A stretch of 64,000 nt of DNA from Ectocarpus siliculosus (taxonomy: Eukaryota; Sar; Phaeophyceae; Ectocarpales; Ectocarpaceae). The position numbers were made by a program, and so were the translations under genes. Location of the stretch: the NCBI GenBank assembly GCA_000310025.1, contig FN649741.1, positions 597,917-661,916 of the forward strand. The letters are read 5' to 3'. Shown one piece after another: positions 1 through 64,000 of this stretch. Positions within the stretch are counted from its first letter, which is position 1. Each line of letters begins with the position of its first letter. The notes beneath the pieces are model-generated. The model ran no database searches. It was not told the origin of the DNA and worked only from the letters and a program-made list of their open reading frames with translations.

Positions 1-215
1 GGCCTTGACACCGCATTGGATGGAGAAACACAGCGGTAGAGGCCGCGCCGACGGTAATGGCAACGGCGATGCTAAAAAAACAATAACGGTACGGTACCCA
101 TCTGCCACATCGTCTACGGAAGGAGCCTGAGTCGTCCACAACAACAACGGTCAAGAGGTACGTGTAACCGTCATGAACCCACCTCTTCCCGCTCGTCAAG
201 GCGGTGCTGCCTAAC

Positions 216-2203
216 CCTGACGATGCGCGGAGGCAGGCAGATGTCGTTGGACCTGTTGCTCTTGGTGCGGCGCAGCAAGATCATGTCCAGCACCTCGCGC
301 TTCAGCCGCAGGAAGGCCTTCTTGCCCTCACCGACGTAGCCCGTGCGGCTGCACCAGCAAAGGAGGGCAGCGACATCAAGAACGTCACCACTTATCGTGT
401 CGTACTGCCATCAAAGAGGTTATCGTCCTCAACAGACACAAGTTCGGTAGATGGGACCCTGTATAAAAAGGTCACCTCCACCGCAGTTAAACTACAATTG
501 CAGTGATCAACGTGAAGCTCGCTTGCATATGCCATGAGTAAGTGGAGTCTGGGGGAAGTCTTTGCGTTCTACAAAACAGCATTAAAACACGCGAATGCAT
601 CACCCCTTATCCAGGGCCTATCGTCGTACTTTCGTGCTAGGCTAGCTCCGGACGGACTTTGCGAGACACCAGACAAAGACGATTGTTTTTTTACTGGCTT
701 CATTCTTCGACCCCTATGCGGTACAACACCAATATGCTATCAGCAACCGGCGGGGTTCCATCGACGAGCGAAGCAGACTAAAAGAAGACGATGACAGAAC
801 CACGTTGTGACGATAGGCCAAAAGACTCCACTCCCGGTCGACAAGTCAAGAACTGGCCACCCGAAACCCTAAATCGTCTTCGAAACATTGAATCGAGAAC
901 CGACATACACCAGACAGGCGTCTCTCTCTCTCCCTCCCTCCCTCCCTCCCTCCCTCCCTCTCTCTCTCTCTCTCTCGTCTTCCCAGGACGTGCGTACGGG
1001 ACTTGCACTCACGAGATGGGGTTGAGGATGTGCCGGTTAAAGTTGGCGTAGTGCATGATGGGGGTGTGCCCGCACTCTTCGCAGGCCCGCCATTCCGGAC
1101 CGAACCGGTAGTTGAGGCTCTTGCAGTCGCAACCCTTGCTGCGGCACTGGTAGAAGGCGTGAGGGTCGAGCCGAAGGAAGCGCACGAGCGAGTACAGCTC
1201 CCCCACCTTGGGAAGGCGTTTGGGGTTCGTTATTGATAACAAGGGGAGGGGGGGGGCAGCATCATGTTAGACGGGTAGGGGGTTGAGACAACGCAAGTGA
1301 TCCGGGCGGTACTTCATTTTGCCCATTCCCGGAATGAATGTGATTTGTTGGAGGATTGGTTGCGAGGCTGTGTAGCCCCAGCTAGTTCAACAACGAAAAA
1401 AAAAAGGGGTTGGGAGACGAATAGGCGCTGGTTCACACTGCATCTGCGGCCACGCGCGGGGTTCCGATGGATGAACAATTCGGTCATATGAACAAAACAT
1501 TCTACCAGGTAGTCAACTGACTTGATTGGAGCGACATCGAGTCCCTTTCAGACTACCACACAAATAGGTTTCTAGTTCCTGACGAAGAGAGAAGGGCGTC
1601 GAACGGGCAACAACGGAATCATGTTCTAGAATAGTTCTAACCTCTGAGCCAGCACGCCTTGGAAATAAAAATCAACCCTGTAAGACAGAGACAGAAAAAG
1701 AGACTGCGATAATGATACAACCTTGTCTGAAACGCACCACCTCCCAAAGCAGATCCAGTGAGAAATAGGTGTGGAATGCAACGGCACACGCATACAACCA
1801 CGATGCTGGCACGTGGCGCAGAGGTAGCGTGCGAGGCTCATAACCTCGAGGACCCAGGATCGAAACGTGGCGTGCCATTCTTTTATCCCTTCATTAACAA
1901 GAAATAGATGTAAACCGTGTAAGAGAGAGAGAGACAGAGAGAGGCACACTACACTGCTTCCACTGGTAGTAGAATCTACCACCAAAGCCTTCCTCGCACG
2001 CACCATCTCCCATTCATTATAGACTAAATGAAAATCGCCAGGGAACAGGAACACCCACACGAACAACACCAATGATGGCACGTGGCGCAGAGGTAGCGTG
2101 CGAGGCTCATAACCTCGAGGACCCAGGATCGAAACCTGGCGTGCCATTCTTTTTTTCCTGCTTCATTACAAGAAATAGATGTGAACCGTGTAAGAGAGAG
2201 ACT

Positions 2204-2235
<32 letters not shown>

Positions 2236-2757
2236 GAGGTACACTGCTTCCACTGGTAGTAGAATCTACCACCAACGCCTTCCTCGCACGAACCATATCC
2301 CAATACAGAATAAATCAAAATAGCCAGGGAACAGGAACACCCAGACGAACAATCCCAATGATGGCACGTGGCGCAGAGGTAGCGTGCGAGGCTCATAACC
2401 TCGAGGACCCAGGATCGAAACCTGGCGTGCCATTCTTTTTCCCTTCATTAACAAGAAATAAATGTAAACCGTGTAAGAGAGAGAGAGAGAGAGAGAGAGA
2501 GGCACACTACACTGCTTCCACTGGTAGTAGAATCTACCACCAAAGCCTTCCTCGCACGCACCATCTCCCAATACAGAATAAATGAAAATCGCCAGGGAAC
2601 AGGAACACCCACACAATCATCCCCCAAGCTGGCACGTGGCGCAGAGGTAGCGTGCGAGGCTCATAACCTCGAGGACCCAGGATCGAAACCTGGCGTGCCA
2701 TTCTTTTATCCCTTCATTACAAGAAATAGATAGATGTGAACCGTGTAAGAGAGAGAC

Positions 2758-2791
<34 letters not shown>

Positions 2792-3303
2792 GTACACCGC
2801 TTCCACTGGTAGTAGAATCTACCACCAAAGCCTTCCTCACACGCACCATCTCCCATTCATTATAGACTAAATGAAAATCGCCAGGGAACAGGAACACCCA
2901 CACGAACTACACCAATGATGGCACGTGGCGCAGAGGTAGCGTGCGAGGCTCATAACCTCGAGGACCCAGGATCGAAACCTGGCGTGCCATTCTTTTTTCC
3001 CTTCATTACAAGAAATAGATCTAAACCGTGTAAGAGAGAGAGAGACAGAGAGACAGAGACAGAGAGGTACACTGCTTCCACTGGTAGTAGAATCTACCAC
3101 CAAAGCCTTCCTCGCACGCACCATCTCCCATTCATTATAGACTAAATGAAAATCGCCAGGGAACAGGAACACCCACACGAACAATCCCAATGATGGCACG
3201 TGGCGCAGAGGTAGCGTGCGAGGCTCATAACCTCGAGGACCCAGGATCGAAACGTGGCGTGCCATTCTTTTTTTCCTTCAATACAAGAAATAGATCTAAA
3301 CCG

Positions 3304-3344
<41 letters not shown>

Positions 3345-6300
3345 CACACTACACTGCTTCCACTGGTAGCAGAATCTACCACCAAAGCCTCGCACGAACC
3401 ATCTCCCAATACAGACTAAATGAAAATCGCCAGGGACATGAACACCCACACAATCATCCCCCAAGCTGGCACGTGGCGCAGAGGCAGCGTGCGAGGCTCA
3501 TAACCTCGAGGACCCAGGATCGAAACCTGGCGTGCCATTCTTTTTTTCCTGCTTCATTACAAAAAATAGATTTATTAAACCGTACAAGAGAGAGAGAGAG
3601 AGAGAGGTACACCGCAGTCCTCCTCCCCCCTCGGCCTGCTCCCCGGCCGGGGCCGAAATCGACCTAGTGAGTCCCTCGCGGGCGAACCAGGCCACAACAG
3701 ATAGTAGGCGGATGGTGTCCCAAGGTGCAACTCACCGCCGCGCTGGCTCGGCGTGGCGGTTGCACCGACGGTGGTAGTGGCGAGAGGTGTGTATGGACAC
3801 TGTTCCCGTGGCAGTAATGCGAAGCGGCAAACTGCACCTGGCAACCACCGGCGCGGTGTGGCCCACGAAGCTGGAGGAGTAGAGAGATTCGTAAACACCA
3901 CGTCAGTAAGCACCGCTCGCGGGAGAAGGGAGACAACCGCGGGCACCGCGGGGAGGGAGTGCTGCACCCTCCTCGTCAAAGCACCACAGGCAAGAACCGA
4001 GCTCTGCAGAGATGGACCGATGCGAGGAAACTCGCCGCTCGGAAAATACGGAAGAAAGCACACCCGCAACGCGAGGCGGACCGAGAGAGACAGGAGACCG
4101 CAGCGGCCGTGAAGGTGGCTGCGAAGAAGAAGGCACGGGAGGGCGACCTTTCGTTCGGCACGTTCAACATACGCACGCTCGCCTACAGCGGTAGGAACCC
4201 CATCGGTCACAACGTGATGACGGTCATGCAGATTTGTTCCGCGACCGGCGCTGATGTGATAGGACTTCAGGAGACCCGACGAGAGGGGCAAGGTTCAATT
4301 GCACACGACGGGTGCGTGATCATCTGGAGTGGCGCCCGTGCTGGCACCAAGGACAAGAGGGGCGTGCACGGTGTGGGCATAGCGATCAAGGAGACCACGT
4401 GGGAGAGTGTGGGCGAGGAAGGTAGGACGGTGGAGTGCATTAGCCCGAGGCTGATGACGGTGCGTCTACAAATTGGCCGCACCTGCGGAGTAACTTTCGT
4501 GGTGGGGTACGCCCCCACGGAAACTGTCCGCACCACCGCGGGCGGTGATGTCAACACCAAGGACTCCTTCTGGACTGCTCTCGACGCAGCGATCCGGGAG
4601 GTTCACAGCCGTGACCATCTCGTGGTGCTAATGGACGCCAACGCACGTACTGGCATGAGGCGAGACGGGTGCTGCGATGCCAAGATTATGGGCGCGTATG
4701 GACGCGACATTAAGAACAATAACGGGGAACGACTCCTTGGCATCAGACAACCACCTCTCCCTGATCAACACCTAATTCCGAACACCGAAAGGTGGAGTGC
4801 AGCACACATTCCAGAGCTCTAACAAGGGGAAGAAGAAGTACCGCCTCGACTTCATCCTCATGCGTCAGACGGACAGGCGTTTTGTGCGTAATGTCTCCGT
4901 CAAACATGTCGACTTCAAGGACTCTGACCACAACCTCGTGCTTACGACTGCCCGCCTCCCCCCCCGTGTCGCACCCAACCGACGAGTGCGGGGGAACAGC
5001 GGAAGCAGCCGGATCTGTATCGACCTCGAGCGGTTGAGGAAGGACAACCACCTACGGGCCGCCTTCCAAGACAGGGTCTCCCGCCGCCCTCCGCCCACGG
5101 CGCTCAGGCGGCCAACGGAAGAGACCGCCGCCGATCTCACGGGTATGGTGATGTCGGCCGCTGCCGAGACCACGCCGCTGGCGAGGTGCGCACGAGGGCC
5201 GAGAGGCTGGTACACGAGCGAAGCGCAGCGCGAGATCTTCGAAGCGTCTAAAGAAATTAGGGCGGCCCAACAGCAACTGCGTGGGGCCTCACAGAACAGC
5301 GCCTTCGAGGCGACCCTGAAGGCGATGCTCAAGGCCGCGCGGAAGAAGCGCAGCATCGCGAGGTGGGGAGCGCCGGAAACGTTCTTCGAGGGCTATGTAC
5401 AGCAGCTCGAGAAAAAGGGCCGGGAGGGGAATCAGGCGGGTTTCTACAGGCACCTGAAGATGATCAACGTCGAAGGTAAGAGGTCGTTCACCTCTCAGAA
5501 CATCAAGGACGAGGACGGCAAGGTCCTTCGGGACCCCACGTTTATTCGCCAGCGGTGGGCGCGGTGGTTCCACAAGCTTCTCAACCCAAGTTGCCGACCA
5601 TCGACCTGCATGCGGCTGACAGGGTCAAGCGGTGGCCCACGTGCGTGCCACTCGACGACATCCCATCTCTACTCGAGGTTGAGGATGCGGTACGGGAAAT
5701 GGCCAACAGGAAGGCCGTCGGGCCGAACGACCTACCGGCTGAGCTGATCAAGCTTTTCCTGGACGGAGATCAAGGTCTCCTCCGCGAATTCCACGCCATC
5801 GTCGTGGACGTGTGGTAGACGGGGGACGTACCACAGCAGTGGAAGGATGCCACCATCAAAGTGTTGTTTAAGAGGGGGGACACGATGGAGTGCGGCAACT
5901 ACCGGGGCATCTCTCTCGTCGCACACGCCGGCAAGGTGCTGCTCAAGGTCGTTGCTACACGACTGAGCCACTACTGCGAGCGAGAGGGCATCCTCCAGGA
6001 GGAGCAGAGCGGTTTCCGCCCACACCGGTCGACGCTCGACATGCTGTTCGCGATCCAGCGGCTCCATGAGCTCGCGAGGAAGAAGAGTACTGCGGTCTTC
6101 GCGTGCTTCGTCGACCTCACCAAGGCGTACGATTCGGTGGACCGAGACCTACTGTGGGACGTGCTCCGACGCTTCGGCGTGCCCCCGAAGATGCTGGCGG
6201 TCATTCGCCACTCCCACGAGGGCATGAGGGCGCGCGTCCGAACGGACGACGGGCAGTACAGTACTCGGAATGGTTCGACGTGGGCCAAGGCCTCCGACAG

Positions 6301-9300
6301 GGATGCAACCTGGCCCCGCTGCTGTTCAACTTGTTCTTTGCCGCGATGCTCATGGTCGCAGTGGCCGAGTTCGACAAGGACCCCAAGGTAACGGCGGACA
6401 TGGTCAAGATCGGGACACAAGTGGAGTACACGGGCAAGAAGGGCAGGTCGGCGGGGAAGAAGACGACGGTGGTGACGGACGTGGAGGCCTTGTGGGCCAT
6501 GCTCTACGCTGACGACGCGGCCATCGTCTCGCGCTCCTCGCCGGAGAGTCTCGAGAAGATTATGTCGGTCATCGTGCGCGTGGCCGGCCTGTTCGGACCG
6601 ATGGTATGGAGCCAAAGACGGAGATCATGCACATGCTGCCGAAAGGGATCGAGGAATGTCCGTTCACGGTCAGCGCCGCCGGCCAGACGTACAAGCAGAC
6701 AGATCGGTTTGTGTACCTCGGACGTACCATCTGCGCGGACGGGAAGGCCGACCGGGAGATCACGAGCCGCAGCTGCCGAGCGTGGAAGTGCTACCGCCGG
6801 AACAATGCTTCGATGTACGCCACGGGCCGACCGCCAGCTCAAGATCCGGCTACTCCAGGCGGAAGTGGTGCAGACTCTCCTATACGGGTGCGCCTCGTGT
6901 AGCCGAACAGCGGAGCACTACACGAAGCTCAAAGGGACCCACCGCCAGTTCCTGACACAGGGCATCGGCTGGAGCAAGCGGAAACGCTCAGACCGCCCCC
7001 TGTCCTATGCCCAGGCCCTCATCCAGGCCGGCTGCGAGGAAACCATCTAGGCCACCGTGCGCAAACGGAGACTGTGTTTCGCGGGCTTTGTTATGCGCAT
7101 GGAGGACAACCGCCTCCCCAAGCGCATGCTGCTAGGAACGATGGCGGGGGGCGTGGGATACCGGGGTGGACAGGAGAGCGACTGGGTGTCTCGTCTAGCA
7201 GAGGACCTCGTGGCGTTCAACATGGGAGACGAAAGGAAGGGGGGGAATGGAAAGAGAGCGCCGAGGACCAGGAGGCGTGGTACAACAAGGTCGAGGACGG
7301 GGCGGCATGGTTCATGAGGATATGGCACAGACAGGAGGCGGAAGCGTCCGCGAAGCGCCAGCGCCCGAGGGAAGCAGAAGCAGAGAGTACGGCCATCTCG
7401 GGACCGAAGAGAAAGAGAGTCGGGGAAGCGGCGGTGGGGGGGAAGAAACGTCGACCAGGCACTGCTGTAGAAGCGAGTAGGGCGGCCGACACACCTGTCG
7501 CGAATTATGTACCCGGCTGATGCTGTTGCGCCCTGTTCCCCTCCCTGCTGTATGCTATACTCCTGTATGTCCTTCGTATTGCCTTCGGCCTCTGTCCTGT
7601 GCTTCTTTTTTCGTGTCCTCCCTGCCTACTCTGCCTTGTTGGGTACCTTGATCTCCATTTTGCTGTTGCTTTTGCGTTTATATTTCTGGCTGTCTGCCCA
7701 TCTGCCGCCTCTTTGTTCTGTTGCCTCCATTACTCCCATGCCCTGGTGAGTGAGTAGTGCCTGGTGCTGGTACGTCACCCTTTGATTTTTTTAGGCGGTT
7801 TGTGGGAAGCGTCCTCCTTTTCATCTTTAATTTTATTTTGCTTTATTTTGATCGGTTTCTCTTTTCTCGACCGATCGGTACGGTAGCTGTTCTTTTCCTT
7901 CTTTCATTTTGTTTTTTTGCGAGTGGTTTGTACCCTATTTTTGTTTTGTTTCCCCGCGGCGTCGTATGTGCCGGGTCTTTTCGACCACGGGCTCCCCATT
8001 TTGTGGTTTATAGGGCAAATGTGAGAAACAACAACAACAACAACTGCTTCTACTGGTAGCAGAATCTACCACCAAAGCCTTCCTCGCACGCACCATCTCC
8101 CAATACAGACTAAATCAAAATAGTCAGGGAAGACGAACACCGACACGACACCCCCATCTACTGGCACGTGGCGCAGAGGTAGCGTGCGAGGCTCATAACC
8201 TTGAGGACCCAGGATCGAAACCTGGCGTGCCATGTTTTTTTTCTTTCTTTGCTAAGAAAAACAAGATTAAACCGTGTTAGAGATAGAGAGAGAAAGAGAG
8301 AGAGCGTGCGTGGTACTTTCGCTGATATGTATACCAATATCTACACCACCAAGGGCGTCCTGGGACGCATCGCCTCCAAACACAAATTTAACAGAAAAAG
8401 CTACGGAACGTAAGCCTCATACGAATGACATCAAACTGGCACGTGGCGCAGAGGTAGCGTGCGAGGCTCATAACCTCGAGGACCCAGGATCGAAACCTGG
8501 CGTGCCATGAGTTTTTTTCTTCTCTGGTACAAAAACCGTCCAAGAGGAAAGAGACAGAGAGAGAGAGCATGCTTGGAAATGCTGTCACTGGTATGTACAG
8601 CATAACCCTGTGTACCACAAAGAGCTTCCTTGAACGCACGACCTCCCGCCTCCCAAAACAGATTCAGTAAAAAAACGATGTGGAACGTAGTCATCACATG
8701 CAGGACTGGCACGTGGCGCAGATGTAGCGTGAGAGGGTCATAACCTCGAGGACCCAGAGTTATCACATGTAGGACTGGCACGTGGCGCAGAGGTAGCGTG
8801 CGAGGCTCATAACCTCGAGGACCCAGGATCGAAACCTGGCGTGCCATATTTTTCTCCTTTTCCCTGGAAAAATACAAAATAAAGATAAGTACACGTGCGC
8901 TCGATCACCCTGGACATTCACACGTCCGGTGCCGTCGCCCCGAAAAACAAAACTAGAAGTAGGCCGTTTCAAGTGGAATGGAAGACGCAGGTCTAGATAG
9001 AGACACAAATTGTTTTCTCGAACAATTTTCTCAAACAGTTTTTCTGACAATGAAAAGCCGAAAACAACGAAGAGACCATCACCCTCCTGCGTCAATAATT
9101 GACGCAACAGTTGCACTGATCATCCTTCTTGATGGCAATCGCACGCAACGATGTGTGCGTACCAACACCTGTTCTTGTCATTATGTATCCCCAACCCAAA
9201 AACAAGCAGCGTGGCTTACCCTGTTCTGCAACGGGGTGCCGGTCAGGCACCACCTGTAGAGCGACGTAAGCGCGAAGACAGCCTTGGCTGTAGACGTGGA

Positions 9301-12300
9301 CCGGTCCTTGATGAAGTGGGCCTCGTCCAGCATGATGCGCTGCCAAGAGATCTGGGGGCCGTGCGCCAACGCACGTACGACAGAGGAACAGGGGCCCGCG
9401 GTGTCGAACCCCGCCAACACAAACAAAGAACTCCAAACGCTCACGACATTTGCCAAAGACAACAAATCTGCCCAAATCACACAACTCTGCCGCCGAACTA
9501 GATATCCATCCACGCGTGTTGGCAACCCTGACCCTTAACGGAAGAGCCGTGCGCGCACCTCCTGCAGTACCCCCGGCTCGGCGCTGTCCCGCTTGTCCAT
9601 CATGTCCTTGAGGACCTTGGCGAACGCGGCCTCCTTTTTGGCCCGGGCACCGCCGCCGCGGCCGTTGCCGGCGTCCGAGTCGTCATCGCCGCTGCTGTAG
9701 TCAGAGTCCGAATCTTCGCTGGGCTCGCCCCACTCGCTGTCCGACTCGCCCGCGGCTCGCTTTCCCTGCAAGGACAAGCGTCGCCAAGGCAGAGCAAACA
9801 GGCGAAAATCATTTGTCAAGTGTTGGAACGGTACTTGCGATGGTGGGGTGCGGGAACCGAAAGAGAACGAACAGCAACCTCGTCGGTCCACTCCGAAGGC
9901 AAAAAAAATTACAACACGAAACCGCGTCCTCGATATTGTTTACCTCGAGTACACAGCACGCCGTCGGTTGACCAAATTTCACAGCAGCCACCGCTGGTCA
10001 CCTACCTTGGTTTCGCAGCATTGAGTCGTCAACATAAGCTAGATTATACCGCAAAATAGCCTAACTTCGCCAACCAAAACAAGACCCTTCAGACCAACAA
10101 CCGCTTTTCCCACGGCGACGGGGATATGTTGGCCTCACCTTGGACCCCCCGCTCTTCTTCTTCGTCTTCCCTCCCTTCTTCTTGGTGTTCTTCCCCTTGC
10201 CCTTCGCCTTGGAGATGTCGGTCGTCCCTCCCCAATCGCTGTCGTCATCCCCATCACCCCCGCGCTTCCTCTTCTGCTTCGCGGCGCCCTTCCCTCTCGC
10301 CTTGCCCTTCCCGCCGCGCTTCCCCGTTGAGATGTCGGTCGTCTTGCCTTCTTCATCAGCATCGGCCTTGTCCCGCCTTCCGCGCTTACCCCCCCCCCCC
10401 TTACCGCCTCCGGCCGTCGACTTCCGCTTCTTGCCGTTGGCTGACGGTTCCTCGAAGTCGTCATCGTCATCGTCATCGTCAGAGCTGTCCCTGCTCGAGC
10501 CCCTAGACCTTGTCTTCTTCTTCTTCGCAGCAGCAGCGGCTGCCGCGCGCTTCGCTCTTGGGGAGACCTTGACGCGGACGTTGATCTTGGTGGTGGCGGT
10601 TTCGTCCTCCTCCTCCTCTTCCGACGACTCGGCTGCCTTCTTGCCGGTGGCGGCGCCTCTCTTCTTGGTCGCGCTGCCCCCCTTACCCTTACCCTTGACT
10701 TTGACGTTGATTCGCGTGGTGCCGTTGTCGGCGTCAGTGCCGCCGCCCTTCTTCCCCCCCTTGTCTTTGCGTCTCCCTGTGTACGACGACGACGAAAAGT
10801 AGCGACGCCAACAAAAAACGAGCACAGCGAGAAAGAAGACGACAACGTGCCATGAAATGCTGCAGGAGGCGACCGGAGGGTCGGCGACAGCGCACATGGC
10901 ACACACGTCCTTTCCAGCTTCAGCCGAGATGACAAGTCCGTTCTTCTTCACGGGTAACAACTGTTCCATATTTACAGGGGTCCCTGCGTGACTATACATG
11001 GCACTTGCGGGCCCCCGAAAAAAATCGCAGGCACAGGTGGAGACAGCAGCGGTGCATGTTTCCAGCGAGAGGAGTTGTGACGTACAAAGAAAAGAAGACT
11101 CCAACGTTTCGCCAACCCACCGCAGTAGTACCTTCTTCGGAGACACGTGCGCTCGTGAGCGTGTCGGAGAGTGTTGTTCCCGGTTCTGCCACGAAAAACC
11201 CAGACAAAAAAAAAAAAAAAAGACCTGCACCGAGCAACAACAAACATTGTTTCTTAACCTACGCCGCCACGAACTCACAAGGTGCTACCCCCTTTGCCGC
11301 CTTCCCCTTTCTTTGCGTCTTCGCCTGGGCCTCTGTCCTCTGCGCGCTGTCGCCGCAGAAGTACTTGCGGTGGACGAACATCTTGTCCGGGTACAGCCTG
11401 CCAGGCGTGGAAAACCATGCACGGGGAGCCGACATGCACGGACAATAATGTCTTACAAGGCGCACCTCCGGAGTGGGCTCATCAGAGCATAGTTGTAGAG
11501 CATAGCAGAAGTGTCATGAAGGCGTGATGAAGTAAAGCACGTGTTGGTGTGAATCTGTTGCCATCAGTAACGTTTCCTTAGGTCGAACAGGTCATACAGC
11601 TGACGTGTTATTGACTCGAAGAGCCCAGCGAACCTGAACGAACCAAAAAGAGAAATTAAATTTCAGATTCAGCACAAGGGGGCTCCGCCCGCCCCCCTTT
11701 TGGAGGGGGGCGGGCTGCGCTTAATCCCGAACATATGCGTGAGGATAGTGTAGCAGTAGAAGATGCCAAGTGGTTCAGGTAGAGGCAAATGTAGACGGGT
11801 GCCGAACGAACTGATGTAGTAGCTGAACGGAAGCTGTGCTGTTGTTGTCGTGATGCATTTGAAACCATTCCGGTCTCCGATCGAAAGGAGAAGAAGAACC
11901 GCACGTACCCGTTGGACGCTTGCAGGAACATATACAACAGGGAGATACCTCAAAATGTTGCATTGTCGCTAGCGTGGGGCGCGTCGAGCATGAGGGCGCG
12001 AGACACCCCAGGGCAGGCCAAATATATTCCAGGCCAGTCTTGAGCAAAAACCCGATCGAAAACCAAAATGTGCGATATTTATTGAGGTTTTTTCGCCTCT
12101 AGGCGCCTGTGGTGAAATAACCTTTTTCAATCCCAGAAATAGAGAGGCGCCCATCGCTAGGAGCTACGAAGCGCGAAGGGCATCGGAGCGTCAGGAAAAC
12201 CTAAGCAAGTTTGTAGATAGGTTTATCACAAACGGAGGAGCTCCAGGTCGACCTAGAGACATCCGTTTGGTCAAAACATGCCCCCGGTCCACACTTGGCA

Positions 12301-15300
12301 GCAACATCCGACCCAGAGACGAAAAAAATAAATAATGGAACCAAAGGCGAAAGGATTGCCAGTTAAGAAGGGTTCAACAATTGCGTAGAATTGAGAGGCG
12401 GTGCATATCGCCCAGGTGCAACACCCCCCCCCCATAACACCCACGAACGTTTCTACATTCTTGCATTCTTGCATTCTTGCATTCTTGCTCTGCCGTTTTC
12501 TTTCTGCCCCTCTATCTCTTGTCTATCCACCTCGCTCCCTCTCTCCGTCTAGACACATCTCTCACGTTTTCCCGCAGTCCGGACAGGCGACCTTGTCGCC
12601 CGCATAGGCCTTGCGGTGCTCGTTCTCCACGATTGCGTAGGTCGTTAGGACCACGTCCGCCGACGTCAAATCCTGTCGCACGCCAGTCAGACATTCGTAC
12701 ATGCCGAAAGCGTCATAAAAACTAAACATGGCGGGCGGGCGGTATACAATGGAAGAGTGTTCGGCACGGACGATACACACAAAATACCAAGTGAAAAAAA
12801 TCAAAGGATGTACAAATACACGCATGCAAAATAATACTTACAAAAACAAAAAGTTCCTTGAAGGTTCAGCACAGCCTTCATCTCCTGGATGGGGTCGGAC
12901 CGAAGGGTTTCTCCGCTGCTTGGACGACAGCAACAAAAACAATACCACTAACGACCACAGCAAAGAAGAAGAACAAGAAGAAGAAGAACAACAACAACAA
13001 CAACAACAACGACCGCCACAAGTTCCCACCTCTGCGAGAGTAGCTCTCTTAGCCCCGTGATGAATCACCACCTTGAGGACGCCCGGCTTCACGAAGCGAG
13101 CAAGCTCGCTATGCCACTGCTTCAGGGCGATAGTGGGGCAAACGACCAGGGTACCCCCCCGGGATTCCTTCGACGCGCCACCGGGCCCCATCTCCTCCTC
13201 CGACTTGGCCCACCGTTCTTGCATGACCTTGTCCTTCTTGTTCACCCGGTTGGCCACAATCGTGCAGATCGCCTTGAGCGTTTTGCACAGCAACAGTCGA
13301 GACAGAAAGCAAGAAATATAAGAAATGGAGAGATGATGACGATGACCAACAGAAACTCACCTACCTGTGGTTGAAAGAATTTGGGCCATTTTTTTTTTTT
13401 TGTCTTCACTTCAAATCAGCGCCCATCACATGAACAGAGAAACTTGTCTACAAAACATCTATACACAGAAGACGATAAAGAGAGAGATGGATGCCAGGGG
13501 AAAATATGGTTTGCAAGAAAGTGCAAGAATCCGAATCACAAACGACGCACCAAGCGACTGCACGCACCGCAGATATTGGAGCAGCTGTTCATGGACAACA
13601 ATGGTGGAACAGCAGTACTAGAGTAGCCAAAGCCGACACCACCGACAGTGCTTCATACAGGTGAATGCGTACACACAGAGGACCCTCCTCACACTCCCTT
13701 CAAAACACCATATGTGATGAAGTTGAAGTCGGAGTCCGAGGAGGGCGACTGGTCGACAGGCCGGCTACCGTCAAGGAACTGACGACCGTCGAAAATTTCT
13801 GAGTTCAGCCGACCATGCTCGCCCCGAACTAACCTGGAGCGTTTTTCCCATGCCCATTTCGTCGGCTAAGATACCCCCCTGTGCGGACAGTAGTCCAATC
13901 CAGCGGGTCCCGGACGCAGAGGAAGTAACGCAAAACAGGGGGAGGCTCAGCTCAAACTGGGTGAGAGTGCAAGCAACGGGAAGTTGGAGCAATGACAGCG
14001 GACAAGATCGTCCTTCACCAGGACATCCCTCTTCCCCCCGAAAACGCCTGTTGAACTGACGGAAAGCCTATCCCTACCAAGACACCCAAACATACAAACA
14101 GGTGAGCTGTGTCTGAGGATTGGAACCCCTTCCTTCCACGTATCCAGCGTGTTGCGGATCGAGTCACTACAAGCTAGGCGGCGTAATCGTATTCTCCTGC
14201 TGAACACAACCACTTCGCGGCCCAGACCCCAACTTATCGTGTAAGGTTAAATATTCAGCGGGATCGGGAGAGACAGCAGGTCTTGTTGCGATATGCTATT
14301 AATACATGCGTAGACCCTGTTCAAGCAAAGGTGCTATGTGGTGCTTGCTTCGCACCTTGTAGTCTAGCTTCTCTTGGTTGAGCATCCACGCTAGCCTGCT
14401 CGGTGCGGGAAAGAGAGCATCATCGCGTGACAGCGGCGTCGCGAGCAAAAAGGAAACAAAAAGTGACGATAGAAAGCAAAGAATTCACATGTGTTTTCAC
14501 ATGTGCTTCGAAGGGACGACTCGAAAACGCAAAGGCTTGCACGATTTCGGAGTGAAAAAAGTGCCTTCTGGCAGTACGATATATCTTTGCGGGCGTAGGC
14601 GACGCTCAAACGGCTTGAGGCCGGAAGGCCTCGTCATCGACTGTTTCTCACCCCACCGTCAAACCACACAAACCATGGGAGAAACAACAGCCCTGGCCTT
14701 ATCCTTAGGCCTGGCACCAGCAGAAAGGTGTCATACATCACTCAACCGGACACTTGTCTGGCGCGCCTACTCAGCGCCAACTACTTCAAACCAAAACCAC
14801 AGCCAACTCTCTCTTGCAAGGTAGTACTTGTGTGCGAGCTGGTTCTGAAAATAGGAACGGAAGGGGCTCGCCTTACCCTTCGGCCTGGTAGGGCAGCAGG
14901 GTCGCCATGATGTCATCCGGACAATTGGCCTTCTCTGTCCACTCCTTGCGCACCAGGTCGTCCGGCGTGATGGGCTCGTACATGTCATCCACTTCGCCCT
15001 GGCTCTTGACAACCTTCTGCTCGAGAAGGGTCTGCGCGTGCAAGCGCGCGAAGGGGGTATGGGAGCGGGTAAGCGTACTACCGGCACAGAGAACACTGAC
15101 ACCCGGGAAGGAATACGCACAACATGGTCCTAGAACTAAAGCACGTTGTGCGATTGATGGACAAATTGATTTGGGACGATTGCCGCGGGGCACGAGCAAG
15201 ACTAACGGAAAGGGCGACTCCGGAGCAAAAGACCAGACGTGCACCAACGGCAAACCTCCCCTGCTACCATACCAGGTCCTCTAGGCCATTTAATTCGCTA

Positions 15301-18300
15301 GAGCGTCGCAACACAAGCAACACCTCATGTCGCGTTTGTGATGAATGAAATTCATCGCGGCCAAGCCAGCCGCCACCTTACCTACCTAGCCGGGTGCCCC
15401 GCACAACACACAGCAGTATGCCGTAGGATGTACAAGATACCACACCCCCTAGATATCAAAGAAGGTCGACTACACCACGGCCTAGAGGATGCCAATATCA
15501 GAGGATATGTTCTCGGAAAGGTCTAGACGAGGCGGTTCCAACGCCGCCATTTACGGCACCGTCACTGCTTTTTCTGCAGCAGAGAAATCGAGCTTTCGAA
15601 ATTTTGGCCCAGGGTGGGGTGGGTGGTATCTCACGTCATGCAACCTACGGTACGGTGCTCCCTCTCACCTGGGCAGCGTCATCGAGATCTCCGTAGCCTT
15701 CCACCTCTTCGGGCGTGGTGACCTTGAACACGGTGCACATCAAGTGGTGCCATTGCGTCGACGGCCCCCAGCTCCCCTCCGTTACCACTCCGATCTTGAG
15801 CGCGCCTTTCATGATCTTCTCGTCGCACCTGCGTTTTGCATCAAGGGGGGGGGGGAGGGTATGCAGATTGTCGTATTTTCTTCTCTTTGTGGATCTGTGC
15901 GCACACGTCAATACACGTGCGGTACTCGAGAGGCACCCGTCATGTGTAAGAAACGTTTTCGCTCTCTCTCTCTCTCTCTCTGAGAGCGCACGTTCACGCC
16001 CTTTGTACTGCAGCACACAGCTAATGCAACATAGTCTAATCCGCCTTTGCGTGTGTGTAGCGAGGTGCATTGTGAGCAATTCTCGCGCGACACCTCGGCG
16101 CTCCCGGCCATCCCGGCCATCCCGGCAAGCCAACCCCGCAAAAAGCTACCACGGTCACCCTTCTAGCACATTCCCCGAAATTTCCCCTCCCGAGCCCTCG
16201 AAATCCTAACGCAGCGCCACCCGACGCATTGCAACCCTGCACGCATTGCAACTCTGCCCGCAAACCCACTACCTCACCCTGCTCTGTCCTGCCCGTTTCG
16301 TTCTCTACCCCAAAATCATGACATGCCCCACCTGCGGCACATCGCCCGACTAGTCTTGGCGATCTCGCAAACGTATCTCATCGGGGACCCTTTCGTTTTC
16401 TGGGCTCCCGTCTGGGCAACCGCCTCCGCCGCCGCCCCGGCTCCGGCGCGAGAAGAACCGCCGCCGCTCTCGCTCACACTGCCCCCCCCGCTTGCAGCGG
16501 CGGCGGCAGACGCGGCAGCAGCTTCGTTTGCCTGAGCTACAGACTTTGCCGCTGTCGCTGCTGCCGCCGCCGCGTTCCCGCCGCCAGAGGGACTGCTGTT
16601 GTTGCCGCTGCCGGCGCTGCGAGCGATGGTCCCGTTGCTGGTGCTGGTGCTGCGCTTCTTCGAAGTGCCGTTTGGTGTGGCTGACGATCGTGGGGCAGGA
16701 GGCGAAGATGGCCGCCTGCTTGTTTTGGCCTTCTTGTTGGCGGTTTCGAAGTCGCTGCTGCTGTCTTCTGCAGAGCTTTCCTCGGAGGAGTCACCTTCCT
16801 GAAAAAAAAAAAAGAAGGGAAAGACAGATAGTGACAGCACCGCACCGCGTAGACAATGCTCAGACACTGAATACCACGCGGCCATTGATGTCTCGCCGCC
16901 ACGGGTAGCATGATACCGTTGTCGCAACCCGCAAGAAGGACAAGGATGCAGCGACTTCAAAGGGCAACGTGAAATGTAAAGGTCCCATAAACACCACACC
17001 CCCTGGGTAGGTCTTATAGTGGTGCCCCGCACCCACACTGGCGACACGTACAGCCCAACCCAAGGAGGGCAGCGCGTGCTTCCGAAAAAGCTACAACCCC
17101 GGACGCGTATCTCTGCTCTCTGAAAAGACGATCAAGCACGGCTGCGGCGATAACTGTTTTGGTTCGGCGCGAAAAGGGCCCCGTGTCTGGGTACAAACAT
17201 GTTTTCATGTGCAGCAGAAAGTACTGGCTCACGTTGTCGCTGTCGTCCTCCGCTTCGTAGTCGCTGTCGTCGCTGTTGTCTGCATGACATGACATGACAA
17301 CACGATTGATGCCAGTCCGTCGGTGTCAAGCAGAACCCACACCAGGCAGCACGCAGCGGCGGCAAAGGCAGCAGGCGCAGTGATACATCGCACAAGCGGC
17401 GCGCGAGAGAGAGAATTTGAGTAACGATTTGAACGCAACTTTGCTCACCGGCGAAATCGCTGCACAATCCATGAAACGTGTATCGATTGACTACATAACA
17501 CAGGTACAGTAGTGTGAGGTGAGGCGCACTGACCGCTAGCGAAACAACCGAAGGACGTCACAAGACAAATTTCGACCTCTCGGTGTCGGAGACCCGCGCG
17601 CGAAAAAGCGGGGACTTGGGAACGAATTCGCACAGCGAGTTTGTCAGCATTTCCGGAGCTCGGCACGACATTTGTCTCGACGTGGTATCTGGTTTCGTAC
17701 GTCCTGTATCAACTGTCGACAGCTTTCTCCAACAAAACTGCTGACCAAAACACAAGGGAGTGTCCTACATATGATATGACCAGAAACAGAGGTCTGCCTA
17801 GAGTATTAGCAAGGGTTGACGACGACTGACTGCCGATGAAGTTGACACAGCAGTGGTTGTTCCACTTGTTGGTACAGTGTCTCGAGAATGTTTTTTTGTT
17901 TGCATGACAAACAGCAATACGCAAGAGGACTGGACCTCATCAAGGGAACTCCGCACGTCGTGCAACAGGGACCCAAAGGCCCACTTGACGCTGCCTACGA
18001 CACCGCATGTATCCACTGGGTACAACGACAAATTGAGGCGGGGATGCATGTCAGTCAGCAGTGCTGAACCAAGTCTTTCCGGCATATTGCCATGCCACCG
18101 CGTTGGCCTGTTGCTGTAACCCTCGTCAGACCAGGCAAACTGCAGCGCAGCGATAACAAACCGTATGACCGCTACCACTGCTGTCGGCGCTACGAGGGCT
18201 AGCTCATTGACATACCTCTCTGACTACTTGGGTCTGTGAACAGGGAACAGAGAACACGGGGAGGAACCAATGGCGCGATGGTTGGCGCAAATTTGCAACA

Positions 18301-18668
18301 AAAAAATCACCTCCGACAGCCGCATCATCGATGACCTCCACCTCGTCATCCTCTGGAGCTGCAGGCTCCGTCTTCTGCTTGGCACGCAACACACACACAG
18401 AGGGAAAGGCGAAGGCTGTTCACGTAAGTCTTCACGCGTTCGCGAGACTGGCCGTCCTCTCCAAATCAAGCAGACATCGATCACCCGCACGCATCTTTGT
18501 ACATGTGTGGTCTATGCATACGAGATTTGAACAAGTCATAATGCCAACCTGGTGTACCTTGGCGACAGCCTTGCTCTTTCCAGATTTTGCTTTGCTGCCT
18601 TTCCCAGCTGCAGGCGAAGCTGACCCCTTCCTACGAGCGGAAGTTGCCCTTAACGTTGTTCTCGCCAT
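216..18668 (-). CDS. RAD16/RAD5-type SNF2 ATPase with PARP-type zinc finger (partial, C-terminus off left edge)
   Basis: A DNA-repair type SNF2 translocase acting on chromatin or damaged DNA. Exons, 5' to 3': 18558-18668, 18311-18374, 17233-17279, 16332-16798, 15669-15828, 14877-15031, 13834-13945, 13030-13272, 12566-12672, 11279-11397, 10139-10776, 9559-9765, 9220-9351, 1013-1206, 216-348; about 963 residues in the window. Borders keep phase throughout; the acceptor at 13945 is weak. Order of parts: basic N-terminus; acidic and Ala/Gly/Ser-rich linkers; a PARP-type finger whose C-x2-C pair (CRRC) forms across a splice and whose H-x2-C lies at about residues 257-260; LLPYQAEG; Walker A in [11 protein letters not shown]; a C2HC module (CPDCGKT to HRKYFCG) typical of RAD16 relatives; a 212-residue Lys/Asp-rich exon; DEAH in [31 protein letters not shown]; a Cys-rich stretch; and ILLRRTK. 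The RING finger and helicase C domain expected for the family would lie left of base 216. The start is the first ATG of a phase-0 exon. RAD16 versus RAD5 is not resolved. Confidence 0.85.
921..977. repeat. Pyrimidine (CT/CCCT) microsatellite
   Basis: CT and CCCT runs lie in the RAD16-like intron between the exons at 216-348 and 1013-1206. They could serve as an extended polypyrimidine tract only on the plus strand, so they have no obvious splicing role for the minus-strand gene. Confidence 0.8.
1807..1877 (+). tRNA. tRNA-Met (CAT), initiator-type, copy 1
   Basis: A cloverleaf can be drawn with a 7-bp acceptor (TGGCACG/CGTGCCA) and the anticodon CAT in a CTCATAA loop. The T-loop ATCGAAA has the A54 and A60 of eukaryotic initiators. 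One T-stem pair is lost in this copy (GTGG instead of CTGG), so function is doubtful. The A box TGGCGCAGAGG and B box GGATCGAAAC are intact, and a T-run follows. Confidence 0.8.
2076..2146 (+). tRNA. tRNA-Met (CAT), initiator-type, copy 2
   Basis: Full cloverleaf with all stems paired, anticodon CAT and T-loop ATCGAAA. A T-run of seven follows the 3' end as a pol III terminator. Confidence 0.88.
2362..2432 (+). tRNA. tRNA-Met (CAT), initiator-type, copy 3
   Basis: Identical in sequence to copy 2 across the 71 bases, with a T-run downstream. Confidence 0.88.
2630..2700 (+). tRNA. tRNA-Met (CAT), initiator-type, copy 4
   Basis: Full consensus copy. The downstream T-run is short (TTCTTTTA) but still has four T in a row. 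Confidence 0.88.
2919..2989 (+). tRNA. tRNA-Met (CAT), initiator-type, copy 5
   Basis: Full consensus copy with intact A and B boxes and a T-run downstream. Confidence 0.88.
3194..3264 (+). tRNA. tRNA-Met (CAT), initiator-type, copy 6
   Basis: As the consensus, but with the same T-stem mismatch as copy 1 (GTGG for CTGG). This suggests that copies 1 and 6 share a history through unit duplication or gene conversion. Confidence 0.8.
3467..3537 (+). tRNA. tRNA-Met (CAT), initiator-type, copy 7
   Basis: Consensus apart from one T-to-C change in the D-loop (GAGGCAGC). It is the last copy before the LINE, which begins about 78 bases past its 3' end. Confidence 0.86.
3616..8044 (+). mobile_element. 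Non-LTR retrotransposon (LINE, endonuclease plus reverse transcriptase), decayed, inserted in the tRNA array
   Basis: The array unit is cut at GTACACCGC (to 3615) and resumes at TGCTTCTACTGG (from 8045), so the insert is about 4.4 kb with at most a 2-3 bp target duplication. It ends in an (AAC)n tail at about 8025-8044 rather than poly-A. It encodes one APE-type endonuclease and reverse transcriptase protein; no separate gag-like ORF1 is seen upstream. A T-rich 3' region (7510-8024) follows the coding part. The clade is not assigned. Confidence 0.88.
3959..7510 (+). pseudogene. LINE endonuclease/reverse transcriptase, multiply frameshifted
   Basis: Endonuclease motifs run in order: [32 protein letters not shown] and DSDHNLV. 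Reverse transcriptase motifs follow: [50 protein letters not shown] and the catalytic YADD in [11 protein letters not shown]. The tail has [20 protein letters not shown], common at LINE C-termini. The reading frame changes near 4800, 5570, 6250, 6600 and 6840, with in-frame stops at about 5816 and 7048. The catalytic residues survive although the frame does not, which suggests moderate age. Confidence 0.85.
8162..8232 (+). tRNA. tRNA-Met (CAT), initiator-type, copy 8
   Basis: First copy after the LINE. It carries CCTTG instead of CCTCG in the anticodon stem, giving a tolerable G-U pair. A long T-run follows. Confidence 0.86.
8437..8507 (+). tRNA. tRNA-Met (CAT), initiator-type, copy 9
   Basis: Consensus copy; a run of seven T lies about five bases downstream. 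Confidence 0.88.
8707..8758 (+). pseudogene. Truncated tRNA-Met copy (5' three quarters)
   Basis: It matches the tRNA unit through the first half of the T-stem, with several substitutions in the D-loop and anticodon stem, then stops. It forms a 69-bp direct duplication with the start of copy 10, each led by the sequence ATGTAGGAC or a close variant. Confidence 0.85.
8776..8846 (+). tRNA. tRNA-Met (CAT), initiator-type, copy 10
   Basis: Consensus copy and the last of the array. A T-run follows (ATATTTTTC). Confidence 0.88.
11688..11714. repeat. GC-rich perfect hairpin
   Basis: CCCGCCCCCC and its inverted partner flank a loop of about seven bases. It lies in a RAD16-like intron (11398-12565). 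No gene is attached to it. Confidence 0.6.
15421..15650. mobile_element. MITE, family A (CCGTAGG termini), copy 1
   Basis: About 230 bp with imperfect terminal inverted repeats of about 50 bp, beginning CCGTAGG and ending CCTACGG. The inner part of the TIR carries ATCGAGCTTTCGAAA. The right flank is TA and the left flank TG, so one side of the TA duplication has mutated. It lies 18 bp inside the intron after the exon at 15669-15828. Confidence 0.75.
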
Positions 18669-21153
18669 GATCAGGGCTCCTTGTTGGTGTGCTCTCTGGA
18701 GGAAGCTGCGTCACCGCAGACGAGATGCGGCGGGATTCGAATTCAAACCTATGGCCAATCAAAAGCAACACACATCAGCACGCTTCCTGTCCGAAGCTTC
18801 TGTAGGGCAGGGCTAGCGTATCCTCTTTCAACGCCTGGGGTTGGCGCGTGCGAGGATATCGGACAGCTTCGTTTGGTATGGTCCTTGTGTTGTGCGATGG
18901 CCGTGCGGCGGTGGGTGGTGATGTATCCAATGTATCTTTCGCGGGGCGACGCGAACAATACAACACACGTATATATGCATACCCCCCGCAAAATAATACG
19001 TTCCCACACGCAGCAACACACACAACAAATGAATGACAAGGGATGGACCGATAAATTTCTGTAGTGCCATGAACTCTTCTCAAGGATTGAAAGCATCCGC
19101 CCTGCTGCCTGTGCCCACGGAATACTCACTTGTGCGGGTTTCATACGTATAGGCTCGAGGGTCAGGCAAAGGGATGGAACGAAAGAAACGGTGGCAAAAA
19201 TATATATATTAGAGTACTTCGAACTTGCAACAATCCAGAAGTGATGGTCGCCGTGACCCAACATCCTCAAGAAAAGCGTGTCCCTCTTTACTCTTTACCC
19301 AGGCGTTGTGTGGGCGTACCCGAAGCAATTGTGTTGAGCTGCCCACCGCAAATAAATGCTTTCTACCCGAGGCATGTTGGCATACCTGCTACGGTACCCC
19401 TTGCCCCTCAACAACGACATTGTCACCACCCGGTGTACACTCTCATCATGCACGACAACGGAAGGTACGTTGGGCCGATCACATACCTTCAAGAACCTGC
19501 AAGAGTTTTCCGTGGTGAAGTTTGGAAGCCCTGCAAGAAAATACTCAAAAATCGAATCCGAATCAATCGTTCCGTCCACGTTCGCATTGGATAACGTATC
19601 AATAGAGATGAGATTCGAATGAACAACCACATGTAGATTGGAGCAAACGGCTAAGACACCAGTCACCAACAACAACCTGGGCATGGCAACAACACGGGAA
19701 ATAAATTCCTCCGTTCATTTTACCGCGGGCATATACGACCAATGGGGTACCTTACCCCCTCAATCTTGGAAGACACGCCTACCGCGCAGCACGCACTACT
19801 ACTACTGCTGTACAGCACCTCGCATGCCCATGGGCTTGAAGGTGCCATGCACCAATCTTCTTGAAGAGGACCTAAGGAAGGTATGGTACAGTCACATCCA
19901 GGGCCGGCCCCGCACTGTCAAGAATCAATTATTAGTGGTCGTGCCGCCGTCGTAAAGACAAACGATCGCTCCTTCGCACACCAGCAATATCCTCCCCCGC
20001 GCAATAACGTCGCTGAAAGTAGAGTGGAGAGAGACAACACAGAACGGGCGTATCCATGCTCGCTCCCATATCTTACGCCCTGCACATTTACCAGAAAAAA
20101 CAACCGCACACTACACTGTAGGAAAATACCACACCATGCATCAAATCGTCCAGGGAACCCATCCCTTTCTGGAACGGTTGGGGCTGTGCCGTGCTACCGC
20201 ACCTTCATGGTGGCACTTGTGGCCTAAAGATAACTACTCGGTGTCGCGTCCACGCCAACTGCTGCCATATTCGTATAACCAACTGCATGTCTTATGCTAC
20301 GGGAAGCACGCCTAGGCATGCTTATGCATGAATCCCACAAAGAGGGACGGGCTCGACCACTGCTTCACAGGTGGCGACTTTGGAGAATAGCGGGACCCGA
20401 CCATATACACCAATCAACCGACACGCATAACAGCACAGATGAGCACGCAACGTGGGTCTTCTTTCCTCCATGTCACTCATCCTTTTCGCTAATCGCACCG
20501 CGCTTATCCCGCGCGATTCACCACGAGGCAACAAACACGATCAAACACGTCGACAAGACTCCGGGGGGAGAGAAACAAGTGAAAACGTAGCCGGCTTTCT
20601 TGCTCTGTCTGTCTCCTCCTCTCGTTCCTCAACTTAAACTTAAAAAATTGACACACGCACGCGCTGATGCCGTTGCCGTTGGTTCTCTCAGCAACAAAGC
20701 ATGCATCGAAGACATCTTGCAGCCAGAGGCAGCCAATTCACGGCAGATGATGCCGCAGCAGCCGTGTACGACACATGAAACATGTAGAAGTGGGCAACGA
20801 ATATGTCGACCTACTAACGGGGGGCACCGCAAGATCGAACACCAACACGACGTGTCGCGCTGCCACCTCCCCCCCCTCCCTTTTGTTACTCCCTAACACA
20901 ACGCTAGCTCTCGCGCTACCCAATGAACTGTCTAGCAGACCCTGGCGCTCCCATAGAGGAGGCGGGGGAAGGCTCCAAATACTCCCGTTTCTATACAAGG
21001 ACCATCAGGATGGAGGACGGGGGGGTGCTTGGCGAAAATAGCCATGATGACGGCGATGGTACGCTCCGTTGCTACCCTGCCGCCCAGCTGTAGACGTTTC
21101 ACCAAATTTACTTAGCCTTTGTTGTATGTTTGCTGGTGTTGGTCATGGTCTGG
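18669..21153. other. Intergenic, RAD16-like 5' side / MetH 3' side
   Basis: About 2.5 kb between two genes on the same strand. It must hold the MetH 3' UTR and the RAD16-like promoter. I see a TA-rich stretch at 19200-19211 and scattered TACTGCTGTA-type motifs (about 19800), but no gene. Confidence 0.5.
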
Positions 21154-24100
21154 TCAATCCCGGTCGTAGCTGAGTATGGGAGAGAGCCACTTTTCGCATG
21201 TCTCTAGATCCATTCCCTTGCGCTCGGCGTAAGACGATACCTGTGGTTTTCGGCACCCAGCGGAGTATTGGGGGGGGGGGGGAGAGTTGCCCATGTGTTG
21301 CTTGTTACTTTCGCTCGCCTTCATGGTTTCATTGGTGACCACGAATTCATTCAGGACCTGGGTCGGACAAGAACCTTTTCCCCTACTCGTGGAACGGGCG
21401 TCGCGAACGTACTAGGCACTCTTGCGTCAGACCTCCTTGACTGCAGCCTCACCCGGTGGCTCCACGTTTACTGCCACGTGAACAGGGGCATGTGTGACAA
21501 GCGACAAAGAGAGCGACACATGCACGTCGCTCGTCAAACATGCAAAGCTTCACGTTACTCGACTTGAGACCCAACCGAGCCAGCCCCAAGCTTCTTCCGT
21601 TACTGCTGTGTTCACCTGGTCTTTCGCGATCGTTCCGACGGCGAAGTACTCGGAATCAGGGTGCGCGAACACCAGGGCGGAAACCGACGACGCTGGCATC
21701 ATCGACAGGGATTCGCTCAGCTCGATGCCAGTCAGCTCGGCGGCCTGCCACAACAAAGAAGTGCCACATGTTGCAGAGTCAGCGAGACCAGACATGTTCG
21801 AACATGGACATGCCCAAATGGGTGGAAGGCGATGTCGCGGACTCTCATCCAGGTGACAAACGGCAGCATTGGCGAAAGGTTTAAGGGGCGCGATAAAAAC
21901 AACAGAAACGACAAGGAAAAAAAACGGACCACGAAAACGGTCGGCAGATTAAACGTAAAAACACAACGACGATTCGACCCATAAGAAATGCTCTTTTTGC
22001 TCTTTTGAAAGCCAACCTACGCAAAATTGAGCCAGCTGCCGGCGTGAGTACTTGGTAGCACCGCTGCTGCCGCCGTACTCCTGTGCACCCACGCGCGACG
22101 TGGCGTGCTTTCGTGACAGCAACGCCGTCAAATCAACATCAACGCCTAGAGAACAGAGGGGCGTGGTGTGCCCTCCAGTAACCCTCTTACACTCCGCGGT
22201 GACCCGCACCCCTTCGCCCCCTCGAGGACGCGTGGTCAGTGGTCCCACAGCTAAGGCGTGCAAAACGCCCCCCTCCGCCCCCCCCCGATGTTTGCCATTG
22301 GGGTTGGGTTTTCGTCGCTTGGCAACGACGTTGTAAAACAAGCCAATTCACTTCGTGAACTCGGCAACCAGGTTACCGTTTTTTTTTTTACCTCTGGTTT
22401 TTTTTTGGCGGTAACCATAATGGTGGTCGAGTAGATCATGTTGTGCGGGGTCGAGAAACCTCACTCCGCGCAACGGGGGATGATCGCACCACGTTGTGTT
22501 AAAATGGTCAAGCTTCCTCGAGGCAGTTACACAGTGCTTATAACTGTCTCTGGAAGTGAAAGCACCAGAAAATAAATCAAGTCATACGTAGCTGTCATCC
22601 GTAGGCAAGGAAGTAAGCACAAGATGCCGAACACCCTTAGCAGGATGCAGCTCACCCTTCATGCGACTCGCCAAATACCTCACGGCGCTTCGCGCTTGGT
22701 GATGTGAGAGCCTGGTCCGGTGAGAACCCGGCGTGCTCCGTCCCGGCTTTGTAGGGATGCGAGGTCAATGGTCAAACGACTACGGCATGCACGACTATGA
22801 GTACACCCCCCCCCCGTCCAGATCAAGTAAACACACTTACGTTGAGCAGATCCCACATGGTGCGCTTCTCGGTGTGGTCGGGTTGGGACGGGTATCCCGG
22901 GGCAGGGCGGATGCCCTGGTACTTGAGCTTGAACAAGTCCTGACCCTCCACCTGGAATGTCGTCGTGTTGGCGTTACACGTAGAAAACAGCAGCTCGTTG
23001 TTGGCGCTACTTAATGCAGATATAGGCGACAAGTCCGATGTTGGCGATGAGAGCAAAAGTCGAGCCGACCCTGGCGCTCCCTGCTCATCGCAAGTGCGAT
23101 ATGCTTCAGGTCTTCTCCTTCCTCAGGGAACTCCACGACTCCAACAACGAGAAATGGCTACCGTAGGATGAAACGACACTACGCCCCCTGAACCAACATC
23201 CACAGGTCGATTACTCTGCAGCAAAAACAGTGACGGCGCCCGACATGGGGGCGTTGGAACCATCTCGTCGAGAGTTTTCCGAAAACGCACAATTTGAGGG
23301 TGGCATCCTCTTCGTCGTGGAGTGGTTGGGCTTCAAAAATCAGTCCAGAGGGTGTGGTATATCTTGCGCGTGTGTTTTCTCACCTTCTCGTCCGGAGCGT
23401 ATCCCCATATGTCCTTGCGCATGTCTTCGTGCAGCTTTTCCGCGAAGGCTTCCACGAATCGGTCCGTCAGCGCCTGGCCAACCCATCATACGATCACAAC
23501 ACAACATCGGATTCAACAACCACCCAAGGAATCGATCACACAACGCCGCTGGATTGAGGATGTACTGCTGTCGAGGAACACTAACGACCACGCTGGGCAC
23601 ACCATCATGTTGTTTCGTTCTCGTCAGCACGACGATACGGCCGCCGTGGGCGTCCACACATGGACACAAAGACATTTGCGTCTCGCCAGCCGAGAATTGG
23701 CAGACTTTGATTTGGTTGCAAAGGGGAGGTTCTCAGACGTCAAGCTACAGTGTCAAAGTGGCCCTGACAAAAACCGCATTAATAAGGCCGGTTTCCGCCC
23801 TGTATATAAAGCCGGTGCAGTCGCATGGCACAGATGGATGAAACATCCGACATGTCTCACGGTAGTCGGAATAGTGCTGGGTGCCCGGTACAAGACCGGC
23901 CAAATCCTATACAGCAGGGACTATCGCTACTGCAACGACAACAAAGAGGATACTGCTGTCATACCTGAACCATGATCTTGGAGTAGTCGTCGTTGAGATC
24001 CTCGAATTCCTTCACCATCTTCTCGCAACCCATGCACGCGATCGCGAACATCCCCATATAGTCCGCCACGCCACTCTCCTAGCGGGATAAAACGTCAAAA

Positions 24101-27100
24101 TGAGTGCTTATGATAAAAGGGTGAAAACGCGTTGACAGCAAATTCCGATCCGACCGTCTACACAACGCCACGGCAACCGTGCCCCTGCAGTCAGCTCTCC
24201 ATCGGCCCTACAGTACAAGCTCGGTGTGACCGCCTAGCAGAGCAAGGGAACCTGGGGCACTCAACCATGCCTGGGACCGAATTTTGTTTCCGCTTGGGTC
24301 CTTCTATGTTGCGTTGTAAAACCCTGCCTTCGGCTGCGCTTTGCGCATGCAATTAATTCATCGCAGGGGAAAAAACCACGCCCACACGAAACACACACGC
24401 CGTGCATAAAAAGGGGCAGGAACAAACAAACAAACAAAAACGCACACACACAACACACATGCCGTGCGCAAATAGGAGCATTCTACGCTCGAGTCCTTTG
24501 GTTTTGGTCCGACTGTAGCCGAGACACGAACAACGGCTCTAAAATCACACGGCACCAGCCGCGATAACGCAGCAGCCCTCTGTACAGGAGTAACAACAAT
24601 ACCGCTGCTGTGTTTTCGGCGTCCAACCCAACCCCCCGTTCGTGGTGTTAACCTCAAAGCATTAAAGGACAAAAAAAAAAAAAACACACACACACACACA
24701 CAAAAGTCACCACACGACACAAACCATAACCTCAAAGCACGAAGGGAAAACAAAAATGTCCCCAACACCAACACCAACACCAACCTTTGGCGCGATGAAG
24801 TCTGCCTGGCTGAGGTAAGGATCGTCGCTCTCCTTCTCGGCCTGCTGCCGGAGCATGCAGAACCGCGCCAACACCTCTTCCCTGCAGAAACACGCCGCCC
24901 AACGGGGAAAAAAGAGGAAACCAATGACTTCTTGTTGAGGGATCCAGCAAAAGGGCGAAGTTTTTTCGAACGTCTTTTGGTACTATAGGTACTGTAGACG
25001 GAGGAACTAAATAGTGCTGCTGAGGGACTAGAACTGCGCAAAGATGATGAATCGCTGCTCTACCGCAACAAAGCCAGGGAGGTACACCTTGGGGGTGGTG
25101 CCACCCATAGCGACGGAAAAATACGGACAGACGGCGCTGTCTCTCCAAGTGTCGTTCTTCCCGTGTTGCGAAACTCTACGTGGAAAGCCCAGCTACATGG
25201 CATATATACAAGATAACAACAGCCTTCGAAGACTGAGGCCACGAGCACCATCAAGGCCGAGAGGGCGGGTACCGTTGGTCGTTGCATGTATGTAAGATAC
25301 CACACCCTACGGAACGCTTTTCAAAGCTCCATTGCTCTCAACTACAAAACAGTGACGGTACCGAAAAAGACGACGTTGAAACCGCTCGTCGAGAGGTTTC
25401 TGAAAATGTCTCGGTTTATGCATACACCCTCTTCGTCGTCAAGCAATGGTATTGAGCTGTGAAAATCGGTCAAGGGCGTGTGGTATCCTACGCGATCTAC
25501 CGCATGCTTGGGGGCACGGAGGATGGAAAAGACATGAGGGGGGGGGGGTCACCTGCTGTCGTTCGCGTAGACCTCGACGTCCTCTCCGTCCACCGTGGCT
25601 GCCGGGAAGATGGCGACGAGGCCGACAAGGTTCAATGACTTTTCCTTGACGATCTTTTTTCGCGGATTCAAACAAGCAAGCAGAGGGGCACGGACATCGC
25701 GGAACCGTTTCCATAGAGGTGCTTTAGTTTAGGCTTCTTCCACTAGTTCTAAACGATACGGTATATCGCAGTTCCTAAAAAACAATCAGGGGTAATGTAG
25801 GAAAATTGCGTGACCATCTCGAGGACTCCTTGGCTCACTATTCGGCGACCCGTCCCTACTCATGCACACAACAACAGCACCAAACAATAGAGAGGTATGA
25901 CGGCAGTAGTCAGGCTAGAGGAGGCGTTTTCGTTTAGGGGGTTGTTCTTCATAAAAGAAACAATGCCCACGAGAGTAATACCCTCAGGTTTAGATAGGAA
26001 AAATCGACGAAAACCTGAATCAGAGATCACTGCAACAACAGGACACACCAGCAACCCCTACCGTACCTTCTTGAGCATGACTTGAGCTTCCTCGAAGAGC
26101 TTCTTGGCCTCCTCTCCCACCGACTCGTCGTTGAAAATCTTGGGGTAGCCGCGGTTGGGGTACCTACCCCTCAACTCCCACGTCTGCATGAATCACATCA
26201 AAACATGAGGCGACGGCATCGGCAGCGGTTGATGCATAGCCGGCGGAATAACATGGTGGCAGAGGGGTCAATCTCCGGAGATGCCCAAAAGAAAAAAAGA
26301 CAGACGAGAAAAAAACGTTGGCCGAAATCACCAGCAACAGTGTCATCAAACACACCCGATACACACAGGGTCGGGAAGGAGGCGGCCCAGCGTGCGTTGG
26401 TTGCGATATACGGTGCCACGCACCGTTCTATGTTCTTTTTTTGTACGGGGTGGGGGTGGGGTGGGGGGGTTGACACACAATTAGAAGCTGAGCCGAAAGG
26501 ACCTGGAGAAAAGAAGGAAGAAGAGAAGGTAGATGTTTCTAGTCTAGTGGCACGCATTAGCATGACACGAAGACGACAGCTAGATGTAGACATACAACGT
26601 TTCCCGGCTGAAAACACTCCCACACACTTCCCAGCTAAAAAACTCCCGTTCTCAAACCGTTGCTGGGCAAAAACGGTCTCTTGTCGATGAATCGATAACC
26701 GCAAAACCACCAGCAGCAACGGCAATAAACACGACCATAACTCCAACAACAACAATTCCCAATTTCGCACCTGGAAAAACGGATTCCAGTCGATGTAGTC
26801 CAGGACGTCGTCGAGCTCGTAGGAGCCCGTGACGACCGTAATTCCCGGCTTGTTGGGGGGAGGCACGGGCGGGCGCTTCTCGAAGTCGATGTTCTTGCGC
26901 TTGGAGCTTGCCTTCTCGAAGGGGAGGTAGTGCCTCTCCTCTTGCCCGGCGTAGTGCTCCTCCCGCAGCTCTTCGTACTCCTCCATTATCTCCTGCGGAG
27001 AAGGGAACAAAATACGAACGATTCAGAAACATTTCGCCACAAGCCTTCTTTCGAGGACATATTATCATAGGGGAATGCAAGTCTGTTTCCGGTGAGTGAG

Positions 27101-27355
27101 AAACTGAACCAGTCCTGGAAGGGATGGGAAAAAATACCTGGGACGGGGTGGAAAATTGTACGAAGTACCGTGGAATATTGCTGCTGTCGTGATGAGGGTG
27201 ATCAAGTGCTTCTCCTTCTCCTCATCAACGACGAGTACGTACTCCCGCACACGCTTGGCGTTCAAGTCCTAGGATAGACCAAATACTTGATTTCATGGCT
27301 CGCAGCAGTGCCAAAGGAGATGCGGCAACAATAAAACACGAACACTATCACCACC

Positions 27356-27387
<32 letters not shown>

Positions 27388-30300
27388 CGAAGGGGCTTAC
27401 CTCGACATAGTCCGGTTTGCGGTCGCTCAGGAGAGCACCAACAACCGTCACCGATCTGGAAGCGTCCAGCACGTGGATAACCGGTGTCTGGCGATGGGAC
27501 GTGGCAAAACCAAGCACACGGGTTGAAATTAGCTCATGCGGGCAGGCGGTTACTTCTGCACTGAAAAGCATTGCGTGTGTCTGTTCCTGCAACGATCTGA
27601 TCGGGCGAAACTGAAATCGTGGATAGGGCAAAGGTTAGTTAGGGTTATATAGTTGGGTTAGGGTTAGGGTTATAGAGAGTTGGGTTGAGTTGGGTTAGCG
27701 TTACCTCCGGCGACGCGTACTGAGGGCTGATCTTCACCGCGGTGTGCATCTTGGAAGTCGTGGCACCGCCGATGAGCAGAGGCAGCTTGAACCCGCCCTT
27801 TGCCATTTCCTGCGCGGCGGGGGTGGGGGGGGGGACGACAGAGGGCAACAACGGCAAGGGCAACAGGAAGTGGGTAAGAAAAACTTAACTATATACCACG
27901 TACAGCGACAGCCTCGCTTTTCCGGTCGTAGAAATGAATGCTGTCTACCCCAAAAGATTGGTGGTGGACCGAGAACCCAAGCCCGCATCTAACTAGCAAA
28001 GGCACGGAGATAGGCCGAAGAAGTCAGGGGTATGGTAGTGCTTCGAACAGAGGTGGAGGTGGTAAATAATTACTTCACTAGGTACGTTCGTGAGAGCAGA
28101 TTTTCCTCCGATACATATTTCTGCATATTCGGCCGCCGGAGGTTTTGGCGGGGAGAAAACGCGTCGTGTGTCAACCAATCACCACACCTTAAGAAATTTC
28201 TTATCGACAAGGTACGCCGAAAGCAAAACACGTCGAGAAGAGAAGAAGCGAACGCAAGTAGACAGGGAGGCTTGTGTGCGGGGGGGTGGCGGCACGCAAA
28301 ATATGTGGGGTAAAAAGAGGCACGCTTGTGTGTGTCCTGTGTTCTTGCACACGTGACAAAAAACAAACACAAATTGTCCTTACCTTGGCGACAAAGACCA
28401 TCTCATCCAAAGAGGGGGTAATTAGCCCAGAGAGACCGATGACATCGACCTTAAGCTGCTTCGCCTTGGCCAAGATCAGGTCGCACGGCTGCATCACGCC
28501 CATGTCGTACACCTACATGTGAAGTGATACCGGAGGGAGGGTCGTAAGAAAACGTGATGCCCGTCGCATTGGAGATCGGGGTATTATGATGGGCATGGCG
28601 GTCAAAGCACCACACGGGAAATTTGAAGCAGCGCCAAGGGACGGGGGGGGGGGGGGGGGGGGGGGAAAACGGTTTTCCCCCAAAAAAAAAAAAATCCAAA
28701 GGGGGCCCCACCCCCCCCCCCCCAAATTTTTTTTGCCCCCCGGGGGTTTTTTCCTGAAAGTATTTGGGAAAAAAGGGCCCAAAAAAAAGGGCAAAAAAAC
28801 CAAAAAACTTTTCGGGGGAAAAACCCCGGGCCCCGGGGAAAAACCCCCCCCCGGGGGGCCCCCCCCCAAAAAAAAAAAAAAAAAAAAAAACCCCCCGGGG
28901 AATTTACCGGCCCAGGAGGAAAAGCCCCCCCCCCCCCCCTTTAAAACCAAAAAAAAAAACCCTTTCCAAACCCCCCCCGGGAGGTACCCCAAACCCCCCC
29001 CAAAAAAAACCCCCCCCCAAAAAGGGAACGGGGGTTCCCCCCAAAAAAAAAAAAACCCCCCCCCAAAAAAAAAAACCCCCCCCAAAAAGGCGGGGGGCCC
29101 AAAAAGGGGGGTTTTGGGCCCCCCCCCCAAAACAAAAAGGGTTCCCCAAAAAAAAAAAANNNNNNNNNNNNNNNNNNNNNNNNNNNNNNNNNNNNNNNNN
29201 NNNNNNNNNNNNNNNNNNNNNNNNNNNNNNNNNNNNNNNNNNNNNNNNNNNNNNNNNNNGAGGGGAGTTAGTAAGAAAACTTTATTGCCGGTCCCAGTGG
29301 AGTTGGGGGTTTTAAGATGGAATTGGCGGTCAAACCCCCCCCCGGGAAATTTGAAGCAGCCCCAAGGGGGGGGGGGGGGGGGGGGGGGGGGCGAGACAGG
29401 AGTCCCGACAAAAAAACAAAAGTCAGACGGGGACACAAGCACGCACCACCAAAATTTCGTTGCGCTCACGTGGCTTGTTCTCTGAACGTAGTTGGATAGA
29501 GAGGCACGAAACAAATGTGCAAAGTAGCATGAAATCGTTGCGTGCATGAAGCTGCTGCAGCCGGGCATAATCATCTCGCCGGCTGACACCACGTCAAAAG
29601 CAGAAAAAAAAAAAAAACACCATCGGCGACTTAACCGGCCATGACTGAGATGCTCCCCGCACGCGACTTGAAACACAGAGAAAACAACCCTTCACGACTC
29701 TCGCTCGGTACGTACGCATACACTCGCCGAAAAACAACACCCCGACAAACAGGACACGGTGCTACCACACACAACACACAGACACACTCCACACAGAAAA
29801 ACAGCAGCTACAAAATGCCTGGGTGCCTAAAACGTGGCGTTGTGCGCTCGCTACCATACACAAAACGGCTCTGCACAAAAAAAAACAGCAGCTACACAAC
29901 GTTTGCGTGCGTCAAACGTGTGGCGCTCGCTAGCTCGCTCGCCTTGTAGTTGTTGCAGCCCAGCACGACGGCGACGATGTTCTTGCCGATGTCGTGCACA
30001 TCCCCCTTGACGGTGGCGATAAGAACCTTCCCGGCGTACTGGGAGTCGTCCTCGTCGTCGATCGAGTCGGGATCGATGCCGTCGGCGATCATTTTAGCCA
30101 GCTTCTCGGCCTCCATGAACGGCAGGAGGTGGGCCACTGCCTTCTTCATTACGCGGGCAGACTTGATCACCTGCTCGGCAGAAAGTGCGGTGGGTAGGGA
30201 AGGGACAGGGTGGTAGACCATCCCCACGATATGTGTACAAATGTGCCAGCAAGGAGGCGGTATTTCGGCCAGTGCAGTGTGGTTTTGCCCTTACCTAGAG

Positions 30301-30780
30301 GAGCGGAATCGCGATTTCTGCCTCAAGCAATGGTTTTGTTGCGCGGGCCGAAAAAATCCCCTGTTTGGCCAGGATATTAAAAGTTTGCCGTGACGATGCA
30401 GAAGAAGCAATCACGGAAACTTGTCTCTCCCAGAACATCACTCCGAACATGACATATCACTGGGTAGGTGGTCAGGAATACTCGTCTTTCTTTATTCACG
30501 AAAAACAAGAGTTACCAGCAGCAGCACCAGGTCACAATAACTTCTTTGGAGAAACAGCGAGATTCACATGGGTCGACTGCTCGTAGATAGCTACAGTAGT
30601 TACCTGAGGCAGGAACATCTTTCCCGCTCCGAAGAGGTCTCCGACAACGTTCATCCCGGACATGAGAGGCCCTTCGATCACGTCCAGCGGACGCTTGCCC
30701 TGATCGTCCAGCATCAGCCTGCACTCTTCCACGTCCTACAACAACAGGAGAGGAGAGAGATAAGAGGCAGTGACACAGAT

Positions 30781-30821
<41 letters not shown>

Positions 30822-33800
30822 AGAAACGAATCACGAGTCACTGCAACAAAGATCTTCGGCAAATGCAGGTAAACAAATAGACGAGCGACAACGAACCGCA
30901 TCCAGCATGCGCTTGTGTATATCTCACTCTCTTTGCTATTAAACGTACACAAAGAACAACCACATGAAAACGATCAAAACGCCACGAAAAACGTTCAAGC
31001 CGCTATAGTGCGAACAAGGACGCCACGAAATTGTCGAATACCGCAAGAGCCGGAGAGATCGTACCGGGTGCGATCTCACCGACCCCGGTGCGGAAATACA
31101 ATTAGATCATGCCGATCTTGTTTTTTCGCACTCCGGTGCATCTCTCCGACTCTTACGGTAACTGACCAAAACCACGACAGACCAGTCCGCATCACTTGGC
31201 GGAGAGAACAAAGCTTGAGAAGGGAGCACAACCAAAAGCCGCAAACAAATGACAAATCGCGATGCCGGCGTTCTTGAGCGAGTACTCGCCCGTGTTCACT
31301 TCCCCATTCAACTATACCATCAGGTAAGACGTTATGACGTCATCCAGACACATGAAAAAATAAACAATTAACACAGATCTCAAACAAGCGAGAATAAACA
31401 AATGACAAGACACCGAACCGCACTCTCCAAGAAGATACAGAAAAAAAGCGAGAGCAATGTTAATGTTGACATATGGTACCTCAATGACCCACTGGTCGAT
31501 GCCCTTGATGAGGGAGTGCGTCAAGCGCTCCTGCACCCCCTGTGTCCGCCAGCCGGAGGCCTCTACGGTGCCCTTCCCCTTGTTCTTCAAGGCTTTCTCC
31601 TTCTCGATCTGCACAGAGAGAGAGAGCGAGAGCGAGAGCGAGAGAGAACCAGAAAGCGAGATAGACGCACAGAGAGCGCGAGACAGACACAGAGAGAGCG
31701 AGAGAGAACAGACATAGGGAGAGAGCAAACGACCATAGCGGTGGTCATGTCTTCAGGCAAGCGGCAATATCGTCGTTCTTTTTATTCTTTATTTCGTGCT
31801 GTTGACTATCCTGTCACTTCCTCTGCACCGTATTCAACCAAGCAACCTCCTCACCTTCGTTCAAGTCCAACCGCCGAACTATGCTCTCATTTCTGCCATA
31901 CCACTGGTTTCAGCGAAGCAACCACAACTCCGTACGAGCCCCAACCACCGAACGACGCATCTCGTCGAAATCGAGCTCAAAGGGGAGACTCGAAAGTGAA
32001 GCACGTGCTCCCTATGAGTCGTTCGTTGCCGTGACAAAATCGAAACACTCCTAGGCTTTTGCTGCTTACTACATCCAACAGACCACAAATCGCGAGCACA
32101 AAACTCCCCAAGAAGCAGCAACACCCTACAAAGAACGCTAGCGCTTCCTTTGTGCGTCCGACGTCCAAGCAACTCAACCCGACCCATTGCCATCGCAACC
32201 CAGCTTCAAGACTTCCTTCCTCTCGTACGTACCTGTACCTTACTTAGCACACACCCTTTTTCATGGTTCGAACCTGAAACCACAGCAACTCAACGTACGT
32301 CACCGGGAGCAGTGATGTACACTCAAGAGAGACCCATGTCCCAAAACATGCCACCTATTGTACATATCAGTGTACATATCGTACGATGGACCAACAGGTG
32401 GCGCCCTGGTTCTCATATTTCCACTACTGCTTGGTTGTTGGCATCATCGCATCACGTGACTCGGGACGTGGAAGAGGCGACACGCACCTTTCACCCTACC
32501 AGTGGCGGGGACAAGAAAAAAAAAAAAAAACTACCAACTGCGTTCACTGATGTAGGCATTGCCCGCAGTATTCACATAAGCGGGGAACCCGCAGAAAGCA
32601 GCCGTGCGAGCTTCGATTCGCGGCCTTATCTCACCTCCGCGGCATCGAGCAATGCCTCCGTCGCGCCGGAGTGCCTGTTGTTCACGGCGTCCTCGACGAT
32701 CTTTAGCAGGCCGGGCTCGATGTCGTCGTACACCTCCAGCATCCCGGCGTTCACGATGCCCATGTCCATGCCGGCCTTGACCGCGTGGAAGAGGAACACC
32801 GAGTGCATGGACTGCGATCGAAGATGTCGGGGGCACCGCCGCATGCCCGCGAGGATGGTGCGGGGGCAGGGGGGGGGGGGTTGGTGAGGGACCGTCTTCG
32901 CGACGATGAAACTTTCAATCTATGAAATATGATAGGGGGGGTTCGTATCCCTAACCCTAACCCACACCGTATCCCCTACTAAAACCAAGTTAAACGTCAT
33001 CGCGAGGGCTACTGACGATAACCACACCGTATCCCCTACTAAAACCAAGTTAAACGTCATCGCGAGAGCTACTGACGATAACCACACGGTATCCCCTACT
33101 AAAACCAAGTTAAATGTCATCGCGAGGGCTACTGATGATAAACGTGTATTGTTGTCATGAAGGTGTGCAAGCGGGCCATGCCGGCCTTTGGGGCGTGGAG
33201 CAGATCAGGAGCGCAAGGACTGCCAGGTGATGGGAAACCACTCATTCGCGCCGGAACGGCGTTCGACAATCACACGACAGCGACAGGAATGTCGGCAGGA
33301 GCACTATGCGTATGTGCGGGCCCATGCCGGGCTTCATCACGAAAGCAAGGACCACAGAGTGTCAAACGGATTTTGCCAGTGATGAAAATGTTCAATACGG
33401 GGGGGAGGAAACCGCGGAACGGGAACGGGAGGGTGGATACGGCGATTCCGATACTCTCGGGGGAAAGGGCGATCGGGCGGGGGGAGGGAGGGGGGGGCAC
33501 AAGTGTCGTCCCGTTCGTTCGCTGGAGCGTCGGATTCGTCACGTCAATTGCTTCAAACCGAGACAGATAATTTGCACTGCCACTGGAAAGTTGTGGCTGA
33601 AAAGCAAAGGACCTCTTGAGAAGAGACTCGGAGCAATTCACAAGCGAAAGCATGCTTGAATGTATACACCCAAGGATATCGTACACCCACGCGAACACTT
33701 AGCGCGAAACGTCCCCAACACTTCAGGTTTTAACCTACTGCCGCACATCGGTGGGGGAGCTTCTATTCTTACCTCACGGATGACGTTGACCCCTCTGAAT

Positions 33801-34372
33801 CCGAACGACAGGTTGGACACCCCGCCGGAAATCTTGCAGTACGGGCAAATCTGGACGATAAGACAAGCACGATCCGCGGAACGGTGCGCAAACCGGCGTG
33901 AGATCGATCTACAACGAAGGGTGTGTTGAATTGACCATCAAACGTGGGCAGTGAACGTACTATCCACGATACATGCAGTGCCACCACTAGACGGTCTTCT
34001 GACTTGATAGTATCCACGATGAATGCCGCGCGATCGCATGACAGGTCTGACTTGATCAACAAACACGGGCAGGTAAGTACTATCCACGACACATGCAATG
34101 CGACCACAAGACAGGTCCAAACATTGCCACGACCATTACACTCGCATAGGCGAGCGAGACCCACTGCCCACGACAAGCGGAGGGCCAACAGCTCGGGCTT
34201 TTTTGCCGCGGAATAGTACAAAAGACCTTTTTTTCTTCACGAGATTATCATAACATCAGAAAAACAACGGCGGCCAAGGGGCGACAGCAAACATACACAC
34301 CTCTTTGATCCTCTCCGTTGCTTGGATGAAGTCGACAGCGTAGTTGTTGTGCTCGTCGATGCCCGTGGCGAT

Positions 34373-34408
<36 letters not shown>

Positions 34409-34616
34409 GGGGAAGCCGACCTGGGATGCGGCGTCAGTCGGCAACAACTCGAGATTTGGCTTAATTCGATCGCAGTTCCCGTGTGTGATACAAGCAACAG
34501 CGATCCTTGTGAAGTGAAGTTCCTAAGTACACGGGCGGCGCTGGCGTTTCGTCGGCTGCTATCTAATCTGTCATATCAAATGGTGCTTGATTTGGGACAA
34601 CGACAACTGCGTGTAC

Positions 34617-34665
<49 letters not shown>

Positions 34666-37600
34666 CATACCGCATGTGTTTCTCCCCCCCCCTCAAAATC
34701 TCGCCACCTCCCCTCTTCCGTCTCTCGGCATCACACACCCGACCGAACCCACCTCGTCGACAAGCATGTCGTAGGAGCGCTTGCAGATGCGGACTTTGTT
34801 GTCGCAGTCGGCGGCCTGGCCTTCCTCATCGAAGGCCATCACCACAACCGCCGCTCCGTGCGCCTTGACGATCCTCGCGTGTCGTTTGAACTCCTCCTCG
34901 CCGACCTTTCCGTTGACGTCATCGTCAGCAGCACATGTGAACATTATAAGAAAAAAAAAAACAGGAAGTACGCGCTTGAACTCTGCCTCACCGACCTGTT
35001 CGGTGACGCCATCGTCAGCACACCAGAATACCACAAAAAAAAAAAACAGAGGTAAGAGCTTGAACTCCGCCCCATCGACCTGCTCAGTGACGTCATCGTC
35101 AGCAAAAGATGAACATCATAAAAAAAACAAGAAAAAGCGCTCGAAATCCGCCCCGCCGACCTGTTCAGTGACGTCATCGTCAGCAAAACATGAACATCAT
35201 AAACAAAACAAGAAAGAGCGAACGAAATCCGCCCCACCGACCTGTTCAGTAGCTTAGAACAAGGAAGGACAGTCTTGAGGGGGCGGGAAGATAAAAGTCC
35301 TTGTTGAATGTGGGAGGTCGACAAGAAACACCCCGACTCCGTTGCAGTCGCTCGGACGGGGCGGCAAGTAAAACCTTGTTCCTAGAAAGTACTTCGTATA
35401 TTGTAAATAGTATCATACAATCAAAGAAAGACTACCCATTCGAGAAACCGTATAACGACAGCATTCCCAGGGGGAGGGGGGTTGAAGTCTTTACAGTGTT
35501 GTTTTATGTGGGAGGTCGGCAAGAAACACCGCAACTGGGTTGTAGCTGCTCGTCATCGTTTCATCATACAAAACAGCTGTCCCCATCTGTTTTTTTCAAT
35601 CTCTAAGTTCAACCTCCCAACCCCCCCTCTCTCTCACTCCTCCCCTACCTCCGACAACCCTACCCTACTTCCCTCTCTCACCGACTCCCTCTCAACCATG
35701 GCCCGTACCCTCACCCACGAGCAGAAAGAACTTTTCGAGTCTCTTTCGGATTGCGACCGAACCGCTCTCAACGCCATGAAGCCTTTCTCACCGACTCCCC
35801 CTCAACCATGGCCCCTACACTCACCCAGAAGCAGCTGGCGTTAAGAGCGGTTCGGTCGTAATTCGAGAGAGATTCGAAGAATTATGTGTGCTGCTGGGTG
35901 AGGGTCATGGTTGAGAGGCAGTCGGTGAGACAGGGAAGTAGATTTCGGGTTGTCGGAGGTAGGGGAGAAGTGTGAGGGGCGGGGGGTTGGGGGGTTCGAA
36001 CATGGACACTGAAAATCCAGACGGGGACAGCTGTTTTGTATGATGCGCTACATGTAGTGCGACGAACGAAAATGCTGAATCTAGAATTCACACATGGTTT
36101 AGTCACCCAAATGAACAAAATGTGTTCCGTTTTTCATAAAACGGCAGTCGGAGTTAGTCCGAGGAGCTGCAACAGACGCAGCAACCACCACGCACCTTGA
36201 GAGAGATGGAGTTGACGATGCTCTTGCCCTGCACCCACTTCAGACCGGCCTCCACAATGGGGAACTTGGACGAATCGATCATGAACGGGACCTACGCATT
36301 GGTCGAACAAAAACCGAGAAAAAGTCAGTTGTTTCGAGAAGAAGGCCGTCCATATCCTGTGTTTGCGGAGGTCATATAATAGTGTCACGGGCTGGGTCTT
36401 GAGCCGCGGGTTACATATGGACTTGACTTCGAGGCTGTGTCGACCACTACGGCGATGCTTTAGAAAAGGAGGTAGGGGCACGGCAACAGACGCATCGTCC
36501 AAGGGTACATAAGCAAGCGGTGGAATTGCGACCGAGACGGTTGCTGAGGAAAACCGCCGAGGCACCATGGGAAATCGGGGCGTCCCTTGCGAGGAAGTCC
36601 TTCCGATGCCGTTACAGCTCATCACAAGCTGATGGGCAAATACTGTATTATAGTAGCCAACGATGACAGAAGACAGCTTGCGAGAAAAAATAGACGCGAA
36701 CAGGTGCTTGCGACACGAAGAATGGTCGAGAGGGCAACGCATCGTTTGTGGTTGGTACCAGGGACCCCCCCCTTTTGGACCCCCCCCTTTTCCTTTTCCC
36801 TGTGTCGTCCTCTGATTCACCTTGCTAACGTCTGGCTCGGTGACCGCGATCTTGCAGAACTTTTGCATGGCGGCCATGCCATCAAGTAGGCCGTCGTCCA
36901 GGTTGATGTCGATCACCATCGCACCGTCTTCCACCTAGCAGCAATAGCAGCAACAACACCAAAAGGTGAAGCAACGCGTCGCAAAAACAAGAGAGGATAA
37001 CGTCAGAACTCGCACCGAAGCTAGAGCATGACGTGCTGGTGCGCGATTTTGCAGCGGTAGCACCAGCGGCAGCAGCAAGTAGCTCACAGCAGTAGAAACC
37101 GAGCCAACTACTCAGTACATGACACAAGACGCTCGGACATAAGACACGTCTTCGACTTCAAAGTCAACGGCATCACGGTGAAAGACGTGATCTGCCATTC
37201 CCTGTGTACCTGGGTAGAGCCCACCACGGGTTTCCACATATGCAAACAACAGCAACGACTACATTTACAACGATAACCACGACATCAACACCAACGATGG
37301 CGACAACAACCACAACGACAACATCAACATCAGGCTTACCTTAGAGACAAACACACAGCACACTCGAACCAAGAAGCACAACAGGGCGCAGGGGGAGGGG
37401 GGCTCACCTGTTGCTTGGCAACGTCCATAGCTGTCTGGTAGTCACCTTTGAGGATGAGCTTCTTAAAGCGGATAGAACCGCTAACGTTGCACCTGTAGTG
37501 TTGCGCGCCAGAGACAGACAGATCAAGATTACGGAAAAAATGACACACCTACCGTAGGTTGCATAAGATATCGCACCCCGGGCAGATTTTCAAAGCTCGA

Positions 37601-40600
37601 TTACTCCATGACGAAGAGGATGCCGAAATTGAAGTAGACGTTTTCGGAAAGCTCTCGACGATAAGGGTCCAATGCCGTCATTTTCGGCACCATCACTGTT
37701 TTTCCTGCCGAGATATCGAGCTTCGAAAATCGGTACAGGTGGTGTGATATCTTACGCGGCCTACGGTATGCACACGTATCGTACAACACACGACCCGCCC
37801 AGGCCCCGCAAAAATGAAAGTACCCTGCTCGGACACGTAGCTGTCGGGAAGCCCACGTGTTGGGGCGGAAAGCAACCAACGCCAGAGAGCCTTCGTCGTC
37901 ATCGTTGTTGGCCACCAACACCATACACTATACACTATACAATAGATACGTCTTCAAAGGACCTTCCCTCAACGCCCCCCCCCCCCCCTGGATGTACTGG
38001 CATCACTCATACCCCGGCAAGGGGGCGTGACAAAAAGGTCAACGGAATCACTTGTTGTCTGTGACACAACGAGGCAAATAAAGGACCCTGTGTAACAATA
38101 CAAAATGAAACAATAAAAAAACGCTGCCAGGTTTTGCGGAAGGCACCAAAATGGCCGGTCTGTCGGCGCACCTTAGGAACAACGTCAGCTATTATACCAC
38201 TCGTCCGTCCTTGCTCACTCACCGTTCCCCGACGTTCAGGAACTGGAACCGCTCCTTGGTGACGATCAGATCCTCGAGGCCGGAGAGCCACATGAAGGGC
38301 TCGCGAGGGGGCGGCAGCGCGCGAGTGCTGCAAGGCTCAACCGCGTCCTTCATAGCCTGCCGTCGAACGAAATGACGTCAAGATGCAAGGGGAAGAGGAC
38401 AGGAGGGATGGAACCTTGAGCTTTATCAACATGACCGGGTCGCGGAGCTCAACAAGGGAGCACCGGCTCAGAGTTCAGAGAACAACACCATGCGTGCATG
38501 AACCCTAGCGTTAACTCTTACCGGTACCGGAAGACAACGCGGTATATTTGGACAAGATACGCCTCATGGGAAGTAGAGTGTGGCTCTTTTGCAGCATACG
38601 CCACGGAGTGAATATATCCATGGTATTTTTTTCTGGTCGTCTTTCCCGTTGTTCGTCGCTGCGGGCATACAAGACTGCGTGATATTCATCATTCATCTTC
38701 GATGCACATACACACACACGCTTTTTTCTCCGCCCTCCCCTTCCTTCTTGCCTTGATGTGCGCCGGGGTCGATCCGCAGCAGCCGCCGAGCATGTTGATG
38801 AGCCCTTCCTCGGCGAAGAGGAGGTTGTCGCGAGCCATGTCCTCGGGGGTTTCGTCGTACCCGCCCATGGCGTTCGGCAGCCCCGCGTTGGAGTAAACGT
38901 GGACGAAGCACTCCGCCACCTTGGCGAGGCGCTGCAGGAACGGCCGCATCTGGGAGGCCCCGAGGGCGCAGTTGAGCCCGATGCAGAAAGGCTTGCAATG
39001 CCTCATGGACACATAGAAGCCCTTGCAGACGGCAGCAGTCGACGGTGTGGCGTGGAGTGGACAGGCGCGTTGTGGGGATTGGACGGGGGGTTATTGCCTG
39101 TCAGAAGGCGTGTCTCAGGGACAGCGGTGCTACATCATTAGTATACCGACGGTAGTACTCCTATACGGCATACCATATATGCACTTCAACACCGAAGGCG
39201 TCGCGGTTCACCTGTCTGTTGCACCCCGGAGCAATCGCGCAGCCGCAACAGGTGACTTGTACCGCAGCCCAAAAGCATTGACAACCACTTCAAGTACAAC
39301 CTCCCACGAGGTTGAGCAAGTAAGCGATCAAACCGTGCATCTAAATACTCATAACGATAAGCGAGCAGCCCCACGGGACCACTCCAAACCATACCATGCT
39401 ACACACCATACCACATGACACCATACCATACCATACCTCTGTGGTCTGACCGGAGAGCGTCCTGCCCGACTGGTCCACCAGCGTACCCGACACGAACAGA
39501 GGGACGTCCGTAATCCCTTGCTCGTCAAAGTACCTGCCGTAGCGTGTACGCGTGGATAACGTCGGCAACAACCGGCACACCGAGGGGAGAAGCTTGGCAA
39601 CCAACGAGCTAAGTGGCACAACTGAAACCGAGGCAAAGGCCGCATAGGTGTTGGTTATGTTTTCGTCCTTTTCAGTATGGCGCCAGCCCCCCCATTTTTC
39701 GTGGTGGGCGTGTACTACACGTGTTTAAGTGTACGAAGAGTACTACACTTTCAGTGCATTTTTTCGTACAACTACAACCGTCCAGGGTCACACAGGAGGG
39801 GGTAAACACCTGGGCTTTTTTCTTCTTTTTGTTTTTGTTTTCGTGCCCAACTTCCTCCTGCGGTGCGTGCTGATTTTTTTTTTATCGCGAGAAGGGTCCA
39901 GCCGTCCCTTTCCTCGTCAACGGTGCTAACGTCGGCGCTTGGAACTCCGGGGCTTTTCAGCTTTTTCGCTTTCATCCGCAAATTCGTAAATTCTTCACCC
40001 CATGGGGATTCGAACTCACGACTACTATACTACAAGAGGTTTCGAGGTTACCACTAGACCACCGGGGCGACCGATAGCGGGCATGAGTCAATTGTAGAGT
40101 CATCTATCGTCACGTGACGCAGAAAAAAAACGCCATTGGAGACACCAGCAGGGACGCTTGCAGCCACGGTACTGGCCCCCGTGCGCACGTGGGGGGGGGG
40201 GGGGGGGGATGGGTCCTGTCCCCGGGTGTGCCGGCAACGCCTTGGTGCAGGCATACCGAGCGACTTCTGAGTCATCGAACTCCTCTCCCTGGTCCGAACC
40301 CGATCCATTTGCACCCGTCTATGTATATATATAAGCAGCACAAACCGTGCAACACAGGGCAGTTCAGGTGCTGGGCCCTGTCACTTTTGATATGTCGCGA
40401 TTCTACTTGACGTCACACACGAACAGAAAACCGCCATCTTTTTAATTAATACGAATGTATGTGGACTCACTCTCGAACCGCAAACACTCCGGCCTTGGCG
40501 TTAAGCGTGTCGAAGATAGTCTCTACGATGATGATGTCCGCCCCGCCGTCGATCAAGCCCTTGGTCTGGTCCTTGTAGGCCACCACCAGCTCGTCGAACG

Positions 40601-43600
40601 TTACGTTTCGGAACGAAGGGTCTTCCACATCCTGCGCGGGTTGTGGGGTAGGTTTGCGTTGTCGAGCAAATGGATTGGTCGAGAGTTTACCCTGTCAACC
40701 GATTGGAACCATCCGATTGGTCGATTGACTGGTCGACAGATATACACCAACGGACTGGACACCGGTCGCGCTTTGGGTATAAAAAACCTCTCCCATGAGC
40801 AGATCTCCCAAGAGAGGCAGGACTGCAAACGCGTGAACAGCAATCCTCGAAGGGACGACCTCACCAACCCGAACCTTTTCTGTCCAACCCCCGTTCCGGC
40901 AAAAGGTTTTGGTAACTCCACGCCATCAACGAACAAATCCCTCTCAGCAAGCAGCACCCGGCGGCGCACCCACCAAAGCACTCCCCTCTAAACTACTCCG
41001 TTGGTTTCACCGCCTGGGTGGGTGATGGGCTCAAATTCCTGTGCGCGCGCTCAAAAGCTTCCCAAAAAAACAACAAAAGTCTCACCGGAGAGATGGATCC
41101 CGTCCGGTTCGTGGGACCGAGGGCTCCCATCACGAAGCGCGGCTTGGTGGGGTCCTTGGCCGTGGCCTCTTCGCAGGCCTCCCTCGCCAGGCGGGCGCTC
41201 TCGAAGTTGAGCTCGTAGACGTCCTTCTCCATCTCGTAGTCGGCCATAGCGATCGTGGTCCTGTGCCCATGTATACATACAAGAGGGGGATAGTATTGTT
41301 TCAGAAATTGGTGTGGCGGTATAGTGGGATGTATACATGGCACAGGAATGTAGGGGCATATGAAAGCTCTCGTTCACAGCTTTCATATGTACTTAAAAGA
41401 TTTGGTCACTTTTCATGCTTCGGCGTTGCTTTCTCTCGCGGCAGCTAGTCTTTCTCGCGGTTGCTTCTCAGGGGCACGCAGGAGGCTCGTCGGTGCACTA
41501 ACGCCCGTGTCCGGAGCTCGGTAGGCCTCTGTGGCGCGTTTGGTTTACGGCCAAAGTTGCGAAAACTGGCTCAAAACCCCGGGGACGCTTTCCGCGTTGA
41601 CAAAGCCTGGCGAGCCAATTCTGAAACCTATCAAACCCATCAAATACGACGGTTTGAAATATTTGCCTCTTGCTTCTCCACTTTCATTCGTTCTTTCATT
41701 CATTCATTCGATGATTCATGGTGGTGACTCTTCGTGTCATCGCGTTGTCCAACAGCAGTACCTACGTTTACTACACTTCGCAGCGGGCCAAGTGTAGACA
41801 AGTCTGAGAGCATGCATCCAGCCGCAGTGTTGAACATGTCCCATTATTTGTGGTGTTGTTTCGGCTTCAAATACGTTTGGTTCTCATCGGAAATCTGCCA
41901 TCATCAATCAAAGACATCATGGAAGTCTGAGTTTTCGCTGCCAAAATTTTGTCCGCTCGAGCTGGCTCCAATGTAGAATAACAATGTGCGCGATGTTTGT
42001 GCGGAAATACAAGCGTTGTAAGGCACACAGTCCCTCTTTGGGCAATGCGCATGTGGTCTTACGTCACCTGAGGGAAGGTAGACACCCACGTCCCGAAGGG
42101 AGATCTTGTATGATATATTGTTCGTTTGGGTTTGTAGTAGGGCCTTAAAGAGAAATTCAGTTTCCATGTACAGGGATCCTTGAGCAATACCACTGCTGTA
42201 GCGCACAAGAGCTAAGGTAGTCGTGGGAAGAAGCATTATTATCAATATTATTATGAATGTCACCTCAGACTGTCGTAGATTGTGACGTCAGATGACCTGT
42301 CGGAGATCTACCGTCGGGGTGTTGCCACAGATAGAGTCAGTGTACGGTGGACGCTGAACCTTGCTGCAGCAGGCTCGCTCCCCCCCGATTCAAAATTCTA
42401 CCCGTTCCGTACCCATTCGGCCTCTCCACAAGAGGTTGAACCGTTTGTCTCCACAACTGAAGGAACTTGAGCCACACGCAAACCTGGAGACCTACGTCTC
42501 ACATTATTATTCTTACAATATGACCCAACGATCCCATCTCTATCTAAGAAGAGAGTCTACACACCATAGATCAGCACCTTTTATTCCTTCCTCCTCGAGA
42601 ACTGGCTCTTTCAAGACAAAATCTCCCAAAAATAATACGCGAGGCATCCCACTGAACACCATCGGTTTCGTTCGCATCGCAGGCACACACACACTCACGC
42701 TGAGAAGGTGTTGGTGGCGATGATGTCCGAGCCCGAGTCTACGTATTTGGTGTGGATCTCCTTGATGATGTGCGGCTGGGTGATGGACAGCATGTCGTTG
42801 TTCCCCTTGACGAGGATGTGGTAGTCCTGCAGCATTGGCACGTTCAAGATCAACAGAGCGCGTAAGCCCAACCCCACACAACGGGGTTCCCGCAAGAATC
42901 GACGCTAAAAAAAGCGTATCTTATGACGTCCGCTCAGGGCTTCCATACGTTTCAGATGAAAAACAAAAAAAAGGAAGGGAGGTGTAAACTCTGCTGTGTC
43001 ATTATTATGACCCAAAGAATCCATCTCTATCTATAGAAAAAGAGTCTAGATAGATTAGCAATGGATCCATAGCGTCAGCGAAAGTTCTCTGTTTTCCCAC
43101 GATTTTCCCGAACAGCACACGGCGATTTCTCCCCTGTGGGTAGGTCTAGAAGATAGTTTGGTAGCCATCGTGCATCTCTCTGTATGTTACACTGGTTAGG
43201 TGTAGTAGGAAGGTGTTGGGTAGTTGGTTCGTCGGGTGATTTTACTCCCTGTTTTCCTCGCGTTGATCCCTAGCTGGCGGCGCGTGGTCGTGGCGTCACG
43301 GTTTCAGCATATATGCGTAGGCGAGCTTCAGCTGGCGAACGTTGGCAGGTGTACACGAACAGTTTGGCGTGTACGCACGTTGGTGAGAGCTTGTTCAACT
43401 TGTACCACCGCAGCCCACGTACGTACAAAAAAATGGAACGCAGCACACATGTGAAATATTGGAATGGAAGCCGCCCCTGAATCAGTCACGTGAACCAGCA
43501 GTAAGGAGCAGAGCAGTACGGTCTCTAAAGCTTTATAGCCCGTCCTCCTCAAGTCCTGTCGGAGATGTCTACGTGCACAACGGCTGGATCCGAAACGCCG

Positions 43601-46600
43601 GCTAGGTACTCCGCAAACCAAGAGATGGGGCAGCTAAAACACCATGACCGCTGTCTGCTTTTCGTGTCGCATTTTTTTAACCCATACGTGACTGGGTTAA
43701 TTTGGATTTTTTCCGTTTTTTCCCCACAGCTGGCTCTCTGCGGTCAAAGATCTTCCAAGCATGCGTGTACACCCATAAATCACGGCGGCAAGCATGGTGC
43801 AGCAGTGGGTCCATGTGTGGGGCTCACAGGGATGGGGACGCGGTATATGTAAGAGTGACGAACAGGAGTACAGTAGTACTACTGCTGTACAGCAGTAGCA
43901 GTTATGCTGAGAGAAATAGACTACAGCAGCAGCAGTAGTTTCTGAGCAGGTAGGTGATGTGCATGCCTGTCTCCGACAGCAACCGTCCGCACAGAGGATG
44001 TACCTGTGCAAGCAATACCTGTTGGCACATCTTCTCCACCTCATCCTTGGACAGAGCATAGGGCAAGCGCATGTATATGCTAGCGGCACTAGATGCGAAG
44101 ACGCTGACGGGAAACCGCCTCACAGAAGCGCCAGATCGACGAAAAAAACGGCCCGCTCATCAGAGAATCGAGACCATCATGCACTATCGCACAAAATGCA
44201 TAAAAATCGTGATGAGTCTTACTGTTCTGTACTACAAATAGAGAGCTGTGATCGGAGCTGTAGTCCCGAAAACCCTTGCCTTTGAGCGAAATTTTGCACA
44301 CAGCAGACGAACCACCCTTCACTCCCAATACTGGGAACCACACGCACCGCAACCACAACAACATCAAGCACCGAGGCAGTACGTTAGCATCGGCTCCGGT
44401 GTGCGCTTTCTCTGCTCTCCCCCGCGGATGCGGCACCGGGTTGATCACATGTTCAGGGTGCGGTATTGTGCGTTTGAATCTTAGACTACATACAGCAGTA
44501 GATTGGATCTGGAAAGGCTATCTGCCCCCACGTCAGAAAGATGAGGCATGGGTGAATAGTGTTGTACTATGTGAGTCCTGTGCGCATTGCTGATAAGCGT
44601 GCTATTGGGGTGGGCTGCCTGTGTCTCCCTGCTGGTCTCTATGTAGTTTTTTTACTCTTAGCCGAGGCACAACGGCGATCTTTCGGCACCCAAAGTGATC
44701 GGAGCTGAGAACGGAGCTGAATCGGCCTGTAGTCACGCAAGGGTTAATATGACACAACGAATCCATCTCTATCATAGAAAAGAGTCTGAGACAGATTAGC
44801 AATGAATTCATTGCGTCAGAAAGCACCTGTATGTCTACGGTTTCCCAGACAGCATATAGGGACATCTCCCCTGCGGGTAACAGGCTCAACAAGACAGTTT
44901 GGTAGCTGTCTTGTGTGTCTCATACATGTTATGTTGGGAAGGTGCAGCAGAAATGTGTTAGGTACTGGTCGGGCGTTTTGTGTGTATACACGGCTTGCTG
45001 GCTCTTTCGGGGGTAAATAGCCGGTATTTTCCGGCGGCGGCGTGTTTGCGTTTCGTTGTGTCATATTAAGAAAAATAAAAAAAAGAACTTTCCCACAGAT
45101 GAAATGTGGTTAGGATCGACCGGGCGAACCGGCTGACTTATGAAAGTACGTCAGTCTCGGTGTGGCTGAAAACAGGAGATGCTTTACAAAGGCCATGATC
45201 TGAGACTGTATGAGGGGGTGTCATGGGAGAGGATAAGCTGCTCTCCGGACGAAAAGACAGAGGCGGTATACCGCAGAACTCGACATGTTCTGCAACCACC
45301 AGGGGAGACGACGAGACAACCGTTACGCACCTGTGATGCCGGCATGTATGTGCGCTCTCCACACATACATCTCGTGAAATATTCTTGTTGAGGGAGAACG
45401 GGCAATACCGCCAGAGGCGCGGAGAGATGGCACTCCCCCCGTTTGTAGACCTATTTTCAAAGCTCGATTGCTCCGACAACAAGCTTGTGCCGACACCTAA
45501 AATGGTGGTTTTGGAACCATCTCGTCGAGGGCTTGCCGTCGACGTACCGGGCTCTTTGCGCACCCCCTTGATTGTGGAGAAATCGAGCTTTGAAAATCGG
45601 TCTGGCGGGGGTGCTATCTCTCCGCCTCTTGCGGTAGGACTACAGCAGTACATGCCCTTGACAACGACAGACCGGGCCGAAAAGCTGAATCTCGTCGCAC
45701 GCATGCTTGCTTTCTGACACATCTTGGTCAGAACCGCGACCTTACCCCATGGCGGCGTAGCCTACACGCGACACAACAGCAGCACTGCTGCTGCTACTGC
45801 TGCTGTAGTGCAAGAAATGAGCTTTTCCGTGTACAAGCTCAGTCTCCACAAGGTGCCGCGACGGGTGGCCGTCATGTTGTGCACCGTACTTCGTAGTCTA
45901 AACTGCATGGCCTTGTGTGCCGAGAAATGACCGTATTGCCGGATTGTGTTGCCGATCGATGCGTGTGAGCGGCGTGTTTTTTTGGCGCAACCTAACGACG
46001 TGTGTAGATCTGCTTCATTTCGTTCTTCGTTTTCGACGAAAAGTAGCATTAGTCGAATTATCAGCATTATGTTCGGATGGGCATGAAACGAGAATAAGTA
46101 TTTTTCATGTCGGCACGACATCATCAGCGACCTTGTATAGTACTTCATACACCGTACTGCTGCTGTCGGTACATGGCCGAAAATGTCGTTCTGTTTCGAG
46201 TTTCCTTCTCCCCCCCCCCAATGCCGAAGCACGGGGGCCACGAGGAACGTTCTCCTCCATGACGCACCGCAGCGGTGCTGACTTAGAGTGACATTCAAGG
46301 GCAAAACCAAACGCGATTGGGACCTCAGGGCTAATGCTCGTGCTGCTGTACGTGCGTGGTCGAGGCTCATGACTAAAAAAAAAATGCTGCCTCTGCTGCT
46401 GCTGCTGCTGCTGTGCATCTGTGCATGTGTGCTGCTTGGCAACTATCCATACATGTACATACGCATAAACCTACACCGCTTACACCTTTGCTTCTACCTA
46501 CCAAGCAAGTGCTGCAAACGTGAACAACGGCAGGCAGCACTCGCCTTGAACCGCTCTCCGCGGTAATCCTCCTCCCCTAGCTTATACTTCTGAATCATGG

Positions 46601-46760
46601 TGCCCATGGCCCCGTCAAACATGACGATCCGCTCCTGAAAGAGGCGATACAGGTACGCCATGGTGCTGTCCTTGCCGCGCTCGAAGTACGGGTAGTTGGC
46701 TACCTCGCCCTTCGGCTCGTCCACAAAAGGTCGAAGCACCATGGTTCCCTTTGTGTGCAA
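21154..46760 (-). CDS. metH: Cobalamin-dependent methionine synthase (30 exons)
   Basis: Transfers the methyl group of 5-methyltetrahydrofolate through methylcobalamin to homocysteine, giving methionine and tetrahydrofolate in the cytosol. Exons 1-30: 46545-46760, 42699-42826, 41086-41260, 40471-40631, 39437-39533, 38752-39021, 38223-38356, 37408-37492, 36821-36934, 36196-36291, 34753-34905, 34301-34420, 33773-33850, 32635-32811, 31480-31608, 30604-30735, 29943-30170, 28384-28512, 27705-27809, 27401-27487, 27239-27268, 26771-26992, 26067-26183, 25553-25653, 24785-24881, 23965-24078, 23384-23473, 22841-22951, 21616-21744, 21154-21240. All phases agree; about 1303 residues against 1265 in human MTR. 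Homocysteine domain: DGAMGTMIQ and zinc ligands in GLNCALGA and GGCCGSTP. Folate domain: [20 protein letters not shown]. Cobalamin domain: DVHDIGKN. Activation domain: [12 protein letters not shown]. Three donors are GC (exons 1, 6, 17). The start is the first ATG of the exon; a downstream ATG (MAYLYRLF) is also possible. Confidence 0.96.
23161..23371. mobile_element. MITE, family A, copy 2 (3' terminus eroded)
   Basis: Begins CCGTAGGATG after a TA and carries GAACCATCTCGTCGAGAG in the middle, as other copies do. Its right inverted repeat (GGTGTGGTATATCTTGCGCG) lacks the last bases. It ends about 12 bases from the donor of MetH exon 27. Confidence 0.7.
25272..25503. mobile_element. MITE, family A, copy 3
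   Basis: Preceded by TA. Its left terminus is CCGTTGGTCG, with GTAAGATACCACACCC just inside. The right arm has GGGCGTGTGGTATCCTACGCG. The centre shows the shared AGCTC/GAGCT inner repeat. It lies in MetH intron 24. Confidence 0.65.
27636..27692. repeat. Interstitial TTAGGG-like repeat
   Basis: Several GGGTTA units, partly degenerate, lie in the MetH intron between the exons at 27705-27809 and 27401-27487. A second short patch of the complementary CCCTAA lies at 32950-32963. They resemble short interstitial telomeric repeats but are too short to prove an end-joining scar. Confidence 0.5.
28640..29395. other. Assembly gap (100 N at 29160-29259) with unreliable flanks
   Basis: Bases 28640-29159 and 29260-29395 are strings of homopolymer blocks that look like failed base calling. 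The stretch 29260-29395 is a corrupted repeat of 28527-28660: both contain TGGCGGTCAAA and GGGAAATTTGAAGCAG. The long open frames here are artefacts and are not annotated. The gap lies in the MetH intron between exons 17 and 18. Confidence 0.93.
30784..30817. repeat. (GA)n microsatellite
   Basis: A GA run in the MetH intron upstream of exon 16. On the gene's own strand it is a CT run close to the acceptor at 30735 and may extend the polypyrimidine tract. Confidence 0.85.
32962..33141. repeat. 60-bp minisatellite, three copies
   Basis: Three units of exactly 60 bp, each with CCACACCGTATCCCC and CCAAGTTAAACGTCATCGCG and differing at only a few bases. It lies in MetH intron 13, next to a short CCCTAA patch. 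Confidence 0.95.
33954..34125. repeat. Degenerate tandem repeat, about 55-67 bp period, three copies
   Basis: Three diverged units share TATCCACGA, ATGCAGTG-like and ACAGGTC-like blocks. They lie in MetH intron 12. Confidence 0.65.
34620..34661. repeat. (CT)n microsatellite
   Basis: An uninterrupted CT run of about 20 units in MetH intron 11. Confidence 0.95.
34881..35260. repeat. Tandem duplication of the MetH exon 11 acceptor border, five copies
   Basis: Five units at 81-90 bp spacing; the first is the real start of exon 11 (acceptor at 34906, exon from 34905). On the minus strand each unit has a T-rich tract, TGACGATGACGTCA or a close variant, then an AG followed by GTCGGTGAGGCAGAGTT-like exon sequence. 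The four upstream copies carry CAG at this point while the real site has AAG. Only copy 1 runs on into conserved coding sequence. Confidence 0.9.
35562..36045. repeat. Long inverted duplication (fold-back), arms of about 210 bp
   Basis: Arm 1 (35562-35776) begins CATCATACAAAACAGCTGTC; arm 2 (35836-36045) ends with its complement. Both arms include an ATG in good context followed by a short open stretch ([18 protein letters not shown] in arm 1), so the duplicated piece looks like the start of a coding exon. The 59-bp spacer holds a further partial direct copy. It lies in MetH intron 10. Confidence 0.9.
37552..37766. mobile_element. MITE, family A, copy 4 (best preserved)
   Basis: 215 bp flanked by TA on both sides, with termini CCGTAGG/CCTACGG and inverted repeats of about 50 bp reaching ATTTTCAAAGCTCGAT. 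No coding capacity. The TA flanks suggest a Tc1/mariner-type transposase. It lies in MetH intron 7. Confidence 0.88.
39386..39437. repeat. (CCATA)n-like microsatellite abutting a MetH donor site
   Basis: Imperfect CCATA units run up to the 5' splice site of MetH exon 5, so the donor GTATGG is the first of several overlapping GTATGG hexamers on the minus strand. Confidence 0.8.
39997..40068 (-). tRNA. tRNA-like sequence (degenerate tRNA or tRNA-derived SINE head)
   Basis: On the minus strand 72 bases begin GCCCCGGTGGTCTAGTGG and end GAGTTCGAATCCCCATGGGG. The A box (TGGTCTAGTGG) and B box (AGTTCGAATCC) fit the pol III consensus, and the outer CCCC/GGGG can pair. The D, anticodon and T stems pair poorly, so no anticodon is assigned. 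It lies in MetH intron 4. Confidence 0.4.
42518..42585. mobile_element. MITE, family B, fragment
   Basis: Matches only the left end of family B: ATATGACCCAACGATC, then CATCTCTATCTAAGAAGAGA. It lies in MetH intron 2. Confidence 0.55.
43004..43305. mobile_element. MITE, family B, copy with eroded ends
   Basis: About 300 bp aligned end to end with the 44748 copy: TTATGACCCAAAGAAT at the left, then GATTAGCAATGGAT, AGTTTGGTAGC and GGCGGCG at the right. The right terminus is degraded. It lies in MetH intron 1. Confidence 0.65.
44748..45065. mobile_element. MITE, family B (TTAA target site), intact
   Basis: 318 bp with perfect 14-bp terminal inverted repeats, TATGACACAACGAA and its complement, flanked by TTAA on both sides. 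TTAA duplication is the mark of piggyBac-type transposition. No coding capacity. It lies in MetH intron 1. Confidence 0.9.
45408..45634. mobile_element. MITE, family A, copy 5
   Basis: 227 bp between two TA dinucleotides. The termini are CCGCCAGAGGCG and CGCCTCTTGCGG. The inner repeat TTTTCAAAGCTCGATT is almost identical in both arms. It lies in MetH intron 1. Confidence 0.85.
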
Positions 46761-47514
46761 GCCGCGCTGTTCGTTGTTGAACCTTTAACCCGTCGGGTGT
46801 CGGGTGATTGGGGGGCGGGGCAGCACAAAAAAAACACACACACAACAAACACACAAGGTGGCGCGTGGTCAGCATCAACAACATAAACTTGTCCAATGAT
46901 CGAAAAAGCAACCAGTCCTAACCTCTGGTAGGCATTGGCCCAATAACTTCCGCGGGAATCCTTCGCACCTCTCGTCGCTTCTACACTCCCACAGTCGTGG
47001 TACCTGTTTCTCTCTCTATCTTCCGCCTTGCTTTCCTCGAGTGCCGCACAGTCGTTCGCCAGAGCAGCCGCCGTCGGCAATGACGAGCTCAGGGGCGGTG
47101 GAGGTGACGCAGGAAATACATACCTCCCCCTGTATCATTCCACGATACCCCCCCACAACTCTCTCAAGAGCTGGTGAAGTGCTCTTCTTCCTCCTGCTGC
47201 ACCTTCAAACAACACGTTCTACGAGAGCCGGAGCGACAACAGTACAGCTGTAAGCCCCCCAAGAATAGGCACGTCACACCTCGTATTCTTCAAGGCTTGA
47301 GCTTCACAGCCACTGAGAAGGAACGAAATAAATCTGTGCTGTATTGGCGAGGCGGCGAGGCGGACGAAAACAACAACGCGGTGTAACACAGCACTTCCCA
47401 GCAGAGACAACCTCGCACGGAACACTTCCACTCCTCTGTCGAAGACAACGCCATCCGCTACACAGAGTACCCTCTTCTGAGAGAAAAAGACGGTGTGCAC
47501 CCGAAGCAGCAGCC
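46761..47514. promoter_or_regulatory. Divergent intergenic region MetH / CHMP1
   Basis: About 750 bp separate the two start codons, so both promoters and 5' UTRs lie here. I see no convincing TATA box or other named element. Further 5' exons of MetH could hide here. Confidence 0.55.
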
Positions 47515-48898
47515 ATGGGAAACAAGGTATCTCTGGAGAATGAACTCATCAACCTGAGGCTGACCTCCAAGCAGCAGCAGAGGGGCGCGATCAAGTGCAC
47601 CAAGAACGAGAACGCGGCGAAGGCCAAGTTGCGAGAGGCAATCAAGGCTGGCAACATCGAGGGAGCCCGTATCTACGGCCAGAACGCGATTCGAGAAAAG
47701 AATCAAAGTTTAAATTGTCTACGTCTAAGTAGTCGAATAGATGCTGTGGCGTCGCGGCTCGAGACAGCGATTCGGATGAAGCAGGTGACATTTCTCAATT
47801 TTTTCGATTTTCTTTTCACGTGCATACAGAATTGGTTGGGTGGGCTCTTTGATGATACAACCACCATCGGGTCTTTCGACATCTTTCTGTGGAGCTTCGG
47901 TGTAACACGTGTAGTTACATTGTGCTCAAAAACCCAAACGCTACACCGCCGTGTTCATGGCTTTGTTCCCGCACGAAGACTTGTGCGTCAGCATTCCTTC
48001 GCCCCGGAACAGAGATTGAATGCGTTAATTCTTTGATCCCTGCTTTTTTTATGCTAAACCTGGGAGCGGGCCCGGGCGGATTGTCTGTAGAAGTGTTTTT
48101 GTAGGCGTTGTGGGGTGTCTCTTTTTGTCTGTCGCGAGGAAACGGCCCGTGTAGATTGGCTGAGAGTTCAGGAACTAGAAATTTGATATTACAGTGACGA
48201 CGAGCGCCCGATACGTTCCTCCTAGTCACGAAACCGAATTCGCTGTCAAAATGAACCATGGAGAGACTGATGATTCCACAAAACTGCGTAGAATTGTAGG
48301 GTGTGGCCAAATTAGGAAAAGCGCCCAACATGGGCTCCTGGAAAAAACAGCAAAACAGGCCGAATCGCACGCTAACTTTGATGTTGCTTCTAGCGTGAAA
48401 AGCTGCCAGACGTATGCGCACCGACAACTTTCGAATGGCAACGATTCAGTGTTATTTGTACAAGCGGGTAGGGCATCCACTCCACACTCAATAACTCGCG
48501 ACCCGAAACCAAATTCCACACCCCTGTTCGATGCGCGGCAGGTAAACAAGTCGATGGAGGGGGTGGTTAAGGGCATGGAGTCGGCTCTCAAGGCAATGGA
48601 CGTCGAGCGCATCTCGAAAACCATGGACAGCTTCGAGCAGCAGTTCGAAGACATGGATGTACGGGCGGGGTACATGGAAAACGCCATGGGCGACTCAACG
48701 GCCATGTCGACGCCCCAGGAGCAAGTGGATGGCCTCATTCAGATGGTAGCCGATGAGGCTGGCTTAGAGCTGGGTGAACAGCTCGACGACGCTGGCCCTG
48801 TGTCTAACAAGGTGCCCGCCAAGCCGGCGGCCGCACCGGCGGCCGCGGCTGGCGAGGAGGACGAGCTGGCCAATAGGTTGGCCGCCCTGCGCAAATGA
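47515..48898 (+). CDS. CHMP1: ESCRT-III subunit CHMP1 / Did2 (Vps46)
   Basis: An ESCRT-III protein that recruits Vps4 and its regulators to endosomal membranes during multivesicular body formation. Two exons, 47515-47784 and 48542-48898, joined in phase 0 (CAG|GTGACA donor, CAG|GTAAAC acceptor), give 208 residues, close to the 196-199 of human CHMP1A/B. Exon 1 encodes the basic N-terminal helices (MGNKVSLENELINLRLTS, then GARIYGQNAIREKN). Exon 2 holds the acidic C-terminal half, with MENAMGDSTAMSTPQEQVD and a C-terminal MIT-interacting motif 1 (DELANRLAALRK) that binds Vps4-type MIT domains. The Ala/Pro-rich linker before the motif is longer than in animals. The ATG is the only one that fits the family start. 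Confidence 0.95.
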
Positions 48899-50853
48899 GA
48901 ACGTAACTCGTTTGCATGGATTGATAGGGCAGCCGTCCGTTGCGCATGGAAGGTGTGTCGTTACGTTTTGGCTGTTTGCAGTATTTGCAAGAGCTAGCCC
49001 ATTGCTACGTCGCTGTACTCAGATGTTAAGCTGACGTAAAATTGTTGGTTGTGGTGCGCGGTTGGTGAGGCTACCCTGCCGGCTGCATACGTTTGTAGAG
49101 TGGACCGGTATCTCTTTTGCGAGAAGACATGAGATGGACGATAGATAAGCTCCTACAGCAGACTCGCATGCACCACAAACTTGCGAGTTTCGTATACCTT
49201 CTGTTGTTTTCCAGCACGTTGAAAGAGAGTCGAACACTGCTGATATTTAGCAGTGTAGTAAGCCACAGGGCGTGTCTGTTGTCTTAGTATTGTCTCTGAG
49301 TAACCCGCTGAGGCATCGTTGTTCATGTAATAGGGACTGCAAGTTGCTGATATTTGAACTCGAGAGTTCGTCGAAGGATGCCTGCTGCAGCTCACGAGTT
49401 TGAACGGTTGCTCAAGTAGAGTAGTTTAGTCTGTGGAACAGGTGGACCCGACAAACGAGCAATGGAACTCACAGGTCCCGCCCCCGTGTAAATGATCGTT
49501 TTGTCTTAAAAAAATATGGGACCCCACCACGCGCATTTTGTGTCTACGACGACATTTATTTTGCGCTCAATGATGGCACAGAGTATCCCGTATTGCTTCC
49601 GACCCTTTTTTTTTTGTGTGTGCTTGTCTGCTGACAGCCCTTTGTCACGGCCGTCGAGTCAGATTGAGCCTACCCGAGTTTCGGGGCCCTGCTTGGTCAT
49701 GTACATTTTTGCGGCGTTGAGACCACCAGTCGCTTATAATCGCGACGAGATGCCCATGTTTCATGTTTCTCGATGGTTGACATTCTGCCCACCTTCAGTC
49801 TTGAATCTGGGTCCAAGATCGGTTGGGCTTTTTGAGCAAATCACACCGCCTAACGAACAGCGTGTGGTGTGCACCCGTAGATGTTATGTTCAAGAACCTC
49901 CAGAGCCCTTCTACTTGTGGTCCGACACGAAGACGCTGCTCCTCTTACCTGCCCACCTCTAAAACCTACACTCCCAGGCAGTTTTCGTACACCGCCGGCT
50001 AGAGCATGAAGCAGACCACACCCGCTCGACAACGACACGCATAGGTACCAGTAGCGTATGTGTTCCGTTAGCCAATTTGCTGTTTTGTTGGTGCTCTCGC
50101 TGCTCACTCTGTTTCTTTTTTCACGCACACCCGGGCGAGAGCAGCGAAGTAGGCACGGCAGAACCATGAAGCGGCTTGGTAGGCATGAAGGACAAGAGAG
50201 GGGCTCATGGCGGTAGTCTGAAAGGCCAAACTTGATTGGTGTGGACCTGGAGATAGGCGACAGAAGAAAAGCTGTGTGCTACAGCTGGAGGAGCGCTTCT
50301 CTTACTCAACAAAACTCGTGGTTCAAAAGAGACAAAAACCCGTGATTCGTGCGAGCTTTGTGTGCTGCGAACGTTGTCAATACGATGCGTCGGGAATTAA
50401 CGAGAATTAACAAGGCATCACGCGGGGTGCATGAACCTCTCAGCTGGCATGGTCCTCGTTGCCCAAGAAGTATATCAATCATCTCCCCATGCACACAAGT
50501 TGACAACAAAGCTCATGCGCTCTCTCGTGTATTACGCGTGTGTGTTATGCCGACCCATGTATCTTGTCCAACCTTTTGTTGTGGACGACAGATATATTGG
50601 ACACAGAGTAGGGTCCATGCCGCAAATCCAAAGCGTATGGAGAATCAATCCTTAGAAGCTTTTCCGGGCACCATGGGAACTCGGGAGACCTCTGATGGAT
50701 ACACACGGATCTTTAGCGGTGGCCCACTTGTGGCACGGCCCTACCCGTCATATTTCTTCTGGACCCTCTCTCCTTGCCCAAAACACCAACGGAGAACACC
50801 GCATCACATTGACACCGCCGTGTACCCTTATATTGCCGGACTCTCGACTTGCC
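48899..50853. other. Intergenic between convergent genes
   Basis: About 2 kb between the CHMP1 stop and the stop of the minus-strand tail-anchored protein gene. I see a short repeat of GCTGATATTT (about 49237 and 49347), the second on each side of a degenerate stretch, and no gene or RNA. Confidence 0.5.
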
Positions 50854-52482
50854 CTACGACGAGCCAACGATAAACGCTCCTACATCACCCGCTGTTCGGG
50901 CCGCCACGCCTGCGGCGTTACGCGCGGCCCGCCAAAGAGAATCTCGATTCCGTAGCGCCGCGTACGCCGCCAGACCGGCTGCGCCTGCCCCCACCACCAG
51001 TTGCACACGAGCTTCCGGCGTCCAGTCCGAGACATCCGAGAAGAACTTCTGCAGGGGGCTCTGCTGCTGTTGCCGTTGTTGATGACAAAACGCTGCACCT
51101 AGTTCGTCTGGAGACGAAGAGTGTTCTAATCGTGTGCGTCCGTCGCGTTGTGGCCCTCCTTTAGTTTCTTCTCTGTAATCCTCCCGATACGATGAATGCG
51201 AAGGACCACCGCGACCGCAAGGGCTGCGACTGCCAGAAGCCGTGTTGCTCGCATTCCCCGTTGACCCTTCCCCGGTTGCCGCACCTGACTCCCTTTCTCT
51301 CTCTGACGCGGATTGTTCGCAGGCTTTGAGAAGTTGGCTCTTGTCCTTCGGGCTGAGGTAAGCGTCGCTCGAAACAAGCGCTTCGGCTTCGGTGAACTCT
51401 CCGCAAGGGACCATTATCTGGACGACCAGCATCTCCGTCGCTTCCGAGTAGTTCGCCACCGCTGGTGTTACAGCTCCACTGTGTGCCCTCTCGAAGTCGC
51501 TGTTGTTGGCGGTTACCGCGGGCGTGCAGCGCCGCACTTCTTCGCCAAGTTCCGCCCTTAATTGCCAGAGGATTCTTCGAACAAGCTCCAACTCTCCTCC
51601 TGCTAGCCGCAAACGCAGCCTGAGGTGGGGTACAACAGGTTTCGGGCCAAAGCGACGATCCGCAGGGGAAGGCGAAGGCTGAGGATCTAGATTACTGCTG
51701 TAAGCAAGAGTGTACACGTGGGATAAATCTCAGCAGCAGCGGCAGCACGAGCGGCAGCAGACCAGCAGCAGCACCACCACCACCACCAGCGCGACAATCA
51801 CTATTGAATTGAAATAGTGACTTTTCATTGATCAGCAAGAGATCATCCTAGCATTACACTTTGTTCCAACGGCCCACTCTCCTGACTTGATATCATACCC
51901 TACGTCTCTCCGTTAGACTGCCTGTTTCCCGTACCCATCACGTAGTCTTGAGGGACGGAATCCAGACTGCACGATCGCATGGCTGAGAATCATGTAGTTT
52001 TGGATAAAGAGAAGACAATAAAGCGCATATAATAGTCAAGCTACTCACCAGAGAATAGCAACGGCAAAGGGTATTGCGCGGGTTGTGCCGTAGAAAGCTC
52101 GGCATCGTCCCCACTCCTCTGTTCGCTGGAGCTCAAAGCCGCACTGAAGCAACACCGCCACAATGAGGTCGGAGGTGCCACATTCTCCTACAGGCGCAAT
52201 AACCTGATCGTCAAAAGCCACCACCAGAGCCGAACCAGCTGGGTCGTGGCTGCCACTGGAGGTGGTGGCAGTCGTGCTGGTGCTGGTGCTACTGAAGTTT
52301 CGTCTGGGCGACGATGTGCAGCTTGAACCTTCACCCAACACGGCACTACAGACCCTTGCCGCTTCCGTAAAACGGCAGGACACAAACAATTCCTCAGCTA
52401 GGTCGAGCTTCGCTTCTTGGTCGAAAGCATCAGCATCCAGGGTCTCCCCACACTTCTCTGCCGGTTTCGTCATCTGGACCAT
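50854..52482 (-). CDS. Tail-anchored helical-repeat protein, possible PEX26/APEM9-type peroxin
   Basis: Two exons, 52049-52482 and 50854-51697, join in phase (CTG|GTGAGT donor, TTACAG acceptor) to give about 425 residues. The N-terminal half is helical with TPR-like spacing (LAEELFVSCRFTEAARVCS; LIVAVLLQCGFELQ). The middle has LVVQIMVPCGEFTEAEALVS followed by LSPKDKSQLLKAC. A Ser/Gly-rich linker follows, then a single hydrophobic stretch near the C-terminus (VQLVVGAGAAGLAAYAAL) with a basic tail. Plant APEM9 and animal PEX26 share this plan and tether the PEX1-PEX6 ATPase to peroxisomes. The likeness is in pattern, remembered and not aligned, so the function is tentative. The gene is divergent from the PLP enzyme, about 190-510 bp away depending on that gene's start. 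Confidence 0.6.
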
Positions 52483-52672
52483 CCTTTCCTCTCATGTTTG
52501 GTCCTGGCCGAGCTCGAGCTCGCTGGATGGCGAGTTCTGTGGTGAGATCAGGCATACTTGCAGCAGCAGGGGACACGGTGCATTTCCCCCTGTCCCTGGG
52601 GCTCTTCTCGTCTGTTTTCTTTGTTGTGGCGTCCCCGTCTCTGCCTGCTAGCTGACTCCCTCTCTCTCGCAG

Positions 52673-55600
52673 GTGCACTGCACGTCGCCTTTGGCGCAGT
52701 TGTGGTATTACTCTCCCCCGGCGTCGGAGGTCAGAGGGTCAGAGGTCACTTCGTCGAGATCCGTTTGGGTCGGCAAAGTTGACAGTCCTGCCGACAACAC
52801 CCGAGCAGCACTTCCCGCAGTTTGGCGAGCGAATCTTTGCGGCGTGGGCTCGTATTCCCCAAAGCTGGAGAGGTTTGACGTCGAGGCATCAATGAGATGG
52901 GCGGCGATCGCGTTCTCCCCTCTGGTGCGTCTGGGAGACAATCAACTGCCACGTTTGCTCTCTCGCACGGTTCCAAGCAAGCGTGTACGAGACTCGATGC
53001 ATATGTCGTCCTTGACAACGGCAGGGGCGAGAACGGCTGTGGATGTTGTCGGCGTGCGGATCGAGATGGCATGGGAGGGTACAGAACCGTGTGTCGCTCA
53101 TTTCAACGCCGCGGGAGACTCACCCATGCCGCGAAAAGTGCTGGAGAGGGTTCAGACACACATGCAGATGGAGGCTACGCTGGGAGGTTACGAGGCCGCC
53201 GCCAATGTCCAGGACGAGCTCGAGGCTGTGTATGATAGTGCTGCCAAGTTGATCAACGCGCAACCCGACGAGATTGCATTACAGGTGTGATATGCTTGCG
53301 TGTTGGTTGTTTGACTCTGTAACGGTGTTATCTGCAAGCAGATGCAGAGGTCGAGGCTCCTCGAGGCGCCCGGCTGTGCCCGGCACGCTGACGACCAGCT
53401 GTAAGCAACGCGTGCCACGGCTACCTGTCGTGACTCTATGGGTGACCCCGCACTCTTACGTTTGAATCTTGTACGTGGTGCCACGGTCAAGTACACATAG
53501 TATTGACGGGTCTTTCGCAGCAAACCGAAACTCGCCATGTTCATACATGTAGGCAAGATGGGTTGCCCACTGCTGTGTCCATAGCAACCTATGTTGACGG
53601 AACCCCAAGAGGTGAACGGGTGACGTATTGCCAAATGCATCCCTATTCGATTCTTTCTGTGAATATTTTTCTGTTTCTTTTGTTCCCGGCGCCTTAAAAT
53701 TCGCACTCTTTCGATTTGATGTCTTCGTTGTCCCTGGTCTTGAATCTACTACAGTAGTACAGCGCTTGCACATGTGGCCAATCGGCGCCAACCAGTCATC
53801 ATTGCGATCACATTGTACGTCAATGCCGTTTGATGTGTGGCAGGAGAGTGCAAGTATGGCCTGGGCCAGAGCTTTCTATGCTCTGGTGCAAGGTCTATCC
53901 CCTGGTGACCGTATCGTCACCGGCATGGTGGAATACGGCGCAAATTACGTTGCAATGCTTCAGGTGATTGTTGGCGTTCTTTCACAACAGCAGAGATAGC
54001 TATTGCGCGGAAACCAGAAGCATCATTGAGAACTAGCTATTTTATCCCCCCTGGACCTTGCAAGCTTTGGTGTCGTGAGACCCGCACTAAAGTCAAGTCG
54101 ATGGCCGAGCGGATTTTCGCAGTGTCTTTCGATATGAATCCGGTCGATGGGCTGCATCTTGGCCGGCCAGCCTCCTTTCAGAACGTCATGATTCCGCCGT
54201 TTACAGAAAGTGCCCAATAGCTTTGCCTCAGTTTTGACAAAGCTCAACTTTTCCAAAACCATGTAGGCATGCAAGCGAACCGGCGCCGTAGTTGAGGTTA
54301 TACCTTCTAACGAGTCTGGAGAATTAGACGTTGTGGCTTTGGAGGAGATGCTGGCTAGAGGAGGGGTCAAGGCTGTTGCCATCACGCACGTGCCAACAAA
54401 TGGAGGAGTGGTAAATCCGGCGAAAGCAGGTGCGGACGCAATGATTTCGCATTGGCAGGAACGGGGGCTCCTCGCGCCTTCGAACCAAAAGCCGCTGATA
54501 CCCTTTTCGAATTCGCCCAGACGTTTGAAGTGCATACCGTAGGTTTCCTCTCATTCTCCGGTGCAATCGGGGCATCTCTGTGTACCGGTGCACTTGCACA
54601 ATGAGATTTTTTTTCGGACGTGAGATGTGCTGGCTGTGACTACGAACAACATGCGACGGCCGACACGGAAGTGACTTGTTCAAATTCTCACAGAGATGCC
54701 GCCCGTAACCAAACCTTTTGCTCCTATACCGAAGTGGGTGATGTCTGCCGGCGGTTCGGGGTGCTCTACATTTTGGACGCATGCCAGTCCGTGGGACAGC
54801 TGCAAGTGGACGTTGAAGACATAGGGTGTCAAGTGCTCTGCGCAACCGGTCGAAAGTTCCTAAGAGGTCCTCGCGGCACGGGGTTTCTGTACATTGCACG
54901 AGGTGACAAGGCTGGAGAGGAAGGAACGAAAGCACGTGTTCGGGCGGGCACCCCGAGGAACGGACACTTGATACGCGGAGCTGACGTTATTGGTTGCGTT
55001 GGCGCAGAGGTGGAACGTTGAATGTTTCTCCCCCTTTCCTTGCGTCTCAAACAGTTGCCTCGTGACCCTGAAGCAGGATGCACGCATTCCTTGAAGCTGT
55101 TGCCCTCGAAGAGGTACCGCATGTTTGCCATATATCGATACCCATCTGTTTCGCTCGAGGATTCCACCACCTGCTCCACCTTACAGTCCCTGCCGTACCC
55201 TACTGGTTTACTTTCCCTCCACCACAGAGGCGATGGCCACAATCGGTGAGCCGCCCATGATCGACCACTATGCGGCACCTTGGGTGGAAACCGAGCGATA
55301 CGAGCTGCGTAACGACGCGAGAAGGTGATGCGTCGGGTGGATCATGTGTCACGCGGTCAAGATTCGCTGAGCTAGAAGAACATAAGTACCCGCACGACAG
55401 GCGTGCCAGTGGCACGTGAAATGTGTCCTGTCGTTCCTAGGTGTCAGACAATGCTCTCGCCATTGCTGGAGACGCAGCGAGGATGTAGAACGCCACCACG
55501 GGTATGTGTACACCATTCCTTTCGTTTCCTTCCACGATCTTTCCGATTGACGGCGATAGGTTCGAGTTCTGGGAGTCTAACGTCGCGGGGCGACTCGGAC

Positions 55601-56267
55601 TAGGGGTAGCAATCCGCTACGCCATGGACATAGGTATGGAGTTGATCGAGGATCGCATCCGCCAGCTGGCCGTCTCGCTCCGCGAAAGGCTCGAAAACGA
55701 GCCGGGCGTTTCCCTCATGGACCTGGGAAGAGTCGAGAACCAATGCGGCATCGTGTCGTTTACGGTGCCCGGGGTGGACCCGAGCGACATCAAGCAAGGG
55801 TTACGGCTGGAAAGGGTGTTCGTTTCGACATCCAGTGCCGGAAGCACGCCTCTCGACGCTGAAAACAGGGCTCTGCCAACCGTGGTGAGCTGAGCGGGAA
55901 AATTTGTTGATACGATTAGAAGGTAAATCCATGTACGTCTGGGGGACGGAAAGACGGGACGAGGAGAACATAAAGGTTCTGCAAAAATCGTGTGATTTTG
56001 GAGCTCATATGATCCATGGCAACATGCGCCCGTCAGTGAGTTGTGTTGGCTTGCTTTCTGTGGCAACATCATGTTCTAGTTTCCGGAGGGCGGTGGGGGT
56101 AGTGCGACTGCTGTGAATGCCAGCTCCTGCAGCCAAAGCCGCTGCTTTTTTATTTTCCTGTTGCTGATCTGCAGGTGAGAGCGAGCGTCCACTACTTCAA
56201 CAACGATGGAGATTTAGACAGACTCATGTCGGTGTTGCACGATGTCATCCAAGACGCGCCAAGATAA
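52673..56267 (+). CDS. Class V aminotransferase-fold PLP enzyme (cysteine desulfurase / selenocysteine lyase-like)
   Basis: Exons 52673-53284, 53844-53963, 54267-54429, 54735-54902, 55228-55324, 55560-55884 and 56175-56267 keep phase throughout and end in TAA. Family signatures run in order: [12 protein letters not shown] at the start of the fold; [45 protein letters not shown] (Asp and Gln near the PLP ring); [18 protein letters not shown] with the Schiff-base lysine; and a C-terminal [16 protein letters not shown]. From the first ATG the product is 525 residues; from an in-frame ATG at 52997 it is 417, nearer the family norm. The extra N-terminus could be a targeting sequence (an ATG at 52892 opens [14 protein letters not shown]). 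No loop Cys typical of NifS was located, so the substrate is unknown. Confidence 0.88.
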
Positions 56268-57287
56268 AGCGGTAGCACGTTTTGTGTGCCCGGGTGGTAG
56301 TAGGAGTAGACAGCAGCGCAGCGCAGCAGCAGCACCAAGTGGGCGCAAGCTTCACAAGCACGCCCCACATGCGCTAAAGTTGAAGTTGTTGCTCCTTTCT
56401 GCATGGTATTTTGGCCCCGCGTGCCGGTGGCGTTACTTCCCAGTCCCTTCCAAGTTTCGTGGGGATGTGTTGGTGTGCTGGGGTCCGATTGGACGTTCTC
56501 GTTTTCTGGCTAACGGTGCGCTACTTCTCTGCAGTTCCTGTAGGAGACCTTGGAACAACCTGCAAAGGAAGTAGATCAAATCATCTAAGCAACATCCCGG
56601 TGGACAACGGGGCGATTGCTTCGTTTGCTGAAACCACCAAGACGCTTGAATAGATTGGAAGCGCCTGGCCGCCAGTTCCCTCTGCGACTTCAACTTCGAG
56701 GCAACACATTACTTATAGATGCTGATGTGTTCATGCCTATTTCGAGGTACCTGGAACATTTCCGCCTGCGGGTTGCATGGAAGCCCAACTGTTGATAAAT
56801 TGTTCGTACTACATGATGCAGTTGCACGACTCGCTCGTGATCGTGACCCAACCTTCAGCAGCATAAAAACAAAACAGCGCGCATCGCCACCACGTACAAT
56901 ATCTCGAACCCATGGAAGAACGCAAGAGAGAGCGTGTTCGTGACGATGTTACCGCATAGAGTTGCAAAACAAAGACAGGCAACAAGACGTCGGAAATTGG
57001 AAAGGTACACAAATCCCGAATGCCTCAAAGACCAAGTGTGGCCAATGAATGAAACGGCGAGCCTGTCCGCAGTCGGGACAAAACATGCACAATGAGCAGG
57101 CTCTGCTGAAAACTCGAACATCTTGATCCCGCTAAAGGCTGCGCCCCGAGGGTCTAGTGCCGCCCCATGTGGCCCACAACGAGCGCTTGGACCTGTGTGC
57201 ACACATGCCACATCCGTTGCACATTCAACACCCATCATTCGCTGAACCCTCATGAAAGACAAGTCGAACAACAAGACCTCTACCTCT
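56268..57287. other. Intergenic
   Basis: About 1 kb after the PLP enzyme stop. No gene is recognised; it ends at a family A MITE. Confidence 0.5.
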
Positions 57288-57523
57288 ACCCTAGGAATGC
57301 GAAGAGACACCGCTGCCTCCTGGACCGATTTTCAAAGCTCGATTCTGTGGCGGTGCCGAAAATGAAGGTATCGCCTCGCGACGTGTCATTTTGTTCAAGT
57401 TGGGTAGACTATGTACATTTACAACATACTCGTTGTTTCGTCGAAAAAGCGCGATACGTCAACACGCTTCCGTACCCCATCTCCCGCGGCGTGTCATATC
57501 TATCTCGCGAGGGGACGCTAGGG
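57288..57523. mobile_element. MITE, family A, copy 6
   Basis: 236 bp between TA dinucleotides, with termini CCCTAG and CTAGGG. The left inner repeat GATTTTCAAAGCTCGATT matches the other copies; the right arm is more diverged. Confidence 0.75.
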
Positions 57524-58883
57524 TATCATGCCGAAAGGCTCCACCGTCTGCTGTGCCTTGCGCTCGTTCGCTCGCTGCTACTTGCGTCCCACGATGTCAC
57601 CCGCGAGAGAGTCCACGCTGTGCCGCGCGTCCGGCCTACGGTGCACTCTAATTATATCCTTTGAACGTTGTCAGGGTTGCCCACCATTCCCTCGTAGTGT
57701 CTAGCCGCACCCTTTTTGCCCGCTTCGTAGTGGTAGCCGCCCGGCCCTTGCACGCGAAAAACGCAGGAATGAGAGGAGGGGGGGGAGGGCTTTGCTCTGC
57801 AGTCTTCGGACCGTTGGCCTCGGATCTACACTTGAGATAGGTCACTGTTTAAATGCTGCTGCAAGAATCATATCCCTGTAGATATCAGGGGAGGACATAG
57901 AATGCATAACTGGGTCACGACGGCACGGCCTCAAAACTTGGCCGGGGGGGGCATCAGCTACTTGTGTACAACCCTGTTCGGGGTGGAATATGCTCCATGC
58001 CGCCTGGGGCATTCGCGGGGCAGTACCTCTTGTTTTCCGCACAGCCGTGCGACTACGGGAGCAAAGCTAGGCGCCGACAGGTGCCGCTTTCGGGAAAGCT
58101 TTCCACGAGCACCCCCCCCCCCGAATACGTGCACATTGTTAGGACATCACCCGCTCTGTTTTGACAAACCCCGAGAACAAGAACAGCTCTACACCTACCG
58201 CCCTTGTGGCTGACCTACAGAACCAAGTTTTTGAGATTTTCAGGGTATCCAAAGGTCGCCGAGATTTCGGGCCGCTGACAAGGTCCCGGGAGGTCATGGT
58301 GTATAGCTTCCGTGGCTGGTTTTGACGTCGCTTGAACCTGCTGGAAATTAGGACTTGTGACCAACGGGATGCCTACTTGATGGTTGACGACGACCAGGAG
58401 AAACAAAAGCATCAACAACAGCTGATAACATCGCCATGACAACACCGTCCGAGCACGCCGCCGCACCTGCTTCTGGATAGCGAGGAGGTGTTCCGGAGCG
58501 CCGACGAGAGTCTGGGACTTGAACATTCGGAGGTTCCAACGTGCGTGCGGCGTGACCTGAGTATATTCATCAACCAAGGTGCGGCAGGCAGGATTGCAGC
58601 AGACAGCACAACGTCACATCCCTGCATCAAAAAACGAGATACACATGCATGGTGCAGCACAGGGGGGCGTCGAACACAAGAAAATATCATGTCCCGGGAG
58701 ACACAACGTGCAACTCCTGGGCATAACGCGGGCGAAAGCGACGCCAAGGCAACAACATCAGAAACAGAGGCACACGCATCACGTTTTCCAATAATTATCT
58801 GCCCCAACATTCCTCCGCAACAGCAGCGAATAGAAGGAAAGTAGAAAGTAGGGACTGCTCCAACCTCGTGCTCGGCTCCTCAC
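57524..58883. other. Unassigned region downstream of the NB-ARC-like fragment
   Basis: Minus-strand open stretches occur (for example MFKSQTLVGAPEHLLAIQ near 58510-58460), but I could not tie them to a domain or link them in phase to the P-loop exon. Confidence 0.35.
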
Positions 58884-60131
58884 CTCTCCGTTGGAGAACT
58901 CGCGCGCCACCAAACGCCCCGTACTCGAGGAAACGCGCCGACCGGTCCTGCATGGCGTTCTCTGGTGGAAATCTTATCTACGAAGTAATACTCTTCCTCG
59001 GTCCAGTTTTGCTCCTTGAGGAAGGTGTTTTAAGCAACTGGAAACACGTAGATCTTACGCGTGGCTGTATTTTCACCACATTGCCTCACGACTATTACGA
59101 CACACATTCCCCATGGAAGGATGGTCCAAACAAACCACGGAAAATCTACTTGAAACTGCGGACGCCAGGACGGACTTTCCTCCTCCGGCCATGCCGGTCA
59201 GCACACAGGGCGCGTCGCCCAGGGTCGTGTTCGTGAGGTAACTAATGGCGCTCCCGAGCAACGAAGGCCGCGAAATGTAAGCACCGGTCAGGGAGATCGC
59301 GCCTCGAGGTACTGAGGCCATGCCCGGCAACGTTTGAGGGCGCAAATCGCGATGCATGGCCAACAAAAGCTGGTGATGTTCCAGCCCGCCCACCAAGGTG
59401 ATGTCATCCCTGATGCTGCGCAGATCCTCCTCGGGAGGATGGGTGAGGATCTTTAGGTCAATGCGGTGGCAAAAAAAATACCCTACGCTTGCCGCCCTTG
59501 GTCCACTTCGCCGTAAATTCCGCCAGTTTGTTGGTTGTGGCGACGAAGTCTTTCATGGGCTTCTGCACCTGAGCGAGGCGACCAACCGCTCGGTCGTGTT
59601 GAATCAAGACGGTGGTGAGGAACGCGCACCGAGATATCAGTCCCTTTAGCTTGTCCTGGCCATCGGCTGCACGTTCGGCAGCCTCGATTAGCGCCTTGAA
59701 TGCCTGGCACACAGGCACCAAGGGTCCAACGCTCGCAGTATCGAGCACCCCGACTGTAGTTGTCGCCATCCATGCAAGAGCCTCCTGGACGGGGGTGGGG
59801 CAAGCCTCCCACTCTTCGTTGGCTCGAGCTCCGATTTGCAGAAAGGCGGGCCAGGGCCTCTTTTCGGCGAGCAGCTTACCAACATGATCAAGCCGCTGCG
59901 AAGGGGAGAGGAGAGGGAGGGAGTGAGGGAAAGGGGGGGGGGGAAGCTTGGCATGAACCGGGTTCTGGGTTCGTTCGAGGTTGGGGAATGGACATGCACA
60001 GCAAAAAAATCACAGAATCTCGAAACACGTGCCTTTCGTGCGAAAATCATATGCATACGCACCTCTGCCGCGGTGGGCTCCACCGCCGCCTGAACATCTT
60101 CTTGGCCCCCATTCGCGGGAGCACGTTGCAT
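58884..60131 (-). pseudogene. NB-ARC-like P-loop (STAND) protein, 5' part, probably broken
   Basis: STAND NTPases act as switch receptors, and brown algae carry many NB-ARC-TPR genes. Exon 1 (60063-60131) and exon 2 (from 59895) join in phase 0 and encode a helical N-terminal domain (RLDHVGKLLAEKRPWPAF, then GPLVPVCQAFKALIEAAE). At about 59472, in a run of eight T, the frame shifts by one base and continues as CHRIDLKILTHPPEEDLRS, then SRPSLLGSAISYL and a Walker A, LTGMAGGGKSVLASAV, ending near 59150. A likely next exon near 58884-58955 reads RFLEYGAF, the place where NB-ARC proteins have a conserved FxxGxFW-type stretch. I could not find the Walker B or TPR repeats. One missing T would restore the frame, so this may be a sequencing slip; the missing 3' half favours a true pseudogene or a truncated copy. 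Confidence 0.6.
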
Positions 60132-63100
60132 TTCCGCTGCCGTTGATGGTCGCGGACACCGGCCTATTATTGCTGAGGATTAACGAAAACACATGGCAGA
60201 GAGGCACCACACGCAAATCAATCCATTGAAAAGGCGACGGGTGCATACATCGGTAAATATGCAAGACCCGACATCCTATTGCCTATGACACCACGAGAAA
60301 AATTACTGCTTTCGCCCACGACAATCGCGTGCTGCTGCCCTGTGCTCTACACATGCATACTACAGCAGTATAGTAGATGCATACACAACCTATGTTGGTG
60401 CCAGCGGCTGCTCTTTGTTGTGCGCATTAAAAAATATGTCGCAGAATACAGTTTCAACGATGCTACGAAGTGCTTCCAAATTCGTCGCCAGCTCAACACC
60501 CAGGGCAGCACGCTGCAAACAGCGGTATACTGCAGCAAGCAGTATTCCGTAGGCAAAGATCGCCGGCGCACATGAGCCATGACTGACTGCGGTTGAACTG
60601 GACAGGTTTTCTGCCGGCAAGTGCAAACGTGGGCGGAAAATGAAAGGGAAACGGAAAGATGGCATCCAAAACCAGCAGGCAAGGCCACGCGGCGAATTCT
60701 CTGGGGTGGCACTACGCGTACTGCTGCCACGCGAATTCGTCCAGTGCGCGCCACGTGCTAATGGCAGCTACGCGACCACAACGAACGCTACACCTGGGCT
60801 AGATTTCACCCAGACTACATTCAGAGGGACTGCTGCCGCTCTGCGCTGTCGGTGAGGAACTCCAAGCACTCTTTCATCCCTCGCACCTGATTGCAAGCTA
60901 GACTTTCAGGCGCGGTGGACGAGCGGTGTACCTGAAACCTGTTGCCCTTGAGCACGCCCTGGCTACCGCTGTTGTGCAACACTCATTGGCACTCGTTCTT
61001 CTTGCGGGAACAAATTGCAAGGGCTGGAACAAATGAACAAATTGCAAGAACATGGGGGGCTCCGTGCAGGCAAGACCGCTGAAGAGGGGCCGCGTTGTGT
61101 GTGAGTCCTGTGGGTCGAAAGTACAGCAGTGGTAGAGGCACGGGGAGGGAGACCCAGCAGCGCGTGTACGACGAGGGAGAGCTCCAGCTGCATGACCTAG
61201 CTGCGGAGTGTCGATACGTCGATACACCGCTGTGTGCACAACAATGGCAGGATTCCAACGATATCATGACCGGCATTCGCGCAATAGCAACACGGCGATC
61301 GCTTCTACGACGCGATCTCCAGCAGCAGGGAAAGAGACGGCAGGGAGGAAGAAGGGCTTGGAAAGGAAGGAGTTCACGTGAGAATTTTGATTGGTAATGT
61401 GGCCTTGGCTCTGTCAATCAACTGGAAGTTTAGAGCGTTTGCAGGGCTATCATGAGTGTGTACCGCAGCGAAACAATGGCATGATCCATGTCAAAAAATC
61501 CCGCCGCATCTGAACGCATATCAAGTGGCAGAAGAAGAGGCACGGCTGTGCTTGTTACCCGTGTTGTCCAAGGTATGAGTGGCTTCGTGGAGAGGGTTGA
61601 AATGTTTGTGTTTTGGTTGGACCCAAATACAGCAACATGGACACGATGGATGGATGAGCTGCAGTGTACTCACCAGAAAAACAATACACGTCTCCGCCTT
61701 CCAATGTACTTCTACAATCACGTTAGCCTGTCTCCAGGTGTCTTCAACGTAGTCTGGTGGCTGACCTCGTACGCTACAAGGATACCTCGATACAAATTGC
61801 GGGTTCTCTCTTGGGAGCGCAAGCGTAGATGGGTGATCTCTGACCACTGGAGGGTATTGTTATAGGGACCATGTGTATACCGCTGTACACGGACAACTTC
61901 CTGTGCCTTACTAGGAAAATACGCGACAGAACCTCGACTACAGCAGTACTGTATACTCAGCAACTGCTGCTGGATTTTCGAGTGCTGTACTCTAGTACAT
62001 GGGCGTACGTAAGCGGATGATACCTTATCTGTATGAGCCGCGTTCCGCAGAGCCGTGCGGGTTACGGTTTAACATGTGAACAATTTTGCAACTCTACGGT
62101 GGAAAACGATGAAGTTCCGGAATATTCACAGTAACAGCGAGGGGGGGGGGGGGTTGCTGAACCCTGGTCGTGTTAACCCTTATGTGACTGACTAAATTGT
62201 GGATCTTCCACGGGCTGTTGGAGGCCTAACTTCCGAACAGACCTTCGACAAATCGGAAAGAACAGCACAAGCGCACATGCGCACATACAAGCAGAGATAC
62301 AGATAGTACATAGCAAGGGGAAAACAGCAACAGCAGCGCCAACAGAGCAACCTCGGGCACACAGCCTCGTTCGTATACAGCCGCAGCAGGGGTGACTCAA
62401 ATCGAATGCAGCCCCGCTAAATTCAACGCTCGCTTGCCGTATACCTACTCGAGGTGACATGCATGCACAGCAGACAGATGAGCCGCTACATAGATAGGTT
62501 GCAAGACAGAGACAGAGCAGCACAGAGTGTACAGCACCAACAGCAGTAGTACAACAGCACAAACACCAACAACGATCAAGATGCAGCGGAGGTTCCCACC
62601 TTACGGCGAAGTTCCATACTCATCACACGACAAAATGACCCAAACACACACGTTTTCAGTTTCCTTCAGGTCCTACGTGTGTGTGTGTGTGTAGACAGAC
62701 ATATGCATATCTCATCTCCCTGAATCCGTCCACGCCGTTGTACATTTTTATAGTCTAGAGGGAAAAAACAAGACGAGCAGCAGCAGCTATAGCAACTCTT
62801 TTGTAGAGTTAGACGCTATTCCTATGGGTGCCCCCTGTGTTCGTCAAAGAAAGGTATCGACCATGCTGAATATCGTTGTCCGCGCTCGGATGTCACGATA
62901 TTAGATGGCTGCTGCTGCTGTGCTAAACACATACAAGGAGTGCAGCAGTCTTTGGCACAACATCTCAAGCGGGAAATCGTCCGTGGGGTGCAAACAACTA
63001 GAAATAGTATAGAGGGGAGAGATAGTTGGAGAGAGAAACGTACCATTTCACAGACTGGGGGACTGGTAGTGAGGTTAGCAGTGAGGATAATAGTATCTTG

Positions 63101-63164
63101 AATTTAGACTGAGGCGTGACTGCTGGGTCCGCTTGTTCCACACACTGAGACACGAGACACCAGC
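60132..63164. other. Intergenic, no recognised gene
   Basis: About 3 kb. It contains several TACAGCAGTA-type palindromic motifs (60360, 61940), a G-run at 62141-62153, a short GT repeat near 62678-62692, and open frames without recognisable domains. Confidence 0.5.
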
Positions 63165-63536
63165 ATGGCACACACAATGGATGAGGGGCAGGTTATAGCG
63201 TATTGGGAGGCAATGGCTAGCGAATACCATGCGACGGACAACCCTGATGCAATTTCCGAGGCGCTGCTGTCTATCCCAGCCGCGACCCCGGAAATGTATC
63301 GTGGCGCCACGGAGGTTGCCGCAAAAGCAGTTGGGCGCCGTTTTTGCCCACATGGGAACGAGATCCCCGGACCCTTGCCCGAGATAAAGGATGTCAAGGA
63401 CAGGCAAGCCGCGGCACGGGCGCATCCTGGGTTGTGCGGCCGTCACCATGTCCACCACATCGCCCACATTGACCTCGACGCCGCCGATGCGCGTGCGGGG
63501 GGCGAAACAATAACCTCCAAGAATCTTCGGAACCAG
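63165..63536 (+). CDS. Possible first exon of an unrecognised gene
   Basis: An ATG opens 124 codons ending at a good donor (CAG|GTTAGT). The product is Ala/His-rich, with MAHTMDEGQVIAYWEAM at the start and CGRHHVHHIAHIDLDAAD later. I recognise no domain. A tiny candidate exon near 63686-63709 (after a TAG acceptor) would continue it in phase, but the rest would lie beyond the window. Codon usage and GC content are coding-like. Confidence 0.35.
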
Positions 63537-64000
63537 GTTAGTTTTGCTGCTGCTGCTGCTCCTGCAAACCCTTTTCCCAGGTTGAACTTGCGGGCCTTCT
63601 GTGTCTGAACAAGCTAGAGGTCCCCAGCGATCGCCTGCTGTCGTGCTGCTCTACATAACATCGGGTTTTGTTTGGGTTCATGTAGGTTGCCTACAGTTGT
63701 ATGTGCAAGGTGAACCCCGGCAACAATTGGGCTATTTTGACAAATGCACCTACTACCACTGCTGTAGGCTACAGCAGTAGTCTACAAGACTATGCAGCAG
63801 TCCTCTACAGTAGTACATTGTAGTTATGCATATGGTGTACAACAACGTTGTTAGAACGGACGTACATAGTACACAAGTTTCGGTTTGCGGTCTAGATAGC
63901 ACAGCAACAGAGCCGACGACCCCCATCTCGTGTGTAGTCTCGTACCGTGAGACCAGGTTGTTTTCTCTACAAAAGGAGTATATTATTTGTATCGATATTA
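63537..64000. other. Right-edge region with clustered TACTGCTGTA/TACAGCAGTA motifs
   Basis: A cluster of near-palindromic CTGCTGTAG/CTACAGCAG segments at about 63755-63825. No gene beyond the possible micro-exon noted for 63165-63536. Confidence 0.5.

Follow-up and report, generated by a model that had tools for sequence, protein, structure and literature searches.

Organization of the locus

The window, i. e. the whole 64-kb stretch of Ectocarpus siliculosus DNA analysed here, contains ten initiator-type tRNA-Met(CAT) genes between positions 1807 and 8847, all on the plus strand. ARAGORN and Rfam RF00005 agreed on these ten (RF00005 scores of 50.6-61 bits, E 6.7e-08 or better), as stated in the original prediction of ten full head-to-tail genes, and neither found another tRNA in the window. 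At Rfam gathering scores, no small RNA genes were detected in the spacers of the array. Copies 2 (2076-2147), 3 (2362-2433), 4 (2630-2701), 5 (2919-2990), 9 (8437-8508) and 10 (8776-8847) have the consensus sequence. Copy 7 (3467-3538) differs by T to C at position 20 and copy 8 (8162-8233) by C to T at position 42, which leaves a G-U pair. Copies 1 (1807-1878) and 6 (3194-3265) share a change from C to G at position 61, which breaks a T-stem pair and alters the B box. Thus eight rather than ten of the array copies look fully intact. A truncated and mutated copy on the same strand (8707-8757; the first 51 nt with three changes) adjoins copy 10 as a partial duplication.

Each unit had been proposed to carry its own pol III boxes and T-run. 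The T-runs were found in ten of ten units, whereas the B box is altered in copies 1 and 6. In all 11 full copies found in the genome (the array and a single copy on another contig, C49), a stretch of four or more T starts no more than 3 nt from the predicted tRNA 3' end. The genes follow each other at 268-289 bp in copies 1-7 and at 275 and 339 bp among copies 8-10; the step from copy 7 to copy 8 is 4,695 bp and is explained by a retrotransposon in this spacer. The available text of PMC2888827 defines a homogeneous tandem cluster as tDNAs of one isoacceptor less than 1000 nt apart. Copies 1-7 and copies 8-10 are each parallel clusters of this kind, so that by this rule the retrotransposon insertion makes the array count as two clusters.

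The inserted element is a decayed non-LTR retrotransposon on the plus strand (3616-8043, edges read by eye and accurate to a few bases), which makes up about half of the 8-kb intron described below. It has pieces of an AP endonuclease (PF03372, E 5.9e-06) followed by a reverse transcriptase (PF00078, E 2.7e-16) and ends in an AAC-repeat tail; this order of domains, the simple-repeat 3' tail and the dispersed copies identify it as non-LTR. Its 3' end matched at least 39 other, dispersed places in the genome (40 of 118 candidates were scored, one of them the element itself), and a tRNA-targeting element was therefore rejected. The nearest other relative among the matches listed is 90% alike. The original prediction had overlooked the retrotransposon, the damage in two of the tRNA copies and the points, discussed below, at which the tRNA departs from the canonical initiator.

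The array lies within a gene on the minus strand. The exon at 9220-9351 encodes the SNF2 ATPase motif region and ends with ...LTGTPLQNR, the exon at 1013-1206 carries a Cys-rich insert, and between them lies a GT-AG intron of 8,013 bp in phase 0 (1207-9219). The next exon (171-348) has its acceptor side at 348 and is open down to 171; the three exons join into one open frame. The SNF2 domain (PF00176, E 2.4e-20) is continuous across the array intron, and the best PDB match of the host, RAD5 (6l8n), aligns over residues 3-60 across the exon junction. The proposed position of the array, antisense in a single intron of about 8 kb in a RAD16-like gene, is thus borne out. A RING finger and a C-terminal helicase domain were not seen in the window; they are expected outside it, where the adjoining DNA reads N.

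Initiator-type genes in the rest of the genome

Four differently built searches found 11 full initiator-type genes, the ten of the array and the one on C49, a number which refers to uninterrupted genes in one assembly, so that collapsed or missing copies or an intron-split initiator gene would escape it. The copy on C49 is the same tRNA with unrelated flanks. Two of the four search patterns were loose enough to match a canonical eukaryotic initiator. With up to two mismatches they matched the array-type genes, the truncated copy, a 34-nt fragment of the array tRNA lying between direct repeats on contig C2, and nothing else; the reversed-pattern controls gave no match. In a genome-wide tRNA family search 63 of 5077 candidates were scored. 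Apart from the initiator type, one further nuclear CAT tRNA was found, of the elongator type, with five copies on four contigs. Hence the array supplies 10 of the 11 full CAT initiator-type copies found in the assembly, and the question raised with the original prediction, whether it provides most of them, is answered in the affirmative for this assembly.

In public collections, the general initiator pattern had no match in viral_contigs and one in genome_contigs, on a contig rich in tRNA genes and assigned to a Porticoccaceae bin. This initiator, which also fits both of the loose patterns, is canonical at 1-72 and at 73 (A73). A pattern specific for the core of the array tRNA had no match in viral_contigs.

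Comparison with eukaryotic initiator tRNAs

Compared with the canonical eukaryotic initiator, as described in the available texts of PMC4425011, PMC9362929 and PMC9023262, the array tRNA shares the CAU anticodon, A54 and A60 in the T loop, the lack of N17, the pairs G30-C40 and G31-C39 and the D stem GCGC. Its GGATCGAAACC arm is initiator-like as well. Other features differ. The initiator features given in PMC4425011, as far as available, include A1-U72, A50-U64, U51-A63 and three G-C pairs in the anticodon stem, and A20 is among those given in the accessible part of PMC9362929. In the array tRNA, A1-U72 is replaced by U1-A72, together with U73, in all 11 full copies; two of the three G-C pairs (29-41, 30-40, 31-39) are present, with A29-U41 instead of G29-C41; C50-G64 and A51-U63 stand in the T stem; and position 20 is U (C in copy 7). 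U73 also differs from A73 of the canonical initiator on the Porticoccaceae-bin contig.

Retrotransposons primed by this tRNA would reveal in their primer-binding sites whether its mature end has U73, and sites complementary to the tRNA 3' end were therefore searched for with one mismatch allowed. With any base at 73 there were 15 matches and 15 in the reversed control; without position 73 there were 17 and 16. Since this gives no signal, it is the conservation of the base that points to U73 in the mature tRNA. A tRNA-Val of the same genome has A73, counted from the T arm.

As to the first pair, the available text of PMC11231383 describes eIF2 binding as requiring A1-U72, and according to that of PMC4425011 eIF5B contacts this pair. 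The survey of conserved tRNA signatures in PMC9023262, as far as its text was available, excluded eukaryotic microbes. The partial texts covered by our literature search describe neither such an array nor a departure from A1-U72 in initiators.

The fission yeast initiator may carry a reversed first pair, which would lower the novelty of the present case.

Role of the array tRNA

Most likely the array tRNA is the cytosolic initiator. This role is assigned by elimination, as the one further nuclear CAT tRNA found belongs to the elongators, and the array tRNA lacks some of the canonical features. By the same elimination, and judged from sequence, the locus is quite probably the main genomic source of cytosolic initiator tRNA, a homogeneous tandem array nested in a long intron and antisense to its host, a RAD16/RAD5-type SNF2 gene. 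A more far-reaching interpretation is that initiator identity has been rewired in this lineage: the only initiator tRNA would have U1-A72, U73 and U20, with eIF2, eIF5B and MetRS co-adapted to it, and nearly all of it would come from a single intron of an oppositely oriented DNA-repair-type gene. We consider this a tentative idea, with a chance clearly below even.

The departures from the canonical sequence would also fit a methionine tRNA that has diverged and serves some other role, with the canonical initiator absent from the assembly or missed. However, the patterns that fit a canonical initiator, with up to two mismatches, matched only array-type sequences in the assembly, and A54, A60, the lack of N17 and the arm noted above are initiator-like, while the elongator is clearly separate. 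We therefore regard another role as improbable.

Still less probable is that the units are a tRNA-derived repeat, amplified like a SINE or a pseudogene, and not the working initiator genes of the cell. The repeated spacer with its AG-rich stretches, the truncation of one copy and the loss of a T-stem pair in two others would fit such a repeat, and the fragment on C2 shows that pieces of the array tRNA can insert elsewhere. Yet a query with a whole spacer (98 matches; 40 of 366 candidates scored) matched seven other sites in the array and elsewhere short stretches over its AG-repeat part. Moreover, just one full copy of the tRNA was found outside the array, no other initiator type was found by the loose patterns in the assembly, and conservation is far higher in the tRNA bodies than in the flanks. 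Between copies 1-7 and copies 8-10, the mean identity is 0.989 for the tRNA, 0.464 for 150 bp upstream and 0.440 for 45 bp downstream. With bodies about 99% alike and flanks about 45%, the genes look selected.

Evolution of the array and its host intron

Working initiator genes in the array would each be an independent RNA polymerase III gene, as judged from internal boxes and the T-run terminator. The array probably grew, and stays homogeneous, through exchange among its units of about 270-290 bp, either by unequal crossing-over or by gene conversion, with the tRNA body probably held constant by selection, which the identities given above support. In 120 bp upstream of the tRNAs, the mean identity to the other units is 0.65-0.71 for copies 2-8, compared with 0.44, 0.50 and 0.16 for copies 1, 9 and 10, the last value being lowered by the truncated copy in the flank of copy 10. 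Thus the end units are the most divergent, the pattern that unequal exchange would leave. Part of the likeness among the tRNAs, here ascribed to selection, could come from gene conversion, but it would be odd for conversion tracts to stop precisely at the tRNA borders. A dispersed non-LTR retrotransposon inserted into one spacer and split the array into seven and three copies.

Most likely there is no more than a passive tie between the array and the repair gene, the intron being a tolerated site. The nesting would be functional if pol III traffic, or pairing between intron RNA and tRNA, coupled the repair gene to initiator supply. The host intron RNA would indeed hold the complement of ten tRNAs, and the intron is long, 8,013 bp compared with a median of 524 bp on Ectocarpus autosomes in the available text of PMC12477816. 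However, about half of this length is retrotransposon, and with introns making up about 46% of the Ectocarpus genome in the same source, by our own arithmetic about one in four random placements, on either strand, would be intronic and antisense. Functional nesting is thus very doubtful, and the proposed effect of pol III on elongation or splicing of the host transcript is unsupported. Finally, tandem repeats are hard to assemble, but a false expansion or misplacement of the copies is most improbable, as the array lies on an 8.06 Mb contig, its spacers differ among units and the retrotransposon copy that divides it is only 90% like its nearest relative among the matches listed.

What is less expected than the position of the array is a tRNA which, by its gene sequence, would lack several supposed marks of the eukaryotic initiator. 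Nearly every initiator-type gene found lies at one small locus, and initiator supply is thus testable at a single place. As the only detectable initiator-type tRNA of this genome has a reversed first pair, an independent multicellular lineage would offer a direct test of the A1-U72 rule.

Comparison with known tRNA clusters

Clusters of a single isoacceptor were also found elsewhere in the genome, namely Lys-CTT on C6, Val-CAC on C25, Asn-GTT on C461 and Thr-CGT on C15. In the stretches read they have fewer copies than the initiator array (7, 4, 3 and 3, respectively). Three of the Val-CAC units are 287-289 bp apart, which is near the spacing of the array. Lys, Asn and Thr have copies on other contigs, too.

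An intronic antisense array had been thought unusual, which does not agree with parallels in Arabidopsis thaliana. According to the available text of PMC10701932, many tRNA-Pro clusters there coincide with introns of genes read from the other strand, some accessions have a tRNA-Cys pair in antisense orientation within an intron of a ubiquitin-domain gene, and the units of the Cys cluster on chromosome 5 are about 420 bp long and 84-94% alike. Together with the intron content of the Ectocarpus genome, this means that the position of the array needs no special explanation; in its architecture it simply adds another case to a known kind of intronic antisense tRNA array. As far as described, the A. 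thaliana Pro and Cys clusters resemble it in their tandem units, which each measure a few hundred bp and contain a single tRNA, in the antisense intronic position and in marks of transposons. They are of other isoacceptors, whereas the Ectocarpus intron holds nearly all initiator-type genes found, in an array longer than the A. thaliana Cys cases. Tandem clusters of identical tRNAs in 50 plant species, with initiator Met among the types (PMC12652284, available text), and the eukaryotic tDNA clusters of PMC2888827 are likewise homogeneous, parallel and tandem. In comparison with these, in the parts of both sources available, Ectocarpus may stand apart by an initiator-type supply concentrated in one cluster that is split by a retrotransposon.

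Gene content of the array

ARAGORN and Rfam, applied to the whole window, both gave ten + strand tRNA-Met(CAT) genes (1807-8847), which bears out the ten units of one orientation claimed in the original prediction; neither found any other tRNA in the window. Copies 1-7 are spaced at 268-289 bp and copies 8-10 at 275 and 339 bp. A truncated copy at 8707-8757 consists of the first 51 nt with three changes. The tRNA sequence is identical in six of the ten genes. In copies 1 and 6, G replaces C at position 61, so that a T-stem pair is lost and the score falls to 50.6 bits; position 20 of copy 7 is C. In the spacers upstream of copies 2-8 a near-palindrome, GGTAGYAGAATCTACC, is conserved roughly 100 bp before the tRNA (e.g. 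at about 2255-2270).

The step from copy 7 to copy 8 measures 4,695 bp and is an insertion (about 3616-8043). Seven + strand open pieces of the insert were put through a domain search: one matched an AP endonuclease (PF03372, 5.9e-06), one a reverse transcriptase (PF00078, 2.7e-16), one a reverse transcriptase below the cut-off (1.3e-05), and four had no domain match. The insert ends in an AAC repeat and breaks a spacer, both halves of which are still there, one on each side. Its last 536 bp gave 40 scored matches among 118 candidates in the genome, itself included, the closest other of these being 90% identical. Thus the insert is a dispersed, decayed non-LTR element, separate from the array.

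Copies in the assembly

The assembly searched comprises 189 Mb in 492 contigs. With three mismatches allowed, the tRNA core was found at 12 places, i.e. the ten full array genes, the truncated copy and one gene on contig C49. A general pattern for the D arm and anticodon of initiators (two mismatches) gave 13, adding a fragment on contig C2, and BLAST with the array tRNA itself gave 13 matches at the same places. A pattern from the anticodon to the T arm (two mismatches) gave 11, the ten array genes and that on C49. Reversed-pattern controls of the three pattern searches gave none. Thus 10 of the 11 full initiator-type genes found in the assembly lie in the host intron; for this assembly, the question raised in the original prediction, whether the array supplies most CAT initiator genes, is answered with yes.

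The C2 fragment (7616762-7616795, - strand) covers 34 nt of the array tRNA, about nt 7-40 of 72. It stops just past the anticodon loop, and the 18-bp direct repeats on both sides look like the target-site duplication of an inserted tRNA half. Elongator tRNA-Met is present in five copies on four contigs; despite this spread, CGTGCGGG stands just upstream, or TGTGCGGG in one copy.

Features of the array tRNA

Eukaryotic initiator features listed in a review (PMC4425011) are A1-U72, A50-U64, U51-A63, A54, A60 and an anticodon stem with three G-C pairs; A20 and the lack of N17 are named in PMC9362929. Of these features the array tRNA shows A54, A60, the absence of N17 and two of the G-C pairs; it differs from the lists in U1-A72, C50-G64, A51-U63, A29-U41 and U20. 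Because it lacks several listed features, it is not classed as a canonical eukaryotic initiator.

Position 73, assigned by counting from the T arm, is U; the same numbering gives U8-G9. T1 and T73 are invariant over five flank types (copies 1-7 as a block, copies 8, 9 and 10, and C49), which supports the view that both belong to the tRNA; T1 also pairs with A72. Elsewhere in the genome, G73 occurs in Lys, Asn, Ser and elongator Met tRNAs (in all five nuclear copies of the latter), A73 in Val and Ile, and T73 in Thr, where one of three strings was misread by the script. Hence both Met tRNAs of the genome lack the A73 of the canonical initiator on a contig binned as Porticoccaceae. That eukaryote-type gene (L082, 1238-1310) lies amid a tRNA cluster, and the contig may therefore be a giant-virus or eukaryotic contaminant.

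By elimination, the array tRNA would serve as the initiator. If it were confirmed as the sole one, its sequence would be a new variant deserving a test.

Comparing copies 1-7 with copies 8-10 gives a mean identity of 0.989 for the tRNA, 0.464 over 150 bp upstream, where alignment gaps at the end units lower the value, and 0.440 over 45 bp downstream. The gene on C49 combines an identical tRNA with unrelated flanks. Over 120 bp upstream, end units 1, 9 and 10 are the least similar (0.44, 0.50 and 0.16, versus 0.65-0.71). A run of four or more T starts no more than 3 nt from the predicted end in all 11 initiator-type genes; for all 33 other nuclear tRNA genes examined (loci up to L055, excluding mitochondrial loci, genes whose flanks are identical and those with less than 40 nt of flank), the distance is at most 17 nt. 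Conserved bodies and T-runs are signs, short of proof, of working genes; the units are probably transcribed by pol III, and unequal exchange is probably the engine of the array.

The host gene

Exons 9220-9351 and 1013-1206 (- strand) flank the host intron, which has GT-AG ends, a length of 8,013 bp and phase 0; the reading frame runs on into the following exon, entered at 348. The joined piece matches an SNF2 domain (2.4e-20), and PDB chain 6l8n, named DNA repair protein RAD5 and the nearest solved sequence, aligns across the exon junction (1.7e-15). No RING or C-terminal helicase part was found, and the DNA adjoining the window reads N. Thus the original name, RAD16-like, is fair but partial. 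An effect of the array on this repair gene is supported by nothing observed here.

Other tRNA loci

Four tRNA-Val(CAC) genes lie on contig C25 (L047), three of them in tandem at 287-289 bp, near the array unit length. On contig C6 (L045, L046), seven tRNA-Lys(CTT) genes fall inside 15 kb, one of them oriented against the other six. Near the end of contig C17 (L026), six tRNAs repeat the gene order of the mitochondrion-like contig C295; this is probably mitochondrial DNA copied into the nucleus, or else a join made in assembly. The mitochondrion-like contig has the order trnW-trnM-trnQ; three brown algal orders are reported to have trnM or trnI between trnW and trnQ (PMC11354929). Both trnA and trnD lie between trnK and trnV, and along the genes the contig reads trnK-trnA-trnD-trnV, whereas the same source gives trnK-trnD-trnA-trnV for Ectocarpales. 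The 87 light-harvesting-family matches are compatible with a photosynthetic alga. The source is thus probably a brown alga and may stand close to Ectocarpales.

Comparison with known tRNA clusters

The nesting of the array in the host intron is most probably passive. Introns are reported to make up about 46% of the Ectocarpus genome, with an autosomal median of 524 bp (PMC12477816); if the genome studied here is alike, an antisense intronic site would therefore be expected in roughly one of four cases. Tandem tRNA clusters are a known kind, to which the array belongs; they are described, with initiator Met among their types, for 50 plants (PMC12652284). The arrangement has a precedent in A.thaliana, where, according to PMC10701932, tRNA-Pro clusters often overlap introns of the opposite strand and, in some accessions, a tRNA-Cys pair lies antisense within an intron.
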